Of a DNA stretch of 60,537 nt, positions 1-60,537 are shown piece by piece. The stretch comes from Brevinematia bacterium (GTDB taxonomy: Bacteria > Spirochaetota > Brevinematia > DTOW01). Positions within the stretch are counted from its first letter, which is position 1; the number at the start of each line of letters is the position of its first letter. The position numbers and the translations under genes are program-made. Under the pieces are notes generated by a model that searched no databases, was not told the DNA's origin, and saw nothing but the letters and a program-made list of their open reading frames with translations. The stretch lies in NCBI GenBank assembly GCA_039630355.1, contig JBCNVF010000010.1, positions 1-60,537 of the forward strand. The letters run 5' to 3'.

Positions 1-140
1 GTATAACAAGATTTGAAAAGATACAGGATAAGCTAGATTCTCTAGAAATAAGGAAAAATTCGGAAAGGTTCTCTACCAGCAAATTTAAGGAAAGATTTAA
101 GGAGTTTGTTGAGAGAAAAATTAGGGAGTTTTATGGATAG
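1..140 (+). CDS. 3' end of an unidentified gene (partial)
   Basis: An open frame runs in from the window edge (codons in phase from base 3) and stops at TAG 138-140. The visible 45 residues are charged and helix-prone, rich in Lys, Glu, Arg and Phe, ending in the residues REFYG. This looks like the C-terminal tail of a soluble or coiled-coil protein. Too little is visible to name it. It is followed 67 nt later by the glycosyltransferase gene. Confidence 0.55.
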   Translation, partial: ITRFEKIQDKLDSLEIRKNSERFSTSKFKERFKEFVERKIREFYG

Positions 141-149
141 AGTTGCAAT

Positions 150-178
150 TTGACTTTGGTGTAAACGATGCCTTAGAT
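150..178 (+). promoter_or_regulatory. possible promoter before the glycosyltransferase gene
   Basis: A TTGACT -35 box (150-155), a 17-nt spacer and a weak TTAGAT -10 box (173-178) precede the ATG at 208. The -35 is good, the -10 poor. Confidence 0.3.
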
Positions 179-207
179 TTCTTAATTAAGAGTAAAGGCA
201 TTTAGTT

Positions 208-1263
208 ATGAGTAAGATATTTTCTGTGATAATACCTACTCTAAATTCTCAATCAACTTTGGAGATATGCTTATCTTCTGTGATTAGTCAGACTATTGGT
301 AGAGAAAACATAGAAATACTAGTGGTTGATGGTGGATCTACTGACAAAACTGTCGAAATAGCTAAAGAGTATGGAGCGATTGTGTTAGACAATGAACTCT
401 TCCAGCAAGAATACGCAAAGCATATAGGTATTCAGAAATCAACAGGTAAGTACTTGGTTTTTTTGGACTCTGATGAAGTTATATGCAGTGCTAGGACCTT
501 TGAGGAGAGGTTAAATTTCTTTGAGAAGTATAAAAATTTGAAAATGATCTTGTCGGGAGGATATATCACGCCAGATAATTTCAATCCTATTAATTGTTAC
601 ATAAACCTCCTCGGTGATCCTTTCTCTTCGTATGTTTATCAACTGAAGAATTACAAATCTTTTGTGGAACTTGTTGAAAACCGATATAGTGGTTTGGTAG
701 ATGGTGATCTGATAATTCTTGACAAAACTAAGCTTTCGAAAGACAATTCGCTATTGATAGATCTGAATGCTTCTAACTGTGTTGAGAAGGATTCATTGGT
801 TGAACTGCTGAAGGGACAGTTGCAAGATTACACGTTTGTGCCTAAGGTGTTCTATCTTTATTCTAAGTCAGCTTACAGTATAGGAGTCGTAAGGAGTCAG
901 TATGTGATACACTATTCATCGGCAACTCTTGGTAGATATCTGTCAAAACTGAGATGGAAGGTTATGGTTAATGTTCACTACAAAGAAATACCAGGAACTG
1001 GTTTCTCAAATAGAGAAGAGTTTTTATCGGGCTTAAGAAAGCTAAGGAAGATATTATTTTTGCCATATTCGTTTTCAGTTTTAGCTCCGTTAATTGATGG
1101 TATATTACTCTCTATGAAACATAGAAAGTTTGTATTTCTTTTGCATCCATTTTTAACCTTATATACCGCAATAATGATAGTTTATCATATGATTTTGAAG
1201 TTACTTGGTATAAGACCGAAGATGATACCTTATGGAAAGTCTGCATCTAAGTTTATGAAATAA
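208..1263 (+). CDS. family 2 glycosyltransferase
   Basis: Likely transfers a sugar from a nucleotide-sugar donor during cell-envelope polysaccharide or glycolipid synthesis; acceptor unknown. The N-terminal 100 residues are a typical GT-A fold: FSVIIPTLN at residues 5-13, VVDGGSTDKT at 39-48 and a DSD metal-binding triplet at 87-89 after KYLVFL. The middle is divergent. The last 80 residues contain hydrophobic stretches (around FLLHPFLTLYTAIMI) that suggest membrane attachment. Length 351 aa is normal for membrane-associated GT2 enzymes. The ribosome site is weak (AAAGG 11 nt before ATG). The gene stands alone, with no other polysaccharide genes nearby. Confidence 0.85.
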   Translation: MSKIFSVIIPTLNSQSTLEICLSSVISQTIGRENIEILVVDGGSTDKTVEIAKEYGAIVLDNELFQQEYAKHIGIQKSTGKYLVFLDSDEVICSARTFEERLNFFEKYKNLKMILSGGYITPDNFNPINCYINLLGDPFSSYVYQLKNYKSFVELVENRYSGLVDGDLIILDKTKLSKDNSLLIDLNASNCVEKDSLVELLKGQLQDYTFVPKVFYLYSKSAYSIGVVRSQYVIHYSSATLGRYLSKLRWKVMVNVHYKEIPGTGFSNREEFLSGLRKLRKILFLPYSFSVLAPLIDGILLSMKHRKFVFLLHPFLTLYTAIMIVYHMILKLLGIRPKMIPYGKSASKFMK

Positions 1264-1280
1264 AGTACTTGAACTTTATT
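1259..1280. other. perfect hairpin at the end of the glycosyltransferase gene
   Basis: AATAAAGT (1259-1266) pairs perfectly with ACTTTATT (1273-1280) around a 6-nt loop and covers the stop codon. It is followed by A residues on this strand rather than T residues, so it is not a canonical intrinsic terminator. It may protect the mRNA 3' end. Confidence 0.4.
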
Positions 1281-1424
1281 AAAAAAGGTTACTCTCAGTT
1301 GTAATTGGATTTTGTTGTAATTTGTGGGTATAATTTTACATTAGAAGCAGTAGTTTGAGATAATAATACTTGATTATTAGTGGGACTTGACCTCAGGTAG
1401 ATTGGTTTTTTAGGGAGGTTTAGT

Positions 1425-2135
1425 ATGAGAAGGTATGTTTTGATGGTTGTGCTCATTTTGCTTTTGCCGGCTTTTGCAATGCCGGAGATTTTTAAGGATA
1501 TAAGAACCAAAGAAGATGCAAAAAGCTTATATGAGCATTACAAGGAGGCTTTTGCAAAGGATAAAAACTACGAGAATGCGTGGAAACTTTGTGCTTTTGC
1601 TAGGTTTTATGGGTTTTATTTTGTAAAAGATAAAAGATCCAGAGAGGCAATATTTGAAGAAGCTAAAAATGCTGGTGAATATGCGGTAAAGGTTAATCCT
1701 GATGGAGTTGAGGGGAACTATTTTCTTGGTGTAGCTTATGGATCATGGGCTGAAGAAAGGGGTGTGATGAATAGCTTAGCTCTTGCGGGTCCTATAGTTG
1801 ACCTTATGACAAAGGTTATAAAGAAGAACCCTTCTTTTAGAGATGGTGCAGGTTACATAGTTAGAGGCAGAGTATATGCGAAAGCACCTGGTTGGCCTAT
1901 AAGTATAGGAGATGCGGATAAGGCAGTGAAGGATTTTGAGATGGCTATAAAATACCCAAATAGGACAGCATACAGGTATTACTCTGAGTTTCTAATAAGC
2001 AAGGGTGAATATAGGAAAGCAAGAGAGCTTATTGAAAAAGGGCTTTCGCTTCCTCCTTCCAATGAGTCCGTTGTTGATGAGTATGAAGTGAAACTCTTGA
2101 AAGAGCTGTTAGAGAAAGTTAAAGCTGAAAAGTAG
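1425..2135 (+). CDS. exported TPR protein, TatT-like (TRAP transporter-associated)
   Basis: A secreted or periplasmic helical repeat protein of 236 aa. An N-terminal signal segment (MRRYVLMVVLILLLPAFA) is followed by helical TPR-like repeats. Recognisable pieces are KNYENAWKLCAFARFYGFY, AGEYAVKVNPDGVEGNYFLGVAYGS near residues 85-110, and a late repeat FLISKGEYRKARELIEKGL. The NYFLGVAYG style and overall layout resemble TatT, the periplasmic TPR protein of Treponema that partners TRAP-type transporters. No TRAP transporter gene is visible beside it. The ribosome site is strong (AGGGAGG before ATG). A hairpin terminator follows. Confidence 0.65.
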   Translation: MRRYVLMVVLILLLPAFAMPEIFKDIRTKEDAKSLYEHYKEAFAKDKNYENAWKLCAFARFYGFYFVKDKRSREAIFEEAKNAGEYAVKVNPDGVEGNYFLGVAYGSWAEERGVMNSLALAGPIVDLMTKVIKKNPSFRDGAGYIVRGRVYAKAPGWPISIGDADKAVKDFEMAIKYPNRTAYRYYSEFLISKGEYRKARELIEKGLSLPPSNESVVDEYEVKLLKELLEKVKAEK

Positions 2136-2150
2136 TGCTTCAGCTTGTTT
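2122..2150 (+). terminator. probable intrinsic terminator after the TPR gene
   Basis: AAGCTGAA (2122-2129) pairs perfectly with TTCAGCTT (2139-2146) around a 9-nt loop containing the stop codon. The hairpin is followed by GTTTGTT. It is moderately T-rich, so a plausible but not ideal Rho-independent terminator. Confidence 0.5.
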
Positions 2151-2278
2151 GTTGAATTTCTGCTAGAAGGTTGTTTCCACTGGTTCTCGGGAAGTAAAGG
2201 CTATAATTTTTATAGGAATTGTAATATTTGTGGAAACGAAGTTATGGAATCAATTAAAAAGTTTAGAAGGAGGAATAT

Positions 2279-3034
2279 ATGAAAAGATTGATTTTTGCTC
2301 TGTCTGTGATTGTCTTAGCTGTAGGAGGTGGAGAAGCTTGCTTTGATACATACTTGTTTCTTAACAAATATTCTATGGTTTACCCAAAAGGTAAATTCGT
2401 AAGTGATGTTCTTCTTGAGTATTCTGGAAACAGTGTGGTTTTACCAGAAAACGATACCTTCTTTGCTAATCTTAACTTTTTTTATGGTATTACTGATGGT
2501 TTATCTTTGCAACTGGGGATTGCAAGTAAGGAGATTACGAGAACTGAGGTATTGGAAGTGGAGGGTTTTGGAATAAGGCTTGTCTATAATCTCCTGTCAC
2601 AGGTTTTACCTTTTGCTGACAGGTTTACAGTTGATGTTATTTTGGAGCATCATCAAGCTATATTTGGTAGAGATATGACATTTGAGTTTTCGGTGCCTGG
2701 AATATTTTATGTTGGATCTGTGGTTGGTGTTGTTCATCCTGTTTTCACACTTGCGGATCTTGAGAAAGAGGTGATAGAGTATAGTCTTGGTGGGCATGTT
2801 GGTTTGTTTTATCTCATAGGAAATAGTGCTTTAGTTGGTTTAGGTGCCGAGTATCAAAGTGCTCAGAATGGCTCAACATTTGGTTCTAGGCTCATTGAGG
2901 GAGAAGCTGGGGTGAGTGTATTTTTTGGTGCAAAGCTGGGAGATAATTTCTATTTGCAGAATGAGTTTGCTAAAGGTATTGCAAATGCTAGAGACTTTGG
3001 AATAGCTTTCACTCTAAAGGTTATTCCTTGGTAG
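2279..3034 (+). CDS. probable outer-membrane beta-barrel protein
   Basis: A 251-aa exported protein with a signal peptide (MKRLIFALSVIVLAVGGGEA). The mature part is made of alternating hydrophobic/polar beta-strand-like segments rich in Gly, Phe and Tyr, such as LSLQLGIASKEI, GHVGLFYLIGNSALVGLGAEY and GVSVFFGAKLGDNFYLQNEF. It ends in Trp, an aromatic C-terminus as used for outer-membrane barrel recognition. No specific family was recognised. The ribosome site AGAAGGAGG is excellent. The next exported protein begins 26 nt downstream, so the two may be co-transcribed. Confidence 0.6.
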   Translation: MKRLIFALSVIVLAVGGGEACFDTYLFLNKYSMVYPKGKFVSDVLLEYSGNSVVLPENDTFFANLNFFYGITDGLSLQLGIASKEITRTEVLEVEGFGIRLVYNLLSQVLPFADRFTVDVILEHHQAIFGRDMTFEFSVPGIFYVGSVVGVVHPVFTLADLEKEVIEYSLGGHVGLFYLIGNSALVGLGAEYQSAQNGSTFGSRLIEGEAGVSVFFGAKLGDNFYLQNEFAKGIANARDFGIAFTLKVIPW

Positions 3035-3060
3035 TTTTCTATTGCTCTAAGTAGAATTTT

Positions 3061-4671
3061 TTGCAAGTGGTTTCAGGGGGCTTTAGGGTAAAAAGTCCCT
3101 TCTTCCGAAAATTAAGGGTGTTGGTTAGTAGAAGGTTAATAGGTTACATAGTTGTTTTTTTGCTACTTTTTCTCGGTTCTTACTGTGACTTGTTTGCCCA
3201 AATTTCTATTGCTTCAAAGTATGTTGAGGTTGTGATGGATAATTCAAGTGGTAGGTTTTATGTAGCAACTCTTTTAGGTGATCCTGATAATCCGAATGAT
3301 GATAGGAAGAGAATGTTGTTTGAGAAAATGCCTCCTACTACTTATCCGAGTTTGATGGTTGATGAGGAAGGGTTTGCAGTAGGAACTGATGATGGGTATT
3401 TTGAAAATAGGCCAGGTATTTCAAAAAACAAGCTTGTGTGGACATGGAGGCCTAAGAAATTTGACAAAATCAAGATGTTGCAGGTGATAGAGATAGTAAC
3501 AAATCCGTTCACTCTAAGGGACGATATGGTTAGGGTAAGTTATGTAATAGTTAACGAAGATAAGAGGGAACATAAAATTTCCGTAAGACTGTTACTTGAT
3601 ACTATTTTAGGGGAAGGTGATGAAGCTCCATTTTTTGTGCCATTTTTTGGAAAGATTGACAGAGAGACAGTATTTTACGAGGGGAATATGCCGTATATCT
3701 GGTATTCTTTTGATTCTATTAAAAACCCAAAAGTTAGAACTATGGGAATAGTTAGTGGCATAGAGGGTGTTTCTACTCCTGCAATGTTAGTTTTTGCAAA
3801 TTGGCGTAAATTGGATAGGGATAAGTGGTTTTATGTGCCGGAAGTAGGGGCGAGTTTTGGAGGTGGGCTCTTTGGCGGAAGAGATAGTGCAGTTGCAGTG
3901 TATTTCAAAGAGGCAAAGCTTAAACCTCAGGAGTTAACACTTTACTCAACTATGTATGGGATCTATGGAGATACTCTTAGAAAGTTTGATAATTTCTCTG
4001 TGTCTCTTACTACTCCGGAGGTTGTTAAGAGCTTTCCTTTCACAGCATCAGTAACTATTGAGAATACACTTGGGGTTGACATAAGAGATTTACTAGTCAG
4101 AATAGATATTAACACTAACCACTTTTACATCACTAACTTGAATTATGTTTCATTGAGTAATCTAAAGATAGGAGATTCTGTGGCTTTTTCTTGGAGTATA
4201 TTTCCTCAGACGGGTTTAGCTGAGGGAGAATATGAGGTTAAGGCAAAAATTTCAGGAGTTGCAGTGTCTACGAATTTTGAGGGAGAGGTATTTAGAAAGT
4301 TCAGGGTTTCTTTTGAAACGAAGGAACAAAGGGTTGAGCTTAAGGAGTTAGGTGTAAAACAGACGGAAGTTGTTACAAATTTTGGCACAACAAATGTTCT
4401 TACTATCACCAATTACTACACCAACTTCTTTACAAATTTCTTTACTAATGTCACTTACATTACAAACTTATCCGAGTATGTGCCTGTTGATGAAGTTAGT
4501 AGGCTTAGAGGGATTATAGAGAAGTTGAACAGAGAGATTGACTACCTTTTATCCACCTACCATCTAACAAGGACTCCTGAGGAGAGAGCATTAGTGAAGG
4601 AGAAAGTTAACCTTATAAGGGCGCAGATTGAGGTAGAGAAAGAAAAGTTGAGACTCTTGACGAAACCTTAG
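3061..4671 (+). CDS. large exported protein with Thr-Asn-rich linker and C-terminal coiled coil
   Basis: Not recognised. The longest frame begins at a TTG (3061); a GTG at 3118 just before the signal-like segment RRLIGYIVVFLLLFLGSYC is equally possible, so the start is uncertain. The first 400 mature residues look beta-rich (ISIASKYVEVVMDNSSGRF, SVRLLLDTILGEGDEAPFFV) and may form one or two beta-sandwiches. Then comes a Thr/Asn/Phe low-complexity stretch at roughly residues 435-475 (repeats of TNFF, TNV, ITN). The last 55 residues form a charged coiled coil (VSRLRGIIEKLNREIDYLL). The architecture suggests a surface or periplasmic protein. It follows the barrel gene closely. Confidence 0.6.
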   Translation: MQVVSGGFRVKSPFFRKLRVLVSRRLIGYIVVFLLLFLGSYCDLFAQISIASKYVEVVMDNSSGRFYVATLLGDPDNPNDDRKRMLFEKMPPTTYPSLMVDEEGFAVGTDDGYFENRPGISKNKLVWTWRPKKFDKIKMLQVIEIVTNPFTLRDDMVRVSYVIVNEDKREHKISVRLLLDTILGEGDEAPFFVPFFGKIDRETVFYEGNMPYIWYSFDSIKNPKVRTMGIVSGIEGVSTPAMLVFANWRKLDRDKWFYVPEVGASFGGGLFGGRDSAVAVYFKEAKLKPQELTLYSTMYGIYGDTLRKFDNFSVSLTTPEVVKSFPFTASVTIENTLGVDIRDLLVRIDINTNHFYITNLNYVSLSNLKIGDSVAFSWSIFPQTGLAEGEYEVKAKISGVAVSTNFEGEVFRKFRVSFETKEQRVELKELGVKQTEVVTNFGTTNVLTITNYYTNFFTNFFTNVTYITNLSEYVPVDEVSRLRGIIEKLNREIDYLLSTYHLTRTPEERALVKEKVNLIRAQIEVEKEKLRLLTKP

Positions 4672-4873
4672 GATTTTTGTATATTTTCTTGTATATATTA
4701 TATAGAGTTATTTTTCTCACTAACTTATGTTTTCTGCTAGTGGAAAGTCCTTCGCAGGGAGTACTTTGGGTTCTCTGTTTATACATAGGAGTGAAAATCT
4801 GGTAAATTTTTACAATTTGGACTTAGTTGTGGATTTTTGCAAGTTTTTATATTTTTAGTTTCTAGGAGGTTTT

Positions 4874-6811
4874 ATGGGTTACAAGGCTAAAAGGAAAGAG
4901 AATGAATTTGGTGAAGAGTTAGAAGGATTTCATTTTGTTGAAGAATCAGAGTGTGGGGATGCTATTGGTGAGTTAGATAGTATTGATAGTGACTCTGAAG
5001 AGCAGGATGATGTTGATGAGGGTTTGTATGGTGAGGATGAGGGTGAGATTTCTGAGGATGATGTGGAGGAGGTAAGTCACTCTGAAGTTGGGAATCAGGG
5101 TGAGGAAGAGGAAGAGGATGTTGATATAGAGAAAGAGATAATGAGTATTCCTGCTGTTAAGAAAGTTATTTCCATCGCATCAATTAGGGGTAGGATTTCT
5201 TATGATGAGATCAACGATTTACTGCCGGAAGAGTTTGATCCCGAGAAGATAGAATACTTGTTCATGATTCTTCAGAAGATGGGTATTGAAATAATTGAGG
5301 AAGTTAAGCAAGATGAAGATATTGACACTAAGCTTATAAATCTTGATGGATTCCCTGCAAATGATAATCCTCTGAGGATCTATATGAAGAAGATAAGTCA
5401 TAGGCTTTTAACTCACGAGGAGGAGATAGAACTTACTAAGCAGATGGAGGAGGGTAATCAGGAGATATATAGGGTTGCTAACGAATCTGGGGTTATAATA
5501 TTTGAGGTAAAGAGAGCTCTGGATAGGGCGAAGGAGAGTAGGAGTAAGTTGTATGAGGTTTTGTCGCTTCCCAGAATTTACAGCTTCTCACCAAAGGATA
5601 GGAAAGCCCTTTCTGACAGAATAAAGAATCTTAGAGAAGTAGTAACTTGGGGGTTAAAGAAGATAAAGACGATCCATGATCAATATTCTATGGATGTAGT
5701 ACCGGTAGATGAGGTTAATGAAGTTAGGAAAGTGCTACTTGATGAGATACGAGACCTTAACCTGAATATGGAACTTATAAAGAGAAGTGCAGATAGGATA
5801 GTAGACTTGTATAATGAGATGAAATCCAACCTTAAGATTCTTAGTGACATAGAGCTTAAATATGGTAAGTCTGTGGATGAGATAGAACAGATGGAGGATC
5901 TTAAGTATATGGATGACTATTTCCTTTATGAGGCTGAACTTACAGATGATGACCTTATAACCGATATAGCTAGGATAAAGAGAGCTAAGCTTGCTATCAA
6001 TAAAATCAAGAGACAATTGAATATAACCGATCTCTCTCTATTGGAAGATTGGTATAGGAGGGTAGTTGAGGCTAGAAACAAGATAGAGGTTGCTAAACAT
6101 AAGCTGATAGAAGCAAATCTTAGGTTGGTTATCTCTATTGCTAAGAAGTATGTTAATAAGGGGCTTTCTCTTTTTGACTTGATCCAGGAAGGTAATATAG
6201 GTTTGATGAAGGCTGTTGAAAAATTTGAATACAAGAAGGGATTTAAGTTTTCCACTTATGCTACTTGGTGGATAAAGCAGGCCATAACTAGGTCTATTTC
6301 TGAACAATCCAGGACTATTAGGATTCCAATACATCTTATAGAGTATGTAAATGAGATAAAGAAGACAGAGAGGGAGCTGATGGAGGAATTGGGTAGACAA
6401 CCATTGATGCATGAAATAGCTGAGAGGATGGGAATATCTGAAGCTAGGATTGCTCAAATTCTTAACTCTATGAAGGATCCGATTTCACTTGACAGTCCTA
6501 CTACAAGAAATGATGATGCAAGTGTTGGGGATTTCATTGAGGATGTTAAATCTGTTAATCCTTATACTAAGACGATGAATAATCTCCTTTCAGAGGTTAT
6601 AGAACAGGTGCTTTCTACGCTACCTAAGAGGGAACAGAAAGTTCTTAAAATGAGGTTTGGGCTTGAGGATGGATATGTCCATACTCTTGAGGAAGTAGGC
6701 TATATATTCAAGGTAACTCGTGAAAGGATAAGGCAGATTGAGACGAAAGCTCTGAGGAAACTGAAAAGTCCTGAGATAAGGAACATGCTTAAGGAATACT
6801 TTGATATGTAG
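4874..6811 (+). CDS. rpoD: primary RNA polymerase sigma factor (sigma-70, RpoD)
   Basis: The housekeeping sigma factor. Order of parts: an unusual 95-residue acidic N-terminus; region 1.1 ([20 protein letters not shown], near 95-140); region 1.2 ([20 protein letters not shown], near 165-190); a long non-conserved helical insert; regions 2.1-2.4 near 405-480 ([35 protein letters not shown]); region 3; and region 4 with helix-turn-helix [20 protein letters not shown] near 605-630. At 645 aa it is a complete group 1 factor. The intact WWIKQAI and RERIRQIE elements agree with the TTGAAA/TATAAT promoters seen in this window. Ribosome site TAGGAGG. A permease gene follows after 12 nt. Confidence 0.96.
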
Positions 6812-6823
6812 TAAAGTTAGGAT

Positions 6824-7894
6824 ATGAAGGCGTTAATACAGGGGGTTATTGGCTTTTGGGAGCAAGATAAGGTAAAGACTATAACCTACTTAGTAATATT
6901 ACTCATTATGTTTATTCCAATAGTGCACTATGCTCTTACGGGTGGTGCGACTTCGTATTATCTTGATGTTGCTATAAGAGTGGGGGTTTATCTTCTTCTG
7001 GCGCTTGGGTTAAACTTGGTGATAGGGTATACTGGGTTGTTAGATCTTGGATTCATTGGAGTTTTTGGAGTTGCTTGTTATACCACTGCTATACTCAATA
7101 CAAGCGGAGTTCCTTTCTTGTTATCTGCGACTTTTGCAATTCTTGCGGTTTTGATCTTCAGGCTACTGATAGGACTGCCAGTAATAAGACTTAGAGGAGA
7201 TTACTTAGCAATAGCTACTCTTGGTTTTGGTGAAATAGTTAGGCTAGTTGCTAACAATTGGGATGCATTGACGAACGGTCCTAGAGGCCTACCAAGAGTA
7301 GGGCAAACTATTGAGAGTATTAACTTGGTAGTGTATTCTCTCAAATCTAGTCTGGAAGTATACATATTTACACTGATTATGATAGGATTAGGTATCCTAG
7401 TGTCATACAGAATTGAGAACTCTAAAATTGGTAGAGCTTTGGTTGCTATAAGGGAGGATGAGATAGCCTCTGCTCTTATGGGTGTTAATGTTGCTAAGTT
7501 AAAACTATTTATTTTCGTGATAAGTGGCATCTTTGGAGCAGTTGCTGGGATAATCTATACTCACAAGGTTGGGTATATTACACCAAATTTAATACAGTTT
7601 TGGGATTCTATACTGCTTGTAGCTATAGTGGTTATTGGTGGCATTGGTAGTATTCCTGGGGTTGTGGTTGGCGCTATTCTTTTTTACGGTGTTCCCGAGC
7701 TACTTAGGGATGTTCTAGGCTCGCAACTTACAGAGTATAGAATGTTGGTATTTGGGCTTCTTATGCTGATTATGGTTATCTTCAGACCTCAGGGAATTAT
7801 ACCTTCTGAGAGAAGAAAGATAGAGTTAAAGCCTGAAGATGCAAAAATCAGAGAGGAGGAGGATCAGTCTCTGTTTGATTTAGAGAGAAAGTAA
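6824..7894 (+). CDS. livM: LivM-type branched-chain amino acid ABC transporter permease
   Basis: An integral membrane permease of the LIV (branched-chain amino acid/amide/urea) ABC importers. It has about eight to ten hydrophobic helices. Signature pieces are LALGLNLVIGYTGLLDLGFIG near residue 65, RLRGDYLAIATLGFGEIVR near 125 (the conserved LRGDYLAIxTLGFxE block), GRALVAIREDEIASALMGVN near 205 (the ATPase-coupling loop) and a C-terminal IFRPQGIIP. Length 356 aa is normal. No LivH, LivG, LivF or binding protein is adjacent, so partners must be encoded elsewhere. It begins 12 nt after rpoD and is probably co-transcribed with it, an unusual pairing. It converges on the peptidase gene with only 2 nt between stops. 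Confidence 0.93.
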   Translation: MKALIQGVIGFWEQDKVKTITYLVILLIMFIPIVHYALTGGATSYYLDVAIRVGVYLLLALGLNLVIGYTGLLDLGFIGVFGVACYTTAILNTSGVPFLLSATFAILAVLIFRLLIGLPVIRLRGDYLAIATLGFGEIVRLVANNWDALTNGPRGLPRVGQTIESINLVVYSLKSSLEVYIFTLIMIGLGILVSYRIENSKIGRALVAIREDEIASALMGVNVAKLKLFIFVISGIFGAVAGIIYTHKVGYITPNLIQFWDSILLVAIVVIGGIGSIPGVVVGAILFYGVPELLRDVLGSQLTEYRMLVFGLLMLIMVIFRPQGIIPSERRKIELKPEDAKIREEEDQSLFDLERK

Positions 7895-7896
7895 GC

Positions 7897-8997
7897 TTAA
7901 GATGTAGCTAGGGATATTACAAGTTTAGTAATATCTATAAGGTCCTTTATGAGTATGAACTCTTCGGTAGAATGTGGGTTCCTCATGCCACAAGATATAT
8001 TCAGAGTCTCCAGATTTTTTGCGTTTAGGATATTGGCATCGCTACCGCCCTTTGTTACAGTTAAGACGGGTTTTATGCCAATCTTATAGCAGGTGTCAAC
8101 GAACCTCTTAACAGAAGGAGAGTGTTCGGGAATATCGTAGCCTTCATATAGTTTCTCTGTTTCTATCTTTACTTCGCCACCAAATTTCTTCTTAGCTTCC
8201 AAGGATATTTCCTTTATTCTGTCAAGTTCTTTCTCTATTTTACTTTGCTTAAAACTTCTTACCTCTCCCTCAAATACTGTGTACTCTGGAACAATATTTG
8301 TGGCTTTACCGCCCTTTATCTCACCTATGTTGATCACAGTATCTTCGTCTAGAGAGCCTGAAGGTAATCTGTCAATAATGTACGCGGACATCTTTATGGA
8401 GTTTATTCCTTTTTCAGGTTCTATACCAGCGTGTGAGGATTTGCCAATACATTCCACTTTGAACCTATAGTGTATTACGCCTTTAGTTATTGCTGTTCCT
8501 ACATCGCCGTGTGAGTCTAAGCAGTAGCCATATTTAGCTTTTATTACCGACGTATCAAGATGTCTCGCACCAATTAGTCCTATCTCTTCACCTGAAGTTA
8601 TTATCAGGTATATATCTCCGAACTTAGCATGAGCTTCTTCCTTAATATGGTATAATAATTCCAGCATTGCTGTTATTCCAGCTTTATCGTCTGCTCCCAA
8701 GATTGTTTTACCGTCAGATTTTATTATTCCATTCTCCTCGTCAACTATTGGATTTATGTCTTTACTAGGTTCTACTGTATCCGCATGAGCACAGAAGAAT
8801 ATAGCATCTCTGCTTTTGTCATTACCTTCCACAAATGCTATCATGTTCTTTACCTTTCCATTGATCTGAATCTCGGATACTACTCCTAGCTCTCTGAATT
8901 TCTTTGAGAGATACTCAAAAACGAAATCTTCCATAAGTGAAGGACTATATATCTTTATTAGTTCTATGAAGTTGTTTAGGATTCTTCTTGTGTCCAT
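7897..8997 (-). CDS. M20-family metallopeptidase (PepT-like)
   Basis: A cytosolic zinc di- or tripeptidase of the M20 family, closest in style to PepT-like enzymes. Metal and catalytic motifs are intact: HADTVEP (first His-x-Asp pair, near residue 91), GADDKAGITAML (bridging Asp), TSGEEIGLIGARHLD (catalytic Glu and metal Glu), CLDSHGDVG and a C-terminal NPHSTEEFI. The lid/dimerisation domain with KSSHAGIEPEKGINSI lies between. Length 366 aa is normal. There is no Shine-Dalgarno. A TTGAAA(18)CATAAT promoter ends only 10 nt before the ATG, implying a nearly leaderless mRNA. Confidence 0.9.
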   Translation of the reverse strand: MDTRRILNNFIELIKIYSPSLMEDFVFEYLSKKFRELGVVSEIQINGKVKNMIAFVEGNDKSRDAIFFCAHADTVEPSKDINPIVDEENGIIKSDGKTILGADDKAGITAMLELLYHIKEEAHAKFGDIYLIITSGEEIGLIGARHLDTSVIKAKYGYCLDSHGDVGTAITKGVIHYRFKVECIGKSSHAGIEPEKGINSIKMSAYIIDRLPSGSLDEDTVINIGEIKGGKATNIVPEYTVFEGEVRSFKQSKIEKELDRIKEISLEAKKKFGGEVKIETEKLYEGYDIPEHSPSVKRFVDTCYKIGIKPVLTVTKGGSDANILNAKNLETLNISCGMRNPHSTEEFILIKDLIDITKLVISLATS

Positions 8998-9007
8998 ATT
9001 GAAAAAT

Positions 9008-9037
9008 ATTATGGATTTTCATTCGTTTTGATTTCAA
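9008..9037 (-). promoter_or_regulatory. promoter of the M20 peptidase gene
   Basis: On the minus strand, TTGAAA (9037-9032), an 18-nt spacer and CATAAT (9013-9008) lie 10 nt upstream of the ATG at 8997. The predicted transcript would have a leader of only a few nucleotides. Confidence 0.55.
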
Positions 9038-9053
9038 GCAATTGCTTAGAGGA

Positions 9054-9250
9054 TCAATAAATTCCAATTTGAGTGATCAGAATTCTAAACTTTTCGTTTA
9101 CTTATTTCCCTCGGTTCTAGACAGCGTTCGTTCAATTACGAAACTTCACTTCATACTAAGTCTCTTGGAAGATACTTACCCAGTCCCGTCAGGGACTGCG
9201 AGAGAAATAAAAGAGAAACTATCCTAATTGTTAAATTTTGGACTTTGTTG
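9054..9250 (+). repeat. interspersed repeat, copy A (complete, about 197 bp)
   Basis: A complete member of the window's non-coding repeat family. The left end TCAATAAATTCCAATTT and right end ATTTTGGACTTTGTTG are near-inverted repeats of each other. Internal conserved blocks are CCCTCGGTTCTAGACAG, AACTTCACTTCATACTAAG and the hairpin CAGTCCC-gtca-GGGACTG (9181-9198) followed by CGAGAGAAATAAAAG. It fills the space between two divergent promoters. The left end is 16 nt from the peptidase -35, and the right end 28 nt from the next gene's -35. No conserved reading frame is shared with the other copies. Confidence 0.85.
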
Positions 9251-9278
9251 TTAGGGAATTTGGAAGTAGGTATCAAAA

Positions 9279-9307
9279 TTGATTTCCAACAGATCCTTTA
9301 TTATAAT
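9279..9307 (+). promoter_or_regulatory. promoter of the protease/barrel gene
   Basis: TTGATT (9279-9284), 17-nt spacer, TATAAT (9302-9307). The GTG start codon at 9316 follows the -10 box by 8 nt and no Shine-Dalgarno is present, so the transcript is predicted to begin at or next to the start codon. Confidence 0.7.
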
Positions 9308-9315
9308 TTTATTTT

Positions 9316-12246
9316 GTGAAAGGTGGGGTATTTAGTATCACTTTTAACATAATTCTGGGTTTGGTTGTCTTGCTCTTCAGTAATGTAGATGTTTTCGGGT
9401 TTGGTAAGAACAAGGTTAATCATCAGATCCATGACTGGTATATTTACGATCTGGGGAACTATAAGTTGTTTATAGATATTACTCAGACTAATCTTTCAAA
9501 GCTTCTTATGAGGGCTGTGAAAGATGCTGATGAAGAACTAAGGGGTTTAACATTGAAGGATCTTAATGAGGTATTTCCGGTTATAATTTTCCCTAACCAG
9601 ATTGATTTCCAAGCGAATAATATATCTGATAATTTCATAGACGAGGGGATTGGCGGGTTTACTGAAGGTTTGAAGAATAGAGTTGTTATACCACTAAATG
9701 GCAACTGGGGGTTTTTTAGGAGGATTCTCAAGCATGAGATGGTGCATGCCTATCAGTTTGATTCGCTGAAGTCACCGCAATTTAGGAGATTTCTGAGAAA
9801 CTTTGATGTTTCAATACCATTGTGGTTCATTGAAGGTATGGCGGAGTATTATTCTGCTGACTGGGATTTTTCTTCCGAAGAGATTATTAGAGATGTGACG
9901 ATAAACAACATGATAGTTCCCCTAAGCAGGCTCTCGGATATAAATAAGCTCTCTCCGAAAGAGTATTACCTTGTGTATAAACAAGGACAAGCTTTTTTGA
10001 AGTATGTTGGAGATAGGTTTGGAAAACCAGTAGTTTACAAAATTTTCAAGGCTTATTTGACAGGTTCTAAAGATCCATTCAAGGCTGAAACTGGAATTGA
10101 ACTAAAAGATATTGAGAAATCTTTTGTCTATGAGACTAGAAAAAAATACCTATCTTTGCTTTCTTCTTATGACGAAGTTAGCAGGTTCGCAAGATCAATT
10201 ACCTCTGAGGCTTATGGTGAAGAAACTTATAGTAAATTTATTCCTACCTTTGTCTCCACGAATCTTGTTGCCTTCTTGACATACAAGGATATATATCCAA
10301 AGGTGGTTCTTTACGATATTAATCAAAGGAAGGTGGTTAAGACTTTAGTCATAGGAGGGTTTAATGAAAACTATCTTGAATTTCACATAAGCAGGAATAA
10401 TATTTCTGCATCTACTAATGGTGTTGTGGTTTTTGTGTCTAAATCTGGTGGTAAGGATGCTATAAACGTATATTATCTCTCCAATAACACTACTTTTCAG
10501 ATAGGGTTTGATGGGATAAGGATAATATCTTCGCCAGATGTTTCTGTAGATGGGAAGCTTGTGACTTTTTCGGGATTTGATGGAAATAAGGAAGATATAT
10601 ATCTATACAACCTTGATACAAGGGAGCTGAGAAGACTGACAGATGATCTATTCTATGATTCTGAGCCTAGGATCTCAAGTGACGGCAAGTATATATACTT
10701 TGTTACGTCAAGAAATAAGTCAAGTATATTCTCACAAGATACTGATATCTACAGAATTGAGGTAGATACGGGTAAGATGGAGAAGTTTATAGACATAGGA
10801 GGTGAGGAGCAGAATCCTTTTCTCTCAGTTGACGGCAAATATTTAGTTTTTGTTTCAACTATTGATGGAGTTAGAAATATATTTGTTTACAGCTTTGAGG
10901 AGCTAAGTATAAGAAGGTTTTCTAAGATTGTGACTGGTGCATTTTCTCCTAAGTTAGATATTTCTTCAACAAAGATAATCTTCTCTTCGGTTGATAATCT
11001 TACTTATAACTTGTATGAGAAAGAGTTTAGTATGTCTAACTTAGGTGGTGAGATTATAACTAATCATCTGGAAATTTCTCAGTCAGATCTGAGCAACTTT
11101 AGCTTTGAGAGTTCAAGGATAGTGGAAATAGACTATAGGGAGGCTTCAAGGTATTTTATCATTCCTACTGTTGACTATATAACTGGGGCTTTAACTTTGA
11201 GTTCGGACCTAGGCTTTATACTGCTTTTGGGGCTTAGCTTTAGTGACCTTTTAGGTGATCAGAGATTGTCTTTTATGTTTAACAACACTTATGTTGGGGG
11301 GTTTGAAACATTCAGTTTTACTGAGATGAACTACCTTTTATCCTATGCCAATTACAAATATTATTTTGACTTCGGTTTTGAGGTTTATAATCTTAGAAAC
11401 TACCTATTTTCCCTTATGAACTTTTTCTATTTGCCTTCTGTGTTTTACGAAGTTGAGCATAACTACTACTCAAAAGCGGGTATTTTTGGGTTTGTGTCGT
11501 ATCCGTTTTCTACATTTTCTAGAGCTGACTTAATTTTGGAAAGAGCAGAGTATTTTGGTATTCCTGAGTTTGATTATGGTTTATTTAGGTATCATTCAAG
11601 GAAGCTATATTCTCTTAACGAGATCTCACTACTCTATTCTTATGATTCTACGTTGTGGACAGTTGTTGGCCCAGTTAATGGAATAAGGGCTCAAGTTAAA
11701 TTCTCCTACTATCCATTTCTGGTAGAAGGTGATAGAAGCTTTTTTTCCTTTGTGGGTGATTTTAGAAGCTACTTTATGATCACTCTTGTTGACACATTAG
11801 CGTTTAGGATTGTTGGAGGAGGTAAGGTTGGGCAGTCTGCTAAGGATATGGAATTCTATCTTGGTGGGGTGGGCACTATAAGGGGTTATGAGTTTGGAGA
11901 GTTTAGAACTACTTCTTTTCTTCTCTCAAACCTTGAGCTAAGAATAGCTTTAATAAGGGCATTGTATGGGCCTTTTGGTTTTTCCTTTCCCCCAGTGTTT
12001 GCGAGTGTGTTTGTGGATGCGGGAATTATTGGAGATGATCCTCTGAAGTGGCAATTAACATATTTTGATGAAAAGGAAGGGTTGTTCAAGCTCAGGGATC
12101 TCAAGGTTGGTGTTGGTATTGGGATAAGCGTTCTTCTAGGTGTGGGTTTTAAACTGAAGTTTGATTTTGCTTCTCCGTTTGATGGAAGAAGACTTTTGGA
12201 TTATCAGAATTGGAAAACTTATTTTCAGATAGGGTATGAGTTTTGA
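9316..12246 (+). CDS. exported metalloprotease / TolB propeller / Omp85-like barrel fusion
   Basis: A 976-aa three-part envelope protein. After a signal segment (FSITFNIILGLVVLLFSNVDVFG), residues about 50-280 form a gluzincin domain of the peptidase-MA type with HEMVH at 140-144 and the third zinc ligand Glu173 in FIEGMAEYYS. Residues about 300-590 are a WD40/PD40-like TolB propeller (DIYLYNLDTRELRRLTDD; SSDGKYIYFVTSRN; SVDGKYLVFVS). Residues about 620-976 are a beta-barrel with the Omp85 signature GTIRGY (RGY at 856-858), ending in Phe. The likely role is outer-membrane-anchored proteolysis on the periplasmic side. The GTG start is supported by the promoter 8 nt upstream. Similar PD40-BamA-like combinations are known; the full enzyme is uncharacterised here. 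Confidence 0.8.
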   Translation: MKGGVFSITFNIILGLVVLLFSNVDVFGFGKNKVNHQIHDWYIYDLGNYKLFIDITQTNLSKLLMRAVKDADEELRGLTLKDLNEVFPVIIFPNQIDFQANNISDNFIDEGIGGFTEGLKNRVVIPLNGNWGFFRRILKHEMVHAYQFDSLKSPQFRRFLRNFDVSIPLWFIEGMAEYYSADWDFSSEEIIRDVTINNMIVPLSRLSDINKLSPKEYYLVYKQGQAFLKYVGDRFGKPVVYKIFKAYLTGSKDPFKAETGIELKDIEKSFVYETRKKYLSLLSSYDEVSRFARSITSEAYGEETYSKFIPTFVSTNLVAFLTYKDIYPKVVLYDINQRKVVKTLVIGGFNENYLEFHISRNNISASTNGVVVFVSKSGGKDAINVYYLSNNTTFQIGFDGIRIISSPDVSVDGKLVTFSGFDGNKEDIYLYNLDTRELRRLTDDLFYDSEPRISSDGKYIYFVTSRNKSSIFSQDTDIYRIEVDTGKMEKFIDIGGEEQNPFLSVDGKYLVFVSTIDGVRNIFVYSFEELSIRRFSKIVTGAFSPKLDISSTKIIFSSVDNLTYNLYEKEFSMSNLGGEIITNHLEISQSDLSNFSFESSRIVEIDYREASRYFIIPTVDYITGALTLSSDLGFILLLGLSFSDLLGDQRLSFMFNNTYVGGFETFSFTEMNYLLSYANYKYYFDFGFEVYNLRNYLFSLMNFFYLPSVFYEVEHNYYSKAGIFGFVSYPFSTFSRADLILERAEYFGIPEFDYGLFRYHSRKLYSLNEISLLYSYDSTLWTVVGPVNGIRAQVKFSYYPFLVEGDRSFFSFVGDFRSYFMITLVDTLAFRIVGGGKVGQSAKDMEFYLGGVGTIRGYEFGEFRTTSFLLSNLELRIALIRALYGPFGFSFPPVFASVFVDAGIIGDDPLKWQLTYFDEKEGLFKLRDLKVGVGIGISVLLGVGFKLKFDFASPFDGRRLLDYQNWKTYFQIGYEF

Positions 12247-12273
12247 GGAAGTTGCGGTATTTGGAAGTAAGCT

Positions 12274-12293
12274 GAAGGTTTCAATGAACCTTC
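12274..12293. other. small hairpin after the fusion protease gene
   Basis: GAAGGTT (12274-12280) pairs with AACCTTC (12287-12293). No T-tract follows. It could be a weak terminator or chance. Nothing else recognisable was seen in the 224-bp gap up to the ROK gene. Confidence 0.25.
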
Positions 12294-12470
12294 CAATTTC
12301 CCTATAGCTCCTATTTGGTAACTGTGGGTCTTATTGGTGGAGAGATAAGAAGCTTGGAAAGCAAATGAGTATAAAGAATGATATTTTGGATACTTTCTCG
12401 GGAGGGTGACCAAACCTCGGATTTGAATGGTAGGGTTTTATGTGTTTAAAATTTAGCGAAGGAGTGGTTT

Positions 12471-13415
12471 ATGTATGTGGGTGTTGATCTAGGGGGAACG
12501 AATATAAAGGCTGGGCTTGTTGATGATGATGGTAAGATAATATCAAGTCTCATGATTCCGACTGAGGCAAATTTAGGGTGGGAGAGAGTTATAGCAAACA
12601 TTAAGAAAGTTATAGCAAATTTGCTTAAGGATGGTCAAGTAAACGCGATTGGTGTAGGAGTACCAGGTCCTGTTGATTTCAAGAAAGGATTGATAAGAGA
12701 AATGCCTGCTATTCCTGGTGCTAAGAATATAAGTGTTGCTGATGAATTGAAGAAAGAGTTTGGTAAACCTGTCTTTGTGGACAATGATGCTAATAATTTT
12801 GCTCTGGGAGAGGTAGTTTTTGGAGTTGCAAAGGGTAGAAGATTTGTTGTAGGAGTAACATTAGGCACAGGAATTGGGGGAGGAATTGTCATTGATGGTA
12901 AACTATACAGGGGTGTGAAAAACTACGCTGGTGAGGTAGGGCATATGACTGTTGTTCCAAATGGACTGCAGTGTAACTGTGGAAAGTTTGGTTGTTGGGA
13001 AGCGTATGGGTCCGCAACTGCACTCATAAGAAACGCTCTTTCTTACAAAAAAAGAGATATTGTCACTAGGCTGAGAGAGTTCCCAGATGATAAGATAGAT
13101 GCAAAAACGATTTTTGAACTAGCAAAGGATGGAGATGAGTTTTGTAACTTTTTGGTTCAAAATATGTTTTTCTACTTAGGGCTTGGGATAGCGTCATTGG
13201 TTAATGTGCTAAACCCTGAGATGGTGGTGATAGGAGGTGGGGTTTCGTTGGCTGGAAACTTTCTTATAGAGCCTGTTAGGAAGATAGCCTTTGATAATAT
13301 TATGCCACCTTTGAGGGAGGAGCTGGAAATAGTTCTGTCAAAATTTGGGGGTAATGCTGGTATGTTAGGTGCTGCAGGGCTTGCTAAAATTGAGTTTGAA
13401 GGTTTAAAGAGCTAA
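12471..13415 (+). CDS. ROK-family glucokinase
   Basis: An ATP-dependent sugar kinase, most likely glucokinase feeding glycolysis. An N-terminal phosphate loop YVGVDLGGTNIKAGLV (residues 2-17), the catalytic FVDNDANNFALGE near 103-115, VTLGTGIGGGIV near 130 and the ROK zinc site (GH of EVGHM followed by CNCGKFGCWEAYG near 165-178) are all intact. The C-terminal VVIGGGVS completes the fold. Length 314 aa is typical. Substrate among hexoses cannot be fixed from sequence alone. Ribosome site GAAGGAG. The 3' end overlaps convergent dapF by 12 bp. Confidence 0.92.
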   Translation: MYVGVDLGGTNIKAGLVDDDGKIISSLMIPTEANLGWERVIANIKKVIANLLKDGQVNAIGVGVPGPVDFKKGLIREMPAIPGAKNISVADELKKEFGKPVFVDNDANNFALGEVVFGVAKGRRFVVGVTLGTGIGGGIVIDGKLYRGVKNYAGEVGHMTVVPNGLQCNCGKFGCWEAYGSATALIRNALSYKKRDIVTRLREFPDDKIDAKTIFELAKDGDEFCNFLVQNMFFYLGLGIASLVNVLNPEMVVIGGGVSLAGNFLIEPVRKIAFDNIMPPLREELEIVLSKFGGNAGMLGAAGLAKIEFEGLKS

Positions 13416-14267
13416 CTCTTTTAAAAAGATACCGTGAAATACAATATTAGCTCCTCCTACCAAGTAGATGTTATTGTCATCTCCTAGTTCTACTATAAGG
13501 TTACCACCTAGTAGGTGGACCTTTATCTTCTTACTGGTCACAAGTTTGTTTGTGAATGCTACTGCCGCTGAAGCACAAGCTCCAGTGCCACAAGCCATTG
13601 TCTCTCCGCTACCTCTTTCCCATACTCTCATGGCTATTTCATCGTTACTTACGATTCTGACAAACTCTACATTGGTCCTATTTGGAAACAGAGGGTGTTT
13701 TTCTATCCTAGGGCCTATTTCCTCTAGGTTGAGATCTGAAAGATTTTCTGTGAATATTACGCAGTGTGGATTTCCCATGGAAACAAGGTTTATTTTGAAT
13801 TTGTCAAAACCAAAGTCAAACTCTTCGTCTATTATTTTATCTCTGGGAAGAAGGGAGGTGTTGATAGGTATGCTTACAGAGTTGAAAATTGGTGTTCCCA
13901 TATCAACTTTAAAGAGAAATTCTTCTCCATCTATAACTTCAACTGTCTTAACTCCAGCTTTGGTGAGAACTTTTATAACATTCTTTTTCTGGATATTTTC
14001 GTAAAAGTATCTAGCAACTTGCCTTATACCGTTACCACACATCTCTGCTTCACTTCCATCTGCATTAAATATTCTCATCTCACAGTCGTATTCGTCGTTT
14101 GGTATTATTAGTATAACACCGTCACCACCTATACCAAAATTCCTGTTGGACAACACTGGGCTAAGTTTGTTCATCTTCCCAACGAAGAGCTCATACTCTC
14201 TATGTTTGAAGAGGTCAAGTAGAATGTAATCGTTTCCTAATGCTTCCGCTTTTGAAAACTCTATCAT
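13404..14267 (-). CDS. dapF: diaminopimelate epimerase
   Basis: Converts LL- to meso-diaminopimelate for lysine and peptidoglycan synthesis in the cytosol. The two catalytic cysteines are visible: SEAEMCGNGIRQVARY near residue 76 and ETMACGTGACASA near 220. KAEALGNDYILLD at the N-terminus, MGNPHCVIF and RTNVEFV are also standard. The 287-aa length is normal. AAGGAGG precedes the ATG. Its 3' end overlaps the ROK gene on the opposite strand. thyX and clpX lie upstream on the same strand, so the three may form one loose transcription unit. Use of meso-DAP is not universal in spirochaetes, so this informs wall chemistry. Confidence 0.96.
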   Translation of the reverse strand: MIEFSKAEALGNDYILLDLFKHREYELFVGKMNKLSPVLSNRNFGIGGDGVILIIPNDEYDCEMRIFNADGSEAEMCGNGIRQVARYFYENIQKKNVIKVLTKAGVKTVEVIDGEEFLFKVDMGTPIFNSVSIPINTSLLPRDKIIDEEFDFGFDKFKINLVSMGNPHCVIFTENLSDLNLEEIGPRIEKHPLFPNRTNVEFVRIVSNDEIAMRVWERGSGETMACGTGACASAAVAFTNKLVTSKKIKVHLLGGNLIVELGDDNNIYLVGGANIVFHGIFLKELAL

Positions 14268-14361
14268 GGCTTACCTCCTTTTATTGATTGAAGTGTTTGT
14301 TAGTGTTACTACTTAGTTTAGTTTCAGCTAACATAGCGATTTATAAGTTCTCCTACTGGTT

Positions 14362-15210
14362 TCAGTAGGTATCTCTGTCTGCTGGATTTAGTTTGTCTTC
14401 TATGATCTCAAACTCCTTTTCAGAAAGAGGTTGGGCTCTGAGAGTGTGGGTTTTGGAAAGTTTTGCATGATCTTCATATATTTTAAACAAGTCCTCTTTG
14501 TGGGGCCTTACTTTTGCTAAAGGACATTTGACATATTCTTTGTATTCCTCGTCGCAGTAACCAAGTCTGTATTCACCGCATTTAGGCTGTAAGAGTTTAC
14601 CTAGTTCTGGAATAACTTTCATTACCTCACTTCTCATCTTTGCTAAGAGTTGTCTAATTTCCCATTGAGCTCTTGTGCAAAGTCTTAGGTCTGCTATATG
14701 TTGTAGTTCTCTGAAGTTGACGAGTATGTGGAAGTTAGTTGGTGTGGCGTTGGGTAGGACAAATCTTGCATCCTCTGCTGGAATACCTTTACTAATGGCA
14801 AGCTGATAGAAATCACTTATTTCTTTCATAAGGTTTTGATATTTCTCATAAAGTTCAGGATTTGAGGCTATTGTTGATGGTGTTATAAACTCTAATCTGT
14901 CTTCTTTGTATTTGACGTATCGCTGAGATTGTTGTTCAAAACTTATGCCAATGTGGTGCCTTACAAGCTGATGTGAACAACTTCTTGATATTCCAGCAAC
15001 TGCGAACCAGAATACTATTTGCTCAAGTGGTGAATAGTGTCCTGTTTTCAGCCTTTCGTTGACAAAGGAGGCTATCTTCTCCTTAGGTATTGCGTTTGAT
15101 GTAACTTCCTCCCATATTTCAATAGGAGTCTTTGAGGAGTAACATGTTCTAAACGCTACATATAGCTTTTCAAGAGGGTAGGAGGAATAGTCTATTAGTT
15201 TTACTTCCAT
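14362..15210 (-). CDS. thyX: flavin-dependent thymidylate synthase
   Basis: Makes dTMP from dUMP using FAD, NADPH and methylene-tetrahydrofolate. The ThyX signature appears as RHHIGISFEQQSQRY (RHR-x7-S form with His for the second Arg) near residue 85-100, preceded by SRSCSHQLVRH. The C-terminal dUMP-binding stretch LRLCTRAQWEIRQLLAKM is present. A further ~75 residues contain several cysteines (CGEYRLGYCDEEYKEYVKC), perhaps a metal site. At 282 aa it is longer than the minimal ~220-aa enzyme. Strong GGAGG before ATG. Located between clpX and dapF. Confidence 0.94.
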   Translation of the reverse strand: MEVKLIDYSSYPLEKLYVAFRTCYSSKTPIEIWEEVTSNAIPKEKIASFVNERLKTGHYSPLEQIVFWFAVAGISRSCSHQLVRHHIGISFEQQSQRYVKYKEDRLEFITPSTIASNPELYEKYQNLMKEISDFYQLAISKGIPAEDARFVLPNATPTNFHILVNFRELQHIADLRLCTRAQWEIRQLLAKMRSEVMKVIPELGKLLQPKCGEYRLGYCDEEYKEYVKCPLAKVRPHKEDLFKIYEDHAKLSKTHTLRAQPLSEKEFEIIEDKLNPADRDTY

Positions 15211-15235
15211 TACATTCCTCCGATGTTTTTTAATT

Positions 15236-16516
15236 CTAGGCAGATTTAGCTTTTGATCTTGGTTCTTCTTTGTGGAAGACGATCTTTGGATTTTTCCTTT
15301 TCAGTACAACATCTGCGTCTACTACGCATTCTTTTACTCCCTGCATTGAAGGGATTTCAAACATTATGTTTAGCATAATGTCTTCTATTATGCTTCTTAG
15401 TCCTCTGGCTCCTGTTTTTCTCTCTTTTGCGAGCTTTACGATTTCGTCTAGAGCTTCGTTTGTGAATACTAGATCTACTCCTTCGTACTCAAATAGTTTC
15501 TGGTATTGCTTTATTATTGCGTTCTTAGGTTCGGTTAGTATTCTTCTAAGTTCTTCATCGGTTAATTCATCAAATACTGCTACTATGGGGGTTCTGCCGA
15601 TAAATTCTGGAATCATACCAAACTTCACGAGATCCTCTGGTAGAACGTGTCTTAGGACATTTTCTTTTCGGACTTTTTCGGTTTTACCCTCATTGACGAA
15701 TCCTATCTTGTTTCTACCTAGCCTTCTCATTATTATATCCTCAAGCCCTATGAATGCTCCTCCTACTATGAAGAGTATGTTTCTAGTATCAACGTATATT
15801 ACTTTTTGGTTGGGGTGTTTTCTACCACCTTGTGGGGGGACTGATGCTATAGTTCCCTCCATTAGCTTAAGTAGTGCCTGCTGGACTCCTTCTCCTGAGA
15901 CATCTCTTGTGATTGATGGACTCTCGCTTTTTCTCGCTATTTTATCAATCTCGTCTATATACACAATTCCCATCTGTGCTTTTTCTATCGCCTCATCGGT
16001 AATTTCACCGTTACCAGCGTTTAAAATAAGTCTTAAAAGCACGTTTTCTACATCATCTCCTACATATCCAGCTTCAGTGAGTGTTGTAGCATCAGCAATT
16101 GCAAAGGGAACATCAAGGATCTTTGCTAAAATCTTAGCCATGTATGTTTTACCACTGCCCGTAGGGCCTATCATCATTATATTGCTTTTCTCTATCTCTA
16201 CCTCACCACTAAAGCCTATTTCTTCGGAGATTAGCCTTTTGTAGTGATTATACACTGCAACTGAGAGTATTTTTTTCGCATGTTCCTGTCCTATCACATA
16301 CTGGTCAAGAATCTTCTTTATCTCAATGGGTTTGAGAAGCCTTTTTATAACCTTTGATGGAGTGACTGCCTTGTTTTCATTCTCTATTATGAAGTTGCAT
16401 ACTCTTATGCATTCTTCGCATATATTTGCATTGTCACCTTTTATTATTCTCAACATATCTGAGGTTTTGCCACAGAATGAACAGGTTAGTGTTTCTTTTT
16501 TGGAACTTTTACTCAT
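15236..16516 (-). CDS. clpX: ATP-dependent Clp protease ATP-binding subunit ClpX
   Basis: The AAA+ unfoldase that feeds substrates to ClpP. An N-terminal zinc-binding domain ([10 protein letters not shown] then CEEC, residues 12-36) is followed by Walker [13 protein letters not shown] near 117, Walker [11 protein letters not shown] near 180, sensor motifs and the ClpP-docking IGF loop in [10 protein letters not shown] near 270. At 426 aa it is full length with a basic tail. AAGGAGAG ribosome site; a TATAAT lies just upstream. No clpP or trigger factor is adjacent, unlike the common tig-clpP-clpX order, so clpX is separated from its partners here. Confidence 0.96.
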
Positions 16517-16590
16517 AAACTCTCTCCTTTTTCAATAATTATAACTAAGACTGATATGTAATTCAAATATAGGTTCTCTTTTGTTTTTTC

Positions 16591-16619
16591 TTGACAACAA
16601 TGTGGCTTTTCTGTATTAT
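16591..16619 (+). promoter_or_regulatory. strong promoter of the 21-residue-repeat operon
   Basis: TTGACA (16591-16596), 17-nt spacer, TATTAT (16614-16619). Predicted transcription start near 16626, just past the TTG of the longest frame, so the ATG at 16649 with GTAGAGG in front is the better translation start. Confidence 0.7.
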
Positions 16620-16648
16620 TTATATTGAGTAGGGTAGAGGTATTAAGT

Positions 16649-17572
16649 ATGATTAATAGGTACCTTTTCTCTTTAGGAACTGTGGATGGGTTTAATAGAT
16701 CGCTTAGGCATTTTTATAAGACCAGTGGGGTGATGAATGCAATAAAATCAGGTAGAAATCCAGCGGATTCAATAAATGAGTATTTGGATAATGGTGAAAT
16801 TGAGCCAATACAGATAATTCCAATATCCTATGCCTTGCTTGCTCAAAAGTTTGGCTATAGGTATAAATCTCACAATCTGTCTAGGGGAATAGATGACTTT
16901 GATAGTATTGTCAATACTGTTCTTTCGTGGGATAAGGTTGATATAGTTTTAATCTATCATAATCCTACTGTTGGGTGTATGGCTATAAATCCTAAGGTTA
17001 AAAGGCACTTTAGTAAGGTTGGCTTTCTAGTTAAGAATCAGCTTATTGTAGTTTACGTCAAGTGTATTTCCGACGATCCTAACAAAGTTGAGATAGAAGA
17101 AAATGCGATAAAGTTAATGATTGATCTTCTTGAGGGTAGGGATATAGGAGATGCGGATACTATTCTTAGGAGCAAGGATAGGAAAGTGAGAGCTGAGGAA
17201 GTAGTGACAAGTGAAGTTAAAGAAGAAATCAGTGATGAGTCATTTCAAGTTACCCCTAAATATGGTGTTGAGGTTACAAATGAGCTTTTCCACAATGGAA
17301 ATGTGGAGGCTTGGAAAAATATAATAGAGTCTTACAATGTTAAATATCCACACCTTAAGGTTATGGTTTTTCATGGTGGTGAGCAAATCCATGACCTTAA
17401 TGCGTTATTTAAGTGGGGTAAGGTCAAGCATGGGGATACAATATTTTTCTGTGTTGCTGGAAGGAACATAAAGGATGTAAGTAAGCTGAGAAAGTATCTC
17501 TTTGAGGGTGCTAGCAATAGATTTCATACCTTTTTGAAGAAGGATGTGAACAAACCACTTGAATTGTTCTAG
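16649..17572 (+). CDS. unrecognised protein, first gene of the repeat-protein unit
   Basis: Not recognised. A 307-aa soluble protein without signal peptide or membrane segment. The N-terminal half (FNRSLRHFYKTSGVMNAIKSG; VDIVLIYHNPTVGCMAINP; KNQLIVVYVKCIS) looks like a mixed alpha/beta domain with two buried beta strands. A charged Lys/Glu linker near residues 170-190 leads to a second alpha/beta part (LKVMVFHGGEQIHDLNALFKWGKV; DTIFFCVAGRNIKDVSKLRKYL). A longer frame starts at TTG 16625, but the promoter and the GTAGAGG site favour 16649. It lies 12 nt before the coiled-coil repeat gene, so the two products probably act together. Role unknown. Confidence 0.7.
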   Translation: MINRYLFSLGTVDGFNRSLRHFYKTSGVMNAIKSGRNPADSINEYLDNGEIEPIQIIPISYALLAQKFGYRYKSHNLSRGIDDFDSIVNTVLSWDKVDIVLIYHNPTVGCMAINPKVKRHFSKVGFLVKNQLIVVYVKCISDDPNKVEIEENAIKLMIDLLEGRDIGDADTILRSKDRKVRAEEVVTSEVKEEISDESFQVTPKYGVEVTNELFHNGNVEAWKNIIESYNVKYPHLKVMVFHGGEQIHDLNALFKWGKVKHGDTIFFCVAGRNIKDVSKLRKYLFEGASNRFHTFLKKDVNKPLELF

Positions 17573-17584
17573 GGGGTAGAATAT

Positions 17585-18907
17585 ATGGAAGAGGACATTG
17601 AGAGTCTTAAGAAACAGTTGGAGGAGAAAGATAGGATCATAAAGGATCTTGAGAAAATTGTGAGGGCTTATGAAGCTGTCTCGGAAATAAGTAGAAATGA
17701 GCTTTTAGACGCATATAAAACCATAGAGGCACAGGAGAGGGTTCAACTTTTGACGCAGTCTGAGATTAGAGAGAGGGATGAGATAATTGAGGCTGAGGAA
17801 AAAGTAATAGAAATGAGTGCTGAAGAGCTTAAGCAAGCGAAGAGAGAAATACTTGCGAGGGAGATTGTAGAGGAGCTTGCTAGGAAGGAACTGCTTGATA
17901 AGGATAAGGTTATAAAAGCTATGGAAATAGTGGCTGATATGATGACAAAGGATATAAAGGATAGAGACAAGATAATCCAGGCTTTTGAGGCTGCAGAGGA
18001 ATTAGCAAGGCAGGAGATTATGAGCCTGAAGAAGGAATCTGAGGCTAAGGAAAGTGTAATTGACCTTGCACAGAAAGAGAGAAAGGAAACGATAGATATA
18101 CTCAAAGCTTATGAAAGTCTTGAGGATTATGCAAGAATAGAGAAGGAGGAAATAATTAAGACGGCAAACTTTCTACTGGAAGTTTTTGTAAACTCTCTAA
18201 TACAGCTTGGACTTATTCCAAAATCTGAGGAGTCAAAGATAAGGACAGTTGCAAGGAACTTAGTTAGAGAGAAGTGGTATCTTGCCTCTCCTAAGGTTGG
18301 AAATATTGATCTCCCAACAGCTTTGAAAATAATAGAAGCTCATGAAATTATAGAGGAGCTTATGAGAAAAGAAAAGATTGAAATGGATAATATAGTCAAA
18401 GCTTATGAAATACTTGATGAAGTGAAAAGGAAGCAGTTTATTGAACTTTATAACATACTGTCCGCTTATGAGAATCTTCAGAGTTATATAATGAAAAATA
18501 GAGAATTTTTTGATAAAGTCATAAAGGCGTATGACAGTGTGCAAGAGCTTGAGAGAGAAGAGAAGATAACTATGGATAAGATTATAAAAGCTCATGAGAT
18601 TGTTGAGGAGTTAGCAAGGCAGGAGCTTATTGAAAAAGATAAGTTAAACTTGGCACATGAGGTTGTTGAGGATCTATCTAGAAAAGAACTACTTGAGAGG
18701 GATAGAATAATCCAAGCACATGAGATAGTAGAAGAATTAGCTAGGCGGGAAATGATACAACTTAGAGAACTTGCTAAAGCACATGAAGTGGTTGAAGAAC
18801 TAGCTAGAAGAGAGCTTATAGAAAGAGACAAGATAATTGATGCTTACGAGAAACTTTCGGAATACACTGCAGAGGAAATTAAGAAACTTAAAGAAAGGAA
18901 GGAATAA
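17585..18907 (+). CDS. coiled-coil protein of seventeen exact 21-residue repeats
   Basis: Not a family I can name. 440 aa, cytosolic, almost entirely helical and charged. The motif A-[aromatic/His/other]-E recurs with no indels every 21 residues: positions 28, 49, 70, 91, 112, 133, 154, 175, then 252, 273, 294, 315, 336, 357, 378, 399 and 420. Typical unit: HEIVEELARQELIEKDKL followed by three residues. The only break (residues about 196-245, containing FLLEVFVNSLIQLGLIP and KWYLASPKVGNIDLP) keeps heptad phase, since 252 minus 175 is 77, eleven heptads. Twenty-one residues are three heptads, so a long regular rod is expected. GGGGGT precedes the ATG. The stop codon abuts the HD-GYP gene on the other strand. 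Confidence 0.8.
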   Translation: MEEDIESLKKQLEEKDRIIKDLEKIVRAYEAVSEISRNELLDAYKTIEAQERVQLLTQSEIRERDEIIEAEEKVIEMSAEELKQAKREILAREIVEELARKELLDKDKVIKAMEIVADMMTKDIKDRDKIIQAFEAAEELARQEIMSLKKESEAKESVIDLAQKERKETIDILKAYESLEDYARIEKEEIIKTANFLLEVFVNSLIQLGLIPKSEESKIRTVARNLVREKWYLASPKVGNIDLPTALKIIEAHEIIEELMRKEKIEMDNIVKAYEILDEVKRKQFIELYNILSAYENLQSYIMKNREFFDKVIKAYDSVQELEREEKITMDKIIKAHEIVEELARQELIEKDKLNLAHEVVEDLSRKELLERDRIIQAHEIVEELARREMIQLRELAKAHEVVEELARRELIERDKIIDAYEKLSEYTAEEIKKLKERKE

Positions 18908-21745
18908 TCATTGTTCTTTATATTTTTCATATATTTCGTTAAACTTATGGTGTATTTCGGTAAAAGCTTGGAGTATGTCAGGATCAAAATGATGAGGTTT
19001 TGTTCTGTGGTTACCCTTTGTTATTATTTCTACAACCCTTTCATGGTCAAATGCGGGTTTATAGGTTCTTGGCGATCTCAAAGCATCGTATATATCTACT
19101 AAGTTTACTATTCTGGCACTTATTGGTGTTTTATCTTTTTCAAGTCCGTAGGGGTATCCACTACCGTCCCATTTTTCATGATGTCCTAAAGCTATGTCTC
19201 TAGCCATAATTAGCTTTTGGTGGTCTCCTAATATTAGAGCACCAGCTATGGTATGCTCTTTCATAATCTCGTACTCTTCTGGAGTTAGCGGGCCAGGTTT
19301 GCGAAGTATTTCTCTCGGTATCTTGAGTTTACCTATATCATGCATCTGAGAGGCATAGTATATTGAGTTAGAAAAATCTTCACTAAATCCCAAATAGCGA
19401 GATATGATTCTTGAGTATTCTCCAACTCTGTATATATGCATACCTGTTTCTTCGTCCATTTCTTCAGCTGCTCTTGCAAGAGATTGCATAGTGTAGATGA
19501 AAGCATTGTCCACTTCTTTTACTTCCTCGTACACTGCTTTTATTAGCAGATAGTTCACAAGTAATGATCTCATTAAATCTATGTCCCATGAGGAAATCTT
19601 AGAGAAAAAGTTGATTCCTATCAGAACTGAATCTTCTATTGAGATTGCTAGAAAGTTGTAGATCACATTTGATATATGGAGTATCTCTTTGGCAAAAGAT
19701 TTGGAAAATTCTGAAGGGGGAATTCCTTCAGTTACATGGTCGGACCACATCACCTTGTTTCTGCCAAACTTCTTTCTAGAGTAAAACTCTAGTGGAATAT
19801 TCAGAGAATCAACAAAAATTACTTGTCTTTCACGCAAAATTGCGAAAACCTTTGAATGTATGAATGTGTTGTTTATCTTACCTACAATCAAAAAGGAAGG
19901 GATATTGATATTCGGTTGGAGAAAGAGCTTGGATAGAATCTCAAACTCAATTTCGTCAAAAGAAGTGCTTTTATATCCTAGAATTTTACTAAGTAGAAGT
20001 GTAGAAGAGGAGCTAAGAGTTATAATACTCTTAAAGGTGTTTTCAATTTTTTTCCTACCCATCAAGCTGTAAGTGATAAAGGAGATAGTGTCATTGAGAT
20101 AGTGAAATTCGTTCTTGAAGAAGATTTGTAAGTCTGCAAGGGATTCTAGAAATTCTTTTGCACTGTTTTCATCGGCTTTGTAAAAGCCAATCACGCAGAA
20201 GATATTTCTTTTTAAGGGATCTGATTTTATATTCTTTATTAAGCTTATTCCAGCCTTATCGTCAACTTCATTATCGCAGATTACCATGTCTATATTTATT
20301 TTTTCTAAAAGCTTTAGAGCTTCGGCGAATGTATTCACACCATAGGTTTCGTAGTCATTCATTACTAATAGGGAGGTAATTGTCTGTTTCACACCTAGGT
20401 CTTTTACAAATAGTAGGACATTGTGGCGCAAGCCTTTAAAGAGGCCCTTTGTAATTGTAGCTTGAGTTTCTAAAAGGAGTAGGTGGAATATCTCTGAGAT
20501 AAAGGTAGTTGTGGATATGTTCATCTCAAATTTATCCTGGGTTGATATAGACACGATGAGCTTTAGGGTATATCCATAGGTTATTGGAATCACTATGTCA
20601 GCATCCAGATCATTAAGGATTCTTTGTAGTTCGGTATCATGGGGTGTAAAGAATCTGTTGGATTTTGAGGTTATTGTGTTTAGCTCCTCCGCTGATATAC
20701 CTAGGTGCTTGATTCTAATAATAGTATTTCCCTTTTCGTCAATAAGGAGTACTGATTTTAGTGTTTTTTCAGTTTCGTTGAAAGTGAATACTTCTATAGT
20801 ATTTTTACCTAAAAATTTTTCTACCGATGTGTGGAGTTTATCTACTATGGTTCCTATCGTTAGGGAGGGAATTTCACTGTCTTTTATATTGCTCAGATAA
20901 TGCTTTATTACGCTAATTGTTATATCATTAACCTTTCTTGTTATCAACTTATGGGATGTTATGCTAAGTAAAGTGGAGAGTAAAAACACAAAGCCAGTGA
21001 TTGGTAGAATTGAAGCTTGTAATAATTCTGAGTTAATCAGTGAAACGATGAAGATGTATAAACTTGGTAAGATGATAAATGTTATACTAAGAAATGATGC
21101 GAAGGTTTTTAACTTTGTCTCTTGAGCTTTTGCGAAAGGGGAGATCAATGAGATTGCAGAATAAAGTAAGGGAGTTAGAGTTAAAGGTAGGGTTATATCT
21201 TGTACATTTTTACTGCCGTTAATCAGTAGTAGAGACACAGAGAGTAGTAATGGTATTGAAATGCTGGTTTCTTCCAAAATTTTGATTGTTGTGATTTCCC
21301 TTCTGAGTGTGAGAAATGATATTACTGCAAAAGATAAGATGATATTGATGAAGGAGGTAGTACCAAATCCTATTTTTTCTGATCCTTTTGTGATAAGAAT
21401 GGCCATAAGTGCTATAGAAGAAAACAATACTGGAAGAAGAATAAACAGCTTTGGATGACTGAGGATATTAGACTTTCCCTTTTTGTTGTCAAGGTATTCT
21501 ACGATCTTGAGGTTTACGATTATTGATGAGAGAAAGAGAAGCAGGAGGATAAAGGTTGTCATGAACATTAAGTCCAAGGCTAGGAGTTGGAACAGGTTTG
21601 CTAGGAAAGAACTGAGAAGTACTACTGATAACAATGTCCACTGAATGAGATTGATAGGTTTTTCTTTCTCTGTTAGAGTAACAAATAAAGAAAATGATAG
21701 TGAAGTGAAAAGTAAAAGTGAGTATAGAAGGTGTGTTTCTATCAT
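18908..21745 (-). CDS. membrane HD-GYP domain protein, probable cyclic-di-GMP phosphodiesterase
   Basis: A 945-aa signalling protein. Residues 1-270 hold about eight hydrophobic helices forming a membrane sensor region. Next comes a GAF-like stretch (VEKFLGKNTIEVFTFNETEKTL onward), then a degenerate receiver-like domain (LLVMNDYETYGVNTFAEALKLL; MVICDNEVDDKAGISLIKNI) that keeps the Asp-containing VICD strand. A further sensor-like region precedes the C-terminal HD-GYP domain (last ~190 residues) with GMHIYRVGEYS, HDIGKLKIP, HHEKWDGSGYP and ARIVNLVDIYDAL all intact. It probably degrades cyclic di-GMP in response to a membrane or intracellular cue. A GAGG ribosome site precedes the ATG. It is convergent and contiguous with the 21-residue-repeat gene. 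Confidence 0.9.
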   Translation of the reverse strand: MIETHLLYSLLLFTSLSFSLFVTLTEKEKPINLIQWTLLSVVLLSSFLANLFQLLALDLMFMTTFILLLLFLSSIIVNLKIVEYLDNKKGKSNILSHPKLFILLPVLFSSIALMAILITKGSEKIGFGTTSFINIILSFAVISFLTLRREITTIKILEETSISIPLLLSVSLLLINGSKNVQDITLPLTLTPLLYSAISLISPFAKAQETKLKTFASFLSITFIILPSLYIFIVSLINSELLQASILPITGFVFLLSTLLSITSHKLITRKVNDITISVIKHYLSNIKDSEIPSLTIGTIVDKLHTSVEKFLGKNTIEVFTFNETEKTLKSVLLIDEKGNTIIRIKHLGISAEELNTITSKSNRFFTPHDTELQRILNDLDADIVIPITYGYTLKLIVSISTQDKFEMNISTTTFISEIFHLLLLETQATITKGLFKGLRHNVLLFVKDLGVKQTITSLLVMNDYETYGVNTFAEALKLLEKINIDMVICDNEVDDKAGISLIKNIKSDPLKRNIFCVIGFYKADENSAKEFLESLADLQIFFKNEFHYLNDTISFITYSLMGRKKIENTFKSIITLSSSSTLLLSKILGYKSTSFDEIEFEILSKLFLQPNINIPSFLIVGKINNTFIHSKVFAILRERQVIFVDSLNIPLEFYSRKKFGRNKVMWSDHVTEGIPPSEFSKSFAKEILHISNVIYNFLAISIEDSVLIGINFFSKISSWDIDLMRSLLVNYLLIKAVYEEVKEVDNAFIYTMQSLARAAEEMDEETGMHIYRVGEYSRIISRYLGFSEDFSNSIYYASQMHDIGKLKIPREILRKPGPLTPEEYEIMKEHTIAGALILGDHQKLIMARDIALGHHEKWDGSGYPYGLEKDKTPISARIVNLVDIYDALRSPRTYKPAFDHERVVEIITKGNHRTKPHHFDPDILQAFTEIHHKFNEIYEKYKEQ

Positions 21746-21876
21746 CTCTTTACCTCACCATAACAATATAATCAATTGTTTTGTGTATTTCAACAGATTT
21801 TTACATCACTTGATTTTACGAAATATATTTATATATTTAACACATAATTTCTGGAGTCTTTTTGCAGGGGGTAAGT

Positions 21877-22518
21877 ATGGCTAAAAATTTTGCTAAGCTT
21901 ATAGTGGGGCTTGGGAATATAGGTCCACAGTATGCTTATACGAGGCACAATATTGGTTTTATGGCCATAGATGCTCTTGCTAGGGAGTATAATGTGAAGT
22001 TTGATGTGAAGAAGAAAAAGAGTGCCCTTGGTGTTGCAAGGATAATGGATAAGAAGGTTGCCCTGCTAAAGCCTCAGACATATATGAACATAAGTGGAGA
22101 GCCTGTGTTGTATACTGCTAGTTTTCTAAAAATACCTCCCGAAGACATAATAGTGGTTTGTGATGATGTTTCACTTCCTGTTGGTAAGATCAGAATAAGG
22201 AAGGAAGGATCAAGTGGTGGACATAACGGTTTAAAGTCTGTTGCGTACTATTTAAAAACTGATCTTTTCCCAAGAATAAGGATAGGTATAGGTGAGCCAC
22301 CGGAGTATGTTCCTCTTGAGAATTGGGTCTTGTCGAATATAACACTTAAGGAGTATCAGATCTTAAGTAAGACTTTAAAGGTCTTCAAGAAGGTGGTAGA
22401 GGTTATTTTGTTTGAGGGGATAGACTCCGCTATGAACAAATTCAACGGGCTTGAACCAGAAGATTATGAAGACATTCTAGAATCCTCAGATTTATTCTCC
22501 TTCAATCTGGAGGACTAG
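21877..22518 (+). CDS. pth: peptidyl-tRNA hydrolase
   Basis: Releases tRNA from stalled peptidyl-tRNAs. Catalytic residues are in place: LIVGLGNIGPQYAYTRHNIGFMAID with Asn and His of the active site near residues 12-25, KPQTYMNISGEPV near 68, VVCDDVSLPVGKIRIRKEGSSGGHNGLKS near 92-120, and RIRIGIGEPP. Length 213 aa from this start. The longer frame from TTG 21862 is rejected because AGGGGGT sits 5 nt before ATG 21877. tyrA begins 1 nt after the stop codon. The C-terminal tail is longer than the E. coli enzyme and acidic. Confidence 0.95.
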   Translation: MAKNFAKLIVGLGNIGPQYAYTRHNIGFMAIDALAREYNVKFDVKKKKSALGVARIMDKKVALLKPQTYMNISGEPVLYTASFLKIPPEDIIVVCDDVSLPVGKIRIRKEGSSGGHNGLKSVAYYLKTDLFPRIRIGIGEPPEYVPLENWVLSNITLKEYQILSKTLKVFKKVVEVILFEGIDSAMNKFNGLEPEDYEDILESSDLFSFNLED

Positions 22519-22519
22519 T

Positions 22520-23365
22520 TTGTTTAGAAAAATTGCCATAGCGGGGCTGGGGCTAATAGGTGGTAGTATAGCATTAGCAGTAAAAAGTAAATCTCCAACA
22601 ACAAAAGTTATTGGTATAACAAGAAATCCCGAAACTTTGCTAAAAACTGGTTTTCAGAAATATGTTGATGTAGTGGCCGATTACTCAAATTTAGGGTTTC
22701 TTAGTGAGGTTGAATTTTGTGTAATATCTACTGTAGTTTCTGCTATTCCTAATGCTTTTAGAACTATTAAACCTTTTCTTAGAAGTGATGCTGTAGTTAC
22801 CGATGTAGGAAGTGTAAAGGAATGGGTGGTGAAGCAGATAGATGATAGTTTGTTTGTAGGTTCTCACCCGATGGCGGGGAGCGAGAAATCAGGAGTTGAG
22901 AATGCGGATCCTAAGATATTTGAAGATGCAGTATGTGTAGTAACTCCTTTCAATAGCTCGGAACAAAATGTTAAAATTGTTTCAGAGTTTTGGAATTTTT
23001 TGGGGATGAAGGTTTTAATTCTTCCCCCAGAAGTTCACGATATGATTGTTAGTGAGACAAGTCATTTTGTCCACATAGTTTCTTTCCTAATATCTGATAT
23101 TCTTTCTCAATCTGAGTATGCGAAGAATTTATTCTATGGAGTTTTTGGCAAGGGCTTGCTGGATACCACAAGGATTTCAAAAAGTGATCCATCTCTCTGG
23201 GTGGAAATATTTCAGATGAATAAGACAAATATACTGAAGGTTCTAGAAAAGTTTATAGAACTAGCTAGCGAGATTAGGGATCATATCTCTTCTGAGGATT
23301 GGGAATATGTAAAAGATGTTTTGGATAGGGCAAAGAAGTTTAGGGAAAGTTTAGATTGTAGGTAA
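22520..23365 (+). CDS. tyrA: prephenate dehydrogenase
   Basis: NAD(P)-dependent oxidative decarboxylation of prephenate in tyrosine synthesis. An N-terminal Rossmann motif IAIAGLGLIGGSIALAV (residues 5-21), VTDVGSVKEWV near 93 and SHPMAGSEKSGVENA near 113-127 with the catalytic His are intact; the helical C-terminal dimerisation domain follows (HDMIVSETSHFVHIVSF). 281 aa, no chorismate mutase or ACT domain. Starts at TTG with GGAGG 7 nt upstream, overlapping the end of pth, so translation is coupled. No other aromatic amino acid genes are nearby. Confidence 0.92.
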   Translation: MFRKIAIAGLGLIGGSIALAVKSKSPTTKVIGITRNPETLLKTGFQKYVDVVADYSNLGFLSEVEFCVISTVVSAIPNAFRTIKPFLRSDAVVTDVGSVKEWVVKQIDDSLFVGSHPMAGSEKSGVENADPKIFEDAVCVVTPFNSSEQNVKIVSEFWNFLGMKVLILPPEVHDMIVSETSHFVHIVSFLISDILSQSEYAKNLFYGVFGKGLLDTTRISKSDPSLWVEIFQMNKTNILKVLEKFIELASEIRDHISSEDWEYVKDVLDRAKKFRESLDCR

Positions 23366-23387
23366 GACTTTTGTTGGAGGAGGTAGC

Positions 23388-23459
23388 TGGAGATGAGGGG
23401 ATTCGAACCCCCGACCCCTGCCGTGCGAAAGCAGTGCTCTCCCACTGAGCTACATCCCC
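23388..23459 (-). tRNA. tRNA-Ala (anticodon CGC)
   Basis: The minus strand reads GGGGATG acceptor, TA, GCTC/GAGC D-arm, CTGCT-TTCGCAC-GGCAG anticodon arm, and a GGGGG-TTCGAAT-CCCCT T-arm closing on CATCTCC with discriminator A. The loop places CGC at positions 34-36, reading GCG alanine codons. The 3' CCA is not encoded. Complete cloverleaf with one G-T pair in each of the acceptor and anticodon stems. Confidence 0.93.
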
Positions 23460-23467
23460 AGATTGTA

Positions 23468-23899
23468 TTACAGTAGTATAGTTTGGTAGGTAACTAGATG
23501 AAGCAAAGAAAAAATAACAGTCAAAACTCCTACCAAGTCTGCATATTGGTTTCTAATAGCTAGAATTTCGTCCTTCTTTTCTGTGGGTATATTAAGAATT
23601 TGAAGTAGGTAGTGCAGTGAGATGGAAATCCCGGATAGTGTAATCAGAGCCGAAGGAATGGTTGCTCCGAGAATGGTGAGATCTGCACCGGTTACGTTAG
23701 TTCTGAATCCAAAGTTAGGTGAAAATAGGTTCCATATACCAACGAATATTCCTAAAGGACCTATTATCAAATCAAATTTGCTGATCCTGTTCAGGAATCT
23801 TTCAAAGCCTTCGGACTTGATAATCTTTTTCACTAGATCACTGGCGGATAGGAGACCAAAGACTATTCCACTAAGTGAAAGTAAAATTACTCCGATCAC
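23468..23899 (-). CDS. small four-helix membrane protein of unknown function
   Basis: 143 aa with about four hydrophobic segments (IGVILLSLSGIVFGLL; LIIGPLGIFVGIWNLF; IPSALITLSGISISLHYLLQIL; LVGVLTVIFSLLHLVTYQTILL) joined by short polar loops. It has no recognised domain. The start is GTG with AGGGGGTT in front. A TTGAAA(18)TATAAT promoter lies about 40-70 nt upstream, so the short gene is well supported. It ends 8 nt before tRNA-Ala and may be co-transcribed with it. Confidence 0.65.
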   Translation of the reverse strand: MIGVILLSLSGIVFGLLSASDLVKKIIKSEGFERFLNRISKFDLIIGPLGIFVGIWNLFSPNFGFRTNVTGADLTILGATIPSALITLSGISISLHYLLQILNIPTEKKDEILAIRNQYADLVGVLTVIFSLLHLVTYQTILL

Positions 23900-23937
23900 A
23901 AAACAAACCCCCTTAACCTTAAGTTAGTTCTACAAGA

Positions 23938-23967
23938 ATTATAACCGTTTCTATGCAAGAGTTTCAA
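23938..23967 (-). promoter_or_regulatory. consensus promoter of the small membrane protein gene
   Basis: On the minus strand TTGAAA (23967-23962), 18-nt spacer, TATAAT (23943-23938). It is one of the best matches in the window to TTGAAA-18-TATAAT. Repeat copy B begins 10 nt beyond the -35. Confidence 0.7.
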
Positions 23968-23977
23968 AAAGATAGTT

Positions 23978-24193
23978 TCAATGAATTCCAATTTCCATTA
24001 AGCGAGTAACCAAAACTCCAAGCTTTTTACTTACTCCCTTCGGTTCTAGATGGTGCTCGTTTGATCTCAAAATTTCACTTCACACCAACTCTCATAGGTG
24101 TTTGTTAGAAGAAGTGTTTACTCAATTCTGACAGAAACTGCGGAAAGAATAAAAGAAAAACCATACCTAACTGTTAAATTTTAGACTTTATTG
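23978..24193 (+). repeat. interspersed repeat, copy B (complete, about 216 bp)
   Basis: Left end TCAATGAATTCCAATTTCC, right end AAATTTTAGACTTTATTG. Shared internal blocks are CCCTTCGGTTCTAGATGGTGC, ATTTCACTTCACACCAA and TTTACTCAATTCTGACAGAAACTGCGG, where the hairpin arms have partly decayed. It occupies the divergent spacer between the small membrane protein and the P-type ATPase-like gene. Confidence 0.8.
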
Positions 24194-24291
24194 CCCCTTT
24201 CCTAAGAAGTTGAAAGAGTGAGGGTGATAGCAGTAGTATTATTTATTCCAAATGGGTAATATGTTTGAGGTGGAAATGTAGGGAAAATGGT

Positions 24292-26304
24292 ATGAAGATT
24301 GACTACTTCACAATATCTCAGCTTAAAATTCCCGAACTTTATAGATACATTAACCAGAAAAAGAGCTTAGAAGCAAGAAAGGATAGAAAAGATCTGATAC
24401 GAAAGGTTTGGGTTTTCATTTCATCCCTAGGCTTTGAATTCTTTCTATTTTTGATCTGCTTCACAACAGTTGGAGTTTTCCTAAGTCCTATCTTCTCAGC
24501 ACTGGGAGTTGCAGTCTCTTTTCTGTTCGTCTTTCTTAGATATATAAGTTTCAGGGAACTTTCTAAGTTTGAGAAGTTACTCAAGAGCTTTCATCTGGCA
24601 AGAGTTAAGGTAATAAAAGAAGGAAGAACCTTAATTTTAAGTGAGGACGAGATTGAAATTGGGGATATAGTTGCTATTTCAAAGGGAGAAAGAATTCCAT
24701 TTGACTTAAGAGTAACTGAATCTAACAGTCTTATTGTTGACGAATCAAAGGTATTTGGGGAAGAAAGGAGGGTAGGTAAGAGTGCAACTGTTCTTCCGAG
24801 AAAAGACTTTAAGATCTACGAGTTATCAAATGTGATTTTCTCAAACTCGCTGATAGTTAAGGGCAGTGGTAAGGGAATAGTGGTAAATAAGCCTAACCGT
24901 TGTTATGATTTCCCAGACATACAGTTGCAACATCCTAGTTTTCAACAAATCATCTTAACTTTTATTCTTTCTCTGGTTGCATCTTTGGTTGTATTTTATC
25001 TGCAGAAAGATATTTGGTCCACTATAGTGTTTTTCACTACAGTCTTTTTCCTATTCTCTGGAAATAACATAAACTTCTCTTTTGCTTACCTTAAATACCT
25101 TTTTGTCAAAGAACTTCTGTCTCAGGGGATAATACTTCAGAGTATAAATAAAATTAGTGAGTATGGAGAAGTGAATAAGGCTATAATCAAGCTAGATCAG
25201 TATTCCTTTGATCTGTATAGACCAAGTTATTTCATCGTAAGTGAAAACAAGACATACTCAGTTGGGGACTTATTATCCTTGGGTGGCAGGATACCTACTG
25301 AACTAACATACTGTTTTGTTATTTCTAAGGTGGTTCACAACAAGATCAAGGAAGTCTCTTCAAAAATCTTTCTAAACTCAATCATAAATACTCTGTCTTC
25401 AGTAGGACTTGATGAAGAAGTGACAAAGGAAGTTAAAGTCATAGATCTTCAGGTAAGTAGTAATATTCATTCTCTTTCCACAGTAAGACTTAAGTGTGAG
25501 GGAGAAATTTTGCTAGGGGTGATAAGTTTGTCTGCGTATGTGAAACAGTTTGGATCAATAGTGGGTGTAGATAATATGATGGAGGGAATTGTTATACTGA
25601 AAAGGGAAATTTCTGCTACTAGCGATGCTTCTTTACAGCCTATTGTTGTTGCAATATTCAATGAATACCAGATTAAAGCGAAGGAAATTGAAGACTTGGA
25701 AAGGAAAGTTAAGTTTTTCTTCTTGAGTGAGATGACATTTAAGGAGTTAGTTAAACTGTTTAGTGCTTTAGATATAAATGCTTCAAAGTTCTCTGCAGTA
25801 GACACTGACGAGATTCTTGATATCTCTGAGGAACAGAAGGAATTTTTTGTGGAAAAGTTCCAGCTCTTTTTCAATGTCTCCCAGAGGAATCTTTCAGAAC
25901 TGGTTAAGTTACTCTCACGAAATAATGAGATCGCTCTGGACTGCTTCGCGGAGATATCTCAGTCTGACATAGGAATAATGAAAATTCCATACTTCGGCAC
26001 ATTCTTCACCAGAGGAAATTTGGTCCTTTCTACTACGAAAAGTTTCTTACTCCCCTTTCTTCTGATCCAGAAGGCCAATGATTTTGAAAAATCTCTCCAA
26101 TCCTTGAAGTTCAAAGGAATAATGCTACTGCTAACCTCTTTTTTCATAACAACTTTATTATACCTTTATGGATTTTTCTGGATTTCTTTACTTTCACCTA
26201 TCGTTTTAATCTTGATAATCTCGGTTATACCAAGTTATACTAATAGAGTTGCGAGAGAACTGCGGAAGTCTAGGGTTGCGAAGGGAAATAATTTACGAAG
26301 ATGA
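24292..26304 (+). CDS. degenerate P-type ATPase homologue (probable pseudoenzyme)
   Basis: A 670-aa membrane protein aligning by eye along a whole P-type ATPase, with every catalytic motif altered. The actuator domain is clear (IEIGDIVAISKGERIPFDLR at 121-140; VDESKVFGEE at 149-158 where VDESxxTGES is expected). The M4 proline motif is replaced by SGNNI, followed by a recognisable GIILQSINKISEYGEVNKAIIKLDQYSFD, where DKTGT has become DQYSF (Asp302). In place of GDGxND there is SRNNEIALD before AEISQSDIGIM. Two to three C-terminal helices end the protein. No stop or frameshift interrupts it, so it may be a maintained non-pumping protein. The start at ATG 24292 (AGGG upstream) is preferred over TTG 24265. 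A hairpin follows, then sua5. Confidence 0.75.
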   Translation: MKIDYFTISQLKIPELYRYINQKKSLEARKDRKDLIRKVWVFISSLGFEFFLFLICFTTVGVFLSPIFSALGVAVSFLFVFLRYISFRELSKFEKLLKSFHLARVKVIKEGRTLILSEDEIEIGDIVAISKGERIPFDLRVTESNSLIVDESKVFGEERRVGKSATVLPRKDFKIYELSNVIFSNSLIVKGSGKGIVVNKPNRCYDFPDIQLQHPSFQQIILTFILSLVASLVVFYLQKDIWSTIVFFTTVFFLFSGNNINFSFAYLKYLFVKELLSQGIILQSINKISEYGEVNKAIIKLDQYSFDLYRPSYFIVSENKTYSVGDLLSLGGRIPTELTYCFVISKVVHNKIKEVSSKIFLNSIINTLSSVGLDEEVTKEVKVIDLQVSSNIHSLSTVRLKCEGEILLGVISLSAYVKQFGSIVGVDNMMEGIVILKREISATSDASLQPIVVAIFNEYQIKAKEIEDLERKVKFFFLSEMTFKELVKLFSALDINASKFSAVDTDEILDISEEQKEFFVEKFQLFFNVSQRNLSELVKLLSRNNEIALDCFAEISQSDIGIMKIPYFGTFFTRGNLVLSTTKSFLLPFLLIQKANDFEKSLQSLKFKGIMLLLTSFFITTLLYLYGFFWISLLSPIVLILIISVIPSYTNRVARELRKSRVAKGNNLRR

Positions 26305-26317
26305 TTACTCTTCGTAA
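26293..26317 (+). other. strong hairpin between the ATPase-like gene and sua5
   Basis: TTACGAAGA (26293-26301) pairs perfectly with TCTTCGTAA (26309-26317) around a 7-nt loop; the stop codon lies at the start of the loop. There is no T-tract after it, so attenuation or mRNA stabilisation is as likely as termination. Confidence 0.5.
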
Positions 26318-26402
26318 GTAAATTGTAAATCGTTGATTGGGTTTATACGACTACGGATTAACCGGATGTTGTACATTTGAGCAGTGGAGTGAGTTAGTCG
26401 GT

Positions 26403-27482
26403 ATGCAGGTCTTCACGAGAATAATAAGAGTGAGGAATGAAGAGGTTGAGAGAGAGATAAAGCTCCTTAGGGAAGTTGCTTTAGCTTTAAGAAATGGTGA
26501 GGTTGTTGCCTTTCCTACTGAAACTGTGTATGGGCTCGGTGCTAACGCAACTAACTCCGAAGCTGTGAAAAAGATATTTGAACTTAAAAATAGACCCAGT
26601 GATAACCCTCTGATTGTCCATGTTAGTTCAAAGGAGGAGATAGGTAAATGTGCTGTAGTGTCAAACGAGGTTGAAGAAACGATAATCAATACCCTTATGC
26701 CAGGTCCGATAACTGTGATTCTTAGAAAGAAGGAAGTGATCTCCCCCTTAGTAACTGCTGGGCTTGACACAGTGGGTATAAGAGTTCCTTACAATACGAT
26801 TGCCCAAAAGTTGATAGAACTATCAGGAGTTCCAGTTTGTGCTCCAAGTGCGAACATATCCGGAAAACCTAGTGCTACCGATTCACAAACCGTTATAGAA
26901 GAATTCTCAGGTAGAATCCCATTCATAATAGATGGAGGTAGGACTCACATAGGAATTGAGTCTACTGTTGTGATGGTAAAAGAAGAGGAAAGAAGATTCT
27001 CAGTTCTAATTCTAAGACCAGGATTTGTGACGAAGGAAGACATTGAGGAAGCTATAAACACTAGACGGTTTTCAAAACCTGTGGAAATCAACTATTCTGA
27101 AGAGTTTTCTGTAGACACTCCACTATCACCCGGACAGAAGTACAGACATTATTCTCCTGTGTCACATGTAGTAATAGTTAAGAATATAAAAAACATAGAA
27201 CCTATTGTCAAGGAGCTTAGGAACGGAAAAATAGGGATTCTCGGGAGACCTAAGTTTCTAAAGGAGGTTAGAAGATTTCTAGAATATATCAACGTAAAGA
27301 ACATCCTGGAAATTGAGTGGTGTAAATATGATTTGATAGATTGCGCAAGGAATCTGTTTTTTGCCTACAGAATGTTTGACAGGGAAAATGCTGTTTTAAT
27401 ACTTGTGGAGAACCTTGAAGAAAGCGGAATAGGGTATTCAATAATGAATAGAGTAAAGAAATCAGCGACTTATATAGTCTGA
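26403..27482 (+). CDS. sua5: threonylcarbamoyl-AMP synthase (Sua5/YrdC/YwlC)
   Basis: Makes threonylcarbamoyl-AMP from threonine, bicarbonate and ATP for the t6A37 modification of ANN-decoding tRNAs. The YrdC domain is intact: GEVVAFPTETVYGLGANATN near residues 30-50, KNRPSDNPLIVHV near 62-74, APSANISGKPSAT near 142-154 and IESTVV. The extra C-terminal Sua5 domain (LSPGQKYRHYSPV and after) makes it a full-length Sua5 of 359 aa. A longer frame starts at TTG 26337, but the in-frame ATG 26403 starts where family members start. It overlaps the convergent ABC ATPase gene by 13 bp. Confidence 0.92.
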   Translation: MQVFTRIIRVRNEEVEREIKLLREVALALRNGEVVAFPTETVYGLGANATNSEAVKKIFELKNRPSDNPLIVHVSSKEEIGKCAVVSNEVEETIINTLMPGPITVILRKKEVISPLVTAGLDTVGIRVPYNTIAQKLIELSGVPVCAPSANISGKPSATDSQTVIEEFSGRIPFIIDGGRTHIGIESTVVMVKEEERRFSVLILRPGFVTKEDIEEAINTRRFSKPVEINYSEEFSVDTPLSPGQKYRHYSPVSHVVIVKNIKNIEPIVKELRNGKIGILGRPKFLKEVRRFLEYINVKNILEIEWCKYDLIDCARNLFFAYRMFDRENAVLILVENLEESGIGYSIMNRVKKSATYIV

Positions 27483-28165
27483 GCTTCCTTTCTGTTTTTC
27501 TCAATACAAACCTTGGAGTTAACTATTGAGATGATCTTATTTGAGTAACTCATAACATCTTGCCTGTGCGTTATGAACACTACAGCTATACCTTGCTCTC
27601 TGTTTATTCTCTCAAGTAGTGAAATTATCTCAAGTGAATTTTTTTCATCAAGGTTAGCTGTGGGTTCGTCTGCGAAAACATATTTAGGTGACATAACTAG
27701 AGCTCTTGCTAATGCAACTCTTTGCTTCTGCCCTCCGGATAAGATTCTAACATCGCTGTTTATGTATTCTTCCATACCAACATACTTAATAACCTCCTCA
27801 GCTCTACTTCTGTACTTAGATACTGGCTGACCGCATATATACACTGGCAGTAGCACATTATCAATAAGAGACAAACCTTCCATCAGTTCAAATGTCTGGA
27901 ACACAAAACCGATGTTTTTGTTTCTGAAACTTGATAGGAAAATATCTTTGAAAAACTGTGGTCTGACACCGTCATAGACTACGTGACCCGATGAAGGAGG
28001 CTCTACTCCTGCAATTATCTTGAGAAGGGTAGTCTTGCCACAACCTGATTCACCCGTAATGGAAATAAAATCTTTCTCCCTTATCTCAAAAGAAGCACCT
28101 TCAAATAAGATTTTCCTTTTGCCGTTTATTAGAAAATGTTTGGATACATTGACTACTTCTATCAT
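27470..28165 (-). CDS. ABC transporter ATP-binding protein (LolD/MacB type)
   Basis: 231-aa nucleotide-binding subunit. Walker A GESGCGKTTLLK near residue 36, Q-loop FQTFELMEGLS, signature LSGGQKQRVALARAL near 143, Walker B YVFADEPTANLD and H-loop VFITHR are all intact. The LMEGLS/NVLLP style is that of the LolD/MacB/FtsE class, which work with FtsX-like permeases in lipoprotein release or export. No permease is adjacent. The ATG overlaps the rpmC stop by one base, so it is translationally coupled to a ribosomal-protein operon, which is odd. Confidence 0.88.
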   Translation of the reverse strand: MIEVVNVSKHFLINGKRKILFEGASFEIREKDFISITGESGCGKTTLLKIIAGVEPPSSGHVVYDGVRPQFFKDIFLSSFRNKNIGFVFQTFELMEGLSLIDNVLLPVYICGQPVSKYRSRAEEVIKYVGMEEYINSDVRILSGGQKQRVALARALVMSPKYVFADEPTANLDEKNSLEIISLLERINREQGIAVVFITHRQDVMSYSNKIISIVNSKVCIEKNRKEAQTI

Positions 28166-28380
28166 TAACCTGTTGTTCCTAGTTCTCTTTCTCTGATGTA
28201 AGTTTTGACTAATGCTATGAGCCTTCTAGTTCTCTTTATCTTTCCTGGATTTTCTGGTGATTTAACGGCTTTCTGTAATCTCATAGAGGTATACTCGGAA
28301 GTGAGCTTATTCAATTCCTTTTTAAGTTCGTCAAGTGACATATTTTTGTATATCTGTTTTACCTTCTTTGTGAAAGACAT
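28165..28380 (-). CDS. rpmC: 50S ribosomal protein L29
   Basis: 71 aa with the L29 helical hairpin: MSLDELKKELNKLTSEYTSMRLQ, then NPGKIKRTRRLIALVKTYIRERE. It lies 10 nt downstream of rplP, as in the standard S10 operon, but rpsQ does not follow. Instead an ABC ATPase gene overlaps its stop codon. Confidence 0.93.
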   Translation of the reverse strand: MSFTKKVKQIYKNMSLDELKKELNKLTSEYTSMRLQKAVKSPENPGKIKRTRRLIALVKTYIRERELGTTG

Positions 28381-28390
28381 GTTTCGCCTC

Positions 28391-28810
28391 CTAGAGAATC
28401 TCAGTTCTCTTTATTAGCTTCACCTTTATTCCAATTTTAGCGGAGATCTTCCTAGCAATTTTCTTAGAAGTTTCATCGTCAACTCCGATCCATTCAAATA
28501 GAACCTTACCCCTGATAGCCGGAGCTTCCCAATGATCTATATCTGCCTTTCCTTTCCCCATCCTTGTCTCCAGAGGTCTTTTTGTATACGACCTATCTGG
28601 AAAAACTCTTATCCAGTATTTACCATTTTTAGGCATAGTTCTTGATAACATCACTCTCACAGCTTCTATCTGTCTATCTGTTAGGAATGTAGGTTCGAGT
28701 GCTATAACGCCGTATTCACCGAAAGAGACAAAAGTATCAGTTGCAACTCCACCTAGTTTAGCAGTGTGAGGTTTTCTCCACTTCGGGTTTGCAGGACTTA
28801 ATAAGGCCAT
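28391..28810 (-). CDS. rplP: 50S ribosomal protein L16
   Basis: 139 aa from the ATG that follows AAGGAGGTG by 7-8 nt; a longer frame starting at GTG 28819 would lie inside that ribosome site. Standard L16 features are KWRKPHTAKLGG, FGEYGVIALEPTFLTDRQIEAVR, KNGKYWIRVFPDRSYTKRPLETRMGKGKAD and GKVLFEW. Binds near the A site of the large subunit. Confidence 0.95.
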   Translation of the reverse strand: MALLSPANPKWRKPHTAKLGGVATDTFVSFGEYGVIALEPTFLTDRQIEAVRVMLSRTMPKNGKYWIRVFPDRSYTKRPLETRMGKGKADIDHWEAPAIRGKVLFEWIGVDDETSKKIARKISAKIGIKVKLIKRTEIL

Positions 28811-28824
28811 ACTACACACCTCCT

Positions 28825-29454
28825 TTATTCATATACCCAAACTTTGATTCCTATGATACCCACAGTGCTATTGCCTTCAGCAAAACCATACTTTACCTTA
28901 GCAGTCAATGTGCTTAATGGCACTGTTCCAAATTTGAGTTCCTCGGACCTAGCAACGTCTACACCTCCAAGTCTTCCTGAAACTCTTATTCTTATCCCTT
29001 TCACACCAGCGTCTATTGCCCTTTGTAAAGCTCTTCTCATCGCTCTCTTGTAGGGCATCCTCATCTCTATCTGCTTTGCTATAAATTCAGCTATTATCTG
29101 TGCATCGGTCTCAGGTCTCTTTATCTCCACCACTGAAATATTAAGTTCCTTGTTGGAGTTACCCAAAACATTCCTCTTTATCTCATCCTCCAATAGCTTT
29201 ATCTCAGTTCCCTTTCTGCCTATTATCACACCAGGCTGTGAAGTGTAAATTATAATATCCACTCGCGAAGCAAACCTAGATATCTCTATCTTTGATATTC
29301 CCGAAAGCCTATATCTTGAGGTTATGAATTGTCTTATTCTTGCATCCTCTATTGTGTTACTAACCTGTTCCTCCCTATTTGATGCTATCCAATTAGATAG
29401 CCACTTCTCGGAAATACCCAATCTCAAGCCAAAAGGGTGAACCTTCTGTCCCAT
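28825..29454 (-). CDS. rpsC: 30S ribosomal protein S3
   Basis: 209 aa. MGQKVHPFGLRLGISEKW at the N-terminus; KH domain with PGVIIGRKGTEIKLLEDEI near residues 75-95; C-terminal domain with GVKGIRIRVSGRLGGVDVARSE and YGFAEGNSTVGIIGIKVWVY. GGGAGGTG precedes the ATG. Complete and conventional, in the order rplV-rpsC-rplP. Confidence 0.96.
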   Translation of the reverse strand: MGQKVHPFGLRLGISEKWLSNWIASNREEQVSNTIEDARIRQFITSRYRLSGISKIEISRFASRVDIIIYTSQPGVIIGRKGTEIKLLEDEIKRNVLGNSNKELNISVVEIKRPETDAQIIAEFIAKQIEMRMPYKRAMRRALQRAIDAGVKGIRIRVSGRLGGVDVARSEELKFGTVPLSTLTAKVKYGFAEGNSTVGIIGIKVWVYE

Positions 29455-29476
29455 ACTCTTAGCACCTCCCCTCTAC

Positions 29477-29815
29477 TCAAGTTTTGTCAGAAACGGTAAT
29501 ATATACGTTGCAGAATCTTTTTCTTATAATATTTGCTCCACCTCTTGCTCTAGGTATTAACCTCTTGAGAGTAAACGCTTGAGATATCTTTATGTCCTTT
29601 ACATAAACATTCTCAAGTGGTGACTTTGAGCCTTTGTTTACTAAATTAGCATAAGCAGATCTAATAGCTTTTGAAAGAAGTTTAGCTCCTTTATGTGGAA
29701 GATTATCAAGATAAGTTAAGACCAAGTCTAGATTTCTACCCCTTACTACCTTGATAAACCTTATCATTTTCTTCTGGGATATTTTCAGATATCTAGCCCT
29801 ACAAACCGCTTCCAT
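29477..29815 (-). CDS. rplV: 50S ribosomal protein L22
   Basis: 112 aa. ARYLKISQKKMIRFIKVVRGRNLD, KGAKLLSKAIRSAYANLVNK and the loop RLIPRARGGANIIRKRFCNVYITV, which lines the exit tunnel. TAAGGAGGAG precedes the ATG. Confidence 0.95.
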   Translation of the reverse strand: MEAVCRARYLKISQKKMIRFIKVVRGRNLDLVLTYLDNLPHKGAKLLSKAIRSAYANLVNKGSKSPLENVYVKDIKISQAFTLKRLIPRARGGANIIRKRFCNVYITVSDKT

Positions 29816-29826
29816 AACACTCCTCC

Positions 29827-30108
29827 TTACTCTTTAGACATCTCTGCTTTCTTCCCACCATGTGCCCTGAAAATTCTAGTCGGAGCAAATTCTCCAAGCT
29901 TATGTCCTATCATCTGGTCAGTAATGTAAACTGGAATGAATGTCTTCCCATTATACACAGATATAGTAAGTCCTACCATCTCAGGAATAATCGTGGACCT
30001 TCTAGACCAAGTCTTTATTGGGGTTCTCTCCCTCCTCTCTATCATCTCTAAAACCTTTTTGTATAAGTGCTTATCCACAAAAGGACCTTTTTTCAGGGAT
30101 CTTGCCAT
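29827..30108 (-). CDS. rpsS: 30S ribosomal protein S19
   Basis: 93 aa from the ATG of [21 protein letters not shown] lies 8 nt upstream. A GTG two codons earlier is unlikely. [47 protein letters not shown] and HGGKK are conserved. It is the first gene of this ribosomal block: rplB, which normally precedes it, is absent, and a promoter with repeat copy C sits there instead. Confidence 0.95.
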
Positions 30109-30135
30109 ATACACATCTCCTTAGAAAGCCTTCTT

Positions 30136-30165
30136 ATTTTAAATACCCACCAAAATCCTTTTCAA
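30136..30165 (-). promoter_or_regulatory. promoter of the detached ribosomal-protein block
   Basis: On the minus strand TTGAAA (30165-30160), 18-nt spacer, TAAAAT (30141-30136), about 28 nt before the rpsS ATG. It shows that rpsS heads its own transcript. Repeat copy C begins 17 nt beyond the -35. Confidence 0.55.
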
Positions 30166-30182
30166 CTTAAGTCTTAGGTCCA

Positions 30183-30350
30183 TCAATAAATTCTAGTTTC
30201 CATTATGTTGGTAGATAAGGTTTTAAGCTTTTTGCTTGTTTGCTTCCTCTGGTTCTAGATAGTGTTTGTCGGTTACAAAATTTCACTTCACACAAAACCT
30301 CTTATTAAGAAGAGTAAAAGAAAAGCCTTACCTAATTGTTAAATCATTGT
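30183..30350 (+). repeat. interspersed repeat, copy C (internal deletion removes the hairpin)
   Basis: Left end TCAATAAATTCTAGTTTCC; blocks CCTCTGGTTCTAGATAGTG, AATTTCACTTCACAC, CTTATTAAGAAG then directly AGTAAAAGAAAAGCC and CTAATTGTTAAAT. The CAGTCCC/GGGACTG hairpin region is missing. This is the only copy not between divergent genes: it lies between a gene's 3' end and the rpsS promoter. The remaining 140 bp to 30490 hold nothing I recognise. Confidence 0.75.
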
Positions 30351-30489
30351 TATATCCATAGGAAAGTCTACATTGACTTGACCAGTGAATTGAGGGAAGG
30401 TCTGAGAGTATCACCACAGAATTGCTAGTATATACGTACCCACATCTTGAACACCTTACTATCTTGGAGAACTAAGGGATTTTAAGTTT

Positions 30490-30510
30490 TGATATCTGGG
30501 GAAGATATCA
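30490..30510. other. perfect 8-bp hairpin at the end of the exported-protein gene
   Basis: TGATATCT (30490-30497) and AGATATCA (30503-30510) are perfectly inverted around GGGGA. It overlaps the stop codon of the minus-strand gene. No U-tract follows on that strand, so terminator status is uncertain. Confidence 0.4.
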
Positions 30511-30999
30511 GTAGTTAGGGGAAAACCTCTTTACCAACTCTTTTCTACTAGATGCTGTGTATAAACTTACAGCTCTTATCAGAGAGATGAGTGAAAATTT
30601 TGTAAGATCTTCTTCCCTTATCCTGACACAATAGTCTACAAACCACTTATCTAGGGAAATGTCGTAGTAAAGGTAGAAGAACCCCAATGACTCGTTGAAA
30701 TTGTTTGCTCTGAGTAGATGTTCCATAAATTCGTGAGAAGGCCTTTTGTCAAGTACTAAAACCGTTGAGTAAAAACTTACTACTTTCGTCATTTTGCCGT
30801 CAGCAAAGTTTATAAAAACTTTTTCAGAACCAACTTGTAGGTCTACAACAACTTTCAAAGTATCTCTAGATACTTCTCCTTCAAAGTAAAAGCCTCTTTC
30901 TTTATGGTTTTTTAGGATGAAAATGGCCTCATCCTTTGTAACACCTGCATATCCACTCAAGCAAAAGAGTATCATCAAGAGTGCAAAAACTTTTCTCAC
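30508..30999 (-). CDS. small exported protein, possibly YbjN-like
   Basis: 163 aa. The signal segment MRKVFALLMILFCLSGYAG is followed by an alpha/beta domain: TKDEAIFILKNHKERGFYFE, KVVVDLQVGSEKVFINFADGKMTKVVSFYS, FMEHLLRANNFNESLGFFYLYYD and FVDYCVRI. This strand/helix order vaguely recalls the YbjN (type III secretion chaperone-like) fold; I am not confident. The start is GTG 30999. A GATAAT box ends 7 nt before it and no Shine-Dalgarno exists, implying a leaderless message. The longer TTG start at 31047 would lie upstream of that promoter. Divergent from the P1B-ATPase. Confidence 0.55.
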   Translation of the reverse strand: MRKVFALLMILFCLSGYAGVTKDEAIFILKNHKERGFYFEGEVSRDTLKVVVDLQVGSEKVFINFADGKMTKVVSFYSTVLVLDKRPSHEFMEHLLRANNFNESLGFFYLYYDISLDKWFVDYCVRIREEDLTKFSLISLIRAVSLYTASSRKELVKRFSPNY

Positions 31000-31029
31000 A
31001 AAGAGAATTATCGGATTTAGACTTACAAT

Positions 31030-31058
31030 TTGACTTACGGGAAGCAATGGGTTAAATT
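31030..31058 (+). promoter_or_regulatory. promoter of the P1B-ATPase gene
   Basis: TTGACT (31030-31035), 17-nt spacer, TAAATT (31053-31058). The ATG at 31064 follows by 5 nt, so the mRNA should be leaderless. Confidence 0.6.
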
Positions 31059-31063
31059 AGAAT

Positions 31064-33142
31064 ATGAGATATGTTCTGAAAAATTTGGACTGCCCAAGTT
31101 GTGCAGTAAGAATAGAAGAAAAGCTCAGAAGCAAGGGGATAAAAGATGCTAGAGTAGATTTCTCAACTTCTTATCTTTTAACCCAAGAAGAAGACACTAG
31201 AAAGATAGAGCAGATTGTAAGAGAAGTTGATAGTGAAATTGTGGTTATACCCGAAAGTAACAAAACGAAGGATAAGGAAAAGGTAGACTTACAAAACGTC
31301 ATCCTTACCTTTTTGCCGTTTATCCTAACCATAATCTATAGAATCGTTCAGGACAAGCTACACTCCCTACCAATGCTTGGATACCTGGTAGTGATAGGAA
31401 TACTTTGTGTGGGAGGTGGTAGGATTTTCTATCAGGCATACAGAAGGGTGATTTCTGGGAATTTCTTCAACGAATACACGATGATAACAGTTGCAACGAT
31501 TTCTGCTATTCTACTGAATGAGGTGTTTGAGGGGTTACTACTTATAACGCTCTTTAACATAGGGCTATTCCTTGAGGATTTAGCTGTGAGAAAGTCAAGG
31601 GAAAGAATTATCTCAGGGGTTACGGAGATCTTTGGTAGAGCTAGGATAAAACTTTACGGTAATGAAATCAAAGAAGTGGATGTCAAGGATCTAAACATAG
31701 GGGATATAGTTGTTGCAAGGCCTGGTGAGAGGATACCAGTGGATGGAGAAATAGTGAAAGGGAGTGCTTTTATTGATAAGTCTTCAATAACTGGTGAGAG
31801 CACTCCCGAAAATGTTACAGTTGGAGATAAGGTTACTGCTGGTAGTATAAACTTAGATGGTCTGCTTGAGATAAAGGTTCTTTCTCCATTTGAAGATACA
31901 ATACTCTACAAGATAATTGAGGAGATACAAGGTAGCGGAAACACTACAAAGGCTGAGAGATTTATAACTAGGCTAGCTAAGGTATATACACCTTTAGTGA
32001 TGTCTTTCGCATTCATTGTTTCTGTGGTTCCCCCAGTTGCCTTGGGAACGTATAACTTCAGCGAGTGGATTTACAAAGGGCTTATAATACTTGCAGTCTC
32101 ATGTCCTTGTGCGATAGTGATAAGTGTGCCCTTGACATATTTCAAGTCAGTAGGCGTTCTAGCAAGCAAGGGGATAGTTGTAAAAAATACGGTTGCAGTT
32201 GACAAGTTTTCTGAAATTAAGGTGATGTTTTTTGACAAAACGGGAACGGTGACCAAAAGCAAGCTCTCAGTTGAAAGAATAGTTCCCGTAAAGGGAGTAA
32301 CCAATGAGGAAATACTGGAAGTTCCGTTGGCAATGGGTAGATTCTCATCCCATAGGCTATTGAAATCCATACTTCACTTTTCAAACTACGGAGAACTATC
32401 GGTTGAAGTAAGTGATGTAAGAGAAATTGCTGGCTATGGAGTGGTAGGTAGATTAAATGGTGAGGATGTGCTTGTAGGTAATGACAAGTTGCTTCACGAA
32501 AAAGACATAAAACATGAGGTATGTGTGAATGACTCAACAGTCGTGCATATAGCGAAAGGTGGGAGATACTTAGGATTTATCTCTTTTTCTGATGAAGAAA
32601 GAGAAGAGGCGGAAGAAGTTATAAAGGAGCTAAGAAGGCTTGGTCTGAAAAAGATATTCATCCTGACAGGTGATAACGAAAAAAACGCTATGAAGATTGG
32701 TAAGAGTATAAACGCAGATGATGTGTTTTTCGGTAAATCCCCTGAAGAGAAGGCTAAGATAATAGAAGAGTTTGGAAAAGAGTATAGAGGATATGTAGGC
32801 TTCGTGGGAGATGGGATAAACGATAGTATGGCTATGTTGAAGGCAGATCTAGGCATATCTTTCAACACACCCCTAAACTCACTATTACACTCCGCTTCGG
32901 ATGTAGTGATAAACAGTAGTAGTCTTAGGAAAATCTTAGAAGCAATTGTAATATCGCGCACAACCAAAAGGTTGGTTATACAGAACATACTCCTTGCTCT
33001 GGGTATCAAGCTGACAGTAGTAGTTCTGGGAATGTTCGGTATGATGTGGCTGTGGATGGCAGTTTTAGCAGATTCAGGCTCAATATTGTTAACTATCGCA
33101 AATACAGTCCTTAGGAGCTTTTCTAAAAATTCTCATCACTGA
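31064..33142 (+). CDS. heavy-metal P1B-type ATPase (ZntA/CadA-like exporter)
   Basis: A 692-aa inner-membrane pump exporting a soft or transition metal. An N-terminal HMA domain with LDCPSCAVRIEEKL (residues 8-21), six to eight helices, actuator TGES in SSITGESTPENV near 244, metal-binding CPC in AVSCPCAIVISVP near 348, phosphorylation site FFDKTGTVTKSK near 388, and GDGINDSMAMLKADLGIS near 583 are all intact. The CPC motif plus a CxxC-type HMA domain suits Zn/Cd/Pb or a related ion; the ion cannot be fixed here. No regulator lies beside it. This functional enzyme contrasts with the motif-less homologue at 24.3 kb. Confidence 0.93.
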   Translation: MRYVLKNLDCPSCAVRIEEKLRSKGIKDARVDFSTSYLLTQEEDTRKIEQIVREVDSEIVVIPESNKTKDKEKVDLQNVILTFLPFILTIIYRIVQDKLHSLPMLGYLVVIGILCVGGGRIFYQAYRRVISGNFFNEYTMITVATISAILLNEVFEGLLLITLFNIGLFLEDLAVRKSRERIISGVTEIFGRARIKLYGNEIKEVDVKDLNIGDIVVARPGERIPVDGEIVKGSAFIDKSSITGESTPENVTVGDKVTAGSINLDGLLEIKVLSPFEDTILYKIIEEIQGSGNTTKAERFITRLAKVYTPLVMSFAFIVSVVPPVALGTYNFSEWIYKGLIILAVSCPCAIVISVPLTYFKSVGVLASKGIVVKNTVAVDKFSEIKVMFFDKTGTVTKSKLSVERIVPVKGVTNEEILEVPLAMGRFSSHRLLKSILHFSNYGELSVEVSDVREIAGYGVVGRLNGEDVLVGNDKLLHEKDIKHEVCVNDSTVVHIAKGGRYLGFISFSDEEREEAEEVIKELRRLGLKKIFILTGDNEKNAMKIGKSINADDVFFGKSPEEKAKIIEEFGKEYRGYVGFVGDGINDSMAMLKADLGISFNTPLNSLLHSASDVVINSSSLRKILEAIVISRTTKRLVIQNILLALGIKLTVVVLGMFGMMWLWMAVLADSGSILLTIANTVLRSFSKNSHH

Positions 33143-33146
33143 TGAG
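33124..33146 (-). terminator. intrinsic terminator of the cobalamin adenosyltransferase gene
   Basis: On the minus strand, CTCATC-agt-GATGAG is followed by AATTTTT. The hairpin (33132-33146) lies across the stop codon of the convergent ATPase gene, so it may serve both strands. Confidence 0.5.
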
Positions 33147-33168
33147 ATAAAGCTCTGTCCTACTTACT

Positions 33169-33720
33169 TTATTTTTTCTTCTCGTCATTTATCCCCAGTA
33201 GGTAGTTGAAATATCTTGCAAGAACAAAAAGATAGTCTGAGAATCTGTTTACATATCTTTTGATATCAGGGTTTATGGAGGATTTGGATGAAATTTCAAC
33301 AATCCTTCTCTCTAATCTCCTACACACAGATCTGGCGACGTGTGTGAATGAAGCCAGTTTACTTCCACCAGGAAGAAGAAAATTCTTTATAGTTCCAAGT
33401 TTAGATTCAATATCATCAATCTCCTTTTCTACCTCGTCAGTCCAATTCCCAACATCCCTATTTTTGTTTCCCATAATCATCACAGTTATGTCCAGAAACC
33501 TACTCTGGTTTAGGAGTAGAAAATCTTTCGTTTTTTTCCTTTCTTCCTCGCTATTAATATCATCTAGATGCGAGGTTATAACCCCTAGCCAGGACACAAG
33601 TTCGTCAATCTCTCCACAGACTTCTATTCTTATATCGTTCTTTTCAACTCTCTCACCACTCAGTGTAAAGGTTTTACCATCGTCTCCAGTTTTGGTGTAT
33701 ACTTTACGCTTTCTCTCCAT
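33169..33720 (-). CDS. ATP:cob(I)alamin adenosyltransferase (PduO type)
   Basis: Transfers adenosyl from ATP to cob(I)alamin to make coenzyme B12. 183 aa. The N-terminal ATP loop VYTKTGDDGKTFTLSGERVEKND, the middle EIDELVSWLGV and the C-terminal LLPGGSKLASFTHVARSVCRRLERRIV with RYVNRFSDYLFVLARYFNYL are the standard PduO motifs. The ATG at 33720 follows a TATAAT box by 7 nt without a Shine-Dalgarno (leaderless). A TTG six codons earlier lies within the promoter and is rejected. No other cobalamin or B12-enzyme genes are nearby. Confidence 0.92.
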   Translation of the reverse strand: MERKRKVYTKTGDDGKTFTLSGERVEKNDIRIEVCGEIDELVSWLGVITSHLDDINSEEERKKTKDFLLLNQSRFLDITVMIMGNKNRDVGNWTDEVEKEIDDIESKLGTIKNFLLPGGSKLASFTHVARSVCRRLERRIVEISSKSSINPDIKRYVNRFSDYLFVLARYFNYLLGINDEKKK

Positions 33721-33727
33721 AAGTGAT

Positions 33728-33733
33728 ATTATA
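33728..33733 (-). promoter_or_regulatory. -10 box of the adenosyltransferase gene
   Basis: TATAAT on the minus strand, 7 nt before the ATG at 33720. The -35 region is poor (TAGTAT at 18 nt spacing). Confidence 0.5.
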
Positions 33734-33789
33734 TACAAGCAACTGGTGGGGATACTATTTTAAGCGGTGGAGCTAAGTTAAGAAAGAGA

Positions 33790-33864
33790 AAGGCAAAGAG
33801 AATAAGTGTAAGCGAAAAGCTTAGAATCTTGCTTTCTCACCTAACGGAAATTGGAATTTGTTGA
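33790..33864 (-). repeat. interspersed repeat, copy D (left-end fragment, inverted)
   Basis: Reading the minus strand, TCAACAAATTCCAATTTCCG starts at 33864 and continues through AAGCTTTTCGCTTAC and ATTCTCTTTGCC, then similarity is lost. About 75 bp of the left half remain. Lies in the divergent spacer before pheS. Confidence 0.65.
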
Positions 33865-33983
33865 CTTCTGTTTATTCAACTTGAACAACAGAAAACAGAT
33901 GATAGATACTATTTAGAAAACGAGAAGTTGAATCCGGTCTAGCCTTTGTGGTAGCATAATCACAATCTCTGGTGGGGTTCGTT

Positions 33984-35033
33984 ATGGATTTGATGGAGTT
34001 GGATAAAATTCTTCAGGAGTTCTGTGAAGAAGTTGAGAGTGTGACAAAACCTTCAGAATGGCAAGCTCTGAAGTCCAAATATCTAGGAAGCAGTGGCATA
34101 GTTAAGACTTTACTAAAAAGGATAAAGGATATAGAACCTGACAAAAAGAAAGAGTTTGGTCAAAAGGTTAACGAAATAAAGGATAAGATTGAGTTACTCA
34201 TCAAGAAGAGGTATGATGAGATAGAAAAGAGAATGATTCTTGAGAAGTTAAGATCTGAGTGGGTAGATGTATCTCTTACCCGAGCTTATGATACATTACC
34301 TGTGAAGCATCCGGTTAACATCGTCAAGGAAGAACTATGTCAGATATTTATGGAGATGGGATTTAGTGTGGTTGAGGGGCCTGAAATAGAGCTTGAAAGC
34401 TACAATTTTGATAAGCTCAACATACCTCCGAATCATCCTGCTAGGGATGACCATGATTCATTTTATCTAGACTCAGAGAAGATAGTAAATAGGCATCTTC
34501 TAAGGACTCAGACCTCTCCGGTTCAGATAAGGGTTATGGAGGAATACGAATTCCCGATTGCAATTGTTGCTCCCGGCAGATGCTTTAGAAGAGATACTGT
34601 TGATACACGTCATTCACACACGTTTCACCAAATAGAAGGCCTTTATGTAAATACTGATGTTAGGTTTTCTGACCTTAAGGGGGTGATGGATCTGTTTGCT
34701 AAGAAAATGTTTGGTCCTAAAACCAAGACTAGGTTTAGGACGGACTTTTTCCCATTCACAGAACCTAGTGCAGAGTTAGCGGTGACATGCCCTGGATGTG
34801 GTGGAAACGGTTGTAGCTTATGTTCTAGCTCTGGTTGGCTAGAAATCGCCGGATGTGGGATGGTTCACCCCAAGGTCTTTGAAAACGCAGGATACGATCC
34901 TAGGAAAGTCAGAGGGTTTGCTTTCGGAATGGGTATAGAGAGGATCGCTATGGTCAAATACAACATAACTGACATAAGACTCTTTTACGAAAATGACATA
35001 AGGTTTCTATCCCAATTCCTTGGAGTCTTTTGA
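33984..35033 (+). CDS. pheS: phenylalanine-tRNA ligase alpha subunit
   Basis: 349 aa from ATG 33984, which follows GGTGGGG by 6 nt (a GTG at 33972 overlaps that site). The N-terminal coiled coil (residues 1-90) is followed by class II motifs: HPVNIVKEELCQIFMEMGFSVVEGPEIE, HLLRTQTSPVQIRVM, GRCFRRDTVDTRHSHTFHQIEG (motif 2) and FAFGMGIERIAMVKYNITDIR (motif 3). A CxxC-type insertion (CPGCGGNGCSLC) is present. pheT does not follow; the next gene is convergent hemW after 2 nt. The two subunits are therefore split in this genome. Confidence 0.95.
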   Translation: MDLMELDKILQEFCEEVESVTKPSEWQALKSKYLGSSGIVKTLLKRIKDIEPDKKKEFGQKVNEIKDKIELLIKKRYDEIEKRMILEKLRSEWVDVSLTRAYDTLPVKHPVNIVKEELCQIFMEMGFSVVEGPEIELESYNFDKLNIPPNHPARDDHDSFYLDSEKIVNRHLLRTQTSPVQIRVMEEYEFPIAIVAPGRCFRRDTVDTRHSHTFHQIEGLYVNTDVRFSDLKGVMDLFAKKMFGPKTKTRFRTDFFPFTEPSAELAVTCPGCGGNGCSLCSSSGWLEIAGCGMVHPKVFENAGYDPRKVRGFAFGMGIERIAMVKYNITDIRLFYENDIRFLSQFLGVF

Positions 35034-35035
35034 AA

Positions 35036-36184
35036 TTATACGGAAGTCAGTTCTCTAACTATGTAATCCGAAAATATCCAACCCTTGAGAGTAGGTATTA
35101 CTCTACCATCAAAAACCTTCAGATACTCCCCCTTAAACAACTCAACTTTTTGGAGAAACTTTCTAACCCTTTCTTCTCCAACTAGCTTTCTAACATCTTC
35201 AACAGAAAAACCATCCCTTTTTCTTATCCCTAGCATTACTGTCTCTTCGTAGCTTTTGACCACATCAATCTCCTCTTCCATCATCGTAGGCAACATCTTT
35301 CCCAAAACTTTCTCTTTGTATTTTTTAAAACTAATCTCATTCTGGTATCTCCTGTTGCCAACAAAACCGCAAGCACCTAAGCCAAGCCCCACATATTCAC
35401 TTTTACTCCAATACATCATATTGTGCTTAGACTCAAATCCCTCCTTTGCGTAGTTAGAAATCTCATAGTGTATGAAACCATTCTCCGTTAAAAGCCTGTG
35501 AACTAGAATAAACTCTTCTTGAAAATTATCCCTAGGAACTACTAGACCCTTTTCAACAAAAACCGAAAGAGGAGTAAACCTTTCAATAGTAAGTCCATAA
35601 GCGGAAATATGCGGTATATTGAATCTGACCAACCTCTCAAGAGTTTCAACAAGATCAGCTGTTGTTGAGGAAGGAACATCAAATATTACATCACAATTTA
35701 TATTGGTTATTCCAACATCTTGGAGTATCTTTATTGCTCTCTCGTTGATACTTCTCGTGTTTCGTCTGGATAAAAAGTTCAAAACTCCATCACTCATGCT
35801 CTGGACTCCTAAACTAACTCTATTTATCCCAAGTTTCTCCACTACCTTAGCAAAATCGTCTGTTACATCTTCTGGATTAGCTTCAATTGTAAACTCCGAC
35901 AGAGAAGCAATGTCTACATACTTACTCAAATTCTCAACAAGCTTTGTTAAAAGTTCTAAACCTATCAGTGACGGAGTTCCTCCTCCAATATACACAGTTC
36001 TAACTTTTTGACAATCTGAAAGTCGCAAACTCATTTCAACTCCAACACAATTCATATACTCTTCAAAGAGAGGAAGCTTGTCCTTATTACCAGTGTCAAT
36101 CACCGTAAAATCACAGTATATACACTTTCTCCTACAAAAGGGTATATGTATGTATAAACCCACTTCCCCAGACCCTTTATTCAT
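35036..36184 (-). CDS. hemW: radical SAM protein HemW (coproporphyrinogen III oxidase-like)
   Basis: 382 aa. The Fe-S motif is in IPFCRRKCIYCDF (Cys17, Cys21, Cys24), followed by YIGGGTPSLI and GVQSMSDGVLNFLSRRN typical of the HemN/HemW family. NCDVIFDVPSST and HISAYGLTIE continue the barrel; YEISNYAKEGFESKHNMMYW is the HemW C-terminal block. HemW proteins are heme chaperones rather than oxidases, and many anaerobes without heme pathways carry them. No heme genes are nearby. A conventional ribosome site is weak. Confidence 0.88.
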   Translation of the reverse strand: MNKGSGEVGLYIHIPFCRRKCIYCDFTVIDTGNKDKLPLFEEYMNCVGVEMSLRLSDCQKVRTVYIGGGTPSLIGLELLTKLVENLSKYVDIASLSEFTIEANPEDVTDDFAKVVEKLGINRVSLGVQSMSDGVLNFLSRRNTRSINERAIKILQDVGITNINCDVIFDVPSSTTADLVETLERLVRFNIPHISAYGLTIERFTPLSVFVEKGLVVPRDNFQEEFILVHRLLTENGFIHYEISNYAKEGFESKHNMMYWSKSEYVGLGLGACGFVGNRRYQNEISFKKYKEKVLGKMLPTMMEEEIDVVKSYEETVMLGIRKRDGFSVEDVRKLVGEERVRKFLQKVELFKGEYLKVFDGRVIPTLKGWIFSDYIVRELTSV

Positions 36185-36258
36185 ACTTCTTGGCTAACTA
36201 TTAACCTAAAGATTTATCAAACTGAATACCAGTTTCTTGCAACATCTTTTTCGTCTAC

Positions 36259-36456
36259 TCATAAATTCCAATTTTCATTGAGTGACTTTTTGTTTACTTA
36301 CGCTCTTTGTTTCTGGACAGTGCTTGTCAGTGAGACTTCACTTTATGCTAAACTCTTGGGTGCTTATTAAGAAGGGGATTTACCCAGTTCCGACAGGAAT
36401 TACGAGAGTAGTAAAAGGAAAGGCTACATCCTAGTTATAAATTTTGGAATTCATTG
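36259..36456 (+). repeat. interspersed repeat, copy E (complete, about 198 bp)
   Basis: Left end TCATAAATTCCAATTTTCATT, right end AAATTTTGGAATTCATTG. Internal blocks: TTTGTTTCTGGACAGTGC, GACTTCACTTTATGCTAA, GGTGCTTATTAAGAAGGGG, TTTACCCAGTTCCGACAGG (hairpin arms with two compensating changes) and CGAGAGTAGTAAAAGG. Lies between hemW and the SPOR gene. Confidence 0.8.
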
Positions 36457-36635
36457 TCATCTATTCATTATCCCCTAAAATCTCTGACGACCTTACCTTA
36501 GAGAGAGGTTGTAGTTCTGTAAGGTTGCTACTATAGCTTTAACGTATCTGTAACGGGAGGTTAACCCACTTTGAGAGGTAGAAATTCTGAAAAAATCGTT
36601 TTACACTCCGAAATTTTTACTGGGGGTTTGCGAAT
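36457..36635 (+). promoter_or_regulatory. leader region of the SPOR-domain gene
   Basis: A possible promoter TTGTAG(17)TATAGC (36509-36537) and an inverted repeat ACCTTAC (36490-36496)/GTAAGGT (36519-36525) lie here. The predicted leader is about 90 nt, ending in TGGGGG before the ATG. No known RNA motif was recognised. Confidence 0.3.
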
Positions 36636-37385
36636 ATGAACTTTGACAGAGAGGAATTTAACGACTATGGTGTGAGAACAAACTACTACTCGTCAAATAG
36701 GTCCAAAACGCAGTCTAACCTTAATCCAAAATTGACACTTATTGTAGGAGTGACTGTGCTTTTCTCAATCTTCAACTTTGTTGTTGGATACATGATAGGG
36801 AAATTTCTGGGAAACGATAACTCTAAATCGGCAGTTTTTCTAGAGAACCATAAATTGGTGAAGAGTAGGGATCATAACGAGATAACAGGAATACCATCAC
36901 TATCACTGAGTAATACTGCTACCAGCGTTACCAATAATAACTTGAAGGAGGAGGAGATAGTTTTAGATCTTGAGGAACCGCTTGTAGAGGTTACACCACC
37001 ACAGGTAGTGCAAAGAACCCCATCACCCAAAGCGAAACTTGAAATTAAGCAATCAACTGATCAAAAAGCCCAGCCTTCAAAAGAAGTGACTACTACTCAG
37101 AAGAAAAGCGAACAGGAAGTTGCACAGCCTCGTCCAAAACCACAGGTAAACAACATCAAGTACTTCATTCAAGTCTCGTCTAATGAAAAAAGAGAAATAG
37201 CCGAAGACACAGTTAAAAAGCTAAAGCTAGTTGGGTTAACAAGCTTTATTCAGGAGACAAACATAAATGGTAAAAAGATATACAGAGTTAGGATAGGAGC
37301 TTTCAATTCTTACGAAGAAGCCTACAAGACTTTAGAAAAGGCTAAGAAGGTCAATGGAGAAGCATTTTTGGTGGTTAGCAAATAA
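36636..37385 (+). CDS. single-pass membrane protein with SPOR domain
   Basis: 249 aa. A cytosolic N-terminus, one membrane helix at residues about 30-52 (LTLIVGVTVLFSIFNFVVGYMIG), a low-complexity periplasmic linker rich in Pro, Gln, Lys and Thr, and a C-terminal SPOR domain (KYFIQVSSNEKREIAEDTVKKL to KTLEKAKKVNGEAFLVV, residues about 172-247). SPOR domains bind denuded glycan strands at division septa, so a cell-division or wall-remodelling role is likely. Conventional GGGGG ribosome site. Confidence 0.85.
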   Translation: MNFDREEFNDYGVRTNYYSSNRSKTQSNLNPKLTLIVGVTVLFSIFNFVVGYMIGKFLGNDNSKSAVFLENHKLVKSRDHNEITGIPSLSLSNTATSVTNNNLKEEEIVLDLEEPLVEVTPPQVVQRTPSPKAKLEIKQSTDQKAQPSKEVTTTQKKSEQEVAQPRPKPQVNNIKYFIQVSSNEKREIAEDTVKKLKLVGLTSFIQETNINGKKIYRVRIGAFNSYEEAYKTLEKAKKVNGEAFLVVSK

Positions 37386-37478
37386 CCACATAGGGAGTTT
37401 TAGTGCTTTTTAAGCTCTTTCGGAAGTTAAAACTTTGTTGCTTTTTGATACCAAAATCTTATCCGAGCGCAGATAGTA

Positions 37479-38225
37479 TTATCTATATGTAGGTAGGGAG
37501 GACTTTTTGATAAGTTTTATGTACACATCTGTTCTTCTGTTAAAAGCTCTACCTTCGGGAGTATCGTTTGATTCAATGGGTTCAAACTCTGCTCTACCAC
37601 TTGCGGTCATGATTTCGGGTTTTACGCCGAAGTCAACTAAAGTTCTTACAACTGAGGAAGCACGGGCAGTAGATAATTCCCAATTTGATGGGAATTTTTC
37701 CTTTACTAACGGGTTTAGGATAGGAGACTTATCCGTATGTCCGATAACGTTAACTTCTATGTCCTTAAGTGTAGAAATTAAATCTGCTAGCTTTTTTAGC
37801 GTTGGTAAAAGTTCTTCCCTTATATCTGCACTACCGTTTTCAAAGAAGAAATCGTCCGCTAAACTTATCTTTATACCTTCCTCAGTGACGGTTATTCTCA
37901 CTTTCCTGCTTTTTATCTCTGGCTTAAAGAGTTCTCTAGCCTCTTGTTGAACTTTAGACAATGCAACTCCAGTTTCTCTAGCTGGAAGAGACTCAATAGA
38001 CGAACCAAGCTCTGTAAACTGCCCTTGCGATAGGCTCTTGCCACCGGTTAGAAAACCAATATTGCCTGTGAAGGAAGATAGGATCATTCTAGCTTCAAGT
38101 CCTTCAATGGTAGCAGCAGACATAAGTACCACAAAAAGTGCAAGAAGTAAGTTGTTCATATCTGCAAAAGTAAAAATCCAGAGAGGCATTTCCCTTTTAT
38201 ATCCAATTTCCTTCTTCTTAGCCAT
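37479..38225 (-). CDS. motB: flagellar motor stator protein MotB
   Basis: 248 aa. One N-terminal helix with the proton/sodium-binding aspartate in WIFTFADMNNLLLALFVVLMSA (Asp near residue 22), a linker, and a C-terminal OmpA-like peptidoglycan-binding domain (GHTDKSPILNPLVKEKFPSN; LSTARASSVVRTLVDFGV; NRRTDVYI). It forms the stator with MotA. Begins 4 nt after motA ends, preceded by AAGGAGGGT. In many spirochaetes fliL, fliM and other flagellar genes follow motB; here the next gene is convergent and unrelated. Confidence 0.94.
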   Translation of the reverse strand: MAKKKEIGYKREMPLWIFTFADMNNLLLALFVVLMSAATIEGLEARMILSSFTGNIGFLTGGKSLSQGQFTELGSSIESLPARETGVALSKVQQEARELFKPEIKSRKVRITVTEEGIKISLADDFFFENGSADIREELLPTLKKLADLISTLKDIEVNVIGHTDKSPILNPLVKEKFPSNWELSTARASSVVRTLVDFGVKPEIMTASGRAEFEPIESNDTPEGRAFNRRTDVYIKLIKKSSLPTYR

Positions 38226-38229
38226 AAAA

Positions 38230-39027
38230 TTACCCTCCTTCTTTTTTAGATAGTATTTGCTCTCTTAGTTTAGGGGGTAAAAATGCGGTAAGTTTTTCCT
38301 TGGTAAGCGTTGGGTTATCACCTGCTTGAATAGACAGAACTCCTTCAAGCATGATAGTTTTTATAAGAATGTCCTTCTGATTTTTGAGGTCTAACCTTGT
38401 AGCCATAGGTAGAACTATTGCATTAGACATAAACACAGCATAGAGTGTTGCGATGAAAGCAATAGCAACGCCATGAGTTACAGCAGCTCTGTCTTCTGCG
38501 TGACTTAGTGCTGCAATTAAACCTACTAGAGCGCCAGCCATACCAAGAGCAGGTCCGTAATAACCCCACTCATCAAAAAACTTCTTGTTGAATAGATGTC
38601 TTAATTCCATCTGCTCCATCTCTGTTATCATTATGTGCTTTACCATCTCAGGATCGGTTCCATCAACTATAAGCTGAATGGCCTTCTTCAAAAATGGTTC
38701 CTTTATATCCTGCACGTCATTTTCAAGTGAAAGCAATCCCTCCCTTCTTGATTTCTCTGCAAATGTCACTAAAGTCTCAATAAGCTCTGAATAGTCTGTA
38801 TTCTCCGTTGAGAAAAGAATTCTCAAAATATTAGGCAAGTTCTTCACGTACTCAAATGGGGTGGAAACTATTGCTGCACCAAAGGGTGAAACGACAGCTA
38901 TCAAAAATGCTGCTAAATCAGCATAAGTTGTGAGAGGAACGCCATGAAGAAGAACAGCAACAAACATTGAAGTTACAGATATTGCCAAACCTATTACTAT
39001 GTAGATGTCAAAACTTCTTTCACCCAT
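38230..39027 (-). CDS. motA: flagellar motor stator protein MotA
   Basis: 265 aa with four membrane helices: SVTSMFVAVLLHG and FLIAVVSPFGAAIVS near the N-terminus, a large cytoplasmic loop with the torque-generating charged stretch, then YGPALGMAGALVGLIAAL and GVAIAFIATLYAVFMSNAIVLPMATRL. FSTENTDYSELIETLVTFAEKSRREGLLSLE is the classic MotA loop. The 5' end overlaps flbD by 8 bp, so translation is coupled. Confidence 0.95.
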   Translation of the reverse strand: MGERSFDIYIVIGLAISVTSMFVAVLLHGVPLTTYADLAAFLIAVVSPFGAAIVSTPFEYVKNLPNILRILFSTENTDYSELIETLVTFAEKSRREGLLSLENDVQDIKEPFLKKAIQLIVDGTDPEMVKHIMITEMEQMELRHLFNKKFFDEWGYYGPALGMAGALVGLIAALSHAEDRAAVTHGVAIAFIATLYAVFMSNAIVLPMATRLDLKNQKDILIKTIMLEGVLSIQAGDNPTLTKEKLTAFLPPKLREQILSKKEGG

Positions 39028-39229
39028 TTTTACCCCCCAAAGAGTGAATTATTACTTCTTTAAGCTTCTCCTTTATCTTCTCATTTATCTCTTTAGGATG
39101 CTCTATGACGATATATGTTATCTCATTCATCATCCTTATGACTGTATTCGTTTTTCTCTCTACCATCTCTATCTGCAATGGATTAATGTTGATTTTGGAG
39201 CCGTCTATTCTAGTAAGTTCTATAAGCAT
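39020..39229 (-). CDS. flbD: flagellar FlbD-family protein
   Basis: 69 aa: MLIELTRIDGSKININPLQIEMVE then TVIRMMNEITYIVIEHPKEINEKI. This short protein precedes motA in spirochaetes and some Firmicutes. No Shine-Dalgarno: the ATG lies 6 nt after a TAAACT -10 box, so the operon mRNA should be leaderless. Overlaps motA by 8 bp. Confidence 0.9.
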   Translation of the reverse strand: MLIELTRIDGSKININPLQIEMVERKTNTVIRMMNEITYIVIEHPKEINEKIKEKLKEVIIHSLGGKNG

Positions 39230-39235
39230 ATACTT

Positions 39236-39265
39236 AGTTTATTACTTAACATTTCTCTCTTTCAA
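39236..39265 (-). promoter_or_regulatory. promoter of the flbD-motA-motB operon
   Basis: Minus strand TTGAAA (39265-39260), 18-nt spacer, TAAACT (39241-39236), 6 nt before the flbD ATG. It looks like a sigma-70 promoter rather than a FliA or RpoN motility promoter. Repeat copy F begins 17 nt beyond the -35. Confidence 0.65.
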
Positions 39266-39282
39266 CTGACCAACCTAGGGGT

Positions 39283-39499
39283 TAATAAATTCCAAAATCT
39301 GCACCTAGGATGTAACCTTTCTTTTTGCTGTTCTCGTGGTCTCTATTGGAGCTAAGTGAACACCCTTTTTGATAAGCACCCGAGAGACTTGGTATAAGGT
39401 GAAGTTCTGTAATTGATGGACACTGTCTAGAACCAAAGAGTGTAAGTGGACAAAGGTTAAATCTCATCTACTCACCCGATGGAAATTGGAATTTGTTGA
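39283..39499 (-). repeat. interspersed repeat, copy F (complete, inverted, about 217 bp)
   Basis: On the minus strand it reads TCAACAAATTCCAATTTCC from 39499, then CTTTGGTTCTAGACAGTGTC, CAGAACTTCACCTTATACC, TCTCGGGTGCTTATCAAAA, a decayed hairpin region, CACGAGAACAGCAAAAAG and AGATTTTGGAATTTATTA at 39283. Best-preserved terminal inverted repeats in the window. Lies exactly between the flbD and GspE promoters. Confidence 0.85.
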
Positions 39500-39515
39500 G
39501 AGATCGTCAAGTTTG

Positions 39516-39545
39516 TAGAAAAGGTGGAAGTGGTTGGGATATAAT
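39516..39545 (+). promoter_or_regulatory. promoter of the secretion ATPase gene
   Basis: TAGAAA (39516-39521), 18-nt spacer, TATAAT (39540-39545). The ATG at 39552 follows by 6 nt, predicting a leaderless mRNA. Confidence 0.55.
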
Positions 39546-39551
39546 TTTACC

Positions 39552-41216
39552 ATGGCTTTGGGTGATACTCTTGTAGAGATGGGTATATTGACCAGGGAAG
39601 AATTAGCGTCTTATTTGCAAAAGCAGAAGATTTTGAATAAGAGGTTAGGAGAAATACTATTGGAGGAGCAAAAGATTACTGAGGAGAAACTATATGATAT
39701 TCTCTCACGAGAGTTTAACATAAAGTTTGAGACTTCAATTCCTTTGCCATCTCCTGAGAGAGTTCAGATGCTTTTTTCTATCCTACCTCTGGAGTTTTGC
39801 AAAAAGAGAAATATTGCGCCCGTAGAGTATAAAGATGACTTTATTGTAGTGGTTATGGATAATCCTTCGGACTTTGATGTAATTAGTGAGATACGCTTTA
39901 TTACGGGGAAACATGTTGAGACTAGGTTTGCAACCACATCTGCAATCAAGGAATACATAATGGATGTTCAAGAGCTTTTGTCTGGAAGAGGTATTGAGAG
40001 AAAGATTGAAGCTAGGGAAGTTGTTAAGGAGAAGAGGGAAGCTCAGAAGGTGGAGAGGGAAGAAAGTAAGGTTGTAACGCTTGTTAACAAGATAATAATT
40101 GATGGAATTGAGAAGAGAGCGAGTGATATTCATCTTGAAATATATGGGAGCTACACCTCTTTGAGGTATAGAATAGATGGAAGGCTTTACAGTTTTGAGG
40201 GACCTTCTTTGCAGATATATCCTGCGGTAGTCTCAAGAATAAAGATTATGTCGGAGCTTGATATATCTGAGAGAAGGTTACCGCAGGACGGTGCAATAAA
40301 GTTCTCTTACATGGGCAGAGATGTTGATATAAGGGTTTCGGTGATACCTGGGATATATGGTGAAAATGTTGTTATGAGGATTCTTTCTAAAGATAGTGCG
40401 ATAATTTCTGATTTTCGCTCTATAGGAATGAATGAAGTGGAAATTGAATTATACAGGGAAGCTCTTACTAGACCGAATGGGATGATACTTGTGACAGGAC
40501 CTACGGGGAGTGGAAAGACAACCACGCTTTATGCTGGAATAATGTTTGTGAAGCAGTTTGGGAAAAAGATTATAACTGCTGAAGATCCGGTTGAATACCA
40601 GATAGATGGTGTTGAACAGGTGCAGGTAAATCCAGAGATAGGGTTTACTTTCGCTCATGCTCTTAGGGCATTTTTAAGGCATGATCCGGACATCATAATG
40701 GTGGGAGAGATAAGGGATCTTGAAACTGCAGAGGTTGCAGTAAGAGCTGCGTTAACTGGACACTTAGTTCTCTCAACCTTGCACACAAATGATGCTCCCT
40801 CCTCCGTCACTAGGCTCATAGATATGGGAATACCTCCCTATCTTGTAGCTTCTACTGTTAACCTGATTATAGCTCAGAGACTTGTAAGAAAGTTGTGTGA
40901 TAACTGCAAAGTTGAGAAGAAGATTGAGTTAGCTAAGCTAAGTCCGGAGTTAAGGAGGTATTTCAGAGAAGGTGGTAGGGTTTTCATACCGCGGGGGTGT
41001 AACAAGTGTAATAAAACGGGTTTTAGCGGGAGAACTCCGATATTTGAGATACTAAAAGTGAATGAAAGTGTGAAAAATGGTATTTTAAGAAACCTCTCTT
41101 CATTTGAGCTAAAAGAGATTGCTATAAAGAGCGGAATGAAGACTCTACTGGATTCAGGAATGGAGAAGGTAAATAGTGGAATTACTACCGTAGAGGAAGT
41201 AATTGCTGTAAGTTGA
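39552..41216 (+). CDS. type II secretion / type IV pilus assembly ATPase (GspE/PilB)
   Basis: 554 aa. An N-terminal MshEN-type domain (LGDTLVEMGILTREELASYL; RLGEILLEEQKI) is followed by the ATPase core: Walker [17 protein letters not shown] near residue 315, Asp box AEDPVEYQIDGVEQVQV, Walker B PDIIMVGEIRDLETAEVAVRAALTGHLVLSTLHTN near 380, and a tetracysteine zinc site (LCDNC ... CNKCNKTGFSGR). It powers pseudopilus or pilus assembly. No other gsp or pil gene is adjacent; the next gene, starting 1 nt after its stop, is a degenerate aminotransferase-like protein. The TTG at 39534 overlaps the promoter and is rejected as start. Confidence 0.93.
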   Translation: MALGDTLVEMGILTREELASYLQKQKILNKRLGEILLEEQKITEEKLYDILSREFNIKFETSIPLPSPERVQMLFSILPLEFCKKRNIAPVEYKDDFIVVVMDNPSDFDVISEIRFITGKHVETRFATTSAIKEYIMDVQELLSGRGIERKIEAREVVKEKREAQKVEREESKVVTLVNKIIIDGIEKRASDIHLEIYGSYTSLRYRIDGRLYSFEGPSLQIYPAVVSRIKIMSELDISERRLPQDGAIKFSYMGRDVDIRVSVIPGIYGENVVMRILSKDSAIISDFRSIGMNEVEIELYREALTRPNGMILVTGPTGSGKTTTLYAGIMFVKQFGKKIITAEDPVEYQIDGVEQVQVNPEIGFTFAHALRAFLRHDPDIIMVGEIRDLETAEVAVRAALTGHLVLSTLHTNDAPSSVTRLIDMGIPPYLVASTVNLIIAQRLVRKLCDNCKVEKKIELAKLSPELRRYFREGGRVFIPRGCNKCNKTGFSGRTPIFEILKVNESVKNGILRNLSSFELKEIAIKSGMKTLLDSGMEKVNSGITTVEEVIAVS

Positions 41217-41217
41217 T

Positions 41218-42213
41218 ATGTCAAAGTTTCCAAAACCAGAGAATTTTAAAAACCACAAAACGTTACCGCAGAAAACGTTGGAGGAAGTTTTTCCTTATAG
41301 CAATAGTTATTTGTTTAGGAATAATATCTTCCCTAGAAAGTTTAAGAAGTGTTACATCTACGACATTCTAGAACAAAAGTTTACGGATTTCTTCCTGGAT
41401 AGGGGAAGGTATTACCTAGGTTTTTCGGATAAGTATTTGACAAAGATGGTGAAAAACTACTTGAAAACGTCAATGTTTTCATACTCTAAAGGGGTATTTT
41501 CTTATAGATTTACTAAGCTGTTGAAAGAACTAACAGGCAACAGATTTGAGCATTTGCTCTTTGCTCCAAGTTATGAATCTTTATGTGGGGTTATTGAAAG
41601 ATTTGTGGGAGGGGAGTTATCAGATGGTGTGGAAGTATGTGGTAATAGAAAAGGTTGTTGTAGGCTTTCCTTATATGATCAAAACATGGCGTTGGAGTTG
41701 AAAAATCTGGAGAAGGTTTGTGGTGAAGTGGTTGTACTTGACTTAGGGTATGGTCTTAGATATCCGGAAGTAATAAAGTTACTGCAGGAGATAGATTTTG
41801 GGTTGGTTATTTTATGGGTAGGAAGGTTTTTTGTTATTCTGCTGAGAAAGGAATTTATCTCACTTATCAGGGATAGTGATATCTGTGGTTGTGAGCTATC
41901 AGAGTTTGATGCAATGTTTGGGTATTACTACCTTATGAGGGAGAGGTTTTTAGTAACTAAAAAGTTGGTAGAATTGAGGAAGTTATCCCAGAGGTGGCTT
42001 GGTAAATTTGTAGATCTAGGTATTGCAACTCTTCTTACACCTTACTCACTACAGTTTAACTCAAGTCTTTTGCCAGAGGATTTTAACTTAGCTTTGCTTA
42101 GGGAGGGAATACTGTCCTACGGGAATACACTTTTCTTTTCTTTTCAACATGAGGAGAATGATTTCAAAAGGCTTAGAAGGAAGTTGAACCAGATTTTTGG
42201 AATTGGTGTTTAG
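41218..42213 (+). CDS. aminotransferase-like protein, probably catalytically inactive
   Basis: 331 aa. By eye it follows the outline of class III (fold type I) aminotransferases such as GSA aminomutase: DRGRYYLGFSDKYLTKMVKN resembles the DGNRYIDF opening, KLLKELTGNRFEHLLFAPSYESL resembles the block that normally reads FANSGAEA, and VVVLDLGYGLRYPE sits where DEVxxGFGR is expected. The stretch that should hold the PLP-binding lysine reads DFGLVILWVGRFFVILL and has no suitable Lys. It is about 100 residues shorter than active enzymes. Its ATG is 1 nt after the GspE stop codon, so the two are co-translated. Assignment is an inference; function unknown. Confidence 0.5.
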   Translation: MSKFPKPENFKNHKTLPQKTLEEVFPYSNSYLFRNNIFPRKFKKCYIYDILEQKFTDFFLDRGRYYLGFSDKYLTKMVKNYLKTSMFSYSKGVFSYRFTKLLKELTGNRFEHLLFAPSYESLCGVIERFVGGELSDGVEVCGNRKGCCRLSLYDQNMALELKNLEKVCGEVVVLDLGYGLRYPEVIKLLQEIDFGLVILWVGRFFVILLRKEFISLIRDSDICGCELSEFDAMFGYYYLMRERFLVTKKLVELRKLSQRWLGKFVDLGIATLLTPYSLQFNSSLLPEDFNLALLREGILSYGNTLFFSFQHEENDFKRLRRKLNQIFGIGV

Positions 42214-42247
42214 TTTTGCTTTTTTAGTAGATATTGGTATGTACGTA

Positions 42248-43996
42248 TTATAGAGAATCTTGGTTTTGGAAGAGGTATCTTTTTATCTTTCTTGTGGAGG
42301 TTTTTGGTAGTTCTTCAGTTAGGATTTTGTAACCTTTTATCTTTTTGTAATCTGGTAGTTTGGAGTTGATTTCTCTTACTACGCTTTCAATGATCTTTTC
42401 TATCTCGCTGTAATCTACCTTGTGTATAGGTGTCTCTTTTTCAAACTCTATGTAATTGAAGTCGGGGACTATAAAGGCGAAAACTTCTTCTCCTATTGCT
42501 TCGTCTTTACTTATTTTTCTGCCCACAACTAAGCTTTCAAGCACATAAGGTGACTCGTTTAGTTTTTCTTCTATTTCCTCGGGGTACACATTTTTACCTC
42601 CGTGTGTTACTATGATATTCTTTATTCTTCCTGTTATATAGACATAGCCTTCTTTGTCAATATACCCAAGATCACCGGTTCGGAGGTAGCCATTTACAAG
42701 GGTTTCGTTTGTAGCCTCCGGGTTTTTGTAGTAGCCTACCATTACATTAGGTCCTTTTATCAGTATTTCTCCTATTCCTTCTTCGTTCGGAGAGTCTATG
42801 ATGATTTCCACTCCGGGGATAGGTTTGCCAACAGATCTATTTTTTGGCTTGTTTATGGGGTTGAGGGTAGCTACGGGGGCGCATTCTGTAAGTCCGTATC
42901 CTTGTAATATAGTAAAGCCTAAAAGTTCCATAAAGTTGGCTACTCTTTCTGGAAGTGGTGCAGCTCCAGAGATAAAGAGCTCTATACTAGAAAGTCCTGC
43001 CTTTTTCCTAAGAATGGACAAAAGTCTTTTACTGATTCCGTTGCCTCCAGTGATAGTTTTAGAAACTCTTGCTATTCCTAGTAAGGTTTTGACAAAAGTT
43101 TTCAAAACTACGCTTGATTTCTCTATATTTTTGATTATGCCGTCAGTTATTTTTTCTAGGAAGAGAGGAACTACTAGCATTTTGTTTATCTTTTGTCTTG
43201 AAATCAGAGACAATACGACTTTAGGACTTAGAGAAGGTGAATAGACAATACTACAACCTCCGTACAATGCGGTGTATAAGCCTGCGGTTGACTCGTAAGT
43301 GTGGTTTAAGGGAAGTATTGACAGAAGTCTGTCGTTAGGAGAAAGTTTTGCAAGAGGAGGCATTACACTAACTTCAAACATTATATTTCTATGGGTGAGC
43401 ATTACTCCCTTTGACAATCCAGTTGTACCAGAAGTGTAAACGATCTCAAAAAGATCATCAGGTGATATGTCGTTATACTTTTTAAGTTCCTTACCACCAT
43501 ACTTTTCCACTATCTCTTCTAGAGAGATTTGCTTTTTACCCTTTGGTGGTGTGTCTATAACAATAACTTTATACTGCTTTAGATCAACTTCATCTTCTAG
43601 ATACTTTAGCATCTTTTGAGAAATGAATATGACGTTGCTTTCGGAATGCTCCAGTATCATTTTTATTTCTGTTGGAGACATTCTAATATCAATAGGAACT
43701 AGAACAAAGCCGTTGTATACTGTGCCAAGTGCACACAGTCCCCATTCAGGCCTGTTTTCAGATATAAGCGCAACCCTATCTCCTTTCCGCAGTTTTAGTG
43801 TGTTTGTTAGATAGTAGCTTATAGCTTTAGCGTAGTAACCTATATCCGAGTAGGTATACCAAATATACTCTTCCAAATTCTCTTCGGATATAGGCATTCC
43901 TAAGCTCTTCTTGTCACGATAATTTTCAGAGATATAGTTTACATACTCTCTAGCATTTAGGAACTTGATATCAGGCTCTATGCTAGTTATGCTCAT
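42248..43996 (-). CDS. long-chain acyl-CoA synthetase (AMP-forming)
   Basis: 582 aa of the ANL superfamily. P-loop YTSGTTGLSKGVMLTHRN near residue 187, A4/A5 motif LQGYGLTECAPVATLNP near 365, core YLRTGDLGYIDKEGYVYITGRIKNIIVTHGGKNVYPEEIE near 440-480, and KTSTRKIKRYLF with the C-terminal Lys. Activates fatty acids for lipid synthesis or degradation. Spirochaetes often carry several. GGGGGTGAAG before ATG. Stands alone. Confidence 0.92.
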   Translation of the reverse strand: MSITSIEPDIKFLNAREYVNYISENYRDKKSLGMPISEENLEEYIWYTYSDIGYYAKAISYYLTNTLKLRKGDRVALISENRPEWGLCALGTVYNGFVLVPIDIRMSPTEIKMILEHSESNVIFISQKMLKYLEDEVDLKQYKVIVIDTPPKGKKQISLEEIVEKYGGKELKKYNDISPDDLFEIVYTSGTTGLSKGVMLTHRNIMFEVSVMPPLAKLSPNDRLLSILPLNHTYESTAGLYTALYGGCSIVYSPSLSPKVVLSLISRQKINKMLVVPLFLEKITDGIIKNIEKSSVVLKTFVKTLLGIARVSKTITGGNGISKRLLSILRKKAGLSSIELFISGAAPLPERVANFMELLGFTILQGYGLTECAPVATLNPINKPKNRSVGKPIPGVEIIIDSPNEEGIGEILIKGPNVMVGYYKNPEATNETLVNGYLRTGDLGYIDKEGYVYITGRIKNIIVTHGGKNVYPEEIEEKLNESPYVLESLVVGRKISKDEAIGEEVFAFIVPDFNYIEFEKETPIHKVDYSEIEKIIESVVREINSKLPDYKKIKGYKILTEELPKTSTRKIKRYLFQNQDSL

Positions 43997-44064
43997 ACTT
44001 CACCCCCTGCGCTGTTAGGGATATTCTAAAAGAGAAAACCTTGGTTGTCAATTAGGGGTTGGAG

Positions 44065-44099
44065 TCAGTAAATTCCAAAATGGAAATTGGAATTTGTTA
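44065..44099 (-). repeat. interspersed repeat, copy G (ends-only remnant)
   Basis: Only the two termini remain, fused: CAGTAAATTCCAAAAT directly followed by GGAAATTGGAATTTGTT. This matches the outer 15-20 bp of each end of copy F with all interior sequence removed. Located in the divergent spacer before the clostripain gene; the rest of that spacer shows nothing recognisable. Confidence 0.65.
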
Positions 44100-44215
44100 T
44101 TCTTTTCCCTTTATAGTTGTGAATAAGCAATGATGGAATTAAAGATTGTGGATGTGTGTTAAAGTTTTTCAGTTTACAAAAACCTTGGGACAATAGTGGT
44201 TTGTAGGAGGTATAT

Positions 44216-46213
44216 ATGGTTATACGTCTGATTTTTATGGTATTAATTGTGTTTGTGACTTTGGTAGTTGGTTGTACGCTTTCGCCTGTATCTCCAGCTG
44301 GTAATACTAATACTAACACTAATATCTCTAATGTGCCGAAATCTTGGACTATACTAATACACATGGCTATTGATAATGACATAGACTATGAGTATGAGGC
44401 AAATTTCAATCTTGTAAGCTACTATCTACAAACTCTCAAATTCCTGAAAGCAAAGGATTTTGGTAATAAAGTAGAGATTCTAGTTTTGATGGATTCTTAC
44501 AACTATGAGACGAATGGGTACGAAACGAAGTTCAAGGATGGATACTATAGGATAAAGGGATCTGGTAGTATCTCAAGTGATCTTGTGGTTCCGAAGTCGG
44601 AGATAAACTCAGGAAGTGTTCTAGATATCAAGGGATTTATAAATTGGGTTATCGGTAATTATCCGGCTACTAACTATATCTACATAATCTTTAACCATGG
44701 AAACGGTTTTGTAGATCTTAACGAAGAGGGAAGGTGGCTTGGAATAGCATTTGACGATATAGCAGGAGATTCTCTTTCGCTTAGCGAAATCGGGCAGGTT
44801 ACAAAATATCTTGCTACTAAAGTAGGTAAGAAAATTGACTTGTTTTATCCATTTGCATGCCTTATGGGGGGAATAGAACTTGCTTACGAAGTTAAGGATT
44901 CTGTAAGCTATCTTCTTTTCTCTGAGGAGCTATTTCCGGCGGATTTTTGGTCATTTGAAGCTTTAGAGCTTATAATCACTAATCCATCTTCTTCTGCTGA
45001 GGATGTTGGTAAAATGTTCTGTAATTCAGCTTACCAGTATTTTTCAAACAGCGGTAGGTCGTTTACTCTAGCACTTCTAAAGCTTGATAATGTTGATGGT
45101 GTGAAACTAGCTATAGATAACTATGCTGATGCTATTACTAACTATATAACTAACTTCCAGAATGCCTTATTGTTGAACAAAGTGGCATTCAGTAACTCAA
45201 TAGTAGGTTCTTTCCTTCAACCTTTACATTGTTACATTGATCTTAAGGGTTATGTAAAGGCTGTGAAGCAGAGTATAACAAACTCTGATATACAAACACT
45301 TACTCAGGGGATTTTGGATGCAATAGATTCATTGATTGTTTACAAGAAAATACTTTTGACTAACGATCTTACTTTCTACTTCCCAGATTTTACAAACTAT
45401 TCTGGGCTTTCAATATTCCACAACGTTGTAGAAAGACAGGGGTATCCGGAGGAGTTGTATTTCTCTATCATAAGGTTTGGTATAGAAAGCAAGTGGAGGA
45501 ATTATCTTTCGGTTTTGAGTAATTACCTAAGGTCGCCTGATTTTTATGAGCCTGACGATACTCAAGCACAAGCTAGAGCTATAAGCATTGGAGAAACACA
45601 AACAAGAACATTACATTCTCAAGGTGATGTTGACTGGATAATAGTTTCCAATGTTTCTGGTAGAGCTTTTGTGATGTTTTCATCATCAGATGGTGACATA
45701 CTTTATGGAGAACTTTACGATGCGGATAGTATGGTGAAGATAGATTATGGGGATGTAGATAAGGTTCTAGAATTTATAGGAGATGGTGGAAACTATTACA
45801 TAAAGGTAACTTCACGTAGCAGTAGGAAAGGAGTTTATACTGTTGCTATGAGTACTATCGGGGAAGATGATTACGAGCCAGATAATAGTTTTGCTAGTGC
45901 CAAAGAAATAAATGTTGGTGCTTTTTCACAGGAAAGGTCGTTTCACGTTGAGGGGGATGTTGACTTTATAAAAGTCTACCTAACGGGAAGTAAAGCCTAT
46001 AAGATAGAAACGTACCAATGGGGTTTGATTACAGATACGGAACTTACTCTTTATGATTCATATTACAGTCAAGTGGCTTACAATAATGATGCTAATGGAG
46101 TTTACTCCGTTATAACTTTCACTCCTTCTTCTACAGGATGGTACTACATAAAGGTAAATGAATACAAAAACGATGATGTTGGAAAATACAAAATAAATGT
46201 CGTTGAGTATTGA
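44216..46213 (+). CDS. clostripain-family (C11) cysteine peptidase lipoprotein
   Basis: 665 aa. A lipoprotein signal with LVVGC (Cys20) is followed by an Asn/Thr linker. The C11 peptidase domain spans roughly 40-400: WTILIHMAIDNDID, catalytic His161 in FNHGNGFVD and catalytic Cys215 in YPFACLMGGIELAYEV. Two C-terminal PPC-type beta domains follow, each opening with YEPD (YEPDDTQAQARAISIGE near 443; YEPDNSFASAKEINVG near 560). It is probably anchored to the outer membrane and degrades or processes extracellular or periplasmic protein with Arg-type specificity known in the family. Ribosome site TAGGAGG. Monocistronic. Confidence 0.9.
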   Translation: MVIRLIFMVLIVFVTLVVGCTLSPVSPAGNTNTNTNISNVPKSWTILIHMAIDNDIDYEYEANFNLVSYYLQTLKFLKAKDFGNKVEILVLMDSYNYETNGYETKFKDGYYRIKGSGSISSDLVVPKSEINSGSVLDIKGFINWVIGNYPATNYIYIIFNHGNGFVDLNEEGRWLGIAFDDIAGDSLSLSEIGQVTKYLATKVGKKIDLFYPFACLMGGIELAYEVKDSVSYLLFSEELFPADFWSFEALELIITNPSSSAEDVGKMFCNSAYQYFSNSGRSFTLALLKLDNVDGVKLAIDNYADAITNYITNFQNALLLNKVAFSNSIVGSFLQPLHCYIDLKGYVKAVKQSITNSDIQTLTQGILDAIDSLIVYKKILLTNDLTFYFPDFTNYSGLSIFHNVVERQGYPEELYFSIIRFGIESKWRNYLSVLSNYLRSPDFYEPDDTQAQARAISIGETQTRTLHSQGDVDWIIVSNVSGRAFVMFSSSDGDILYGELYDADSMVKIDYGDVDKVLEFIGDGGNYYIKVTSRSSRKGVYTVAMSTIGEDDYEPDNSFASAKEINVGAFSQERSFHVEGDVDFIKVYLTGSKAYKIETYQWGLITDTELTLYDSYYSQVAYNNDANGVYSVITFTPSSTGWYYIKVNEYKNDDVGKYKINVVEY

Positions 46214-46249
46214 TTTAATAACTTTGCCTTGTAGTTTAATTTAAATTTT

Positions 46250-47371
46250 TCAGAACTCATGAATAAACTTTGCTACTTCCGTTACACCGTTTTTTATTTC
46301 TGCTTTTTTGATGTTCTCACTCAGGGTTTTCAATTCTTCTTCGTTTGAGATGAGTTTACTGACTATTTGTGCAACTTTCTTTGGGTTAGTTTCAAACAGG
46401 CCTAGTTTGTTTTGTAAAACAAACTCAACATTTCCTTTCTCTTGCTCCCATAGATAAGAGGTTATTATAAGTGGTTTACCTATCAATAGAACTTCCATAA
46501 CTGTTGCTGGTCCTCCTTTTGTTATAACCACGCTTGATATGTTTATAAGCTCGTATATAAAGTCTACGAAGCTGTAGACTGCTATTCTTTTATTGGGATA
46601 TTCTTTTGCTATTTTTTCGCTTTTTTGCTTGAGTTTTTGATTCCTTCCGCAGACTATTGCTAGTTCAATATCTAGATTAGTTTTTGCAAGTTCTCTTAGG
46701 AATACTTCTCCCTTTTGTAGTCCTTCGCCACCTCCGGTAATTAGAACAACATGCTTATCAGGAGAAAATCCTAAATTTCTCTTTAGTTCATTTATCTTCT
46801 CATCTGGAAGCTTGGTATTAAACTTCCCCCCGACAACTGTTGGTAATACTGTTATTTTGTTAGGAGCTACAGAGTGTTTGATTGCTAGAGATTTCACTTG
46901 ATCGCTGAAAGCAACTAGGTCAACTTCAGGGCAGGAGAACCATATGGGATGGCAGGTAAACGGGTCGGTGACAATTGTTAAGAGCTTTGTGTTTAACTTT
47001 TCCTCTTTGATTATCTCATAGATGGGTTTGGTAAGGAAGAAGTGGACAGAGATTATTTTTTCTGGTCTTTCACGTAGAATGTATTTTCTTAGTTTCTCCT
47101 TTATGAACATGGATACAGTTCTTATTTCCAATTTTGCTACCGCAGAGGGTTTGCTGAAAAGGTAGATTGCGCTCCATATGTGTGGAAGATAGTTTGAAAC
47201 CGTGGAGTAGCCTTTCTCTATCACTGTTCTTATGAGTCTATTGCTCTCACTAAAAGCATCATACAATGTGATTTCTACGTCTGGGTAAAGTGATCTGAGT
47301 TCTTCGGAGAGAGCTTTAGCGGTTGATAAGTGTCCTCCTCCTGCTCTAACAAACACTATTGAGATCTTCAT
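46250..47371 (-). CDS. MGDG-synthase/UgtP-type glycosyltransferase (GT28)
   Basis: 373 aa, peripheral membrane enzyme expected to add hexose to diacylglycerol. The N-terminal MGDG-synthase motif VFVRAGGGHLSTAKALSEEL (residues 5-24) binds lipid. The GT-B second domain has VLITGGGEGLQKGEVFL and the nucleotide-sugar loop VVITKGGPATVMEVLLIGKPLII. Its ATG overlaps the stop of the upstream SDR gene by 4 bp (ATGA), which fixes the start at 47371 rather than TTG 47383 and shows the two genes are coupled. Glycosyl-diacylglycerols are common in spirochaete membranes. Confidence 0.85.
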   Translation of the reverse strand: MKISIVFVRAGGGHLSTAKALSEELRSLYPDVEITLYDAFSESNRLIRTVIEKGYSTVSNYLPHIWSAIYLFSKPSAVAKLEIRTVSMFIKEKLRKYILRERPEKIISVHFFLTKPIYEIIKEEKLNTKLLTIVTDPFTCHPIWFSCPEVDLVAFSDQVKSLAIKHSVAPNKITVLPTVVGGKFNTKLPDEKINELKRNLGFSPDKHVVLITGGGEGLQKGEVFLRELAKTNLDIELAIVCGRNQKLKQKSEKIAKEYPNKRIAVYSFVDFIYELINISSVVITKGGPATVMEVLLIGKPLIITSYLWEQEKGNVEFVLQNKLGLFETNPKKVAQIVSKLISNEEELKTLSENIKKAEIKNGVTEVAKFIHEF

Positions 47372-48033
47372 ACATATTTCCAAACATCTACATCTTCTCC
47401 TGAGGAGACTTTTATTTTGTTTTCAGCAACTCTGAATATAACATCTGCAACTTCTTCGGGGGGTCTTCCAACGAAATTTGTCATTCTGGTTCTAGTCATG
47501 TCTGGATTAACTACGAAAACCTTTATGTTTGTAACCTCTTTAGCTAGAGCTTGAGTAAACCCCCTTACTCCGAACTTAGTTGCGCAGTAGGTGGTAAGAT
47601 CAGCAAAACCTGTTTTTCCAGCACCACTGGAAACATTGATTATCATCTCCTTAACATAAGGTAAAAGTATCTTTGTTAACTTTATTAGTCCTTCTAAGTT
47701 TACCCTGACTTGGAATGAGATTTCCTCAAATGACTGTTGCTCTAATCTTTTCCATGCGAGAACACCAGCGTTGTTGATGAGAATGTCAATTTGCTTAAAT
47801 CTGCTAACAACCTCTGCAGAGAACTTCTTTATACTGCTGTCTTCTGTAAGGTTTAGGTAATAGCTGAATACGTTTTTTGCTCCAAGGCTTAGACATTCCT
47901 TTTCGGTTTCCTTAGCTTCTTCTTCATCTTTGTAATAGGAGAATACGATGTTATACCCAGCTTTTGAAAATGCTAAGCAAGTTGCCTTACCTATACCAAT
48001 ATTACCACCCGTTATTAACACAGTCTTAGGCAT
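47368..48033 (-). CDS. short-chain dehydrogenase/reductase
   Basis: 221 aa. Rossmann motif LITGGNIGIGKATCLAF (residues 5-21), NNAGVLAWKR near 89, and the catalytic serine and YxxxK in NVSSGAGKTGFADLTTYCATKFGVRG near 137-162. The substrate is not predictable; coupling to the glycolipid synthase gene suggests a lipid or sugar intermediate. No Shine-Dalgarno; TTGAAA(18)TACTAT lies 13 nt upstream of the ATG. Confidence 0.87.
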   Translation of the reverse strand: MPKTVLITGGNIGIGKATCLAFSKAGYNIVFSYYKDEEEAKETEKECLSLGAKNVFSYYLNLTEDSSIKKFSAEVVSRFKQIDILINNAGVLAWKRLEQQSFEEISFQVRVNLEGLIKLTKILLPYVKEMIINVSSGAGKTGFADLTTYCATKFGVRGFTQALAKEVTNIKVFVVNPDMTRTRMTNFVGRPPEEVADVIFRVAENKIKVSSGEDVDVWKYV

Positions 48034-48090
48034 AGAAGTTTAGATAATAGTATAGGTTATAAAAAACACATTTCAACTTTCGGGGAAATT

Positions 48091-48228
48091 TACAATAGAT
48101 TCTGATTTCCACAGTTTACCTTAAAATTAAGTTTCAGCCTCTATCAAGAGAACGATTTTACCCAGTCCCGACAGGGACTGCGAGAAGTAAAAGATCATAC
48201 CTAATCGTTGGATTTTGGAATTTGTTGA
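48091..48228 (+). repeat. interspersed repeat, copy H (internally deleted, perfect hairpin)
   Basis: Left end CAATAGATTCTGATTTCCA is diverged; the middle blocks are lost; the right half is excellent: TTTTACCCAGTCCCGACAGG, hairpin CAGTCCC-gaca-GGGACTG (48163-48180), CGAGAAGTAAAAG, CCTAATCGTTGGATTTTGG and AATTTGTTGA. A second tail-like piece, GTAGATTTTGGACTTTATTA, follows at about 48235-48254. Lies in a divergent spacer. Confidence 0.75.
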
Positions 48229-48268
48229 GCAGTTGTAGATTTTGGACTTTATTAGTTATTCTCGGTTA

Positions 48269-48297
48269 TTGAAAGTTTGTGAATGTTTATTTATTAT
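48269..48297 (+). promoter_or_regulatory. promoter of the adenylate cyclase gene
   Basis: TTGAAA (48269-48274), 17-nt spacer, TATTAT (48292-48297). ATG 48304 follows by 6 nt, implying a leaderless mRNA and ruling out the ATG at 48283, which lies upstream of the -10. Confidence 0.65.
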
Positions 48298-48303
48298 AGA
48301 GTT

Positions 48304-50466
48304 ATGAAAAGATCACTAAAGGATGTAATTATACTTTTCTCAATATCACTTCTAAGCTTTTTGTTTGCGTATATCCTTACTCAGACTTTTTTAGCTAGGG
48401 TTAGGGATGCTTTTGTTAACGGGTTTTTTCGTGTGAAGGAGATAGAAAGGGCGGTAATAGCGGAGGGGGTGCAGAAGAGGGAAGTTGAGGGGTTAGTGTA
48501 TACATCAGATCAGATTGTGATAGTGGGTATAGATGATAAGACTTTATCAAGACTTGGGAAGTATCCTTTTCCAAGAAGGTATTATGATGAGTATTTTCTA
48601 AAACCTCTGTATAGCGAGAAGGATTCTCGTTATCCAAACTCTGTCTTTTTTGATATTGTTTTTTCGGAGTATTCGGTGAAGGAGGAGGATTCTGTTTTCT
48701 TTAATTCTTTGGCGGAAGCAAAGAAACGGTTTAGACCGTTGGTGGATTATATATTCTATTTTGCTACTGAGAGGGGTGAGGAAGGGACGGAAGAGGGGTT
48801 AAAACTGAGTGAGGATATAAATGTTAGGCGTATTGCTTTGCTGAGAAGGTTTGTTATACCAAGGGAGAATATAAAGGGTGAGGCAAAATTTCTAAGAATT
48901 CCTTCAAGGGGGGTATTGCCTCTAGAGGAAGTTGTTCAGAATTCTTGGGGAGCAGGATATGCTAACTTAGTCAAGTACTTTGGAAATACGGATACTTACA
49001 ATGCTATTCCTATGGTGCTTGAATACAATGGAGAGTATTACCCTAGCATAGTATTGGTGATACTTTGTGCTTATTACGAAACTACTGTGTCAAATGTTTT
49101 TGTTGAGTTAGGTAAAGAGATAACGATAAAGAATGCGAAGATCAAGTATCCTGATGGAAGTTACCGAGTAGGAGATGTGAAGATACCTGTTGATGGTGAG
49201 AATTTGTTTTTTATAAACTATGTGACAAGAAGTGAGAAGACTGAAAGAAATGGCATGATAAGAACTATATCTCTTTGGGATTTACATCGTATCAAAGGTT
49301 TGGGCAAATATGTTGAGGATAAGATATTGATGGTGGGTATGCTTACTTATGGGTATGGAGATATTTGGAAATCACCCATAGCAGATAATATGTACGGTAT
49401 AGAACATCTAGCAAATGCTGTAAACAATATAATAATGGCGACTATTCAGGGTTACCCTGGGTATGTTAAGGTTGTATCTGATATAGTAGTAGCGGTAGTA
49501 TCACTTCTGTTGTCTTTGATAGCAACCTTGATATTGATTCTTAACAGGAGTGCTCTTTTTGCTCTTGTACAGGAGATAGCAGTTCTAGTTTTGTTTGTGT
49601 TTGTAACATACTTTTTATTTTCGCAAGGGACAATTATACTCCAGTATCCGATTACGAAGTATGCCTATCTGACGGATATTCTGACTCCTATCCTATCATC
49701 TGTTCTTGCTTATATAGGGGGGCAAGTTTTTGTAATAGCAAAGGAAAGAGCTCAGAGAATGCAGATAAAAGGAATGCTTGATAGTTATGTTTCTCCAGAG
49801 GTTGTAAACATTTTGCTTAGAAATCCGGAAAAACTTAATCTGGGTGGTGAGGACAGAGAGGTTACGATATTCTTTTCAGATATAAGAGGGTTTACTACCC
49901 TATCTGAGGGATTAACGCCACAAGAGTTAGTAGCTCTGATAAATAGGTATCTTTCAAGGATGACAGACATAATTATGGACAATAGAGGCACGGTTGACAA
50001 GTATATAGGGGATGCGATAATGGCGTTTTGGGGAGCTCCCCTTGATGATCCTGAACATCCATTTAGGGCGTGTAAGGCTAGTCTTGAAATGTTGGAGGCT
50101 TTAAAGGAACTAAATGCGTCACTGCCGACTGATAGACAGATAGATATAGGTATAGGAATAAACACAGGAATAGCAACTATAGGTAACATGGGGTCAACGA
50201 AGAAGAAAAATTATACAGCAATGGGAGATACCGTGAACCTTGCTTCAAGGCTGGAGGGGGTAAACAAACTCTTTCATACGAGGGTAATTATAAGTGAGTC
50301 TACTTACGAGAGAGTAAAGGACAGAATACTTGCGAGAGAATTGGACCTTATAAGGGTTAAAGGTAAGAAGCTACCCGTAAGAATATACGAGGTGATTGGC
50401 TTTTTAGATAGCTATGATGGGATAATCAAGGGAATGGGGTTACGAGAAGAAGACGTTCTTCCGTAA
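48304..50466 (+). CDS. CHASE2-domain adenylate cyclase (class III)
   Basis: 720 aa membrane receptor cyclase. An N-terminal helix, an extracytoplasmic CHASE2 sensor (residues about 30-360; VYTSDQIVIVGIDDKTLSRLG and YGDIWKSPIADNMYGIEHLANAV), three further helices (about 380-470), then the class III catalytic domain: REVTIFFSDIRGFTTLSEGL with metal Asp near 522, DKYIGDAIMAFWGAPLDD with second metal Asp near 566, and KKNYTAMGDTVNLASRLEG with the Lys/Asp pair that specifies ATP. It should make cAMP in response to an external signal. No cAMP-binding regulator is adjacent. Confidence 0.92.
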   Translation: MKRSLKDVIILFSISLLSFLFAYILTQTFLARVRDAFVNGFFRVKEIERAVIAEGVQKREVEGLVYTSDQIVIVGIDDKTLSRLGKYPFPRRYYDEYFLKPLYSEKDSRYPNSVFFDIVFSEYSVKEEDSVFFNSLAEAKKRFRPLVDYIFYFATERGEEGTEEGLKLSEDINVRRIALLRRFVIPRENIKGEAKFLRIPSRGVLPLEEVVQNSWGAGYANLVKYFGNTDTYNAIPMVLEYNGEYYPSIVLVILCAYYETTVSNVFVELGKEITIKNAKIKYPDGSYRVGDVKIPVDGENLFFINYVTRSEKTERNGMIRTISLWDLHRIKGLGKYVEDKILMVGMLTYGYGDIWKSPIADNMYGIEHLANAVNNIIMATIQGYPGYVKVVSDIVVAVVSLLLSLIATLILILNRSALFALVQEIAVLVLFVFVTYFLFSQGTIILQYPITKYAYLTDILTPILSSVLAYIGGQVFVIAKERAQRMQIKGMLDSYVSPEVVNILLRNPEKLNLGGEDREVTIFFSDIRGFTTLSEGLTPQELVALINRYLSRMTDIIMDNRGTVDKYIGDAIMAFWGAPLDDPEHPFRACKASLEMLEALKELNASLPTDRQIDIGIGINTGIATIGNMGSTKKKNYTAMGDTVNLASRLEGVNKLFHTRVIISESTYERVKDRILARELDLIRVKGKKLPVRIYEVIGFLDSYDGIIKGMGLREEDVLP

Positions 50467-50478
50467 AGGCTTACTTTT

Positions 50479-50551
50479 TGAGCCGTGCTGGACTCGAACC
50501 AGCGACACCCGGCTTAAAAGGCCGGTGCTCTACCACCTGAGCTAACGGCTC
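50479..50551 (-). tRNA. tRNA-Lys (anticodon TTT)
   Basis: Minus strand: GAGCCGT acceptor, GCTC/GAGC D-arm, anticodon arm CCGGC-CTTTTAA-GCCGG, T-arm GCTGG-TTCGAGT-CCAGC, ACGGCTC and discriminator A. Acceptor stem pairs perfectly. CCA not encoded. Confidence 0.96.
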
Positions 50552-50563
50552 TTTTCTCTTAAA

Positions 50564-50593
50564 AGTATAAAACTTCTCGCCGGGAAGTCTCAA
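50564..50593 (-). promoter_or_regulatory. promoter of tRNA-Lys
   Basis: Minus strand TTGAGA (50593-50588), 18-nt spacer, TATACT (50569-50564), 12 nt before the mature tRNA 5' end. Confidence 0.55.
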
Positions 50594-50675
50594 ATTAGGT
50601 TTTACTGATAATAAGTTTAAACCAAGTGTCCTAAAGCTTCATAATATTGTAAAAGTGTCTTGAGTAGAAGTGAAT

Positions 50676-51104
50676 ATGATAAGGTTGAGAGTTCAAGGTG
50701 TTATGTTTAACAGAGATGGTAAACTACTTTTGGTAAAGCATCGTAAGGGGGGAAAGGAGTATTATGTCTTACCAGGAGGAGGAGTAGAGTATGGGGAATC
50801 TCTAGTAAATGCCTTGGCTAGAGAGCTCAAGGAAGAGCTTAATATTAGGAAAATATTTTCTGCAAAATTCCTCGGAATAAATGAATTTATTGACGGGGAG
50901 AGTAATAGACATATCATTGACTTGTATTACTATGTCATTGCAGACCTGGAGGAAATAAGAATTGTTGAGAGTGATGGTATCATCGTAGAGTTTGATTTCT
51001 TCCACTTGAGTGAAATTGATAAAATTACTGTTTATCCCTCCTCTTCTTTTGTAAGAGGATTGGTAGAGAAAAGTTTGGGAGAGGTGATTGAGTTGAGAGT
51101 GTAG
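50676..51104 (+). CDS. Nudix hydrolase
   Basis: 142 aa. The Nudix box is exact: GGGVEYGESLVNALARELKEEL (residues about 36-57, GX5EX7REUXEE form). The protein opens with MIRLRVQGVMFNRDGKLLLVKH, typical of the MutT/ADP-ribose class. Cleaves a nucleoside diphosphate linked to another moiety; substrate unknown. A GTG two codons upstream (50670) is an alternative start. The next gene starts 4 nt after the stop, so the two are one unit. Confidence 0.88.
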   Translation: MIRLRVQGVMFNRDGKLLLVKHRKGGKEYYVLPGGGVEYGESLVNALARELKEELNIRKIFSAKFLGINEFIDGESNRHIIDLYYYVIADLEEIRIVESDGIIVEFDFFHLSEIDKITVYPSSSFVRGLVEKSLGEVIELRV

Positions 51105-51108
51105 AATT

Positions 51109-52848
51109 ATGGTTGGAAGTGAAAAATTAGAGAGGGAAATAAGGAAAATGCCACCGTCGGAGAGAGAGCAACTTAGGAAGAGAATGGAAGAGTCTATCAA
51201 GGATCTTAAGGTGGTCCAAAATAATCAGCAGAAGTCCATCCCTAGTGCCTCAGGTCAAATGGTTACCTTGAGTTTTTGGGATAGAATTTTAATATTCATT
51301 TTCTCACTTTTAGGTGTAATGTCTTATGGTGAATACATCAAAAGGAAAAGGTTGAGGATGATAAAAGATAGAGTTGCTGAAATCTCACCGCCTATAATGA
51401 ATGTTAGAAGGGGAGTATTGTATCCTCAGTTTGGGAAATACCTATATGAGCTGTATTTAGCTCTTGAATCAGTGTCGGAAGTGCTTAATATGACTGTATT
51501 CAATCCTAATGTTTGGGATGCAACCTCACCCAGTGATTTTAAACCTTGCGTAGAATACTTGTTTGAGTTTTTGACAAATACTAGATCGTTGTTTGGGGTT
51601 AGCGATGTAAAAAGCGTTATTTCTGAATATAAATCTCTGAAAAAGGTTTTTGAGAGAATAGAAGTTGAAGTTGAAAACAACATTTCATCTTTAGATTCAA
51701 CTATACTTACAAGAGCAAATAAGATATACTCTAGGTTGTTTGTTTTTAAAGACCTTCTAGAACAAGTCAATTTCAAAAAGTTGCTGAGATATTTTATTGA
51801 CGAGAAGGGTAAAATTTCTTTAAGTGCAGTTCCAGATTTCTGGCTGACAGAGGAGATGGAAAAGTTATGCAATATTATTTCCGAAATTGATATTACCCCT
51901 ATGATGATAGATGTGATAATGGCTCTCAAAAAGTATCTGGAAAGCATAATAGATAAGGAGTCTTATGAATATAAGAAGTTTTCTCAAATTTCTCAGAATT
52001 TAACTCCTGAGACTCTGAACAAGGCATACGAAATCACTGAGAAGCTTAATATAGTTGATATAGTCTGCATTCTGAAGGATGATCCAGACTATATTCCAGT
52101 GTTTTTAGTGCCTGAGTACTCTTTAGTAAACGTTTACAAAGATGTTGTTGTGAGGAAAAACAAAAACCTTGCTTCAAAGATGGTAAAGGATACAATAGAG
52201 GAAAAGTCAAATACTTTTTACCATCTCATAGGTAGGACAGAAAAAGAAGTTAAGGAAGTACTAGAAACGATATACACTGAAGAGAATAGTGATAAGCTAT
52301 CTCTTTACAAGCTAAACCATTTTGCTTATCCTACTGCTTTTCAGATTATCTATTCGTTTTTAAACTATTTCTGGAAGCCTACATTCAGAGAGGCGGTTAA
52401 CGATATAGCTGTGAACGGGATATTTAAAGAGAAATACTTGAAAAGCACTTTTTCTTCAATAATTCTTTCAATAGATGAGATAGAAAAAGATGTCTCAGTC
52501 TTCCTAAAACATACAACCAGAGGAGGAGAGTATTATTCGGTCATAGGTAGGTTTTTTGAGGATCCTAGCGTTGCTAAAGTTGAAAGCTCTAGGAAAGTTC
52601 TTCAGCAGAAAATCACTCTTGCTAACAACTTAGCGGGTAGTATAGTGGTAAAAAGTTATGACTCGCTATCTCAGCTGAATAAGTACCTAAAATTTATTCT
52701 ACAGGACTATTCTTCTCTTTCTCCTGAACATATACTCAACATAAAAACAGTAAAAGGAATCCATAATAAGATACTCATTGAGTCTATAAAGAGGGGACAA
52801 GAAGTTTTATCAGTGTTGCTGGAGATTCTTTCGTATTATACAAGCTAA
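51109..52848 (+). CDS. unknown 579-aa helical protein
   Basis: Not recognised with confidence; the composition and length recall large spirochaete-restricted families of unknown function. A charged N-terminus (LEREIRKMPPSEREQLRKRMEE) is followed by one hydrophobic segment at residues about 59-75 (WDRILIFIFSLLGVMSYGEYI), then about 500 mostly helical residues with no repeats or metal motifs. It may be a monotopic membrane-associated scaffold. It starts 4 nt after the Nudix gene. Followed by 139 bp without clear features. Confidence 0.6.
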   Translation: MVGSEKLEREIRKMPPSEREQLRKRMEESIKDLKVVQNNQQKSIPSASGQMVTLSFWDRILIFIFSLLGVMSYGEYIKRKRLRMIKDRVAEISPPIMNVRRGVLYPQFGKYLYELYLALESVSEVLNMTVFNPNVWDATSPSDFKPCVEYLFEFLTNTRSLFGVSDVKSVISEYKSLKKVFERIEVEVENNISSLDSTILTRANKIYSRLFVFKDLLEQVNFKKLLRYFIDEKGKISLSAVPDFWLTEEMEKLCNIISEIDITPMMIDVIMALKKYLESIIDKESYEYKKFSQISQNLTPETLNKAYEITEKLNIVDIVCILKDDPDYIPVFLVPEYSLVNVYKDVVVRKNKNLASKMVKDTIEEKSNTFYHLIGRTEKEVKEVLETIYTEENSDKLSLYKLNHFAYPTAFQIIYSFLNYFWKPTFREAVNDIAVNGIFKEKYLKSTFSSIILSIDEIEKDVSVFLKHTTRGGEYYSVIGRFFEDPSVAKVESSRKVLQQKITLANNLAGSIVVKSYDSLSQLNKYLKFILQDYSSLSPEHILNIKTVKGIHNKILIESIKRGQEVLSVLLEILSYYTS

Positions 52849-52987
52849 GCTGTGAGCTAGATCCTCCTGTTCTAGGTTCTTTGGATTGGCCGATTCTCTT
52901 TCTAAGTCGGGTGGGGTGTGTTGATTGGCTTTTAGGTTTTGTCAGGAAAGAAGTTGTGAGAGGAGTATTGAAGGTAAATGGTAGCTC

Positions 52988-55972
52988 TTACCGATTAATC
53001 TCTCTTTCAGAGATCATCTTCCTGTAATTGTTCAATACTTCAAGATATTTACTGTGTATGAATGGATCGCGGATGTAGACTTTCCTTTGCACATTGATAA
53101 CATTCTCAACTTTAGGGGCTTTATACTCCTTTGGACGCTCAGCTTCTCGTTTTTCTGAAATTCCTTTCTCAAACATTCCTCTCTGATACTCAAGCATATT
53201 AAACTCTAGTTCTTTTGCTTTGGTATTAGCTAAGAGTAGTTCACCTTTCTTTATCTTGTCTAGAATCTCTTCCAGTCTCTCTCTTATTTCTCTAGCCATT
53301 CCGTCACCTGGACTTTTAGCTTCAAGTTCTCTAGCTTTCTGTATAGCCTTGCCGAGGAGTTTCTCTAGGTTGGATAATATTTCCTCACTTGTTTTCTCCT
53401 CTAGCGCTTGACTCATCATCTTGAGTATTTGGTTATACATCTCCATAATTTCGCTCAAGCTTACTCCTGAAGGAGAAATGTTTATGTTTTTATCCATACT
53501 CTCTAAAAGTTCAAGAAGTTTTGAAAGAACTGATGATGTCCTACCAATCATGTTTGCTATGTTTTGGGATACGTAGTAAGTCACTCCGCTTGAAACAGCA
53601 TCTGTGAAAAAGTTGAAGTCTTTTTCTATTTCCATAACATTGTATTCTATCTCGGAGAAAATTTCACTCAAACTGGGCTCTAACGAGAAGTTGTCTAGAA
53701 AATCTCTCATAGTCAATCTAAAGTTCTTCACAGAGTCAGAAACTATCTTAAACTCATCTTTTATGTGTTCTAAGTTTATTCTGGGAATCTTGAGCCCTAA
53801 TTTATCTATTTCCTTCTTTGCCTTGGTCAGGGAGATCTGTGAGCTTAGAACTCCAAAGTATATCTCCCAAAACTTTTCTCTTTGTTTTTTCTGCATCTGC
53901 GAGAGTTGTCTCATCGCCTCCTTAAAAATTTCAAAGTCAATATTCTTGAATATTTCAGAAAAATTCTCTTTAGTGTTTTTCTTATTCTCTTTTAGAAGTT
54001 TGTCAATCTGCCTAATTTTTTCTAGAAAGCTACTCCTAAACTCACCGCTCATTTTCTGGAATTCTTCACTTTTTAGAAACTCCTCTACTTTTCTATTGAA
54101 CTCTCCCATGTCATTTCTGTCAATACCTTCGTAGAGTGAACTTTCTATTTCTCTTGTCTGGGAGATGGATCTTATTATATCTCTAAGTTCTGATAGTCTA
54201 TTTATCTCCATATCTAGCTCAGTTATGGCTTTCGTTAATTCGTCAATTTTTCTTAATGCCTGGTGTTGGTTGTTGTCTTTCTCTCTCATTAGAGTTTCAA
54301 CAATCTTTCTAAACTCTTTGTCATTGAGAATATTTTCAAGCTTTGTGGATATATCTTCTAGTTTTTTAAATTCGTCAATTAGACTTTTGGTTCTGTCTAA
54401 CTGCTCATATATCTCTCTAGCCTTTTCTGAGAATTCACTGATGTTGGTTATGAAGCTTCTTAGACTTTGTAACTTGTCAATAAGCTGTGAGAAGCTAACT
54501 TTATTCCTCGTTACATCATACTTAAGTTGTAGTAATTCTTCTTTCCAGCTGGATGTATCTTTCTTCTTTTCATTTATTTCTTCGTTCATCATTCTTGTTA
54601 TTTCTGAGAATGTTGGAAGGTATATACTTCTTGAAGCGTTTCCAACAGCTCCGTAGATATCCTTAGCGTACACGGTGATCTTTATATTGTCACCTGGTAG
54701 AAATCCAGCTATAAACGAGTCTAGAGTAAAACTGAAGCCTTCTTTGTAGGAAAATGCAATCCCTCTGCCCTCTCCTCTTAGAGATTGTATTTTTTTGGTA
54801 ATACCTGTTAAGGAGTTGCTTACACTAATGTCTAGCCAAGAGTCTACTATGGTGTGGTTATCTGTAATTTCACCGTAACCTTCTAAGACAAATCTAGAAA
54901 CTAGAGTGAGATCTTTTTCAGGATATTTTATGCTGACCAAAGGTATATCATTTGTAACTATCCTTAACTCAATTTCTTCAATCCTTAGTTTTCTGCCGAA
55001 GTTATCCATAGCTTCTATACTGAACTTTTTTGGAGTGTTAGCAACTAAAAAAATAACTATACTGTTACTTTTGTCTTTTTTCGTCCATTTGATACCATAG
55101 TTTCTTGAAAAACTGACGTTTGATACATCTTGTGAAAAATCAAGGTGAATAAATACTTTGCTTCCTTTTACTAGTTCAAGTGTTGGAATATATTCATATG
55201 AAGAGAGTTTTAGTGATCCAAAAAATACTTCAACGTTTTGACTGAGTAACGAGAATTCCGTTAAATATCTTAATGAGAGGAGTTTTATTTTTTTGAGGAT
55301 GCCGTATTTGCGGGCCAATAAGACAGCATTTGAGGAAGATGTGAATACTTCTGCTGTAAATCCTTTGCCTGTAGGAGTCAGTTTGGTGATACTCTCAGAA
55401 TGCACGAAAAAGTCTCCTCTGAAGTTAGGTTTGACTTCTACCCGAAGTGGAATATCAGATGAAATGTATCTATTGTAGTTTACTTCAATATCGCTGTTTA
55501 TGAAGTTATAAAGTTCTCTTATCCCATTGCTTCCTTCGGTAGCCAGTAGGATTGTTAGAAACATCAAGAAGAGTGAAAGAAGTGCTATCCATCTTATTTG
55601 TATTACTAAATTATCCTTTAGTTTCCTTTTTAAGTCTTTTTCCTCCTCTATATTGATGGATTTTTGTTTGTTATAGGCTTCCATGATGGAATCTAGTAGG
55701 AACCTCCTTTTGGAAAACAAAAGTGTTTCTAACCTACCACATGAAAAAGTAAAGGATTTTACCAGCCTTACTTCAAGGAGTACCAAAGCAAATAGAAGAA
55801 GAATTATTACTAGAATTACTAGAATTATAGATGGGATTTCTGAGTTGAAGTCAAAGATGGTGAGTATTATTGAAGAAGAGAGTATAAGTATCAGAAGGGA
55901 TATGACAGTTGCTAGGGAAAGATTTATCCTTCCGAGAAGAATTATACTTTTTACAAGTACAGGTATTTTCAT
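52988..55972 (-). CDS. large membrane-anchored coiled-coil protein (DUF4175-like outline)
   Basis: 994 aa. Two hydrophobic helices at residues about 15-70 and a third near 125-150 anchor it. A beta-rich extracytoplasmic region follows (about 180-480; RVEVKPNFRGDFFVHSESITKL; DNFGRKLRIEEIELRIVTND; VYAKDIYGAVGNASRSIYLP), then about 450 residues of charged helical coiled coil. This order, membrane hairpin, Ig-like strands, long coiled coil, matches the outline of DUF4175-type proteins, but I cannot confirm membership. Its ATG overlaps the stop of the chemoreceptor-like fragment by 4 bp, so the genes are translationally coupled and probably functionally linked. Confidence 0.6.
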   Translation of the reverse strand: MKIPVLVKSIILLGRINLSLATVISLLILILSSSIILTIFDFNSEIPSIILVILVIILLLFALVLLEVRLVKSFTFSCGRLETLLFSKRRFLLDSIMEAYNKQKSINIEEEKDLKRKLKDNLVIQIRWIALLSLFLMFLTILLATEGSNGIRELYNFINSDIEVNYNRYISSDIPLRVEVKPNFRGDFFVHSESITKLTPTGKGFTAEVFTSSSNAVLLARKYGILKKIKLLSLRYLTEFSLLSQNVEVFFGSLKLSSYEYIPTLELVKGSKVFIHLDFSQDVSNVSFSRNYGIKWTKKDKSNSIVIFLVANTPKKFSIEAMDNFGRKLRIEEIELRIVTNDIPLVSIKYPEKDLTLVSRFVLEGYGEITDNHTIVDSWLDISVSNSLTGITKKIQSLRGEGRGIAFSYKEGFSFTLDSFIAGFLPGDNIKITVYAKDIYGAVGNASRSIYLPTFSEITRMMNEEINEKKKDTSSWKEELLQLKYDVTRNKVSFSQLIDKLQSLRSFITNISEFSEKAREIYEQLDRTKSLIDEFKKLEDISTKLENILNDKEFRKIVETLMREKDNNQHQALRKIDELTKAITELDMEINRLSELRDIIRSISQTREIESSLYEGIDRNDMGEFNRKVEEFLKSEEFQKMSGEFRSSFLEKIRQIDKLLKENKKNTKENFSEIFKNIDFEIFKEAMRQLSQMQKKQREKFWEIYFGVLSSQISLTKAKKEIDKLGLKIPRINLEHIKDEFKIVSDSVKNFRLTMRDFLDNFSLEPSLSEIFSEIEYNVMEIEKDFNFFTDAVSSGVTYYVSQNIANMIGRTSSVLSKLLELLESMDKNINISPSGVSLSEIMEMYNQILKMMSQALEEKTSEEILSNLEKLLGKAIQKARELEAKSPGDGMAREIRERLEEILDKIKKGELLLANTKAKELEFNMLEYQRGMFEKGISEKREAERPKEYKAPKVENVINVQRKVYIRDPFIHSKYLEVLNNYRKMISEREINR

Positions 55973-56499
55973 ATCTTCTTTAGCTCCTCGGACACTAAGC
56001 TAAGCTCTGACAGAAGTTTGGTTATTTCTTTGTAAGCTTCTATGAAGGTATCTATTCCTTCATAAATAGAATGAAAAGAATTGACAAACTCAAGAACACT
56101 TTCAAAGTTTTTCTCAAACTGGTAGAATGTCTCTAGGAGTTTTTCATTTTCTCTCTCAAGGTGTGATAGTGATGAGAGAACTTCTGATATTGTGTTGTAT
56201 GCGGAATTTATATTAGATTCAGCTTTAACTCTTTCCTCTGATAGAGTATTTATGGTTGCTGATATTTCCTCAAGGTTTTTCCCAATCTCGGAGAAAGATT
56301 CAATAAATCCTTTCATTTTATCAATGTTTTGCTTTAGTTCTATTTCAAATCCTTCCATACTTGATTTCACTGCTCCAAATACACTGCTAACTTCTCTTGA
56401 GAGATTGACTATCCTTGTGGCGATATCGCTCAAGGCCTCGCTAGATGAGGAGAGTTTTGAGAACTCTATACTGGAATTTATACCTATTGTTCTTAGCAT
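55969..56499 (-). CDS. 3' part of a frameshifted chemoreceptor-like protein
   Basis: 176 aa from the first ATG, continuous with an open frame reaching back to about 56610 that holds LKSITDSILTSFRKSTENVS. All helical: TIGINSSIEFSKLSSSSEALSDIATRIVNLSREVSSVF parallels the hairpin tip of methyl-accepting chemotaxis proteins (normally LNAAIEAARAGE and FAVVADEVRKLA), though much degraded. No ribosome site precedes 56499. A single inserted T in the TTT run near 56592 would join this frame to the upstream gene. It is more likely the signalling half of that protein than a separate gene. Confidence 0.5.
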   Translation of the reverse strand: MLRTIGINSSIEFSKLSSSSEALSDIATRIVNLSREVSSVFGAVKSSMEGFEIELKQNIDKMKGFIESFSEIGKNLEEISATINTLSEERVKAESNINSAYNTISEVLSSLSHLERENEKLLETFYQFEKNFESVLEFVNSFHSIYEGIDTFIEAYKEITKLLSELSLVSEELKKI

Positions 56500-56588
56500 T
56501 GAGGAGATGCGTTTGAGCTCTGAAAGAACGTAACTTACGTTCTCGGTTGACTTTCTGAAAGAAGTTAGAATGCTGTCTGTAATGCTTT

Positions 56589-57701
56589 TTAAATATCGGA
56601 GGTGTAATTGAAGGCTATTTCTTTAGCAAGTTTGTATTGAGAAGAAGTTGTTTCTAGAATCTCGTAAACTGTTGATGTTGGTTCAAATATCTCCGAAGAC
56701 AAAGCTCTAAGTTTATCAAACCCTGTATATATCTTCTTTACCTCTGCATCCATTAGGGAAAAGGATCTACTAAGTGAATCCCACGCACTTGAGAAGAAAG
56801 TTGAACTTATATTGGATATATTCTCCTTTAGATTTTCCATATAAGGGATGTAAGAGGTTACTGTTTCTACTTTTTCATGCAACATAGAAACTATCTCGGA
56901 TATTTTATCTAAGATTCTTTCTTTTTTTAGGGTAATATTCTGAAGTTTTTCGGAAGTTAAGTTGACTGCTTCCTGAAGCACTGCAAAATCACTTTTAGGA
57001 TCAATTATTTCCAAGATTTCGTAACTTTCTCTTCTTAAGGCTTTTAATGTGTTGTCTGAGACTATTTTGACTACTTTCGTAAGTGAAGATAAGTTTCTGA
57101 ATAAGCTGGCAGAAAGTATTCCTGCTAAGATGATGATCAATAGGAATATTATAAATGCGATTGGGATCAAGATAGATCTGATTGATGAATAGAAGCTCTT
57201 GTGGAAATCCACAAGATAGATTACGATTTCGTCAATATCTTCCTTTGAGATGTTACGTTTTCTTGCTAGGTCTATCTTTGCTTTTAGTCTTTCAGCACTT
57301 GCTTTGACATCGTTTAATATTGGTAGGGCTCTCATAATTATAGTTCCGTAAACTACTAGAGGTATTTCACCTTTAGACATTCCAAAGTCTAACCAGAGTT
57401 TTTCTATTTCTCCGTATGGTCTTTCACGGGAGAATAGGAGTTCATAGAAAGCATAGAAGCCTTCAATTTTTCTTCTAAATTCGTAGTTTTTCTCTTCGGA
57501 GAATATGGTATCGTCATAGATTGAAAGAAAATAGTTCTGGGTGTAAATTATCAGTAACGAGGATCCTTTTGTGTAAGCTGTAAGAATATTCAGCAATAGT
57601 AGCATAAGTAAAACTAAGATTAATCCTCCTACTATTAAAGTAGTAGCAATGGTAAAGATGGTTAGTCTTAACTTTTTTAGCGAGAAAGTTATTTTCTTCA
57701 T
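56589..57701 (-). CDS. 5' part of a frameshifted membrane chemoreceptor-like protein
   Basis: 370 aa. A membrane helix (residues about 12-40), a helical extracytoplasmic sensor region (about 40-175), a second membrane helix (IRSILIPIAFIIFLLIIILAGILSASLF, about 178-205), a HAMP-like segment, and helical cytoplasmic coiled coil that stops abruptly at YTSDI. The topology is that of a methyl-accepting chemotaxis protein lacking its signalling tip, which lies in the -1 frame just downstream. No Shine-Dalgarno; the ATG lies 6 nt after a CATAAC -10 box, so the transcript should be leaderless. Operon order: this gene, its 3' fragment, then the large coiled-coil protein. Confidence 0.6.
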   Translation of the reverse strand: MKKITFSLKKLRLTIFTIATTLIVGGLILVLLMLLLLNILTAYTKGSSLLIIYTQNYFLSIYDDTIFSEEKNYEFRRKIEGFYAFYELLFSRERPYGEIEKLWLDFGMSKGEIPLVVYGTIIMRALPILNDVKASAERLKAKIDLARKRNISKEDIDEIVIYLVDFHKSFYSSIRSILIPIAFIIFLLIIILAGILSASLFRNLSSLTKVVKIVSDNTLKALRRESYEILEIIDPKSDFAVLQEAVNLTSEKLQNITLKKERILDKISEIVSMLHEKVETVTSYIPYMENLKENISNISSTFFSSAWDSLSRSFSLMDAEVKKIYTGFDKLRALSSEIFEPTSTVYEILETTSSQYKLAKEIAFNYTSDI

Positions 57702-57707
57702 ACGAAA

Positions 57708-57737
57708 GTTATGAAAAAGGGAATCGTTTTATTTCAA
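57708..57737 (-). promoter_or_regulatory. promoter of the chemoreceptor-like operon
   Basis: Minus strand TTGAAA (57737-57732), 18-nt spacer, CATAAC (57713-57708), 6 nt before ATG 57701. Confidence 0.6.
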
Positions 57738-57873
57738 GTTAAGAAGTGAGAATGCTTGGAATTAGCGTAATGTCCGAGGATTTATGGTTGGAGGTTTTTG
57801 GATATATTTGCCAGTTAAATTGCTTAAGTTGTTAGATGTGGTTTAAAATCTTTCCTTAAGGGGGGAATTGACT

Positions 57874-59148
57874 ATGCTTGATATTAAGTTTATAGTGGCT
57901 AATGTTGAATTTGTGAAGGAAAAACTTAAGTATAGAAACTGTTCAGTAGACATTGGTAAGCTTGTGGAACTTTATGAGCAGAGGAAGAGGATAGTGTTTG
58001 AGGTTGATAATCTTAGAGCCAAGGAGAAGCAAATTTCAAGAGAGATTGGAGTGCTTAAAAGTAGATCTCAGGACACAACTGATCTGTTGAATCAGATATC
58101 AAGAATATCTGAAGAAATAAAACAGAAGGAGGTTGCTTTAGAAGAAATTGAGAGGAGTATAAGGGAGAATTTGCTTTTAGTTCCTAATTTGCCAATGGAT
58201 GATGTTCCTGCGGGAGAGGATGAGAAGAGTAATGAAGTTGTAGGTTACTGGGGTGAGCCGAGAAAGTTTGACTTTGATCCTTTGCCACACTGGGAGCTTG
58301 GCGTAAAACTTGGTATAATGGACTTTGAGGCATCTAGCAGAATTGCTGGTTCTGGGTTTATAGTAATGAAAAATAAGGGTGCTAAACTTGAGAGAGCGGT
58401 AATAAACTTTTTTTTGGACTTTAATACTTCCAGATCTGGTTATAAGGAGATATGGGCACCATTTCTAGTTAGAGAGGATTCTCTTGTAGCTACGGGACAG
58501 CTTCCAAAGTTTAAGCAAGATTTGTATAAGATAGAGGAGGAGGATCTTTTTCTAAACCCAACTGCTGAAGTTCCCTTGATAAATATTTTTAGAGATCAAG
58601 TTCTTGAGGAGGATGAGCTTCCGGTGTGTATAACGGGCTTTGCTCCTAGCTTTAGGAAAGAAGCTGGAGCTTATGGAAAGGATACGAGGGGTATCTTAAG
58701 GCAACACCAGTTTAGTAAGGTTGAGCTTATAAAGTTAACTAAACCTGAGGATTCGGAAAGAGAGCATCAAAAGATGGTAGAGGATGCTTCAAACTTGCTT
58801 AAGGCTTTAGAGTTACCACATAGGATAGTTAAGCTTTCGGCCGGAGATATGGGTTTTTCGTCAGCAAAATGCTATGATATTGAGGTATACTTGCCAAGTT
58901 ATGGAACCTACAAAGAGATATCTTCGGTTTCAAATTGCCTTGATTTCCAAGCAAGAAGAGGTAATATAAGGTTTAGAAGAAAGGAAACAAAGAAACTAGA
59001 GTATGTCCACACTTTAAACGGCTCCGGACTTGCAGTTGGTAGAACTATAATAGCAATCCTTGAAAACTACCAGCAAAAGGACGGTAGAGTGTTGATTCCA
59101 GAAGTTCTTAGAAGTTATACGGGGTTTGATGTGATAGATGTGGAGTAG
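57874..59148 (+). CDS. serS: serine-tRNA ligase
   Basis: 424 aa from ATG 57874, preceded by AAGGGGGG at 8 nt; a TTG at 57868 is less likely. N-terminal MLDIKFIVANVEFVKEKL and a long antiparallel coiled-coil arm (residues about 30-100) that grips tRNA-Ser. Class II motifs: GYKEIWAPFLVREDSL, LNPTAEVPLINIF, FRKEAGAYGKDTRGILRQHQFSKVELIKL (motif 2) and LNGSGLAVGRTIIAILENYQ (motif 3). A good terminator follows. Confidence 0.96.
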   Translation: MLDIKFIVANVEFVKEKLKYRNCSVDIGKLVELYEQRKRIVFEVDNLRAKEKQISREIGVLKSRSQDTTDLLNQISRISEEIKQKEVALEEIERSIRENLLLVPNLPMDDVPAGEDEKSNEVVGYWGEPRKFDFDPLPHWELGVKLGIMDFEASSRIAGSGFIVMKNKGAKLERAVINFFLDFNTSRSGYKEIWAPFLVREDSLVATGQLPKFKQDLYKIEEEDLFLNPTAEVPLINIFRDQVLEEDELPVCITGFAPSFRKEAGAYGKDTRGILRQHQFSKVELIKLTKPEDSEREHQKMVEDASNLLKALELPHRIVKLSAGDMGFSSAKCYDIEVYLPSYGTYKEISSVSNCLDFQARRGNIRFRRKETKKLEYVHTLNGSGLAVGRTIIAILENYQQKDGRVLIPEVLRSYTGFDVIDVE

Positions 59149-59155
59149 TTAAATT

Positions 59156-59181
59156 GCTCTATAGGTAATTTAGAGCTTTTT
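59156..59181 (+). terminator. intrinsic terminator after serS
   Basis: GCTCTA (59156-59161) pairs with TAGAGC (59171-59176) around a 9-nt loop and is followed by TTTTT (59177-59181). Clear Rho-independent form. Confidence 0.7.
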
Positions 59182-59215
59182 CGTGCTATTAAGCTACCAC
59201 TATTGACAGAAATTT

Positions 59216-59245
59216 TTGATTTCTCTATTTTGGTGGTTCTATAAT
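59216..59245 (+). promoter_or_regulatory. promoter of the exported helical protein gene
   Basis: TTGATT (59216-59221), 18-nt spacer, TATAAT (59240-59245). The GTG start at 59253 follows by 7 nt, implying a leaderless mRNA. A TTGACA further upstream (59203-59208) is too far from the -10. Confidence 0.6.
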
Positions 59246-59252
59246 TTCTGGT

Positions 59253-60395
59253 GTGAAAACCATTGCTGATGTGAAAATAGTAGTTCTGCTTGTTTGTTTT
59301 GTTGCTATCTTTTTTGCCTTTCTCTGCCCTTTTTCTTTCTCAGACATAGACTATGTTACTTTGTATTTGCAGAATAGAATATCTCTGCAGAGTTTGGTTA
59401 ATGAGTTTATTTTCAAGGCAAAGTATTCGGAACTGTATAGTATCTTGGACGAGATTTTAAAGAGAACAAATGTTTACGAAGTTAGGATAGAGAAAATTAA
59501 GGTTGGTTATCCTCTGGGAAGAGATGTTTTAGAAGATATATATATATCGCTTGATTCTACCAATTTTGAGAAGTATTCGTATCTTTCTGTGTTTTCTGGA
59601 GTAAAGGTGCTAGTGAGTATATCTAAGTATCTGATTGCTCGTGAGGAGGTAAGTGAGTTGGTATTGAAAAATTTTTCTAGGCTGTGTTTTCTAAACAATT
59701 CTCCGGAGTTAGTGATTGATTTAGTGAAAGCTGGTAAGATTACAAATGTATTTATTTTCTCGGAGCTTATACAGAGGTTGTATGGTTTTTCAATGTTTTC
59801 TGAAATAAGGGAGGTATACTATTATCTAAGGGATAAGGTTGAGTTTGACAAAGAAGATCTGTTGATGGTAGGCAGAGCTTTGGGAGAACTAGATGATGAA
59901 GAGTGTCTGAGAATCCTCTCTTTGGACCATCCTATGTTTATTCCTTTGCGCATAGAGTTTTTAATAAGGTTTGGCTACATAGATGAGGGGATAAGAGAAG
60001 CTAGTAGTTATGGGGTCTCTCCAAAAAATGCTAAATATGTTTTTTTAGCTTTCTTGAATGTAGGTAATTTTAACGAAGCTAGGAGGTGTTTGGTGTATAT
60101 AAGTCAGTATGGAACTAGAAGCTATCTGAGTAGTATTTTGGAGTTGTTCGCTGATGGTAATATTTTAGGAGTAGAGAGGAAACTAAAGGAATTGCTTTTG
60201 GATGTAGGAGTTGAACCTGATGTAAAGAATCAAATTGGTTTTTTACTTTGGATAATAAATACTTCAGAGTCTAGAGAGTCAATGCTTGGTGAGGTATTGT
60301 TCTGCTTGAATTACTTTAATAAGGTGAGAAATAAGAAACTCTCCTCTTCCAGAGTTTTGCAAAAAATAAGGACCACACTGCCAGAGGACTTTTGA
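59253..60395 (+). CDS. exported helical-repeat protein of unknown function
   Basis: 380 aa. An N-terminal signal or anchor helix (VKIVVLLVCFVAIFFAFLCPFSFS), then helical pairs suggestive of divergent TPR/SEL-like repeats (AKYSELYSILDEILKR; FLAFLNVGNFNEARRCLVYIS; GNILGVERKLKELLLD). No catalytic motif. The GTG start is set by the promoter 7 nt upstream; there is no Shine-Dalgarno. Probably periplasmic, acting as a binding scaffold. Not recognised further. Confidence 0.65.
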   Translation: MKTIADVKIVVLLVCFVAIFFAFLCPFSFSDIDYVTLYLQNRISLQSLVNEFIFKAKYSELYSILDEILKRTNVYEVRIEKIKVGYPLGRDVLEDIYISLDSTNFEKYSYLSVFSGVKVLVSISKYLIAREEVSELVLKNFSRLCFLNNSPELVIDLVKAGKITNVFIFSELIQRLYGFSMFSEIREVYYYLRDKVEFDKEDLLMVGRALGELDDEECLRILSLDHPMFIPLRIEFLIRFGYIDEGIREASSYGVSPKNAKYVFLAFLNVGNFNEARRCLVYISQYGTRSYLSSILELFADGNILGVERKLKELLLDVGVEPDVKNQIGFLLWIINTSESRESMLGEVLFCLNYFNKVRNKKLSSSRVLQKIRTTLPEDF

Positions 60396-60438
60396 AGGTT
60401 TTTAGAATCTTTGGGTTGCTTAGTATTAGGAGTGTAAG

Positions 60439-60468
60439 TTGACATCCTTTTGAAGGTATTACTATAAT
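60439..60468 (+). promoter_or_regulatory. consensus promoter of the last, partial gene
   Basis: TTGACA (60439-60444), 18-nt spacer, TATAAT (60463-60468): the closest match to the sigma-70 consensus in the window. A GGGGTGAG ribosome site lies within the short leader. Confidence 0.7.
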
Positions 60469-60490
60469 AATGATCAAGTTGGGGTGAGTA

Positions 60491-60537
60491 ATGGTTGAAG
60501 ATGTTAAGAAGATAATTGAAATTGCGAGAAATTCGGG
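60491..60537 (+). CDS. 5' end of an unidentified gene (partial)
   Basis: ATG 60491, preceded by GGGGTGAGTA and a consensus promoter, opens a frame reading MVEDVKKIIEIARNSG to the window edge. Too short to identify; the strong promoter and ribosome site suggest a well-expressed gene. Confidence 0.6.
   Translation, partial: MVEDVKKIIEIARNS

Follow-up and report, generated by a model that had tools for sequence, protein, structure and literature searches.

Organization of the Locus

The window, a 60,537-nt stretch of a contig from a Brevinematia bacterium (Spirochaetota; GenBank JBCNVF010000010.1), carries two consecutive plus-strand genes, encoding a 307-aa protein and a repetitive rod protein (Table 1). 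The rod gene starts 12 nt after the 307-aa gene, and a Shine-Dalgarno-like sequence 5' of its ATG overlaps the stop codon of the upstream gene. A sigma-70-like sequence with an 11/12 fit lies about 30 nt 5' of the first gene, in agreement with the close spacing and the promoter described in an earlier note on this DNA; it is a consensus match, which by itself is not evidence of function. A gene that reads as an HD-GYP-like regulator (18908-21745, minus strand) and the rod gene meet tail to tail without a single base between them.

The search for orthologous pairs that the earlier note had proposed detected the same two genes in three further species (G001-G003). All four congeneric species thus have the pair, with a gap of 11-14 nt and with differing flanks where these are seen. 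The pairing is limited to this genus; no other examined locus has it.

Table 1. Features of the rod locus (positions in the window)
Feature	Position	Strand	Basis
Sigma-70-like promoter match, TTGACA-17-TATTAT	16591..16619	+	Consensus scan, 11/12
CfpA-partner protein, 307 aa	16649..17572	+	Full-length orthologues, mostly 40-48% identical; conserved neighbours
C-terminal domain of the CfpA partner (roughly residues 200-307; HPr-like fold predicted); His215 codon at 17291-17293	17246..17569	+	AlphaFold2, Foldseek
Shine-Dalgarno-like sequence AGGGGGTAG	17571..17579	+	Direct reading
Rod gene (440 aa; 17 repeat units, each of 21 residues)	17585..18907	+	ORF translation; orthologues in G001-G003
N-terminal helix ahead of unit 1, residues 1-24	17585..17656	+	Translation
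Repeat block 1, 8 units, residues 25-192	17657..18160	+	Periodicity analysis
Non-repeat insert with Pro and Gly, residues 193-248	18161..18328	+	Unit placement
Repeat block 2, 9 units, residues 249-440	18329..18904	+	Periodicity analysis

Repeat Array of the Rod

The rod consists of two repeat blocks separated by an insert, and, as in related rods, a charged helix opens the protein ahead of the first unit. Ala occupies all 17 anchor positions (residues 28 to 175 and 252 to 420, at a spacing of 21 within each block), and residue identity is 0.289 at lag 21 and 0.286 at lag 42, whereas the highest identity in shuffled rod sequences (n = 2000) is 0.159 at any lag from 5 to 60. These values bear out the earlier description of 17 units, exactly 21 residues apart, in blocks of eight and nine. 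The A-x-E anchor claimed for every unit is present at 16 sites, the exception being residue 315 (A-Y-D); off-register A-x-E also occurs at residues 79, 136, 137 and 429. When units are placed with a 21-residue PSSM (threshold 5.0), the seed set of which includes the window rod's own units, 16 of the 17 exceed the threshold, all in register. The steps along the rod are all 21 or 42, except for a 77-residue step across the insert.

Identity between units averages only 35% (range, 14-76%); the units are therefore old. The rods of the other three congeneric species are 73-80% identical to that of the window, with gap-free arrays. Codon differences among congeners fall at 49-56% of third positions and 9-12% of second positions; dN ranges from 0.12 to 0.19, and dS has reached saturation for almost all congeneric pairs. 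The rod is thus a real gene under strong purifying selection.

Coiled-Coil Periodicity and Central Interruption

In both blocks of the rod, hydrophobicity has its best period at exactly 3.50 residues (power 10.1 and 11.1), the hydrophobic periodicity looked for as a sign of coiled coils and the same period as in a left-handed coiled coil. With unit positions 1, 8 and 15 as a and positions 4, 11 and 18 as d, heptads 1 and 2 have a hydrophobic core, whereas heptad 3 has polar residues at a and d. When the units are averaged, 21% of the power falls to the 3.5 harmonic (p = 0.13 versus column shuffling), which is not dominant; the core is therefore no plain heptad stripe. An AlphaFold2 model of the rod, based on four sequences, is almost wholly helical with low confidence (mean pLDDT 54, pTM 0.20), and so neither proves nor disproves an extended rod. 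The extended helical rod postulated earlier is upheld by the periodicity and, at low confidence, by the helical model.

The 77-residue step had been taken to keep the coiled-coil phase over eleven heptads. About 56 of these residues lie outside the repeat and five of them are Gly or Pro. In same-class rods of other families, the main interruption contains 11-31 extra residues and has steps of 32, 33, 34 or 52 residues, none of which is a multiple of seven. The argument for a heptad phase kept across the interruption fails on this evidence, and it is most likely a coincidence that 77 is a multiple of seven.

A 21-Residue Repeat Family in Spirochaetota

A search with the rod finds matches in 32 of 60 genomes, that of the window included; rods of the same class match at E-values down to 1e-108, and residues 245-426 are 47-56% identical to rods from other families of the class. 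A 63-residue profile built from 28 repeat segments finds matches in 109 of 247 genomes (44%) drawn from across the phylum. The family is defined in this analysis by tandem 21-residue units with the consensus IIKAHEIVEELARKELIEKDK and exact-21 steps: among unit steps shorter than 40 residues, 215 of 223 are exactly 21 family-wide by PSSM placement. The window rod conforms to this consensus, and its membership in the family is nearly certain. The earlier statement that the rod matches no family was accordingly abandoned in favour of a phylum-wide repeat family that is also found with signalling output domains.

The family is undescribed, and no Pfam or NCBIfam model covers the repeat. Searches of Pfam, NCBIfam and PDB sequences with the rod returned nothing or chance-level matches only, and a literature search combining '21-residue repeat' with spirochaete terms found no description of it. 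The check outside Spirochaetota covered four SAR324-type genomes with the CfpA module (see below), in which no repeat protein was found.

Members of the family occur as stand-alone rods of 379-536 aa, as short coils of about 100-210 aa and as fusions. In the fusions, the repeat supplies the N-terminal portion of histidine kinases, of GGDEF cyclases and of one SpoIIE phosphatase. Pfam searches identify HATPase_c with or without GAF in two of them (L098, L101), GGDEF in another (L109) and SpoIIE in a fourth (L038); further proteins are of the same kinase type as judged by reading their sequences (L043, L099, L100, L102-L108, L116), and two more resemble additional GGDEF fusions (L152, L153). Histidine kinases and GGDEF cyclases act as dimers, and the presence of the repeat at the head of such dimeric enzyme types therefore fits an oligomerising stalk.

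In many proteins of about 300 aa, an N-terminal domain of about 120 aa precedes 21-residue-like repeats (L044-L046, L049, L050, L113). This domain has zero matches in Pfam or PDB, and no support was found for reading it as a receiver domain. Rods of other families of the class adjoin conserved genes of their own, namely QueA-like and DUF3108-like genes (L027, L028, L029, L033) or a lysA-like gene (L034, L035, L039), and a flgF-like gene is also among their neighbours; these labels derive from N-terminal sequence, not from family searches.

The Upstream Gene and its Linkage to CfpA

Full-length orthologues of the 307-aa protein are present in many Spirochaetota and in SAR324/Lambdaproteobacteria. 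Outside the genus of the window, cfpA is directly upstream of the orthologue in 44 of the 49 loci whose flank is long enough to show it. A gene for a PPDK-like protein is directly downstream in 46 of 59 loci, both counts including a few repeat loci of the same genome. Among 60 genomes, 19 have CfpA together with the upstream gene and 40 have neither, while a single genome, which is 82% complete, has CfpA alone, so that the partner co-occurs with CfpA in 19/20 genomes versus 0/40 lacking CfpA (Fisher p ~1e-14, uncorrected for relatedness). CfpA was identified with the NCBIfam model NF040882 (883.7 bits versus a cut-off of 500); the rod does not match this model. By orthology and co-occurrence, the upstream gene is a conserved CfpA-adjacent hypothetical gene. 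What had been called an unknown two-gene operon thus combines a CfpA partner conserved across spirochaetes with a member of a phylum-wide repeat family.

In Treponema denticola, TDE0842 (cfpA), TDE0843 (conserved hypothetical) and TDE0844 (PPDK) were repressed together in co-incubation experiments (PMC3914990). The 307-aa gene corresponds to TDE0843 by gene position only. In the genus of the window, the CfpA module is dispersed and its middle gene is paired with the rod; all four species (G000-G003) carry a full-length CfpA elsewhere in the genome. In G000, the genome of the window, CfpA is encoded at C94:4617-6575 and the PPDK-like protein at C113:5159-7747.

Variations of this gene order are seen in other lineages. 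In Leptospirales loci (L066, L073, L075-L080, L082, L087-L090), the partner gene is followed by genes for proteins of about 240 aa and about 400 aa; at L066 the former has a weak DUF6602 match and the latter a VWA domain, and the other loci read similarly. At five Leptospirales loci, a PPDK-like gene lies about 5 kb farther downstream. Outside Spirochaetota, a module of CfpA, HPr-like partner and PPDK-like genes occurs on contigs of SAR324/Lambdaproteobacteria and on related ones (L074, L083, L084, L085), with CfpA downstream at L083 and L085.

A Predicted HPr-Like Domain and the PPDK-Like Protein

AlphaFold2 yields a good model of the 307-aa protein (mean pLDDT 88.7, pTM 0.83). In a Foldseek search with this model, HPr chains ranked top by probability (7x7h_B: probability 0.98, TM 0.72 by target, rmsd 3.1, E 0.095), with no match reaching E 0.001. 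The modelled order of strands and helices in residues 200-307 agrees with that of HPr. His215 is invariant in 35/35 partner sequences and in the model adjoins the first helix (residues 216-232) on its N-terminal side, the place at which HPr bears its phosphorylated His. The domain has no match in Pfam, including HPr (PF00381), and sequence homology to HPr was not supported, at an hhalign probability of 0.8% against 17 spirochaete HPr sequences, fold comparison alone pointing to HPr. Profile matches of the domain to chains of oomycete effectors and of folliculin were put down to chance. The domain is HPr-like in its predicted fold and is not a member of PTS-HPr. A true HPr gene is located directly after a gene that reads as HPr kinase on another contig of G000 (L118, L129; G000:C61).

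Alignment with the genome's own canonical paralogue shows that the PPDK-like protein has lost motifs of the ATP site (SVRSGA is replaced by KLIISPD, and GGKGAG by GVRGER). It retains GGYASHAPVVAR, which contains the phospho-His, and, in spirochaetes, also GLCGEHGA of the PEP site; these residue roles are assumed from established knowledge of PPDK. Such features suggest that a PEP-dependent relay might run from the PPDK-like protein to His215. In the two SAR324-type copies that were aligned (L084, L085), the PEP motif is changed to GLYGNYAS and GLCGSHAS, respectively, which argues against a relay as a universal function of the module. A more extended scheme, in which the whole CfpA module would be a PEP-driven phosphorelay on the cytoskeleton, leading from the PPDK-like protein via the partner His to control of the CfpA filament, with the rod as a genus-specific scaffold or effector, is regarded as quite improbable.

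Possible Roles of the Rod

Several observations bear on the role of the rod. Elsewhere its repeat is an enzyme stalk; no further domain was recognised in the rod; and the rod is the sole repeat protein of its genome, as searches of G000-G003 detect no second one at E 0.01, all matches lying within the rod itself. These features argue for a self-associating scaffold, and the conserved pairing with the gene that usually follows cfpA points to the cytoplasmic-filament module. On balance, it is somewhat probable that the rod is a self-associating coiled-coil scaffold that has been recruited to the CfpA cytoplasmic-filament module. The rod would be a passive, parallel coiled-coil oligomer, with a length of about 50-60 nm at full extension. 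In the genus it is translated right after the 307-aa protein, and the two probably act together, possibly by direct contact. The rod would then most likely associate with the filament, serving the CfpA module as spacer, crosslinker or anchor. For the cytoskeletal scaffold proposed in the earlier note, this provides indirect support through the link of the upstream gene to CfpA, while the scaffold role itself is inferred.

The distribution of the proteins runs counter to a filament role: most rod-bearing genomes are without CfpA, no repeat protein was seen in 11 of the 20 genomes that carry CfpA, and the four SAR324-type genomes with the CfpA module likewise have none. The restriction of the rod-partner pairing to one genus and the weak model of the rod also count against it. 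Dependence of the rod on CfpA was rejected on the basis of this distribution. Rods and CfpA are in general mutually independent in their occurrence, so that recruitment of the rod to the filament module would be specific to this lineage. The position of the rod next to the usual neighbour of CfpA had also raised the idea that it replaces CfpA, which was rejected because G000-G003 all retain full-length CfpA.

A second explanation is that rods and repeat-bearing kinases, cyclases and phosphatases co-assemble in the cytoplasm through their like repeats as a signalling scaffold, the link to CfpA being incidental. This accords with the position of the repeat before GAF-histidine kinase, GGDEF and SpoIIE modules and after a separate N-terminal domain in the proteins of about 300 aa, and also with the long rod and repeat-bearing kinases found together within single genomes in families f3 and f4 of the class. 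However, G006 and G008, like G000-G003, carry the rod only, so that co-assembly would lack a partner there: as the sole repeat protein, the rod has nothing with which to form hetero-assemblies of the kinase type. Such a signalling role is therefore considered unlikely, while retaining some weight.

It is rather improbable that the rod polymerises alone into an intermediate-filament-like structure, i.e., a cytoplasmic filament apart from CfpA, in the manner of crescentin or FilP. A long three-heptad array with a central interruption, a very regular charged helix and the apparent absence of a membrane segment or signal peptide from the sequence are what such a filament protein might have; but the rod has no sequence match among solved structures, Pfam or NCBIfam, array length differs within its class (379-489 aa), and the use of the repeat as an enzyme stalk indicates that polymerising is not its general property. 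That the rod is an unrelated house-keeping scaffold merely sharing a transcript with the CfpA partner, as the unrelated neighbours of other-family rods (QueA-like, DUF3108-like, lysA-like or flgF-like) might suggest, is very unlikely given that the pair is kept at 11-14 nt in 4/4 species despite differing flanks.

Comparison With Known Systems

In relation to the T. denticola module TDE0842-0844, the 307-aa gene is by position the middle gene, which is conserved across the phylum, and G000 has all three genes; in contrast, the genes are dispersed in G000-G003 and the middle gene is followed by the 21-residue rod, not by CfpA. As predicted, the partner domain would resemble HPr in fold, in the order of secondary-structure elements and in the place of its invariant His before the first helix, but it reads HNGN where HPr has its HARP motif, there is no profile similarity, and true HPr has its own gene elsewhere in the genome.

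Crescentin, FilP and Leptospira Scc share with the window rod a long alpha-helical rod and a heptad-type periodicity. Unlike crescentin and FilP, the window rod is built of tandem units of strictly 21 residues that bear an A-[HY]-E motif, and it has no PDB sequence match; its repeat is so far seen only in Spirochaetota and is also fused to enzymes. A further parallel is offered by the coiled-coil stalks or signalling helices of histidine kinases and diguanylate cyclases; in related spirochaetes, the same 21-residue units precede GAF-HATPase, GGDEF or SpoIIE modules. The window rod differs in lacking an output domain, in its much larger number of units (17) and in its central insert.

CfpA ribbons have long been known in treponemes, and the literature reached on them names no protein partners. 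Gene order and co-occurrence suggest two such partners, of which one has a predicted HPr-like domain and the other is a PPDK relative without its ATP site. The rod would be an accessory coiled coil added to this system in one lineage, built from a strict 21-residue repeat that occurs in 44% of the sampled Spirochaetota genomes, where rods share it with kinases, cyclases and a phosphatase.

Follow-up and report, generated by a model that had tools for sequence, protein, structure and literature searches.

An invariant DKTGT motif is what usually defines a P-type ATPase. The 60,537-nucleotide stretch of DNA from a Brevinematia bacterium analyzed here (the window) contains a gene that raises the question of what a P-type ATPase homolog can be when this motif is lost, yet the gene is kept. 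The gene (24292..26304, plus strand) is an uninterrupted frame of 670 codons, as judged from the open reading frame and its translation, and its start codon (ATG at 24292) matches the start of the orthologs, with which it makes up a family of five members. An earlier note on this DNA had described it as a full-length P-type ATPase homolog with an intact frame and all catalytic motifs lost. The intact frame was borne out; "full-length" was not, as the protein ends after M5–M6 and is considerably shorter (670 aa) than the active P2 homologs of the same class (862–931 aa). It descends from P2A-type pumps, its family has a single origin and has lost the signature motifs, and the purifying selection acting on it is strongest in the A domain. 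On balance, we lean toward reading it as a family-wide, P2A-derived pseudo-pump, which would act as a membrane-anchored regulator or scaffold working via its A domain.

Layout of the protein and fate of the signature motifs

The protein comprises a P2-type N terminus, M1–M4, the actuator (A) domain, and a P/N region that is shortened; it closes with one more pair of helices, M5–M6. The N-terminal segment (24292..24357, plus strand, as are all parts of the gene; IDYFxxSQLKxxELYxY) is near-invariant in the orthologs and aligns with the N termini of P2 pumps (e.g., 'TPWHALKLTEVYETL' of locus L103). It is followed by the M1–M2 region (residues 41–99; 24412..24588), which is only 24–31% identical between species, and by the A domain (residues 100–203; 24589..24900), which is 62–66% identical between species and also matches PDB sequences. 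The A-domain landmarks recognized in the earlier note were confirmed by a match to PF00122 (residues 104–200, E 1.8e-13, 50.8 bits compared with a cut-off of 28.1), the sole Pfam match of the protein; its C-terminal half has none. M3–M4 (residues 213–277; 24928..25122) lacks PEGLP, and the reduced N-domain–like stretch (residues 330–470; 25279..25701), the homology of which was not detected independently and for which the structural model has low confidence, lacks KGA. The last hydrophobic pair, M5–M6 (residues 605–657; 26104..26262), brings the number of hydrophobic segments to six; M7–M10 are absent from the sequence.

Alignments agreed with the earlier note that TGES reads FGEE, the M4 PEGL-type motif SGNN, and DKTGT DQYSF in the window copy. 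Across the five N-terminal copies, the TGE position (FGE in the window copy, residues 155–157; 24754..24762) reads F[GN]E, that is, FGE in four and FNE in one (G001; locus L066, 2871–3668); thus, not even the glycine of TGE is fixed, whereas the glutamate (Glu157) is kept in 5/5. The DKTGT position (DQYSF, residues 302–306; 25195..25209) reads D[QNLS][YFS]SF in the four C-terminal copies (DQYSF, DNFSF, DLSSF, and DSFSF): Asp302, Ser305, and Phe306 are invariant, and of DKTGT only the aspartate is retained. The PEGLP position in M4 reads LSLMR, ISNRN, and LSSPS in the orthologs. At the TGD position (motif II; SEM in the window copy), the variants are SEM, TEL, TEM, and SDL, so that Ser479 (25726..25728) is Ser or Thr throughout. 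The nucleotide-binding KGA motif was not found in any of the four C-terminal copies; its lysine is stated to be missing from P1B and P6 pumps, too, and hence is not universal (PMC10654040). The GDGxND (TGDGVND) loop, which the earlier note had read as RNNEIALD, is not substituted but mostly deleted: in the profile alignment it is shorter by ∼6 residues, NNEIAL aligns to the strand preceding it (HIVAM), and SDIGI to ADVGI following it.

The intact P1B heavy-metal pump ∼5 kb away (31064..33142, plus strand), correctly pointed out before as an internal control, keeps TGES, DKTGT, and GDGxND. In the window genome, PF00122 matches only this pump and the pseudo-pump, that is, no active P2-type pump. 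Hence, "paralog", the term used previously, is loose: besides the pseudo-pump, the genome encodes the P1B pump but no other P2-type pump.

P2A ancestry

Ranking against NCBIfam placed PMR1/SERCA-type P2A calcium pumps first (residues 49–200), and a profile of the five members searched against the PDB returned LMCA1 of Listeria first (6zhf, E 1.3e-16, profile positions 31–213). The P-domain half (residues 470–612) was collinear with that of active pumps, with a hhalign score of 27.5 (four copies against eleven active pumps) that was equaled in 0/150 column shuffles. Compared alone with the active pumps, neither the first P-domain piece nor the N-like stretch scored better than shuffles did (61/150 null scores were as high for the N-like stretch). 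A structural model computed from two family sequences only was uninformative (mean pLDDT 35). When active P2 pumps were included in the alignment, mean pLDDT rose to 62 (77–87 for residues 1–20, mostly 72–89 for residues 100–200), and the model matched P2 pumps from the N terminus to M6 (Foldseek E 6e-21; VIA Z up to 17.5, rmsd 12.8 over 509 residues), but the active pumps in the alignment partly impose this fold; therefore, we regard the model as consistent with a P-type fold and as nothing beyond that. By descent, the protein is a P2A relative; on functional grounds, it should not be classed among P-type ATPases, since the motifs defining them were looked for and are not there.

Distribution and single origin

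The gene is present in 5/5 genomes of the spirochaete family. The window genome is very probably that of a spirochaete, with four matches to the FlaA family, for which 14 control genomes gave none. It is complete in the window genome, G002, and G003, split by contig ends in G001, and cut by a contig end in G004, and no readable copy keeps DKTGT. The remaining 13 genomes of the class, like a phylum-wide sample of 296 genomes, yielded only matches that are far weaker and restricted to the M1–M4/A-domain part. The phylum-level matches to the five-member profile extend to position 297, just short of the DKTGT position; at every P-type ATPase locus that was fetched from outside the clade and covers the site (several dozen genes, not all of the phylum matches listed), DKTGT is kept. 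When 84,980 bacterial and archaeal species were screened by peptide pattern, only the G001 copy came up, although this method required exact patterns and could miss distant copies outside the phylum. In the phylogenetic tree, the five members (G004 being represented by its A domain, the only part readable for this comparison) form one clade on a long branch with support of 100/99. Because they do, a single loss of the motif before the two genera split would be the simplest reading. Owing to the same long branch, the tree did not place the sister group of the clade among P2 pumps.

Acidic residues that persist

The earlier claim that all catalytic motifs were lost holds for the motif signatures but not for every residue within them. 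Besides Glu157 and the Ser/Thr of motif II, Asp302 is kept in 4/4 copies and was placed on the aspartate of DKTGT by two alignment methods, and Asp550-x-x-x-Glu554 (25939..25953), near the shortened GDGxND loop, is invariant in the four copies, with ambiguous exact register: a local profile alignment placed Asp550 on the first aspartate of GDGxND, and other alignments near the end of the loop. Since these conserved acids persist, we refrain from claiming that every catalytic residue is gone.

They are also the ground for the main rival to the pseudo-pump reading, namely, that a minimal HAD site is left in which Asp302, Ser/Thr479, and Asp550/Glu554 bind Mg2+ and phosphate or a phosphoryl group, making the protein a phospho-sensor or a slow phosphotransfer switch on which Glu157 still acts. 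Candidates for HAD motifs I, II, and IV are indeed conserved in the four copies, Asp302, Asp550, and Glu554 belong to the 57/316 columns (18%) of the P/N region that are invariant, and animal ERMA/TMEM94 reportedly needs its Asp427 despite reading DKQGIL and GSSANL (PMC13322241). However, the Lys, Thr, Gly, and Thr of DKTGT, the glycines of GDG, and KGA are all lost, as is the position of the motif III lysine (the basic residue shifts), and the ambiguous motif IV lies in a neighborhood modeled with pLDDT <60. Moreover, 16/40 acidic residues of the P/N region stay acidic in all four copies, which makes the retention of Asp302, Ser/Thr479, Asp550/Glu554, and Glu157 a suggestive, not a strong, hint of a surviving site. 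We consider this rival a serious candidate, if an unlikely one. A combination of both readings, in which the P2A pump would have become a six-helix signaling or scaffold switch with an A domain responding to phosphate or Mg2+ at the stripped-down HAD site (Asp302, Ser479, and Asp550/Glu554) without any pumping, appears to us quite unlikely.

Constraint by domain and selection

Between the window copy and those of G002 and G003, the A domain is 62–66% identical, the P/N region 39%, and the membrane regions 24–35%. In pairs of active pumps, identities in the A domain and the membrane are alike (0.63 compared with 0.57–0.72 in one pair; 0.69 compared with 0.65–0.76 in another, the highest value being that of M5M6); in more diverged active pairs, M3–M6 lags behind the A domain (0.26–0.27 compared with 0.41). 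Because the gap observed here is absent from the former pairs, constraint has shifted away from the ion path and onto the A domain, a pattern that speaks against transport.

The same comparison bears on the notion that the protein is a passive transporter or a lipid-handling membrane protein using the P-type membrane core without ATP. M1–M6 are present, and TMEM94 holds a lipid in its P-type–like core and was found by one group to have no ATPase activity (PMC12134183). Yet, of all parts of the protein, the membrane segments are conserved least, conservation does not extend to the M4 site, and M7–M10 are missing, so that we deem this notion improbable.

Pairwise codon models strongly rejected omega = 1 in every whole-gene and half-gene pair (likelihood-ratio statistic 42–262); because dS is saturated, the low omega values should not be read as measurements. 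At this saturated synonymous divergence, neither stops nor frameshifts occur in the three complete copies and three partial pieces. A decaying gene without function is hardly credible and was refuted by the intact frames, the codon models, and the conserved A domain, even though the pseudo-pump evolves faster than its neighbors (40–46% identity to the same-genus copies, compared with 66–89% for Sua5, an ABC ATPase, and S3).

Neither of the two outcomes that the earlier note had named as contrary to a maintained inactive homolog, that is, dN/dS near 1 or orthologs that keep DKTGT, was obtained, and its view that decay is not recent is supported by both the orthologs and the codon models. Recent decay was ruled out by the several assemblies together with the codon analysis, and chance, as well as an assembly or sequencing error, by the loss of the motif in separate assemblies of the family.

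Genomic neighborhood

The next gene downstream, encoding the Sua5/TsaC threonylcarbamoyl-AMP synthase (26403..27482, plus strand), follows the pseudo-pump gene in the window genome, G001 (where the frames overlap), and G003 (where they are 2 bases apart), while the upstream genes vary between genomes. Sua5, a housekeeping gene, is the only recurrent neighbor and is not found beside the G002 copy, which counts against the regulator or scaffold reading; the context provides a weak link to Sua5 only, from which we draw no function.

Other features of the window were recorded in passing. A perfect 9-bp inverted repeat (26293–26317) lies across the pseudo-pump gene's stop codon; a scan classed it as terminator-like for the minus strand alone. 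A 143-aa hydrophobic protein without Pfam match is encoded divergently upstream of that gene (23468–23899, minus strand), with a tRNA gene (23388–23459) beside it. A 440-aa protein (17585–18907, plus strand) contains imperfect coiled-coil–like repeats (around 'DKIIxAHEIVEELARRE') and has no Pfam match. The 945-aa membrane protein encoded at 18908–21745 (minus strand) has a C-terminal HD-GYP-type domain (HD_5) and a weak receiver-domain match in its middle; it is probably a cyclic-di-GMP signaling protein.

Comparison with known systems

Bacterial P2A Ca2+-ATPases (LMCA1/lmo0841; PMR1/SPCA type) share with the pseudo-pump the N-terminal segment, the A domain, M1–M4, the collinear P-domain half, and M5–M6, and pumps of the LMCA1/PMR1 type are its best matches in both sequence and model. 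Unlike them, it lacks DKTGT, TGES, PEGLP, KGA, GDGxND, and M7–M10, and its membrane core is poorly conserved. Animal TMEM94/ERMA resembles it in combining P-type architecture with an altered DKTGT, loss of TGES, an altered GDGVND, and one retained aspartate (PMC12134183, PMC13322241). That protein, however, is eukaryotic, has ten helices, keeps Asp-Lys (DKQGI), reads GSSANL in the loop, and misses the whole TGE loop, whereas the pseudo-pump has six hydrophobic segments, DQYSF, and a shortened loop, and neither the DKQGI nor the GSSANL signature. The function of TMEM94/ERMA is itself disputed: to the lack of ATPase activity (PMC12134183) stands opposed a report of ATP-dependent Mg2+ uptake requiring Asp427 (PMC13322241). 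The apicomplexan guanylyl cyclase PfGC-beta bears a degenerate P4-ATPase domain (PMC6592433), and is thus another case of a retained gene with a P-type domain from which most signature residues are gone; in contrast to the stand-alone, bacterial, P2-type, six-helix pseudo-pump, it is of P4 type and fused to a cyclase. A limited search of open-access full texts returned no described example of a bacterial pseudo-P-type ATPase.

A P-type scaffold, most likely without the pump

That the motifs were lost, yet the gene has long been under selection, suggests reuse beyond pumping. According to the pseudo-pump reading, a bacterial P2A-type (LMCA1/PMR1-like), calcium-type pump would have lost DKTGT, KGA, PEGLP, most of the GDGxND loop, and M7–M10 in the ancestor of the spirochaete family, and would thereafter have been retained as a membrane-anchored, non-pumping protein. 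ATP-driven transport would then be absent. The A domain, together with the N-terminal segment, could provide an interaction surface, the reduced P/N region could position the protein or sense a ligand, and the membrane helices would mainly serve as the anchor. A regulator or scaffold function is what such an arrangement most likely supports, and the sensor, scaffold, or regulator role raised by the earlier note is, likewise, one that the protein might have. As a stand-alone, family-wide bacterial homolog that is under selection without the signature, it is nature's own experiment on what this scaffold can do minus the cycle, and a bacterial counterpart with which the disputed TMEM94/ERMA of animals can be compared.
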